This document shows positions 1 to 20,710 of a stretch of 20,710 bases of DNA, piece by piece. The first letter of the stretch is position 1, and each line of letters starts with the position of its first letter. The DNA lies in the IMG/VR virus record IMGVR_UViG_3300031656_000046, positions 1-20,710 of that record; one strand, given 5' to 3'. Source of the DNA: a virus. Under the pieces are notes generated by a model. The model had not been told where the DNA came from. It was given only the letters and a program-made list of their open reading frames with translations, and ran no database searches. The position numbers and the translations under genes are program-made.

Positions 1-19
1 AATAAACGTGTCATTTCTA

Positions 20-103
20 TCAAAACACACTACCCCCAGCAGGTTCTGGTGCAGTGATCGGCACAGATACATCTTTACGTTCAGGTATTGCTTTATCAGT
101 CAT
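20..103 (-). CDS. Small hypothetical phage protein, 27 aa
   Basis: This short reading frame begins MTDKAIPERKDV and ends GGSVF before TGA, with a TAG immediately after. Its ATG overlaps the stop of the preceding 83-aa gene as ATGA, and an AAGGA ribosome-binding site lies 7 bases upstream inside that gene. This is the same coupled arrangement seen at other junctions of the operon. The peptide is hydrophilic and proline-rich, with no membrane segment or recognisable domain. I do not know its function. A possible further start (ATG at 14-12, reading MTRL to the window edge) follows directly but has no clear ribosome-binding site. The frame could be a real microprotein or a chance ORF; the SD and the overlap favour translation. 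Confidence 0.45.
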   Translation of the reverse strand: MTDKAIPERKDVSVPITAPEPAGGSVF

Positions 104-351
104 ACTACTATCCTTAGTTCACCAGCTGCGGTCTTATATACATCGTTTACGGCCAAACCACCAGACGCGGCGGCTGTGTTATTAGCATAGACGGAAAGCC
201 CTGTTAAGTTGAGTGTACTAACTCTGCTCGGACCGGGATTCTGCTGCTGTTGAGCGTACAAGGCAAACGCCCGTGTAACCTGTGCTATATACTCTTGGCT
301 ATACTCAGTAGGCGCAGCGGCGAAAAATGGAATAGAAGTAGTTTGGGACAT
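100..351 (-). CDS. Conserved small phage protein, possibly tail-associated, 83 aa
   Basis: The protein starts MSQTTSIPFFAAAPTEYSQ, has a Gln-rich helix (YAQQQQNP, residues about 32-39), then a Thr/Leu/Asn stretch, and ends in GGLAVNDVYKTAAGELRIVV. The start (FFAAAPTEYS) and the final 'G-x-VYKT-x-GELRIV' block are patterns I have seen in short conserved proteins near the tail genes of marine phages. No enzymatic motif is visible. Its ATG shares one base with the stop of the nozzle-like gene (TAATG), so translation is probably coupled. It sits downstream of the tail proteins, which suggests a minor virion or fibre-associated role, but this is inference from position only. Confidence 0.7.
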   Translation of the reverse strand: MSQTTSIPFFAAAPTEYSQEYIAQVTRAFALYAQQQQNPGPSRVSTLNLTGLSVYANNTAAASGGLAVNDVYKTAAGELRIVV

Positions 352-2207
352 TACCGCCTCCCGTCCGTACGCATATCAGCGCGAGGAGTGCCAAGTCGCC
401 ATTCCGTCCCTAACCTAGCAGACGAAACTTTCAGTGCTATAGACCTCCCTCGCAACCTAAAAAATAGTTGCTCAGTAAACTTTTCTACGGGGGCTGTGGA
501 AGATCGCACTGTCACACCTGAATTAGTTTGGTCAAATGCAGTGCCGGGGTACTCCCTTGCACTTATTGTAAAAGTAGCTTGCGGTGTGGATGTAGAGTTT
601 CGGAATGTAAGGTCGGGGATAACTCTAGACACAAACATAAACTGATCTCCGTCACCAATGTCGATGGCGCTAGATTCAATGAAGCTACTTATAGGGCTAG
701 GTGGGTTGGTGCTACCATCGTCGATACCGTTTTCATGGAAGTATAGATACCCGTCAGTAGAAGCCGCTATAGGTAAGTTTGAAAGTGCGTTGTCATGCCA
801 TGCAGTGCGGTTAAGAGTTCCGTAATACCAACTTCCTTCGGCGTAGTTATAAACCACATAGCTGTCGTTTGTTTGGCTACCAGCCGACGGGTAGAACCAC
901 CATACTTCGTTGAACTTACTGTTTAAACCTGCAGTTACTTTAGATCGTTGTGCGTTGTTTGTGTTGTTGAAGATATATTCTTCTACGGGGCATGGGATAA
1001 TCTGCACGTTACCGTCATACTTGTAGAATACTTCATCTCCCATCCAATATACAGCGTCCCCAAAAGCAACGGCGGCGTTTTGAGATGCGATAGAAGTGTT
1101 TGTAGACACTTCAGTTAAACCGAAAGTAAACGGAGCCCCAATAAACTGCATTGATGACACGGACCGATCCGTAAAGACTATTACTTGCTGCTTGGTTTGC
1201 ACCGCAGCGATAATTTCAGAGCCAGTACCAATACGTAGTTCGCCAGCCGTGTTGGTCGCTGTCGCCGCCCAATCAGTAATACTTTCTTGGCTCGAGAAAC
1301 GTATAGTTAGCGGGTCGAGGTTGCCGGCGTCGCCTTGTGGATCACAGCCAAATGCAATAATGTGACGATCCCGCTCAGAAACAAGAACGATATTAGCAGC
1401 TTGCGGTTGATTGCTGCCACTTAAAGTAGTGATGTCGACGGCACGGGCATTGGTCCCCGCAGAGGTATTCCAGTAGTAGATACCGCCCCCCCGTGCATTT
1501 GCCAGTAAGTCCTCACCAAAGTTGTCCATAGACCATAAACGAAGCTGTCCGCTGGGTATTGACACGTTAGCTGCGGAACCCCAAGTTCCACGACTCCAAG
1601 CACCTGCGCTCCACCCACTACCACTAGAAGAAGAGTCCAAACCAGTGTTAATCTGGTACTTGCCCACTACGGAACTACCACCGTTACCGCCGTTGCCCGT
1701 ACCTGCCTGTACGGCACTTTCAACTGTGTACGAGTTAGCATTTATAACAGAAGTTACCTGATACTCTTTATTTAGCACAGCGGCAGTAATATTACCCCCA
1801 AGACCAGCAGCCCCTGAAAACGTAACGAAGTCATTAAGAACTACACCGTTGTTTGTATCCGCCACAGTAATCGTCCTAGAAGTATTTGTAGCCGCAAAGG
1901 TAATAGCCCCCGCAGACGTAGTAGCACGGAGCGGCGTAATATCCACCGGGGCGTTACCATCTAGGATGTATAGCTTTAAATTAGTACCAGCACTGATAAA
2001 GTTTGTGCCGTTAAGAGCAGTCCAACTATGTATGTCTCTACAGGTACCGAGAAAAACATTATCCGTATAACGAGTCCAACCGCCAATAGTTTCGGGATAC
2101 CCGATACGGAAACGTATTTTATCGCCATCACGCCAACCACCTTCGTTAGTGTAATCGGTCGCGTCCCTTACAATTCCGGGGCGAAACTGGAGTTTTTGTA
2201 GCGCCAT
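351..2207 (-). CDS. Tail nozzle / tail-stabilisation-like structural protein (P22 gp10 / T7 gp12-like), 618 aa
   Basis: This large beta-rich protein begins MALQKLQFRPGIVRDATDYT, resembling the 'plug and go' start of short-tail nozzle proteins. An upstream TTG at 2213 is in frame, but the ATG at 2207 has TAAGGA six bases before it, so I chose the ATG. Features include GGW and FRIGYPETIGGW near the N-terminus, an Ig-like or Thr-rich insertion around residues 90-190, and a central block with QQVIVFTDRSVSSMQFIG, typical of P22 gp10-type beta-propeller tail factors. WWFYPSAGS and VVYNYAEGSWYYG follow, and a basic C-terminal tail ends DMRTDGRR. The length is greater than P22 gp10 (about 470 aa) and less than T7 gp12 (about 790 aa). 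It would form the tail conduit below the adaptor ring. The family assignment comes from pattern recognition, not alignment. A generic 'virion structural protein' is the safe alternative. Confidence 0.72.
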   Translation of the reverse strand: MALQKLQFRPGIVRDATDYTNEGGWRDGDKIRFRIGYPETIGGWTRYTDNVFLGTCRDIHSWTALNGTNFISAGTNLKLYILDGNAPVDITPLRATTSAGAITFAATNTSRTITVADTNNGVVLNDFVTFSGAAGLGGNITAAVLNKEYQVTSVINANSYTVESAVQAGTGNGGNGGSSVVGKYQINTGLDSSSSGSGWSAGAWSRGTWGSAANVSIPSGQLRLWSMDNFGEDLLANARGGGIYYWNTSAGTNARAVDITTLSGSNQPQAANIVLVSERDRHIIAFGCDPQGDAGNLDPLTIRFSSQESITDWAATATNTAGELRIGTGSEIIAAVQTKQQVIVFTDRSVSSMQFIGAPFTFGLTEVSTNTSIASQNAAVAFGDAVYWMGDEVFYKYDGNVQIIPCPVEEYIFNNTNNAQRSKVTAGLNSKFNEVWWFYPSAGSQTNDSYVVYNYAEGSWYYGTLNRTAWHDNALSNLPIAASTDGYLYFHENGIDDGSTNPPSPISSFIESSAIDIGDGDQFMFVSRVIPDLTFRNSTSTPQATFTISAREYPGTAFDQTNSGVTVRSSTAPVEKFTEQLFFRLRGRSIALKVSSARLGTEWRLGTPRADMRTDGRR

Positions 2208-2216
2208 ACTCAATCC

Positions 2217-3491
2217 TTACCTAATAAATGTTATGCTCGTATAGTATACGCTACCGACTTTTTGCCCTCCAGCATGGTGAACAACCACCCTACAGCCGGT
2301 ATTAGCTATATTATAGAACTTTACTTGACCATCGTTACTGCTACCGCTGTTATCGTTAGTAGACGCGTAGTTCCCTAGAACTACGTAATTAGCGTCCGCT
2401 AGGTTATTTGTAAACGCGACTTGATATTCCCCGGTGCCTACGTAGTTTATACTAGCTATATTGTCACTAGCTTGTATTGTGGCGTTTGCACTGTTGTTTG
2501 TATACGAGAACCTTGCCCATGCCTTGATAGGACTAGCTTCTGTTAAGGCCACAATAGCCGCTTTAACCTTAGCCGGAGACACAATGCTATCCGTTGTACC
2601 AGTGCCAGCCTGCCAAACCGAGGTGGCCTGTGTAGTGTTAGACGCCTTGGCGTTTACCTGCGTTTGGACGCTAGAAGTTACGCCATCTATGTAATTTATC
2701 TCAGCAGTAGTAGCTGTCACACCATCCATGATGTTTAGCTCTGCCGTAGTAGCTGTCACGCCGTCCATGATGTTTAGCTCTGCCGTAGTAGCTGTCACGC
2801 CGTCAAGGACATCAAACTCAGAAGTCGTAACGCCCGTTCCCCGCAAGTCTTTCGCATAGTTTAGGTCGGCAACGACACCTGTAAACCCGTCTAACTTATT
2901 GATCTCGGCCGTGGACGATGTCACGCCGTCCATTATGTTTAACTCTGCAGTGGTGGCTGTCACGCCGTCCACTATGTTTAACTCTGCAGTGGTGGCTGTC
3001 ACGCCGTCCATTATGTTTAACTCTGCAACCGTTGCAGTGACTGTCGTGCCCCCTACTACTAGCGATCCGAGGTCCAAGGAGCCTGTAATATCTACAACAG
3101 CCGCGGCAGAGCCTGCGCCATCGCAATATATAATCTTAGTTGTGCCAGTTTTGACGCTTACATTAGCACCAGAGCCTTGGGTAAACGTGGCTGCCTGCCC
3201 ACTACCGTTCTTGACGATGTATATATGTTGTCCATTATTTGGAGCCACAGTTACCGTATTAGTCCCTGAAGGAGAGCCTCCAAGAACCAAAACTTTATAG
3301 TGTCCGTCAGAAGGTGTGCCATCAGAAGTGGTAAGCGTATGTGTCGTTCCAGACAGCGTAATTGCACCTACACCGTTAGTGAGCCGATCTATTATGTTCA
3401 TGTTATCGTTGATGGTGTTGCCCCATGTAGAAGACTGTTCACCATTGGCTGGAAGCTCGATGCCACCATTATCTGTATATGTACTAGGCAT
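2217..3491 (-). CDS. Tail fibre protein with AELNIMDGV repeats, 424 aa
   Basis: The start MPSTYTDNGGIELPANGEQS and the next segment, STWGNTINDNMNIIDRLTNG, match the N-terminal motif of many marine phage fibre proteins. Residues about 155-280 hold roughly nine copies of a 13-residue unit of the type DGVTATTAELNIM, a repeat expected to form a trimeric fibre shaft. The C-terminus (about 320-424) is a beta-rich head with AWARFSYTNNS, VGTGEYQVAF and DANYVVLGNYAS, resembling terminal domains of other phage fibres. An AAGGA site lies before the ATG. The gene is followed two codons later by the nozzle-like gene and preceded by another fibre-like gene. It probably takes part in host attachment. The repeat also occurs in proteins loosely annotated as hyaluronidase or neck appendage; no catalytic residues are seen here. 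Confidence 0.85.
   Translation of the reverse strand: MPSTYTDNGGIELPANGEQSSTWGNTINDNMNIIDRLTNGVGAITLSGTTHTLTTSDGTPSDGHYKVLVLGGSPSGTNTVTVAPNNGQHIYIVKNGSGQAATFTQGSGANVSVKTGTTKIIYCDGAGSAAAVVDITGSLDLGSLVVGGTTVTATVAELNIMDGVTATTAELNIVDGVTATTAELNIMDGVTSSTAEINKLDGFTGVVADLNYAKDLRGTGVTTSEFDVLDGVTATTAELNIMDGVTATTAELNIMDGVTATTAEINYIDGVTSSVQTQVNAKASNTTQATSVWQAGTGTTDSIVSPAKVKAAIVALTEASPIKAWARFSYTNNSANATIQASDNIASINYVGTGEYQVAFTNNLADANYVVLGNYASTNDNSGSSNDGQVKFYNIANTGCRVVVHHAGGQKVGSVYYTSITFIR
2671..3036 (-). repeat. 39-bp tandem repeat block within fibre gene
   Basis: The plus strand shows near-identical 39-base units; for example, AACTCTGCAG recurs at 2941 and 2980. They encode the 13-residue DGVTATTAELNI(M/V) shaft repeat. 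Two units near 2800-2900 have diverged (reading FTGVVADLNYAKD and TTSEFDVLDG). Neighbouring copies are close enough at DNA level to allow unequal recombination, so fibre length could vary between relatives. Confidence 0.85.
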
Positions 3492-3500
3492 TGTCTATCC

Positions 3501-4136
3501 TTATGCTGCTATTCTTGTCCATGTTGTACCGGGGTCGGGTTTAATCCTACTCCATACAAGTACTTGTCCAACAAACCCAATGGCTGAAACTCCAGTCGGA
3601 ATTACCAACCCATTGCCTGTCATTGTGATAGAGCCTACACCACCTACGGCTGAAACTCCAGTTACAACTACAACCGTGTTCTGAGCAAACGTGGCTTGTC
3701 CTACGGCTGTAGTTCCAGCTACGCCTGTGACAGATATCGCAGCGGTTCCGGAAATAGACACACTTGATGTGTTTGCAGTACCCGCAACTCCTGTAGGACT
3801 AATAATCGAGACGATTGCAACCGTAGTACTACCAGCCGAACCAGTGGCGGCAACTCCTGTAGCTGCAATGTTTAAGTCTGTAGAGCTTATTACCGAGCCA
3901 ACACTACCAACCGCACCCGTTTGCATGCTAACCGTAGCGCCTGCGCCTGCAGCTGCTATGACACCGCTACTTGATGCGGAGCCTTGTACCGAGCCAAGAG
4001 TTAGCCCAATCTGATCGCCCGTAGTCCCCACGTTGCCAATAGCCATAGTACCAGCTACGCCTGTAGCAACAAATAACAGTTCGCCGCCGCCAGTATCTGA
4101 AAAAGCTGCTGCTGAATATGCGGAAAAGCCTAACAT
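3501..4136 (-). CDS. Repetitive fibre-like virion protein with TGVAGT units, 211 aa
   Basis: This small Ala/Gly/Thr/Val-rich protein begins MLGFSAYSAAAFSDTGGGE, a start I associate with marine phage structural proteins. It then contains about a dozen irregular units of the form (V/P)TGVAGTxxVG up to residue 190. The end, VLVWSRIKPDPGTTWTRIAA, matches the recurring 'W-x-x-I-x-P-x-x-x-x-x-W-x-x-I' closing motif of such proteins. There is no catalytic motif, signal peptide or membrane helix. The gene lies between the glycine-rich fibre and the AELNIMDGV fibre, so it is probably a short fibre or fibre-connecting subunit. No good SD lies directly before its ATG. The overlapping 20-codon frame just upstream may deliver ribosomes to it. 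Confidence 0.7.
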   Translation of the reverse strand: MLGFSAYSAAAFSDTGGGELLFVATGVAGTMAIGNVGTTGDQIGLTLGSVQGSASSSGVIAAAGAGATVSMQTGAVGSVGSVISSTDLNIAATGVAATGSAGSTTVAIVSIISPTGVAGTANTSSVSISGTAAISVTGVAGTTAVGQATFAQNTVVVVTGVSAVGGVGSITMTGNGLVIPTGVSAIGFVGQVLVWSRIKPDPGTTWTRIAA

Positions 4137-4192
4137 TTATGCGCTGCCATTATTTTTATCCCTGATAATGTATCTTCGTCCCAAGTATACAT
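4130..4192 (-). CDS. Candidate 20-aa leader peptide or microprotein
   Basis: This frame fills the otherwise empty gap between the glycine-rich fibre gene and the TGVAGT gene. It reads MYTWDEDTLSGIKIM followed by AAHKC and a TAG. The strong ribosome-binding site AGAGGA overlaps the stop of the upstream gene (TAGAGGA) and sits 6-7 bases before the ATG. The frame ends 7 bases inside the next gene, whose own start has no good SD. That arrangement fits a translational-coupling leader. I do not recognise the peptide. It could equally be a short conserved protein in its own right. Confidence 0.4.
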   Translation of the reverse strand: MYTWDEDTLSGIKIMAAHKC

Positions 4193-4202
4193 ATTTTTTC
4201 CT

Positions 4203-5174
4203 CTATGACGATACTTCGTAACGGACAATAACAACTCCAGAGCCACCGTTGCCGCCATATCTAGTACCACCTTGACCAGTAGAGCCACCGCCACCCCCAC
4301 CTGTATTTGCTGCCCCACTAGGCGCTGGGCTACTTCCACTAGGTGCACCATTGCCACCCCCGCCAGTACCGCCAGTACCACCAGCTTGTCTCCAACTACC
4401 GCCTCCACCTCCGCCAGCATAAGTTGAGCCGTTTAACCATGTTAATCCATTGCCGCCATTACTTCCTACAGCAGATGTTCCTGAGCTGGTGGTGTTAGCG
4501 CCAACCGCTCCTGCACCGCCACCGCCACAGCCAGCACCGTAACCAGTCTGGTACTTAGACCCGCCAGCGTAACCTTGCCCAGTCGCCGCTGCACCTCCAA
4601 AATACTGGCTACTACTACCAGAACCACCCCCGCCAGAACCGCCAGCAGTGCCATTAGCTCCTTCGTTCCCACCACGACCGCCACCTGTTGATGTAAGGCC
4701 AAAGCCAGAGCTATTAACCCCACTCCCGCCAGAATTTTGGCTACTACTACCGCCAGCGCCAATAATAACTTGGTAGTTCTGAGCGACTGCTCCAGCATCG
4801 CCTGTTCTGTATCCACCAGCACCGCCGCCACCGCCAGCATGGTTATTGCCACCAGCGGCACCGCCAGCAACAACTAAGTATTCTAATGAGTTGGAGTCAG
4901 TTGAGCTGCCAATAGTATTGACAGTGAAAGTACCTGATGAAGTAAATACATGGTATTTATACCCACTAGATGTAGAGGTTGATCCCCCAGACGCTGCAAT
5001 AAATGATTCACTAGATTTGCCGTATCCATCAGACATATCAATAGCACCAGAAGAAGTGCCAAATAAACCACGTACAGCCGAACTGCCCATGCTAATAGCA
5101 GCTGTGGCTGTTAAATCAAGTTCTACGTTAACTTGCCGTAGGGATATTGGATTGCCTGCGGATGGTAATGTCAT
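4203..5174 (-). CDS. Glycine-rich tail fibre / adhesin, 323 aa
   Basis: The N-terminus (about residues 1-55) contains MTLPSAGNPISLRQVNVEL and SGAIDMSDGYGKS, a small domain found at the head of many phage fibre proteins. Next comes a beta segment, YHVFTSSGTFTV, then EYLVVAGG. Residues about 105-315 are extremely glycine-rich (GGGGGAGG, GGGGSGSSS, GGGGGGS). The closing motif GGSGVVIVRYEVSS is typical of these proteins. Such regions can fold as polyglycine type II bundles, as shown for the gp38 adhesin of T-even-like phages, so I infer a receptor-binding role. The ATG lies three bases after the stop of the 1227-aa fibre gene and has only a weak SD, so it is probably translationally coupled. Confidence 0.8.
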   Translation of the reverse strand: MTLPSAGNPISLRQVNVELDLTATAAISMGSSAVRGLFGTSSGAIDMSDGYGKSSESFIAASGGSTSTSSGYKYHVFTSSGTFTVNTIGSSTDSNSLEYLVVAGGAAGGNNHAGGGGGAGGYRTGDAGAVAQNYQVIIGAGGSSSQNSGGSGVNSSGFGLTSTGGGRGGNEGANGTAGGSGGGGSGSSSQYFGGAAATGQGYAGGSKYQTGYGAGCGGGGAGAVGANTTSSGTSAVGSNGGNGLTWLNGSTYAGGGGGGSWRQAGGTGGTGGGGNGAPSGSSPAPSGAANTGGGGGGSTGQGGTRYGGNGGSGVVIVRYEVSS

Positions 5175-5177
5175 GCT

Positions 5178-5450
5178 CTATCTCGCTTTTAAGTCTTCAA
5201 TCTCAGCTTTTAATTCTTTAATCGCTTCAATTAAGTAGCCTGTGATATTGCCATAATTTACACTTAGTGTACCCATTTCATCTTCTGCCGTTAGTACAAG
5301 TTCTGGTGCAACCTTCTGCATCTCTTGTGCAATAACACCTGTAGAATCTTTGCCAGTTGCATCACGCACATAGTGTACGCCTCGCATCTCACTTACTTTG
5401 GATAGGGCATCAGGGATTGTAATTATGTTTGATTTTAGGCGTTCATCAGA
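5178..5450 (-). other. S74 chaperone domain and predicted self-cleavage point
   Basis: The codon TCT at 5450-5448 encodes Ser1138 in the context AFSDERLKSN. In characterised members of the family, cleavage occurs on the N-terminal side of this serine, helped by the lysine five residues later, which is present here. Release would leave a 1137-residue mature fibre and a 90-residue chaperone. Confidence 0.75.
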
Positions 5451-8400
5451 GAAGGCAGTAACGTCATTGTTAAACGTAGCCGCACCTGCCCCTGACATAT
5501 CAAGGGTGAGGGCTGTAATTGCTGAACCGCCATCGTTACCTATAAATTGAATATCTTTATCAGAAACTAAGCTTCTAATTTGTGCATTGCCACCATCGTT
5601 TTGTATTTTTACAAAGTTTGTACCACCATCTGCAAAGAATATTTCTGCGCCATCAGCATCAAGGATAATATCGGCAGCAGAATCTAGTGTCAGGTTACCA
5701 CCTGAAGATATAGATAATCCGCTACCAGAATTACCAATTTGACCTATTTCACTTGTATCTGAGTAAAAAATAGCATGTGCGCCATCATTTTGTTTACGAG
5801 TTATTACCAGAGGGTGAGTGCTAGTAGCAGTAGCATATATTTGACCAGAACCGTATAAAACTGTCCCTGCGGTCTGTTGGGCAGTAGAAGTCTTACCCAC
5901 AGTCACGTTGCCTGACGTGTCGATGCGCAGACGTTCTGTACCGCCCGTGCTGCCCGATCCACCATAAAGAGGGCCATTTGCCGCTAAATTTGTTGAGAAG
6001 GTCATTATTCCTGCAGAAGCAACGTTAAGGTTTCCGTTGTCGTTGCCTAGTCCTACGTTACCCCCATTACTTCCTCCATTTCCTGCATCAACTAATCGTA
6101 TTCCTGCCGCATCACTATTTTGAAAAATTGCAACATCATAATCATTTCCTGTAGACAGTGCTCCGCCTTGTGAAACGTGTAATTTTCGGTTCGGGCCATT
6201 TGTTCCAATACCTACTTTTCCGTTGTCTTTAATGCGCATATGTTCTTCAATAGCCGCACCTGTAGCTTCAGTAAAGAAAACTAAATCTGCCGCTGTTGCC
6301 GCTGTTGATACCCCACGTATCATCGCTAAAGAATTGTCATCGGAATTGCCGAAACTTATTTGGCCTAAGTTTTTACTTGCCGCAGGACTATCTGTACCCT
6401 TTAAAAATAATTGGCCACCGCCTTCGTTGTTTGTGCCTTGGACTGTTATTGATGCGTCAGTATTGAAAATAGCCGAACCCTTATTAGACATGTCAAGGGT
6501 GAGGGCTGCAATACCACTGTTATTATCAATGCCCGAAAAAACAATGTCTTTATCATTTACAGAAGAGAATATATTTAAGTTGCTATTTGTGCTTCTAATC
6601 TTTCCAATTTCAACACCATCATCTTTAAATTTAATGTCGCCTGTTGAAGCATCAAGATTAATATCTCCTGCAACGTCAATAGTAAAAGTACCTGTATCTG
6701 TTATTGATCCGTCTAATATAACCGTACCACCTCTGGTAATATTACCACCAGCCGTAATAGCACCTGTAGCAACTGCTCCTGTTGTTGTAATTGTTGAGGA
6801 GCCGTTGTTTATATTACCAAAGCCTGACGTTATACTACCAGCCGTAATAGCACCTGTAGCAATTGTTGAGGAGCCGTTGTTTATATTACCAAAGCCTGAC
6901 GTTATACTACCAGAGTTTAATGCCCCTGTTGCTACGATACCGGAGCCAATAGTAATGTTAGCAGAGCCATTAAATGCTACGCCGTTGATAGTGCGGGCCG
7001 TAGCCAGCGTAGTAGCCGTTGAAGCGTTACCTGTAAGAGCCGCTGTGATTGTACCTGCGGAGAAGTTTCCAGAACCATCTCGTGCCACAACTTTCGAAGC
7101 TGTGTTACCCGAGACTGCGTCTACACCAAGAGTGAGCGCGGTACCCTCAGAAGCCGATCCACCACCTGTCAGGTATGAGCCGTTAGCAACAGACTGGACA
7201 TAGTTACCTGTGGTATCCGTGCCTAGAGCAACAGAGTTTGCTTGGATTGTTGCAGTGCCTGTGACATTGCCAGAACCGTTAAACGCAGCAGAAGTCCAAA
7301 CAACGTCGCCTGTCATTCCAATTGTTCGACCATTAGCTAGTGTAGTGGCAGACCCAGTCAGGTCAGCAGTAACCGACGCGAATGTAGGAGTAGCAGTAGT
7401 TGTGAGGTCAATACCTGTAGAAACCTTACCACCCATGCCCGAGTGATTAGTACAATAATAAAATAAGTTAATTGGAGCATCTTGCTCTAGTGTCACCTGA
7501 GTATACGCTCCAGATGAGCCCGGTGTACCAACAGCCGTTACGCCTACAGTGTACGCAGACCCCCCGGCATGAGTGCCGTTAGATGTGACGCTTAAACGCA
7601 ATGGATGTCCTGAGTTGGAACTATTCGACTGGTCAAAGCGCACAGTTACGGATCGTTGCAATAACGCTGTTTGTTGTAAGGCTCCATCTAGATAGAATCT
7701 ATTACCTGCGCCGGGATTAGATACAGTAACCGCTATTGTTAGATACGGTTGCTTTCCAACTAAGCCCGCTACAGTAGTGTTTATAGAAGTGTTTGCTGTC
7801 CCGTTAAAAGACCCTGACGAGCCCGTGGCGTCCCCAGTTAAGGAGATGACTCTGCCTGTAGCTAGCGCGGTGGCGGTAGAAACTGGAGTGTTTAAGGAGA
7901 ACTGTGTACCAGACAAAGATAGCCCTGCACCTGCACTATATATCGGGGCGTCAGCAACTAACGTGAAAACAATATTTGTTGTGCCAAAAGTAATAACACC
8001 TGTTGTGGTCATTACGTCAAGCTCGCCACCATGAACCGTACCCTCAGTAATAAAGAAAGCATCACCTTCACCTAGTGCATCTGAGTCACTTGGGGCATAA
8101 GAATCAGCGTCAGTAGCGCGGGTAAGAACCCAATTTGCAGAACCGCTGCCAACTGTAGTAACCTTGTAGACACCGTTATGCGCTTTGTTAGTTTGGTCTT
8201 GTACCATCACGCGGTTGTTTGTGGCTACTGAAACTCCATCCAATACTAAAGCTGCTTGCGTTGCTGCGTTAGTAAGTGTGGCTCCAACCCCGCTGGAACC
8301 GTTGCTATATGTAGCGTTTAGGTTCGCAGTTGTTTCAACTCGGCAAGGTTCGTGGTAGTGGATACCCGCTGCAGCAATAGTGTCTACATATTGTTTAGTA

Positions 8401-8861
8401 GCAGATTGTAGCGCCGCAGTCGGATTAGCGTTAAGAATCAGGTTGCCCGTCATCGTACCGCCGCCTCTAGATAAAAGAGTCTGTATATCGACCCCATCTA
8501 CCGTACCACCCACAATTAAATTGTTGCCAATGGTTACATTGTTACTTGCGTCTTCAATTACGGCCTTGTCAGCAGGGTACGTAAGGAAAATATTTTTTGT
8601 TCCAACACCCCAGTTAACGGCATTATTAGAGTTAGACGATGTGAACACCGACGTGCGGGTAATAGTCCCCCCACTAGAAGCATAGGTTCCAAGGCCAACC
8701 TCGAAGTTCACATTATCTGTGATCGAGTAATAGACCGTGTCCGTATTGGATGCAACGGAAGCAAACGTTCTAAAACCTGCAACCACGCCCCCCAGAGTAT
8801 AAGCCCCGGTCCCCGTAGAATTAGTAGTTTCCTGTATACGATCAGCGACAATTAGAGCCAT
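5178..8861 (-). CDS. Large tail fibre with C-terminal S74 intramolecular chaperone, 1227 aa
   Basis: The N-terminus (residues about 1-125) starts MALIVADRIQETTNSTGTGA and contains GFRTFASV and NIFLTYPADKAV, a virion-attachment domain common in marine phage fibres. After that come TMTGNLIL and ATKQYVD motifs (about 135-160), a long beta-rich shaft with GSYLTGGG and SGSITSGFGNINNGSS repeats (about 650-690), and blocks such as VGIGTNGPNRKLHVS. The C-terminal 90 residues begin SDERLKSNI and include GVIAQEMQKVAPELV, then a coiled-coil end KELKAEIEDLKAR. This is the Peptidase_S74 chaperone domain, which trimerises fibres and then cuts itself off. Ser1138 and Lys1143 have the spacing of the known Ser/Lys dyad. 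The protein is probably the main receptor-binding fibre. The start is supported by AAAGGGG upstream of the ATG. Confidence 0.92.
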   Translation of the reverse strand: MALIVADRIQETTNSTGTGAYTLGGVVAGFRTFASVASNTDTVYYSITDNVNFEVGLGTYASSGGTITRTSVFTSSNSNNAVNWGVGTKNIFLTYPADKAVIEDASNNVTIGNNLIVGGTVDGVDIQTLLSRGGGTMTGNLILNANPTAALQSATKQYVDTIAAAGIHYHEPCRVETTANLNATYSNGSSGVGATLTNAATQAALVLDGVSVATNNRVMVQDQTNKAHNGVYKVTTVGSGSANWVLTRATDADSYAPSDSDALGEGDAFFITEGTVHGGELDVMTTTGVITFGTTNIVFTLVADAPIYSAGAGLSLSGTQFSLNTPVSTATALATGRVISLTGDATGSSGSFNGTANTSINTTVAGLVGKQPYLTIAVTVSNPGAGNRFYLDGALQQTALLQRSVTVRFDQSNSSNSGHPLRLSVTSNGTHAGGSAYTVGVTAVGTPGSSGAYTQVTLEQDAPINLFYYCTNHSGMGGKVSTGIDLTTTATPTFASVTADLTGSATTLANGRTIGMTGDVVWTSAAFNGSGNVTGTATIQANSVALGTDTTGNYVQSVANGSYLTGGGSASEGTALTLGVDAVSGNTASKVVARDGSGNFSAGTITAALTGNASTATTLATARTINGVAFNGSANITIGSGIVATGALNSGSITSGFGNINNGSSTIATGAITAGSITSGFGNINNGSSTITTTGAVATGAITAGGNITRGGTVILDGSITDTGTFTIDVAGDINLDASTGDIKFKDDGVEIGKIRSTNSNLNIFSSVNDKDIVFSGIDNNSGIAALTLDMSNKGSAIFNTDASITVQGTNNEGGGQLFLKGTDSPAASKNLGQISFGNSDDNSLAMIRGVSTAATAADLVFFTEATGAAIEEHMRIKDNGKVGIGTNGPNRKLHVSQGGALSTGNDYDVAIFQNSDAAGIRLVDAGNGGSNGGNVGLGNDNGNLNVASAGIMTFSTNLAANGPLYGGSGSTGGTERLRIDTSGNVTVGKTSTAQQTAGTVLYGSGQIYATATSTHPLVITRKQNDGAHAIFYSDTSEIGQIGNSGSGLSISSGGNLTLDSAADIILDADGAEIFFADGGTNFVKIQNDGGNAQIRSLVSDKDIQFIGNDGGSAITALTLDMSGAGAATFNNDVTAFSDERLKSNIITIPDALSKVSEMRGVHYVRDATGKDSTGVIAQEMQKVAPELVLTAEDEMGTLSVNYGNITGYLIEAIKELKAEIEDLKAR
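6789..6913 (-). repeat. Perfect 53-bp direct repeat inside the large fibre gene
   Basis: The same 53 bases occur at 6789-6841 and 6861-6913, offset by 72 bases (24 codons), encoding two copies of SGSITSGFGNINNGSSTI. A flanking 26-base segment at 6837-6862 also recurs at 6747-6772. Perfect identity at DNA level points to a recent in-frame duplication in the shaft. Confidence 0.9.
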
Positions 8862-8879
8862 TGGGTAACCCCTTTATTT

Positions 8880-9317
8880 TTAAGCTATACGAATGATAGC
8901 GTTTGAAGCATCCGCTGCTGGAAACTGAATAGTAAATGTACCAGAAGTTGAAGTTTTATCCGCACCAAAGTCCAGCACCGCAACTGTTGGGTCGCCTGAA
9001 GCGCTGTCGTTATAAATTAATGCTCCGCGAGCTGTAATTGATGCGCTGGTAAAGTTAAGGTCAGCGAAGTCTGTCAGTGCTGTAGTGCCTGAAGATGTCG
9101 GTGTTACCTTTGAGAGCGTACCGCCGCCAGCACTGTACGAACCGGAGTTCGACACTTCATTGCCAGTAGTATACGCAGTTGTCGCCGCATTAAACGATGC
9201 ACTGTTTGTATACAGGGCAAGTTTAAATGTATTGCCTGAAGAGGCAGTGAAGTTGTGCGTACCTTGAAGCAGTTCTTTCTTGAACGATGTACACATGAAG
9301 TTACCATTAAAGGCCAT
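8880..9317 (-). CDS. Conserved phage structural protein, 145 aa
   Basis: The sequence starts MAFNGNFMCTSFKKELLQGT and continues with NTFKLALYTNSASFNAAT, TGNEVSNSG, ITARGALIYNDS and a beta-strand end TFTIQFPAADASNAIIRIA. I recognise this as a family common in phages of many hosts, usually adjacent to fibre or tail genes and annotated only as a structural protein. No catalytic residues are evident. It is predicted to be all-beta and may assemble as a small collar, decoration or fibre-base subunit. It has a clear AGGAGA site, and its ATG lies directly before the TAA of the preceding gene. Position between the adaptor and the fibres supports a tail-related role, but the exact place in the virion is unknown. 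Confidence 0.8.
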   Translation of the reverse strand: MAFNGNFMCTSFKKELLQGTHNFTASSGNTFKLALYTNSASFNAATTAYTTGNEVSNSGSYSAGGGTLSKVTPTSSGTTALTDFADLNFTSASITARGALIYNDSASGDPTVAVLDFGADKTSTSGTFTIQFPAADASNAIIRIA

Positions 9318-9605
9318 TTAAAGTCTCCTAAGTTGGGTTGCGAGGTCCGGAAACCCAGCCTCTTGTATTTTTACATACGTTGTTGTGCGGTCTTCTTTAA
9401 CCGCTACTTTAATATAATGCGTGATGATTTGCAACATCTGTGATTTATACGCCTCCGCTTGCATTCGTATCTCGGGCGGGGCAGAAGTAGACACGCTCAT
9501 TAGCTTGTCTACACACATTTCCGCTACAGCATCAGGGCTGTGCCCTCCTTTGTCAGCGGTATGTATTTTTATGGCGTCAAAGCCAAAATTCATTTCAACT
9601 TGCAT
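9318..9605 (-). CDS. Conserved hypothetical phage protein, 95 aa
   Basis: The protein begins MQVEMNFGFDAIKIHTADKG and continues with HSPDAVAEMCVDKLMSVS, two long helices (IRMQAEAYKSQMLQIITHYI) and a C-terminal KIQEAGFPDLATQLRRL. It looks like a small soluble, mostly helical protein with no transmembrane segment. An in-frame TTG at 9608 precedes the ATG, but the ATG at 9605 overlaps the preceding stop (TGATG) and has GGGAGA upstream, so I chose the ATG. It lies between the SU10-type adaptor and a structural protein, so a head-tail joining or assembly role is possible. I do not recognise a functional family. Confidence 0.75.
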   Translation of the reverse strand: MQVEMNFGFDAIKIHTADKGGHSPDAVAEMCVDKLMSVSTSAPPEIRMQAEAYKSQMLQIITHYIKVAVKEDRTTTYVKIQEAGFPDLATQLRRL

Positions 9606-10243
9606 CAAAGTCTCCCATCTCTGTACTCATCTTGCGCACTCCGTATTTGGACCCCGGTAAGCTGCCCAAGAGCTTCGCTATAGCGAGTAGTATATAATTG
9701 AATAAGGTCTGTCTCACCCTTCATGTATGTGTACGCCTCAATCAGAGAACCATAAAGCAAAGCGGATTCGGCATTGCCGCCGTACCAAGATGTGCTTGTG
9801 GTAACGATTGAAGGCGGGTCGTAATAATAATGTAGTTCAACTACGTAGGTGTCGTCAGGTGTTGGGCCAAGAATAAAGTTGCCTTGCTCCCCACCAAAGT
9901 CTCCGTCAAACTGAGCATAGTACTTGGGTAGGCCCGGTGTCGTGCTCGGTGAAGGGTAGGCCTCTCGTATAAAGTTTACGTCTTTATCAAGAAGGAACGA
10001 ATAGTTTCCAGCCGGGTCTACGACAGCCAAAGAAAACACAGAGAGAAAATCCTCTGGTCTAGCTAAGTACAAGTCACCGTTAGTGGTAGCTGCGGTAACA
10101 TTCCTGCGCAACTCAGGCACCATTATAGAGCGGTTGAGCCGCTCTTCCGACTGTTTGACAAAGTTAGGAATGTTGGAGACGAAGCTTGTCTCCTCATTCT
10201 GTGTATAGTCTTTTATTGCTGCAACCAGCTCTGCGTAGTTCAT
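9605..10243 (-). CDS. Head-tail adaptor protein, SU10-type, 212 aa
   Basis: The N-terminus MNYAELVAAIKDYTQNEE, then FVSNIPNFVKQSEERLNRSI and the LRRN motif match the adaptor proteins I know from SU10-like and many other short-tailed phages. Later landmarks are DLYLARPEDFLSVFSL, a central beta segment with ILGPTPDDTYVVELHYYYDPP, and a helical C-terminus with ESALLYGSLIEAYTYMKGE. The role of the family is to form a ring under the portal, closing the filled head and carrying the tail nozzle. Length is as expected. The gene follows a basic protein and precedes the 95-aa gene, with which it overlaps by one base. A second adaptor-like gene is at 11036-11713. Confidence 0.82.
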   Translation of the reverse strand: MNYAELVAAIKDYTQNEETSFVSNIPNFVKQSEERLNRSIMVPELRRNVTAATTNGDLYLARPEDFLSVFSLAVVDPAGNYSFLLDKDVNFIREAYPSPSTTPGLPKYYAQFDGDFGGEQGNFILGPTPDDTYVVELHYYYDPPSIVTTSTSWYGGNAESALLYGSLIEAYTYMKGETDLIQLYTTRYSEALGQLTGVQIRSAQDEYRDGRL

Positions 10244-10249
10244 CAGAAC

Positions 10250-10714
10250 TTACCCCATTTTAAATTTGCCACCACTAGTAGCCGCACCCATACCACGGCA
10301 TTGGCCGCCGCCGCCCATCTTCTTGACTCCGCCACCGTAACCCATCTTCTTGACCTTAGCTTTGCCACCGTAGTTCATTTTCTTTACTTTAGCTTTGCCG
10401 CCGTAGGACATTTTACCAACGCCATCAGTAGCATAATCAGGAACCATTTTCCCGTTTGGACCTGTAACCATGTTCAGCTTACCACCGCTTTTCAAGCCAA
10501 CAGCTTTTTTAAGCTTCTGCAGTCCTCTTTTTATTCCACGCTCTACTACTGTTGGTGGGTTACGTTCATTTCGCTCTTCTCTAAGTTTTTCTTTGCGTGC
10601 TGCCTCAGATTCACGGAATAAACGTTCTTCTTGCGCCCTAGTCAGGTTAGTGTCGGCACGTTGTCTTTTGCTATCGCCCGGCATTTGGGTCAAAGATTTC
10701 TTATTTTTTTGCAT
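10250..10714 (-). CDS. Basic protein with GGKAKVKKM repeats, 154 aa
   Basis: The N-terminal half is charged and helical (RAQEERLFRESEAARKEKLR), followed by RGIKRGLQKLKKAVGLKSGG. The C-terminal half consists of glycine/lysine/methionine repeats: YGGKAKVKKM twice, then shorter YGGGVKKM and GGGG units. Similar KKM/GGG proteins occur in marine phages with no assigned function. The strongly positive tail suggests binding to nucleic acid or to an acidic protein. An upstream in-frame ATG at 10726 lacks a ribosome-binding site, while the ATG at 10714 has GGAG six bases before it, so I start there. It lies two bases downstream of the 106-aa gene. It is one of five very basic products in this part of the operon. 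Confidence 0.75.
   Translation of the reverse strand: MQKNKKSLTQMPGDSKRQRADTNLTRAQEERLFRESEAARKEKLREERNERNPPTVVERGIKRGLQKLKKAVGLKSGGKLNMVTGPNGKMVPDYATDGVGKMSYGGKAKVKKMNYGGKAKVKKMGYGGGVKKMGGGGQCRGMGAATSGGKFKMG
10334..10399 (-). repeat. Two 33-bp tandem units in the basic protein gene
   Basis: Units at 10334-10366 and 10367-10399 differ at only a few bases and encode the 11-residue repeat containing YGGKAKVKK. A partial, diverged third unit follows from 10400. Confidence 0.8.
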
Positions 10715-10715
10715 A

Positions 10716-11036
10716 CTAATCTCCATCAGTTGTTGTTACAGTGACTCTTCCTACAGAGCCTACCATATATTGCGCTGGGTTCCAAATAGGGTTCCAGCCA
10801 AACAAACCTCTACCCGGATTTACATCTGGACGGGGGTTACGTAAAGATTGGGGGTCTGCTGTGTTAACATCCCCAGTAAAGTTTTGTGGTTGGTCGGGAT
10901 CAAATACGTCTTTGCCTACACGTAGACCTGTACGTACTCCATGCTGAACCTCGTATATAAGGTCTTCTAGCTTGTAGCGAAACCCAGTCCGGTCACATAT
11001 ACCGTATGCGTGTTTACCACTAGCGTAACCCGGCAT
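10716..11036 (-). CDS. Conserved phage protein resembling a degenerate zinc ribbon, 106 aa
   Basis: The protein starts MPGYASGKHAYGICDRTGFR and continues YKLEDLIYEVQHGVRTGLRV, then GKDVFDPDQPQNF. I recall related phage proteins in which this layout carries two CxxC-type pairs (CDRCGFRY ... TGLRVCxDCxDPRHPQ), making a zinc ribbon. Here only the first cysteine remains; the other positions are T, G and V. The rest (residues 55-106) is Pro/Asn-rich and ends in a beta segment, VGRVTVTTTDGD. The ATG shares one base with the stop of the upstream adaptor-like gene (TAATG). The function is unknown. Its place among head-tail joining genes suggests a minor virion component. The comparison with zinc-binding relatives is from memory. 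Confidence 0.72.
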   Translation of the reverse strand: MPGYASGKHAYGICDRTGFRYKLEDLIYEVQHGVRTGLRVGKDVFDPDQPQNFTGDVNTADPQSLRNPRPDVNPGRGLFGWNPIWNPAQYMVGSVGRVTVTTTDGD

Positions 11037-11713
11037 TATACATTCCCCCTAAACGGTACAATACGAAGTGTAGACCTATCTTGATCTTGATCTGCAGCCC
11101 TACGGAATTGTTCCTCATATTCTTGTTTTAAAGGACCAACTCTATCGGCTACTTCAGGTTTTTTCATTGCAACGTAGTACGCTAAACCAGACACAAGAGC
11201 GGGTATAAAACGAGGCGGTATAGAAGTAGTAGCTCCTCCAACACCGCTCGCCAGACCATCTATACCTTTTAGACGGTAATAAGATAGCTTATACGTAGTA
11301 GCATCGTTTGGCACAGGCCAAAGGGTAACTTGTACATTTGTAGCATTGCGCTGTACGTAGATTTGCGATGGACGCCCTTGAGTATTTTTGTTTCCCTGCT
11401 GAGAATACGTAGAAACACTCATGCGTTGTATGTACGAGTCCAGCTGCTGCGGTGTGCCTTCGTCAGTGCGGAGTTGATGTTCTATTAGGTCGATAGTATC
11501 AGAAGGTAACGTATAGGTCGCTGTACCCGCAACTAACGGCAGGGTCCCCGCCTCTATAGTAAATAGGTTCAAGCCGCGATTCTGCCACTCTAGCGTCATA
11601 ATATTAAGACTGCGGCGGGCGGTTTTTAAGTCATACCCCGAACGCATTTCAAGGCCTGCACGTTCGTATGCCTCCTCAAATAATTCATTTAGTTCTGGCA
11701 CAACAACCGCCAT
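11036..11713 (-). CDS. Adaptor / tail-tube-like head-tail joining protein, 225 aa
   Basis: The N-terminal half is helical: PELNELFEEAYERAGLEM, then DLKTARRSLNIMTLEWQNRG, with the 'AR-x-L-x-x-x-x-x-EW-x-x-x-G' pattern seen in P22 gp4-like and T7 gp11-like joining proteins. A beta region follows (GTATYTLPSDTIDLIEHQLR; VQVTLWPVPNDATTYKLSYY). The PPRFIPALVSGLAYYVAMKK helix is a hallmark of this group, and the C-terminal helix carries the KQEYEEQFRRAADQD segment. I infer a dodecameric ring joining the portal to the nozzle. The start codon is preceded by AGGAAGG. It is flanked by basic proteins on one side and the 106-aa protein on the other. Whether it is the first adaptor or a tail-tube subunit cannot be settled here. 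Confidence 0.75.
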   Translation of the reverse strand: MAVVVPELNELFEEAYERAGLEMRSGYDLKTARRSLNIMTLEWQNRGLNLFTIEAGTLPLVAGTATYTLPSDTIDLIEHQLRTDEGTPQQLDSYIQRMSVSTYSQQGNKNTQGRPSQIYVQRNATNVQVTLWPVPNDATTYKLSYYRLKGIDGLASGVGGATTSIPPRFIPALVSGLAYYVAMKKPEVADRVGPLKQEYEEQFRRAADQDQDRSTLRIVPFRGNV

Positions 11714-11716
11714 GAT

Positions 11717-11974
11717 CTAGGCCTTCCTATACTTTGCCGTCTTCTTGGCTATCTTTTTAGGTTGTTTGGCAACCTGTTTACCTTTTTTAGTAGCCGCTCG
11801 TTTAGCCTTGGTAGTAGCAGCGTATTCTTTAGATGACAAAGCTTTTATAGCTTTAGCGGGTAGGTACCGCTCACCTGTAGCCTTTTTCCCTTGCGTCGAC
11901 GGCTTACCAGACTTTGTACGCCATTTCTGCTTAGTCCATTTGCTAAGACTTTTTTGACTTTTTGCTTTTGCCAT
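11717..11974 (-). CDS. Very basic small protein, DUF5872-like, 85 aa
   Basis: I count 29 Lys/Arg and two acidic residues in 85. The motifs SLSKWTKQKWRTKSGKPS, ATGERYLPAKAIKALSSKEY and KQPKKIAKKTAKYRK match a small family found in phages and some large eukaryotic DNA viruses that I believe is DUF5872; the number is from memory. No catalytic residues are apparent. The charge suggests DNA or RNA binding, perhaps inside the virion. The first 32 bases overlap the end of the 63-aa gene in another frame, and both frames are lysine-rich there. AAGG lies upstream of the ATG. Confidence 0.78.
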   Translation of the reverse strand: MAKAKSQKSLSKWTKQKWRTKSGKPSTQGKKATGERYLPAKAIKALSSKEYAATTKAKRAATKKGKQVAKQPKKIAKKTAKYRKA

Positions 11975-12134
11975 CGGCTTTAGCCTTCGCTTTCTTACTC
12001 AAATCTTTATAGTGGGATAACTTAACACTCATTTTACCATGAACTTTCCCCGTATGCATAGTACCATCCTTCATTTTGTGCTTTTCGCCCGCATGAACTG
12101 TACCGTCTTTTTTATAATGTTTTACACCCTTCAC
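11943..12134 (-). CDS. Lys/His-rich small protein with DGT-H-G repeats, 63 aa
   Basis: The gene starts with GTG, overlapping the previous stop as GTGA, and GGAGG lies nine bases upstream. The product has 20 lysines, no arginines and six histidines. Residues about 8-34 hold two copies of a unit KKDGTVHAGEKH / MKDGTMHTGKVHG. The C-terminus is a lysine/alanine/serine tail (KKAKAKADGKSKKSKKS). The regular His spacing could bind a metal, but this is speculative. The tail resembles histone-like basic tails. I know of related short phage proteins with the 'KKDGT' start but no function for them. It is translated between two other basic proteins. Confidence 0.68.
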   Translation of the reverse strand: MKGVKHYKKDGTVHAGEKHKMKDGTMHTGKVHGKMSVKLSHYKDLSKKAKAKADGKSKKSKKS

Positions 12135-12403
12135 GACTTATATCCTCCACCTTTAGCTTTATATTGTTTAGCCAACATTTGCGCTTTACGAGCAGACCAT
12201 TGACCCGGTTTACCACCTTTACCCCCACTTTTAATCTTGTTGAACAATGCCTTACGCATTGTGGGCTTAGTGTAATTACCAGCTTCATTCACACGACTCT
12301 TAGTTTTGCCGCCCTTGCCCATAGCCGCTACAGGTTTACGAGGCACTGCTTTTTTAACTCGGTTGCCTGTAAGTTGTCTTCCCATAGAACTACGTCCCAT
12401 CAT
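12131..12403 (-). CDS. Basic conserved phage protein, 90 aa
   Basis: Motifs include GRSSMGRQLTGNRVKK, GKTKSRVNEAGNYTKPTMRK and GGKPGQWSARKAQMLAKQYK, ending KAKGGGYKS. I see these as a strongly conserved family of marine phage proteins with no assigned function. About a quarter of residues are K or R, with a single acidic residue. The central NEAGNYTKP and QWSARKAQ blocks look like a folded core rather than a simple charged tail. Two adjacent ATG codons (12403 and 12400) are possible starts; AAGGTGG lies upstream. It overlaps the GTG start of the 63-aa gene by four bases. A virion-internal DNA-binding role is plausible but unproven. Confidence 0.75.
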   Translation of the reverse strand: MMGRSSMGRQLTGNRVKKAVPRKPVAAMGKGGKTKSRVNEAGNYTKPTMRKALFNKIKSGGKGGKPGQWSARKAQMLAKQYKAKGGGYKS

Positions 12404-12404
12404 G

Positions 12405-12698
12405 TCAGCATTTCCACCTTTTTCTAGCTTGCCGTAATCGGCTGTTAGGGTCTTTAGCTGCTTTAGGAAATTGCTTCATTTGTCCCGCAGAACGTGCGCA
12501 GTAAGACTTGCGACGCTTAGCTGCAGCGCTTCCCTTTTTAACCTTACCTGTAACGGCTGTCTTTAGTTTAGAGCCGGGGTTATCCCGACGATACTTGGCC
12601 ACACCTTTTTTAGTCATCCCCGCGCCAGACTTAGTTGGGCGTTTTTGACCACCTTTTATGGTGTGACCTTTCATTGTACCTTTTTTCTTAACTGCCAT
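12405..12698 (-). CDS. Highly basic small protein, 97 aa
   Basis: I count 32 Lys/Arg and two Asp in 97 residues, a net charge of about +30. The N-terminus is MAVKKKGTMKGHTIKGGQKR; the second half carries SYCARSAGQMKQFPKAAKDP and ends NSRLRQARKRWKC. The 'S(Y/F)CAR' core plus the RLRQARKRWKC end is a pattern I know from phage proteins of unknown function, some of which I believe are labelled DUF6321. The two cysteines (residues 67 and 97) could pair or bind metal. It heads the run of basic genes downstream of the small structural protein at 12700. Compact basic phage proteins can condense DNA or become incorporated in heads; which applies here is unknown. Confidence 0.75.
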   Translation of the reverse strand: MAVKKKGTMKGHTIKGGQKRPTKSGAGMTKKGVAKYRRDNPGSKLKTAVTGKVKKGSAAAKRRKSYCARSAGQMKQFPKAAKDPNSRLRQARKRWKC

Positions 12699-12699
12699 A

Positions 12700-12984
12700 T
12701 TACTCTATAAGTAGTGTCATTACGTTTCCTGTGCCTGTAAAGGCAGAAACAAAGCAACCGTTATCAGCTAAAATACCATCATTTGGAATGTATACGTCGT
12801 TCCAACCAACAGGTAAAGTTAACTGCAATATAATAGGGCCAGTAGCTGACCCACTACGAATAGTGAAAGCGGCGGCTGCAGCGGCGTTTATTAAAACACC
12901 CTGCAATCTACCTCGTGATGGGCCTACAAGTGCAGCGGTAGCGCTTGCTGCAAAGTTATAAGCTCGTACTTCTTGACCAGCCAT
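12700..12984 (-). CDS. Small beta-rich phage structural protein, 94 aa
   Basis: The sequence begins MAGQEVRAYNFAASATAALV, then RGRLQGVLINAAAAAAFTIR and SGSATGPIILQLTLPVGWND, and ends VYIPNDGILADNGCFVSAFT plus a final strand. The pattern of short beta strands with a 'G-x-L-x-G-V' and 'P-x-x-G-I-L' spacing resembles small proteins that bind capsids or form head fibres in marine phages. There are no charged clusters, in contrast to the genes that follow. An AAGGAG site lies eight bases before the ATG. It is likely a minor virion protein expressed with the 154-aa gene; the precise role is unknown. Confidence 0.7.
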   Translation of the reverse strand: MAGQEVRAYNFAASATAALVGPSRGRLQGVLINAAAAAAFTIRSGSATGPIILQLTLPVGWNDVYIPNDGILADNGCFVSAFTGTGNVMTLLIE

Positions 12985-13007
12985 TTGCTAGCTCCTTACG
13001 CTAAATT

Positions 13008-13472
13008 TTAAAGGTCGATAGCCTGTTGATACAGAACAGTGAAACGAATTGTTCCTGCATTAGTAGCACCAGTAGTGGTTACTGTAAGACGTTTTTCAGT
13101 ACCAACGTCTGCCCAAGCCAATGCTCCACCTGCTTCAGTAGTAGGGTATTTACGACCTGCACCGGAAGCGGCAGTAATTGAAAATTGGTTTAGAAAAGTA
13201 GCGTTGCCGCCAACAGTATCGCCAATGCTCAGTACGCAAGTTGCGTTTGCAACAGCAACAGATACCTCAATAACGATGTCAATAATTTGTGATGCAGCTG
13301 GGATTACGATATCAGTAACAGTGGCTGCTTGTGCGCCACCTGCGGTACTAAAAGCAGCGGTCTGAGCCATAACGACTTGACCAGTGTTTTTAACATTTAC
13401 ACCTAACGTAGTTCCAGTTGTTTCTTTAATTGTTCCGGCCTTGATAGGTCCAGAGAATGTAGTAATACCCAT
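13008..13472 (-). CDS. Small phage structural protein, 154 aa
   Basis: The product starts MGITTFSGPIKAGTIKETTG, followed by NVGQ-like NTGQVVMAQTAAFSTAGG, a beta region with IVIPAASQIIDIVIEVSV, GRKYPTTEAGGALAWADVGT and a final strand TIRFTVLYQQAIDL. This layout (FSGPI-AGTI at the start, V-P-x-x-x-x-I at the centre) is common in marine phages immediately after the major capsid gene and is usually listed as a structural protein. I infer a capsid surface or decoration component. It is the first gene after the terminator at 13550-13579. The AGGAGA site is six bases before ATG. The 134-base leader contains a 9-base direct repeat. Confidence 0.75.
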   Translation of the reverse strand: MGITTFSGPIKAGTIKETTGTTLGVNVKNTGQVVMAQTAAFSTAGGAQAATVTDIVIPAASQIIDIVIEVSVAVANATCVLSIGDTVGGNATFLNQFSITAASGAGRKYPTTEAGGALAWADVGTEKRLTVTTTGATNAGTIRFTVLYQQAIDL

Positions 13473-13481
13473 GATTATCTC

Positions 13482-13521
13482 CTGTCAGGGTTAAGTCAGT
13501 CGCACCATGCAACTGTCAGGG
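13482..13521 (-). repeat. Direct repeat CCCTGACAG in the leader of the 154-aa gene
   Basis: CTGTCAGGG (plus strand) occurs at 13482-13490 and 13513-13521, 31 bases apart or about three helical turns. The copy nearer the gene overlaps its ribosome-binding site (CTGACAGGAGA). The rest of this 134-base gap holds the terminator and no convincing promoter. Confidence 0.5.
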
Positions 13522-13549
13522 ATACAGGTACCCTACAACACCTTTACGC

Positions 13550-13579
13550 AAAAAGAAAGCCCCACCGAAGCGGAGCCTT
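13550..13579 (-). terminator. Intrinsic terminator after the major capsid gene
   Basis: On the minus strand the sequence reads AAGGCTCCGC, loop TTCG, then GTGGGGCTTT, followed by CTTTTT. The stem has ten pairs including three G-U pairs and is closed as C(UUCG)G, the most stable tetraloop. It is followed by a U-rich run. It lies 28 bases after the capsid gene stop. The placement would reduce transcription of the downstream genes relative to the capsid protein. Confidence 0.85.
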
Positions 13580-13606
13580 CCAAATTTAAATTTAAGTCCT
13601 AAGAGC

Positions 13607-14512
13607 TTACGCTCCCGGAGAACCGTAGATGCCCAATGGGTCGGAAACACCGAAGCTGTAACGCTCACGTGCTTTGTAGCGCACGTTGCCAGTATCGAAG
13701 TCACCATCCATGCCTGTAGCCATCGCAGAACGTACAAAATGTTTCATGCCGTTAGGGATGTCTGTAGTCAAGAACCAAGCGTCAGCGTCTGTAAGGTAGT
13801 GGTTTACACCGTACCCTTCAGGAACTGCACCGTTAGAGCTGAGAGCATTGATGTCGTTATCAGCTGTACCTACACGTAGAGTTGTTTCCAACAAACGAGT
13901 TGCTACGAACTGTAACGCAGACGGGATAATAAGCTTTCTACCGCGAGCTGCGATAAGTAGGCCACGTTCGTCTGTGTATCCCCCAATGTCGATAATCGCC
14001 TGTTCGAGCGAAGTCTCGTTAAGGTCAGCACTAACCGCTGGACGGTTAGCGTTTGTACCGCCACCAACTGTTGGGTGTGCAGTGCTGAACAATGTTACAC
14101 CATCACCAGACTGGAAAGTGTCAAAGCCCGTGTTGAGCAATGAGGCAGCTTTAACCTGCTTGGTGTATGCCATAGCGCGAGCTAAAGCTTTTGTGTAACG
14201 CGAGGACAAAGAATCGTACAAGTTATCTTCCATCGCTTCTTCAGTGATGGCGAAACCCATAGCGATAGTTTCGTGTGTGTAGCGAGCTGTGAACGCCTCT
14301 TGCGCATTATCGTACGCAATAGATGAACCTTCAGCCTTTGTTGGTGCTGCACCAAAACCAGATAATTTAACTTCTTCTTCAAAGCTACGCTCTGAATTTT
14401 CTGTCTCATAAATGTCCGCGTGCTCGTTTTCGTATTTGCCATACTCAAGACCAAAAAGGGCGTTGAGTCCGGGTAAAAGCTCTTTAAGCGCCTGCGCGCG
14501 TGAAATAGCCAT
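13607..14512 (-). CDS. Major capsid protein, 301 aa
   Basis: The start MAISRAQALKELLPGLNALF and the body motifs EVKLSGFGAAPTKAEGSSIA, ARYTHETIAMGFAITEEAME and ALARAMAYTKQVKAASLLN fit the gpT-like / HK97-fold capsid family. Later landmarks are GDGVTLFSTAHPTVGGG, YTDERGLLIAARGRKLIIP, LRVGTADNDINAL, LTDADAWFLTTD and the end RERYSFGVSDPLGIYGSPGA. This is the most confident structural call in the window. There is no N-terminal delta domain, consistent with the separate scaffold gene at 15626-16576. AAGGAGG eight bases before the ATG is the strongest SD in the window, as expected for the most abundant virion protein. The gene is followed by an intrinsic terminator. Confidence 0.95.
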   Translation of the reverse strand: MAISRAQALKELLPGLNALFGLEYGKYENEHADIYETENSERSFEEEVKLSGFGAAPTKAEGSSIAYDNAQEAFTARYTHETIAMGFAITEEAMEDNLYDSLSSRYTKALARAMAYTKQVKAASLLNTGFDTFQSGDGVTLFSTAHPTVGGGTNANRPAVSADLNETSLEQAIIDIGGYTDERGLLIAARGRKLIIPSALQFVATRLLETTLRVGTADNDINALSSNGAVPEGYGVNHYLTDADAWFLTTDIPNGMKHFVRSAMATGMDGDFDTGNVRYKARERYSFGVSDPLGIYGSPGA

Positions 14513-14525
14513 GTGTTAGCCCTCC

Positions 14526-15140
14526 TTACAAGCCAACAGCGTTAGTCATGCTGCTGTAGCCGGGGTTAAGTTTAACCAAAAGATCAGGGAATGCATCACC
14601 AATAGGAGAGGCAGAAGCCACGATACGGAAGGCAGCGGTAGTAGTCTTAGTTGTCGCGTCGACAGCACTTGTAGAGTTACCTGTAGCAGTTCTGCCAGTA
14701 TTTGTAGACTGAGCAGCCGCGAAGAAAGTGTTCGCACCTATATCAGACTGGTCCATAGCGCCATCTGCTTGTACTTGGAATAGTACGTTTGGATCATCTA
14801 CAACATACGCTTTGATATCGCCGCCATTGGCGGTACCAGAAGGGTAGTATTGCGAGAACGTAGTTTGGCCTTGAGCGTTGGTAAATTCACAACCCACAAA
14901 CACACCAAGAGAACCTGTTAGGTTTGTTCCTGTTGGGAATGCGTTTGTACCACCGTCAGAGCCGGTTGCAGTTGATAGTGCGATGTAACCATCGGCACCG
15001 ATTTGAACGACTTGACCGTTAAAGAGGTTTGTTGCCTCTCCAGCAGGGTCGATCAGGTACTGGGACGTTGCCCCAGCGTAGGCCATACCGTCGGCACGTT
15101 TTACCGGCTTTAGGCCGTAGGGAGCAGCTATAGTAGCCAT
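14526..15140 (-). CDS. Probable head decoration / minor capsid protein, 204 aa
   Basis: The protein starts MATIAAPYGLKPVKRADGMA and continues YAGATSQYLIDPAGEATNLF, GQVVQIGADGYIALSTA, LGVFVGCEFTNAQGQTTFSQ, KAYVVDDPNVLFQVQADGAM, and ends DLLVKLNPGYSSMTNAVGL. I recognise this as a family found directly upstream of the capsid gene in many marine phages and detected as a virion protein. The beta-rich composition and genome position suggest a capsid surface protein. The ATG follows GGAGG by nine bases. Its start is overlapped by an 18-codon frame from the upstream gap. An alternative label is simply 'structural protein'. Confidence 0.78.
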   Translation of the reverse strand: MATIAAPYGLKPVKRADGMAYAGATSQYLIDPAGEATNLFNGQVVQIGADGYIALSTATGSDGGTNAFPTGTNLTGSLGVFVGCEFTNAQGQTTFSQYYPSGTANGGDIKAYVVDDPNVLFQVQADGAMDQSDIGANTFFAAAQSTNTGRTATGNSTSAVDATTKTTTAAFRIVASASPIGDAFPDLLVKLNPGYSSMTNAVGL

Positions 15141-15184
15141 GATGCTCTTCCTCCAGATTTATTTACTGTTGTAGTAAAGAGCAT
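15128..15184 (-). CDS. Candidate 18-aa leader ORF before the decoration gene
   Basis: TAAGGAGTAATAATG gives a near-ideal SD (AAGGAG, six to seven bases before the ATG) in the 64-base gap between the 142-aa gene and the decoration gene. The frame reads MLFTTTVNKSGGRASWLL and stops at TAG 11 bases inside the next gene. It is probably a coupling leader or a chance frame. The peptide is not recognised. Nothing else is seen in this gap. Confidence 0.3.
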   Translation of the reverse strand: MLFTTTVNKSGGRASWLL

Positions 15185-15204
15185 TATTACTCCTTACCAT
15201 ATAG

Positions 15205-15633
15205 TTACCGCGAACTACGCTTAGTTTTAGTCATAGGCATCCGCGGGTCAGACTCACGCATATAGTTTCTATCAACAGCCTCGGCCTGATTTTGTGCAGA
15301 CTCAAGCTGACCATAGATGCGGTCATCTCTTAGTTCGGTCGGGATAGCGCAAAGCAATAACCCACCAACTTCGATATTGTCTTTAAAACGAGAATCAATA
15401 TCTGACATGATGTGTAGCTCAGGATAATCCTCTGCCTTTACAGGCACATAGCCATCACGAAACCGTCCAGAGACGTTTGTCATATCTGCATTACCCAATG
15501 TAGCTGTGCGAATCCAGCGGAACGAAAGTCCGTCACGTGGTTCGGGGGTAGGTAGCATAGACGAGCGTTTCCAAGGTTTACGACGTTCTCCCGCTTCGCG
15601 GGTTTCGGTTGTACGAGGTTTTCTATCAGCCAT
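15205..15633 (-). CDS. Conserved phage protein near the capsid genes, 142 aa
   Basis: The N-terminus is charged (MADRKPRTTETREAGERRKP), followed by the motif LPTPEPRDGLSFRWIRTATL, then GRFRDGYVPVKAEDYPELHI, FKDNIEVGGLLLCAIPTELR and a helical C-terminus ending KTKRSSR. The 'P-x-x-x-G-x-x-(F/Y)RWIR ... GW/YxPVKAEDxP' pattern recurs in many T7-like and marine phages between scaffold and capsid genes. I do not know its function; an assembly accessory or internal head protein is possible. Its ATG lies inside the last codons of the scaffold gene (8-base overlap), with AAAGGA nine bases upstream. Confidence 0.75.
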   Translation of the reverse strand: MADRKPRTTETREAGERRKPWKRSSMLPTPEPRDGLSFRWIRTATLGNADMTNVSGRFRDGYVPVKAEDYPELHIMSDIDSRFKDNIEVGGLLLCAIPTELRDDRIYGQLESAQNQAEAVDRNYMRESDPRMPMTKTKRSSR

Positions 15634-16576
15634 TTTGCATATCCTTTAGCTTTTGCGCCGCATATTCTTTATTAGATAATCCGAGGCGCTTGGCGATTGC
15701 GGCCTCCGATGAGGAAATGACAACTTTATTGCGTGATGAGGCAGTATTTCTACCACCCGGGGCCACCACGGAGCCAGCCTTACGTTGTGGTTGTCGAACC
15801 TCGGGTTCCACGTCCGCAAAGCGATCTGGGTATCGAGACCGCATGGCCTCGTTTATCTTACTATAGTACACATCCGTTGTAGAATCAACGCCTGTCTCTA
15901 ATAGTTCTTCATGTACGAGCATAGCGTATCGTGTCATGCTTGTATCTTTCTGGAACCAATCGTTCTCGGCTACCCAATCCTGCGCTTTGCGGTCTGGTTT
16001 AGGAACCCGAGGTGCTGCTTTTGGAGCTTCAGACTGGTCTTGCACAGCCCGTTGCGCCGGTTTCCAGTTCTCTACACGATCAGCTTCCATCTGTAGCTTA
16101 GATAGCGACATCTGTGCTTCGAGCACGGCATCTGTATCTCCAGCCTCATACGCCTCTTTGTAAGCTCGTTTCGCGCTGTTAAGTTCCGATGCTACACGTG
16201 CCTTGGCTTCGTTAACCAGCACGCCTTCACCTTCAGAAAGGTTTTTGCGGAGACGCGTAGCTTCGTTCTTCTGCGATTCAGCGTAATGAACTGCGACTTC
16301 ACGTTCTCGTTCAGCTTCTTCTTTACGGCGACGTTCTTCATGGAACTCGAATTTTAGCTTCTTGATACGCTTCTGTACCGATTCACTGTGCTTTTCAAGT
16401 TCTTCGTCTTCTGGAATATCCGCCTCTGCGTCAGCTGCCCGGCGTGGACGGCCTTTATCTGCGTCTGGAGTATCATCTTCGATCTCCACTTCAAAGTCAC
16501 CGTCGTCGGACATATCTACTTCAACGGTGTCTGTTTCGAGTTCTTCGTTCTCGACTATTGTATTCTTGTCAATCAT
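15626..16576 (-). CDS. Scaffolding protein, 316 aa
   Basis: The N-terminus (about 1-65) is strongly acidic (DMSDDGDFEVEIEDDTPDAD). Residues about 60-175 are a long charged coiled coil (SVQKRIKKLKFEFHEERRRK; EEAEREREVAVHYAE). A conserved segment follows around 205-255 (KAQDWVAENDWFQKD; EELLETGVDSTTDVYYSKIN). The C-terminal helix reads EAAIAKRLGLSNKEYAAQKL. This composition, plus position between portal and capsid, is typical of scaffolds that line the procapsid and leave before packaging. The basic C-terminal helix would bind the capsid protein. The ATG overlaps the stop of the GroES-like gene as ATGA, indicating coupled translation of chaperone and scaffold. No protease domain is visible. Confidence 0.85.
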   Translation of the reverse strand: MIDKNTIVENEELETDTVEVDMSDDGDFEVEIEDDTPDADKGRPRRAADAEADIPEDEELEKHSESVQKRIKKLKFEFHEERRRKEEAEREREVAVHYAESQKNEATRLRKNLSEGEGVLVNEAKARVASELNSAKRAYKEAYEAGDTDAVLEAQMSLSKLQMEADRVENWKPAQRAVQDQSEAPKAAPRVPKPDRKAQDWVAENDWFQKDTSMTRYAMLVHEELLETGVDSTTDVYYSKINEAMRSRYPDRFADVEPEVRQPQRKAGSVVAPGGRNTASSRNKVVISSSEAAIAKRLGLSNKEYAAQKLKDMQNG

Positions 16577-16941
16577 GCTCTGCTATACCCCCGTGGGTCT
16601 TCAACCACCGCTTCAACAGTATCATCGTTGATAATGCGGAACTCTCTGTTGTGTAATTTAAAACGTGTACCTGAATACGAACGGAAGATAATAAAATCAC
16701 CTTTTTCGCACCATGGACCGTCAGGGAAACGTTTTTTGTCTGTATAGGCTCCAGTACCTATACTTATAACATACCCAATAATGGTAGCAGTTTCTTCCAT
16801 CTTGGTTAAAGCATCGGGCATATAAACGCCCCCATCTGTTTTACCCTCAAGTTCTGGGATTGCGATAAGCAGCTTATAACCTTTCGGTTCGGGTAATTTT
16901 GCCAGTAGCTGCTCGTCATCTATTTTGTCGGTAGCGTACAT
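16573..16941 (-). CDS. Phage GroES-like co-chaperonin, 122 aa
   Basis: After a 17-residue N-terminal extension, PKGYKLLIAIPE corresponds to the first strand of GroES. Residues 31-50 (LEGKTDGGVYMPDALTKMEE) correspond to the mobile loop that grips GroEL, with GGVYM in place of E. coli GGIVL. IIGYVISIGTGAY matches the GEVLAVGNG strand. GDFIIFRSYSGTRF (81-94) matches GDIVIFNDGYGVKS, and FRIINDDTVEAVVE (101-114) matches the EVLIMSESDILAIV end. GroES caps the host GroEL chamber; T4 gp31 is a phage substitute that lets GroEL fold the capsid protein. The gene has GGAG before its ATG, sits in the head-assembly operon and overlaps the scaffold start. I am confident of the fold, less so of the client. 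Confidence 0.85.
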   Translation of the reverse strand: MYATDKIDDEQLLAKLPEPKGYKLLIAIPELEGKTDGGVYMPDALTKMEETATIIGYVISIGTGAYTDKKRFPDGPWCEKGDFIIFRSYSGTRFKLHNREFRIINDDTVEAVVEDPRGYSRA

Positions 16942-16961
16942 CTTAGTCTCCTGCAGTGATT

Positions 16962-16980
16962 AAAGGCTCACAGCGCCTTT
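16962..16980 (-). repeat. Hairpin in the leader of the GroES-like gene
   Basis: AAAGGC and GCCTTT form a perfect six-pair stem with a seven-base loop, 20 bases before the GroES-like ATG. On the minus strand it is followed by AATCAC, not a U-run, so it is a poor terminator in the direction of transcription. It may shape the leader RNA. Confidence 0.4.
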
Positions 16981-16987
16981 TGCATGG

Positions 16988-16996
16988 ATTATTCCA
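16988..16996 (-). promoter_or_regulatory. Candidate extended -10 promoter for the GroES-like gene
   Basis: On the minus strand TGG-AATAAT matches the extended -10 form TGn-TATAAT at all but one hexamer position. It lies in the 85-base gap between the 62-aa and GroES-like genes. No good -35 hexamer is seen 17 bases upstream. It would start transcription about 40 bases before the ATG. Confidence 0.25.
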
Positions 16997-17026
16997 CGTT
17001 ATGTCGTATAACTACACGTATGATGC

Positions 17027-17215
17027 CTAATCTTCAATATACTTCTTCTCAATATCTTTAACATCGTTACGTATAGTAGTTAAGGCTTCGTATTTACCTA
17101 CTAGCCTCCAGTAAGTCTCTTGATTTTGTGCGCCGCCTTCCGCTAGGTGTTCGGCGATAGAGGTGCGGCTTTCTTCGAGCCGTGTAAGCATGGTATGAAA
17201 TATACTATCAGCCAT
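17027..17215 (-). CDS. Small helical conserved phage protein, 62 aa
   Basis: The sequence is MADSIFHTMLTRLEESRTSI, then AEHLAEGGAQNQETYWRLVG and KYEALTTIRNDVKDIEKKYI before the last two acidic residues. It is predicted to form two helices around a GGAQNQETY turn. Small proteins with the pattern 'L-x-x-G-x-A-x-x-x-x-Y-x-x-x-VG ... L' follow the portal gene in many marine phages. The gene overlaps the end of the portal gene by 8 bases and has a weak SD, so it is probably translated by coupling. The function is unknown. Portal assembly or a link to the scaffold is a guess from position. Confidence 0.7.
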   Translation of the reverse strand: MADSIFHTMLTRLEESRTSIAEHLAEGGAQNQETYWRLVGKYEALTTIRNDVKDIEKKYIED

Positions 17216-19637
17216 CGAGGTTCACTTTCTCTGCAATGTCCATAGCTAGACGCGCCGCGGACTCCTTCTGATCTGTTTCAAGCTCTGCAACCTTAACGCC
17301 AATACGTGCCGCTTCTTTCTCCTCTTCGGAGTCGATACGTGCCTGTTGTAGTCGGGCGTTCTCTTGCTTGGACATAGCGTCGATATTAATCTTCAGCTTA
17401 TCCATCTCGATCTTGTGCTTCAACTCAGTCTCTTTAATCATCAACTCGCGTTGCTGAATCTGAGTAAGTGGATCAGCCTGCTGTGCAGCGGCTTGTTCTG
17501 CAGCTGCTTCGGCTTGGCCTTTTTGGAACAGCTTCTCTGCAGCTTTCGCGGACAGTCGTGAGACCTGAAGCTCTATATCTTCTGGTAACGGTGCCTCTGG
17601 GTCTGGAAGTTCTACGCCTAGCTGTTTCTGTATCTCTACACGATATTGTAGCGCTACGTGCTCCGTAATGTGAGACATCATAGCGGACTGAATTGCGCTC
17701 GCGAACGGTGATTGCCCCACAATCTGCATGATCTTAGGGTCTTGCATCGCCATCATATGAGTCTGGATATGCGCCTCATGGTCTTGATAAGCAAAGGCTT
17801 TGACCGGCTCTTGTTTTAAGATAGCCATATTCTCAGTTACTGGGTCAGCGGGTTTAATATCTTCGGCTAACGTAATGATATCGTCAGCGTCTTTAATACC
17901 CAGAACTTCGAGCATCTGACGGTGCAGCTTGCCCATATTGTACATTTGTGGTGCTTGCTGGGCCAGTTGAAGTGCAGCTTGATACTGCATTATGCGTTGC
18001 GCCATTGTAGCCGCGTTAGGATCAGACACTGGGATGACATCTACCCGGCCATCAAAGTCTGCTATACGATCTGCGGGTTCGTCCATCTCATACGCGTACT
18101 CAGAAGGCATGTAATCATGTACGATCCTAGCTAAGATACGAAGCTCTTGTTTCATCGCTGCGTGCAAGCGAGCCTGAATACCCGACATTACCTGCATAGA
18201 ACGCTCCATAAGCGCCAAAGTCGTTCCTACAGGAGCCTGAGCGTTGATATCACCCATTTGGATGTCACCTACCGCCGCAATACGTCTTCCTTCATCTACG
18301 ACGTTCCCAAGTAGTGAGTAGAGTACGCTTGATGGTTCTTTGTAAGGAAGGGGTACAATGGACTCTTTAATCGTACCAGCTGGCACGTCCACGTCACGAA
18401 ACTCACCCGGCATGATTGGGGTGTTGTCCCCGGTGATACGCATGCCTCGGGCTTTAAAGCCTGCTGGGAGGTTAGATAACGTACCTGCATCAATAAGCTG
18501 ACGCATTATAGAGGTAGCAGATTTGGTCAAGCCCCCTAGCGTGTGTATAAGCCCTGTACCGTAGAAACCCATACCGGGCAAATACGGATAATGTACGACG
18601 TGCATACGCTTCTCGCGCTTGCTGTCTTCTTCATACCAATTTCGACGGATAGCTAGAATTACGCTAGACGATTTATCAATCGTTACTACATACGGCAGTG
18701 AAACACCGTCTACATCATCGAAAGGCTCAGGTAGGTCTAAATCTACATGCATTTCTAGAACAGTATGTCGTGGGTCGTCAGAGTAAGTAGCTTCAGAACC
18801 TTCTAGTTCGTTGTACTTCTCTTCAATGTCAGTGACATCTTTAGTTGCTTCAGGCAGTTCGACGTCACGGTAGAAGCCGTTTACCTGTAGTTTAAGTACT
18901 TCTTCAGGTGTTTGCTTCATAACATGCGTAAATCGTGGCGCGGTTCGTAAATTAGACGCACCGTAGGATACTACAAGGTCTTCTGCAGGAACAAACTGGG
19001 ACACAGGACGTTCTGTTATAGGATCGAAGTAGATTTTCTTAAATGCGGAGCCAGCCATCGGGAGTTTGAACAACATCTGTTCCATCTCGTCACGGTAATC
19101 CGGCATCTTTTCAGTAATAAGGTAGTTAAGTTCGGTCTCGACACGTTGTGCCTGCTCAAACTTCTCAGATGTCATCTTGCCTACAATCTTGCTGCGTACG
19201 GGTCCTGCTGCTGGGAGAAGTTCTCCCATCGCCTGCGCTTGGAATTTAATCACCGCTTCGGTCATCATAGGGTGGTACACCCCAGAAGCTCCGTTCCACG
19301 GTTCGGTACGCTCCTCTACCTTCATACCGAGAAGGTCCATACCCTTAATATAGGCACTGGCCCATTCACTGCGAGATTCACGATCAGAGGAAAAGTGTTC
19401 TATTAGCTCGCTTGCTATTTCCTCGAGTTCGTCGTCGTCAATAAATTCAGCTAGGTTGGAATCGTGAGAAATATCTTCGTCCATCTCAGGTGTATCACCA
19501 AACTCAACCACAATAGACCCGTCATCCATAACAACTTCTATAGCTTCTGGGTCTTCCACTTCGATAGTTAAATCAGGGGTTAGCTCGTTCTCCTCAAAGA
19601 GAATATCACTAGGTTCCATAGGTTTTTCGACTGCCAT
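17208..19637 (-). CDS. Portal protein, 809 aa
   Basis: The first 75 residues are strongly acidic and may be flexible. Core portal motifs follow: MKVEERTEPWNGASGVYHPM (about 105-125), the clip and wing region with AGSAFKKIYFDP and FVPAEDLVVSYGASNL, the stretch LAIRRNWYEEDSKR, PYLPGMGFYGTGLIHTLGG, and GDIQMGDINAQAPVGTTLAL next to a long helix. Residues about 717-809 form a charged coiled coil (IQQRELMIKETELKHKIEM) ending IAEKVNLDG, likely the barrel that reaches into the head. The length is typical of large podovirus portals (P22 gp1 is 725 aa). It forms the dodecameric ring through which terminase pumps DNA. GAGG lies seven bases before the ATG. The leader contains the palindrome at 19665-19687. 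Confidence 0.93.
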   Translation of the reverse strand: MAVEKPMEPSDILFEENELTPDLTIEVEDPEAIEVVMDDGSIVVEFGDTPEMDEDISHDSNLAEFIDDDELEEIASELIEHFSSDRESRSEWASAYIKGMDLLGMKVEERTEPWNGASGVYHPMMTEAVIKFQAQAMGELLPAAGPVRSKIVGKMTSEKFEQAQRVETELNYLITEKMPDYRDEMEQMLFKLPMAGSAFKKIYFDPITERPVSQFVPAEDLVVSYGASNLRTAPRFTHVMKQTPEEVLKLQVNGFYRDVELPEATKDVTDIEEKYNELEGSEATYSDDPRHTVLEMHVDLDLPEPFDDVDGVSLPYVVTIDKSSSVILAIRRNWYEEDSKREKRMHVVHYPYLPGMGFYGTGLIHTLGGLTKSATSIMRQLIDAGTLSNLPAGFKARGMRITGDNTPIMPGEFRDVDVPAGTIKESIVPLPYKEPSSVLYSLLGNVVDEGRRIAAVGDIQMGDINAQAPVGTTLALMERSMQVMSGIQARLHAAMKQELRILARIVHDYMPSEYAYEMDEPADRIADFDGRVDVIPVSDPNAATMAQRIMQYQAALQLAQQAPQMYNMGKLHRQMLEVLGIKDADDIITLAEDIKPADPVTENMAILKQEPVKAFAYQDHEAHIQTHMMAMQDPKIMQIVGQSPFASAIQSAMMSHITEHVALQYRVEIQKQLGVELPDPEAPLPEDIELQVSRLSAKAAEKLFQKGQAEAAAEQAAAQQADPLTQIQQRELMIKETELKHKIEMDKLKINIDAMSKQENARLQQARIDSEEEKEAARIGVKVAELETDQKESAARLAMDIAEKVNLDG

Positions 19638-19664
19638 GTTCTTGCCTCACTCGGTTCGTTTGAG

Positions 19665-19687
19665 GGCACTATAGCAGATATAGTGCC
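19665..19687 (-). repeat. Perfect 9-bp inverted repeat upstream of portal
   Basis: GGCACTATA and TATAGTGCC are exact complements separated by five bases. The structure lies 28 bases before the portal ATG. No U-run follows on the minus strand, so it is not an intrinsic terminator; it could be an operator, an RNA hairpin or both. Confidence 0.7.
19668..19676 (-). promoter_or_regulatory. Candidate extended -10 promoter for portal and head genes
   Basis: On the minus strand TGC-TATAGT fits the extended -10 consensus TGn-TATAAT with one mismatch. It sits inside the palindrome at 19665-19687. The -35 position (TTCTAT, 17-base spacing) is poor. Transcription would begin about 20-25 bases before the portal ATG, leaving room for the GAGG ribosome-binding site. 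Confidence 0.35.
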
Positions 19688-19702
19688 TAAATAGAAAGCT
19701 AT

Positions 19703-19757
19703 CTTCGTAGGGTGAGGACACAACTAACGAGGGAGGTTCGGTACGAAGTGTCCTCAC
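19703..19757 (-). repeat. Two interleaved inverted repeats between terminase and portal
   Basis: GTGAGGACAC at 19712-19721 is the exact complement of GTGTCCTCAC at 19748-19757. CTTCGTA at 19703-19709 is the exact complement of TACGAAG at 19742-19748. The arms are interleaved (A, B, A', B') and share base 19748, so the RNA can form either hairpin or, less likely, a pseudoknot. The 10-pair arms are far longer than expected by chance in 179 bases. The function is unknown. Confidence 0.65.
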
Positions 19758-19774
19758 GGACGCTACCAACGTCC
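19758..19774 (-). repeat. Small hairpin next to the interleaved repeats
   Basis: GGACG and CGTCC pair around a seven-base loop. Flanking CAC/GTG can extend the stem across a one-base bulge, though CAC is also part of the adjacent repeat. The rest of the gap up to the terminase stop (19775-19816) holds a pyrimidine/purine-alternating stretch, ACATATACACGTATGT, and nothing else I can name. Confidence 0.35.
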
Positions 19775-19816
19775 TGTGGATAGCCATACTACACATATAC
19801 ACGTATGTCATCCCCA

Positions 19817-20710
19817 TCAGTAATACGCCGCCTTACGATGTAAATATGAGTCATCGTCCTCCATGTCCGTAGGTAAACGGATAAATCCACCCTGACGGAA
19901 TCTTAGGAGAGCCATAACCGTACTGTCGACTAAGTCATCGTTTGACATGAATGGAAACCCAGCCACTTCTTCTACGAGCTCGTCTGCCCAACGAGTGGCG
20001 GGTACCCAGACCATGCCTGAAGAAATAATATCTGACACAGAGTTAAGCCGTGCTAACTTATCACCAGTCCCTCGGTGGGGTGTGTACTCGGTGACAGGCA
20101 GGCCCATGCGTCGCATCTCTTGGTAGAGTGCTACACCAGAACTTTTCTTCTCCACAATGAACGCGTCAGGGTCCCAGTGGTTGTACTGTTCCATCGCCAG
20201 CTCCTTGAGCTCAGGAAACTCCAGCCGTTCTTTTATACTGTCAAGTAGAATAATGTTGTGTGAACTTGTTTCCTCGTGAAAGAACACGCCCCAAGTGGTA
20301 AGTGCGGTGTAATCGGCCCGGTTATGCTTCTCTGCCGCGGCATCTAGGGACATAATTACGTACTCAACCGACGGGAGCTTGTCGTTCTCCCAAATGTTCC
20401 ACCATTCACGCTTCACAATAGAAGCTTCTTCGGATGTGGGCTGCTGCTGGTACTGCGAGTTCCACTGGAACGCAGGCATTGAGGCCTTGGTTCGCTTTAA
20501 CGCCGCAAGATCAAAGAACTCCGGCCATAGGGGCTTCTCTATTGGTTTACCCTCTTTGTCTTCAGAGTCTAAAATTGCAGGGAACTCAACGATTTCGTAC
20601 TGGTCAGCCTCCTCATTCTTAACCATATCGTTGGTCACACGACCTGTTAGGTCGTCCATATGCCACCTAGTCTGCACGATAGCTACACGCCCCCCGGGCA
20701 TTAGTCGTGT
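19817..20710 (-). CDS. terL: Terminase large subunit, C-terminal part (truncated by window edge)
   Basis: The frame is open to the window edge; the visible codons read TRLMPGGRVAIVQTRWHMDD. This is the end of the ATPase domain, with the 'PGG-x-x-(V/L)-x-x-TRWH-x-DDL' coupling segment of large terminases. The Walker A and B region lies outside the window, so the MPGG methionine is internal and not a start. Numbering from that Met, the nuclease domain (RNase H fold) shows candidate metal ligands D120 (VIMSLDAAAEKHNRADYT), E184 (AFIVEKKSSG) and D255/D256/D259 (FMSNDDLVDSTVMAL). The enzyme packages the genome into the head through the portal and cuts it. It is the first gene of the visible operon. 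The gene symbol is functional, not based on a named homologue. Confidence 0.93.
   Translation of the reverse strand, partial: TRLMPGGRVAIVQTRWHMDDLTGRVTNDMVKNEEADQYEIVEFPAILDSEDKEGKPIEKPLWPEFFDLAALKRTKASMPAFQWNSQYQQQPTSEEASIVKREWWNIWENDKLPSVEYVIMSLDAAAEKHNRADYTALTTWGVFFHEETSSHNIILLDSIKERLEFPELKELAMEQYNHWDPDAFIVEKKSSGVALYQEMRRMGLPVTEYTPHRGTGDKLARLNSVSDIISSGMVWVPATRWADELVEEVAGFPFMSNDDLVDSTVMALLRFRQGGFIRLPTDMEDDDSYLHRKAAYY

Follow-up and report, generated by a model that had tools for sequence, protein, structure and literature searches.

Small basic proteins comparable to those described here include the internal head proteins (IPs) IPI-IPIII of phage T4 which, according to the available text of PMC9026906, bound DNA at low salt and are packaged at about 300-370 copies of each. 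T4 IPs lack the high conservation seen in the cores of our 97-, 90- and 85-aa proteins. The DNA-bound proteins of chlorella virus PBCV-1 and DVNP are also basic, virion-borne and DNA-associated, or presumed to be so (accessible parts of PMC3281028 and PMC11953307); PBCV-1 A278L and A282L and DVNP belong to other families than our proteins and are likened to them by charge and by the presumed virion role of ours. For phage dsDNA, the introduction of PMC3281028 states that there is no evidence for basic proteins contributing much to its neutralisation. Two further systems are linked to our locus by domain. DUF6321 is common to our 97-aa protein and to cyanomyovirus proteins of the T4-GC119 type, where it forms the C-terminal end of proteins of 165-517 aa encoded near terminase genes, whereas our copy is free-standing and lies in a head-neck operon. 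Bacterial DUF5872 proteins are one chain whose N and C halves correspond, in the same order, to our 90- and 85-aa proteins; fused phage forms exist, but the phage halves are generally two chains and carry no Rho_N/SAP or H1-like tail. Among the papers listed by a literature search, none gave virion data on the present phage or on close relatives of it; by family name the search returned nothing for DUF6321 and one paper for DUF5872, and none of the other papers listed was about either family.

The window, by which we mean the whole 20,710-nt stretch of marine phage DNA that was analysed, contains five small basic reading frames, all on the minus strand, in the following setting.

13607..14512, minus strand: major capsid protein (MCP), the upstream border of the cassette
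12700..12984, minus strand: 94-aa neutral protein directly upstream of the 97-aa gene, where it is often conserved
12405..12698, minus strand: 97-aa protein, net +30, with DUF6321 (PF19846) at residues 26-95 (Pfam 45.2 bits) and C-terminus ...RKRWKC
12131..12403, minus strand: 90-aa protein, net +23, phrog_17747, stand-alone relative of the DUF5872 N half
11943..12134, minus strand: 63-aa protein, net +15, H/K-rich, GTG start, an optional member with its own small family
11717..11974, minus strand: 85-aa protein, net +27, phrog_14910, stand-alone relative of the DUF5872 C half
11036..11713, minus strand: 225-aa SU10-type adaptor, the downstream border of the four-gene cassette
10716..11036, minus strand: conserved neutral protein of 106 aa, whose gene separates the adaptor from the 154-aa gene
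10250..10714, minus strand: 154-aa protein, net +25, with K/G-rich repeats and a C-terminal RGMGAA motif
9605..10243, minus strand: second adaptor of the SU10 type, 212 aa, downstream of the 154-aa gene

The frames proposed by an earlier sequence-only reading are thus real, and its counts of +30 and +27 for the 97- and 85-aa products are exact. It had also placed the genes among head-tail joining genes, and two of these are indeed SU10_adaptor paralogues (Pfam 64.1 and 88.5 bits). Its description of the genes as overlapping or abutting holds for the consecutive 97-, 90-, 63- and 85-aa genes in the stretch from capsid gene to first adaptor (spacings, in that order, of 1 nt, a 4-nt overlap and a 32-nt overlap) but not for the 154-aa gene, which sits between the two adaptors and is parted from the cassette by the 225-aa adaptor and the 106-aa gene; an ATG at 10726, 12 nt upstream, would extend its product to 158 aa.

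Net charge, taken as K+R-D-E, sets these products apart. Across the 26 window genes compared, the five basic proteins carry +0.16 to +0.32 per residue and the others +0.02 at most, with acidic head and neck proteins among them (portal net -65, MCP -15, second adaptor -14). In MCP-ascertained relatives, a charge above +0.15 per residue is found in 121 of the 265 ORFs that lie from MCP to adaptor but in 25 of the 535 ORFs in the remainder of those loci, so that basic ORFs in this interval exceed chance (Fisher p 1.5e-43, from simple greedy ORF calls on related contigs, which are not independent). The low-complexity look of the ORFs might suggest short K-rich frames without function, an accident of composition that we consider extremely improbable, given that the 97-, 90- and 85-aa genes are under strong purifying selection, are syntenic and belong to recognised families. 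Compared with the relative L009, pN/pS is 0.027 for the 97-aa gene (97% identity despite saturated synonymous sites), 0.174 for the 85-aa, 0.198 for the 63-aa, 0.294 for the 90-aa and 0.415 for the 154-aa gene, and 0.148 for the capsid protein; 31 columns are invariant among 37 proteins of the 90-aa family and 29 among 41 of the 85-aa family. Conservation rules out an artefact for the 97-, 90- and 85-aa genes and leaves it for parts of the 154-aa protein only, which is weakly conserved (pN/pS 0.415-0.819 over four comparisons).

The sequence-only reading gave these products no role in the families it recognised, and here it needs correcting: the 97-aa protein is a DUF6321 protein (45.2 bits against a curated cut-off of 28.5), and profile comparison identifies the 90- and 85-aa proteins as the separated N and C halves of DUF5872. 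Writing B97, B90, B63 and B85 for the families of the four cassette proteins, we found that phage-derived B90 and B85 profiles match one shared ORF in 35 of 80 bacterial loci (E values of 7e-16 to 1e-24 and 4e-5 to 1e-26, respectively), and that some of these ORFs score for DUF5872 (PF19197). The part of the 90-aa protein related to the N half is its C-terminal ~58 aa (NYTKP...GGKPGQWSARKAQMLA..Y...GGGY). At the curated cut-off, neither window protein gives a DUF5872 match. The halves, two genes in the window, form a single chain in few phages only, namely L251 and a single lineage comprising L193, L209 and L212; of these fusions, the three scored cover DUF5872 positions 2/3-107/110 of 116, below cut-off. 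B85 HMM calls in L001, L286 and L302 (E 1e-12 to 1e-18) were first doubted because A2 missed them; the L286 and L302 genes, which occupy the cassette slot, score above the DUF5872 cut-off (54.6 and 53.3 bits; positions 39-111 and 46-111), and L001 scores below it. Kinship of B90 and B85 through internal duplication was rejected (hhalign 0.2%). The phage copies differ from bacterial DUF5872 in charge, with medians per residue of +0.26/+0.28 for the N/C halves as opposed to +0.04/+0.03.

The bacterial homologues are chromosomal and come from ordinary isolates. A Rho_N/SAP-like motif lies at the C-terminus of 23 of the 35 fused bacterial proteins; Rho_N is above cut-off in L361, L375 and L388, and several scores fall below it (as in L364 and L359). 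One homologue (L365) has a weak H1-like match, and two (L370, L383) carry DUF3140 and K/A/G-rich tails. In the five window proteins neither Rho_N nor SAP is found (E up to 0.1), these domains being confined to the bacterial homologues. Since the bacterial DUF5872 protein often carries such nucleic-acid-binding parts, the phage halves may be packed with phage DNA, and the earlier suggestion of nucleoproteins gains indirect support for the 90/85 pair. In the genus to which L387 (titled Methylobacterium) belongs, 57 of 59 genomes have long matches, which are full length in 56; in that of L364, 42 of 61 genomes have some match but only 13 a full-length one. A class-wide search with A7 matched 3 of 190 genomes, including the centre itself and one weak C-terminal match. 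Around 35 bacterial loci, neighbour clusters besides the gene itself and overlapping ORFs reach at most 6 loci.

The DUF6321 family brings virion data, from cyanomyoviruses that allow distant comparison only with the window phage. DUF6321 also matches 39 of the 40 members of A3 (E up to 10). S-CREM2 ORF137 (108049-109521), for which the published virion proteome lists four unique peptides, carries DUF6321 at its C-terminal end (44.7 bits), as does S-SCSM1_29, which is named 'virion protein'. Because 48 CDS with this tag were counted and the paper gives 45 proteins, we infer rather than read from the tag that it denotes mass spectrometric detection; the S-SCSM1 virion probably contains a DUF6321-ended protein. 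The authors of both studies caution that mass spectrometry positives may be contaminants. S-SZBM1_192, a DUF6321 protein with a CTS-like N-terminus, is absent from the 30-protein S-SZBM1 virion list, and S-SM1 SSM1_115 and Syn9 gp114 have no structural label in their annotation; S-SM1 and Syn9 give no backing to the 'structural protein' label in S-B43, which was set aside. An internal-head or virion role, also proposed earlier, is thereby supported indirectly for DUF6321 by S-CREM2 and S-SCSM1 but not by the S-SZBM1 list, S-SM1 or Syn9. An alignment of the S-SCSM1_29 module and four related sequences is similar to B85 (hhalign 96.2%, as against 2.7% at most in 30 column shuffles), and one phage, L060, has a B85-B97 fusion. 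Kinship of DUF6321 itself with B85, B90, B63 or the 106-aa family was rejected (hhalign at most 1.1%), and a match of the 97-aa family to ribosomal protein eS30 (E 0.11) was not accepted. Among bacterial chromosomes, a search of one class (190 genomes) gave no DUF6321 match, but as the control also matched nowhere this does not demonstrate absence; a search of plasmids gave none.

Structure searches found no solved structure usefully resembling the model of the fused 90/85 pair or that of the 97-aa protein (pLDDT only 73): with Foldseek, the fused pair reached a best E of 7.2 and the DUF6321 model had no match. VIA-align 2 returned a single row (Z 2.5 over 38 residues). The fused-pair model weakly matched a DUF5872 protein of the giant virus CeV-01B (E 0.047).

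The 154-aa protein is of a different type from the other four. Its relatives include LysM proteins and, because its tail motif recurs there, a tail or entry role is as likely as nucleic-acid binding; the protein probably stands apart from the cassette as a component of the neck/tail or entry apparatus.

Viral scans for the cassette families yielded at least about 600 matching stretches. The proposed set of five is borne out in part. Among 37 MCP-adaptor intervals, B85 is the commonest cassette member (31), followed by B90 (23-24) and B97 (23), with B63 in 1 and the 154-aa protein being of another type; B85 is present in all 23 intervals that have B90. The slot is occupied either by B90 and B85 or by the DUF5872-C subtype: of 80 loci found with the DUF5872-C gene of L286, none has B90, 77 have the adaptor downstream, and in 61 the site is a head-neck one. 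Interval content is variable and length ranges from 1.5 to 8.1 kb. In HTVC023P, purM lies within the MCP-adaptor region. Other positions are seen in HMO-2011 and CRP-1, whose B85 and B90 genes are close to lysis and terminase genes, and in HMO-2011 a monooxygenase gene is near B85.

This variability, the alternation within the slot, the purM and monooxygenase genes and the chromosomal homologues would all suit an accessory cargo site whose basic proteins, whether packaged or just produced late, serve inside the host cell in nucleoid remodelling, protection of entering DNA or anti-defence. A precedent exists in the T4 IPs, which are basic and packaged, one of them, IPI, acting against restriction (available text of PMC9026906). 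We regard this account as possible but unlikely: near-invariant cores of the 97-, 90- and 85-aa proteins across phages of unlike hosts fit an arms race poorly, and 61 of the 80 loci keep the head-neck site. The constancy of the downstream adaptor gene and the acidity of portal, MCP and second adaptor are instead what would be expected if the proteins bound capsid, portal or adaptor surfaces rather than DNA, aiding neck formation or head completion. Such an assembly glue seems to us quite improbable, as the homologues in bacterial chromosomes bear nucleic-acid-type attachments and, as far as annotation shows, no adaptor gene adjoins in other phages.

We therefore favour, at slightly short of an even chance, cassette proteins that are virion-associated, putatively nucleic-acid-binding and made with the head. 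The four genes form a tight cassette, most of its products folded and probably expressed late with the surrounding head genes. The 90- and 85-aa chains are DUF5872 halves shifted to strong positive charge, which may work together, and the 97-aa protein supplies a DUF6321 module like that at the ends of virion-associated cyanophage proteins. The cassette proteins would bind nucleic acid and enter the particle with DNA, on the head or neck side, where they may neutralise or order part of the packaged DNA and possibly exit with it at ejection. Taken as a whole, the interpretation given in the sequence-only reading is partly supported.

A wider proposal, which we consider doubtful, is that the tailed phages of this marine group package their genomes with dedicated nucleoproteins, a bacterial chromatin-like DUF5872 having been split into two supercharged chains and paired with DUF6321. 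The summed charge of the five proteins is +120; were they present at ~300 copies each, as for T4 IPs, simple arithmetic rather than measurement would give ~36,000 positive charges, a number close to 30% of the phosphate count of a 60-kb genome. If the proposal is true, these phages would resemble giant algal viruses in packing DNA with the help of proteins, something for which phages are said to offer no evidence. Through DUF5872, the finding connects proteins of phages, of bacterial chromosomes and probably of giant viruses; it offers an identity open to testing for function-unassigned families abundant in marine phage contigs, and makes directly testable the idea that basic proteins help to hold the DNA of tailed phages.

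Every recognised gene in the 20,710-base virus record lies on the minus strand; terminase, portal, GroES-like, scaffold-like and capsid genes are followed by a region of basic genes and then by tail fibres. Four small genes run consecutively from the major capsid protein gene to the first of two SU10_adaptor (neck protein) genes, encoding proteins of 97, 90, 63 and 85 aa with net charges of +30, +23, +15 and +27, and a fifth (154 aa, net +25) is sited between the two adaptors. These are the only strongly basic products among the 26 window genes compared. The sequence-only reading, which had grouped all five as a nucleoprotein or internal-head set, gave correct coordinates and numbers, but the fifth gene stands apart from the other four. 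The paired adaptor paralogues, two in one neck cluster, are common among relatives covering the region:

Window 11036-11713, minus strand, SU10_adaptor gene
Window 9605-10243, minus strand, SU10_adaptor gene

A GroES-like co-chaperonin gene (phrog_3188, window 16573-16941) lies within the head cluster between the portal and scaffold-like genes, a place retained in many relatives.

Because selection for the basic genes was to be avoided, the capsid protein was used as the query to fetch 80 related loci, 37 of which contain the capsid-adaptor interval. At least one of the families of the 97-, 90- and 85-aa proteins (B97, B90 and B85) is present in 33/37 intervals, with B85 in 31, B90 and B97 in 23 each (24 for B90 at E<=1e-3) and the 63-aa family in 1, and B85 accompanies B90 wherever the latter occurs. 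Basic ORFs are enriched in the interval (121/265 versus 25/535 elsewhere, for ORFs chosen by length on related contigs). Comparison with the related locus L009 shows 97% identity for the 97-aa protein at nearly saturated synonymous sites, giving a pN/pS of 0.027 (0.148 for the capsid); the ratios for the 85-, 63- and 90-aa proteins are 0.174, 0.198 and 0.294, respectively. Conservation is lower for the 154-aa gene, whose pN/pS is 0.415-0.819 across four comparisons. On this sequence evidence, the basic genes of the cassette are real genes.

The 97-aa protein is a DUF6321 protein, and a divergent DUF6321 (32-40% identity) takes its place in L238 and L297. The 90- and 85-aa proteins have PHROG matches only, all unnamed. 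Scanning the B90 alignment over bacterial and archaeal genomes found 218 relatives. A set of 80 was retained, some of them phage-like contigs within metagenome bins; in 35 of the 80, the B90 and B85 profiles match a single ORF in that order. Carriers include many isolates, for example of Methylobacterium, Sphingomonas, Jannaschia, Palleronia and Aureimonas. Pfam names this arrangement DUF5872, above cut-off in L375 and L388 and below it in L349, L351, L361 and L365, with no DUF5872 match in L358, L359, L364 or L370. Within the L387 genus (L387 being titled Methylobacterium symbioticum), 57/59 genomes have a long match, full-length in 56; within the L364 genus the match is full-length in 13/61, and in one genome two stops interrupt the gene (G250:C1:99345-99832).

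Phages also carry B90-B85 gene fusions (the near-identical L193, L209 and L212, one lineage, and L251) and a B85-B97 fusion (L060). Three natural fusions tested align along DUF5872 at 20.9-22.2 bits, under the 27.5 cut-off. The one-ORF bacterial matches and these alignments together identify the 90- and 85-aa genes as encoding DUF5872 in two separate halves, despite both proteins themselves failing the Pfam test. At the B85 position in L286 and L302, a gene passes the DUF5872 cut-off over the C half (54.6 and 53.3 bits). Among the best 80 loci of the matches listed with this type of gene as query, several of them near-duplicate contigs, 77 have an adaptor downstream, 64 have B97 or a head gene on the upstream side and 61 combine the two; none contains B90. 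The slot is occupied by a lone DUF5872 C half or, in the window's type, by B85, usually with B90; these variants provide a second line that agrees with the DUF5872 identity.

In L110 (5761-7125), B85 is joined, within a 454-aa protein, to a part resembling a tail tape-measure protein segment. Two small modules, ...YG.K.GE.VFYA...NKG and DACYHKVKSRY..WPSAYASGALVKCRK, recur by eye, chained with DUF6321 or B90:

L405, 28537-30024, chained modules, seen by eye
L050, 7055-10288, chained modules, seen by eye
L002, 4873-5232, chained modules, seen by eye
L001, 555-1292, chained modules, seen by eye

Such short basic modules, chained in several phages as seen by eye, form a toolkit.

The predicted structure of the fused L209 pair has six helices (pLDDT 84.3); no useful PDB match was found for it, and a weak match among viral predicted structures is a DUF5872 protein of haptophyte virus CeV-01B. 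The 97-aa model reaches a pLDDT of just 73. A Rho_N/SAP-like C-terminal motif is found by pattern in 23/35 bacterial fused proteins, with Rho_N above cut-off in L361, L375 and L388 and below it in L364 and L359. H1-like K/A-rich parts occur in L365 (which weakly matches a histone-H1-like family) and in the tails of L347 and L349, and L370 and L383 combine DUF3140 with K/A/G-rich tails. Nucleic-acid binding by the split DUF5872 proteins is thus putative, by guilt by association. Median charge per residue is +0.258 and +0.278 for the phage halves (168 and 210 distinct segments), and far lower, +0.040 and +0.027, for the bacterial halves (n=35).

Across the loci searched, 54 ORFs (47 distinct) terminate in the RGxGAA motif that closes the 154-aa protein; they are of various types and for the most part basic. 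A LysM domain over cut-off is present in four of these proteins (in L227, L233 and two in L137). Because LysM binds peptidoglycan, a tail or entry role for the 154-aa protein would be no less likely than DNA packing.

In T4-like cyanophages, DUF6321 forms the end of larger proteins encoded close to terminase genes. The S-CREM2 virion proteome includes ORF137 (108049-109521; 4 unique peptides, 4.1% coverage; PMC10665884), and DUF6321 falls inside it at 109291-109512 (44.7 bits). Virion mass spectrometry of S-SCSM1 detected 45 proteins (PMC9602691). In this phage the protein with DUF6321, SSCSM1_29, bears the name 'virion protein'; 48 CDS have this tag, including the three non-structural proteins that the paper names among those detected. 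A module alignment from five DUF6321 proteins, SSCSM1_29 included, matches B85 (hhalign 96.2%; 30 column shuffles <=2.7%, seven other families <=1.5%). SSZBM1_192, a clear DUF6321 protein, is absent from the 30-protein S-SZBM1 virion table (PMC9146016). The S-SM1 and Syn9 proteins have no structural label, which leaves, among the five cyanophages examined, one supported by a proteome table, another supported by the tag, a third that is negative and two without labels. The SSZBM1_192 N-terminus resembles the T4 internal-protein capsid-targeting leader, whose key positions are described in the literature. CTS-like N-termini (MKTFKQY.., MQTFSMF.., MKTFKQF.. and MKSFLQF..) were observed on cyanophage proteins:

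L490, 2342-2839, CTS-like N-terminus
L491, 502-1215, CTS-like N-terminus
L407, 44203-44535, CTS-like N-terminus
L408, 39819-41048, CTS-like N-terminus

The CTS-like proteins S-CREM2 ORF136 and S-SCSM1 ORF91 are in published virion proteomes.

We tentatively read the cassette as nucleic-acid-binding, virion-associated proteins derived from a split DUF5872 plus DUF6321, at a little under even chances; the basic proteins could alternatively be cargo for host take-over or assembly glue. For proteins of the nucleic-acid-binding, virion-associated kind, whether they neutralise phage DNA would be worth a direct test, because PMC3281028 reports no evidence that basic proteins contribute much to doing so.
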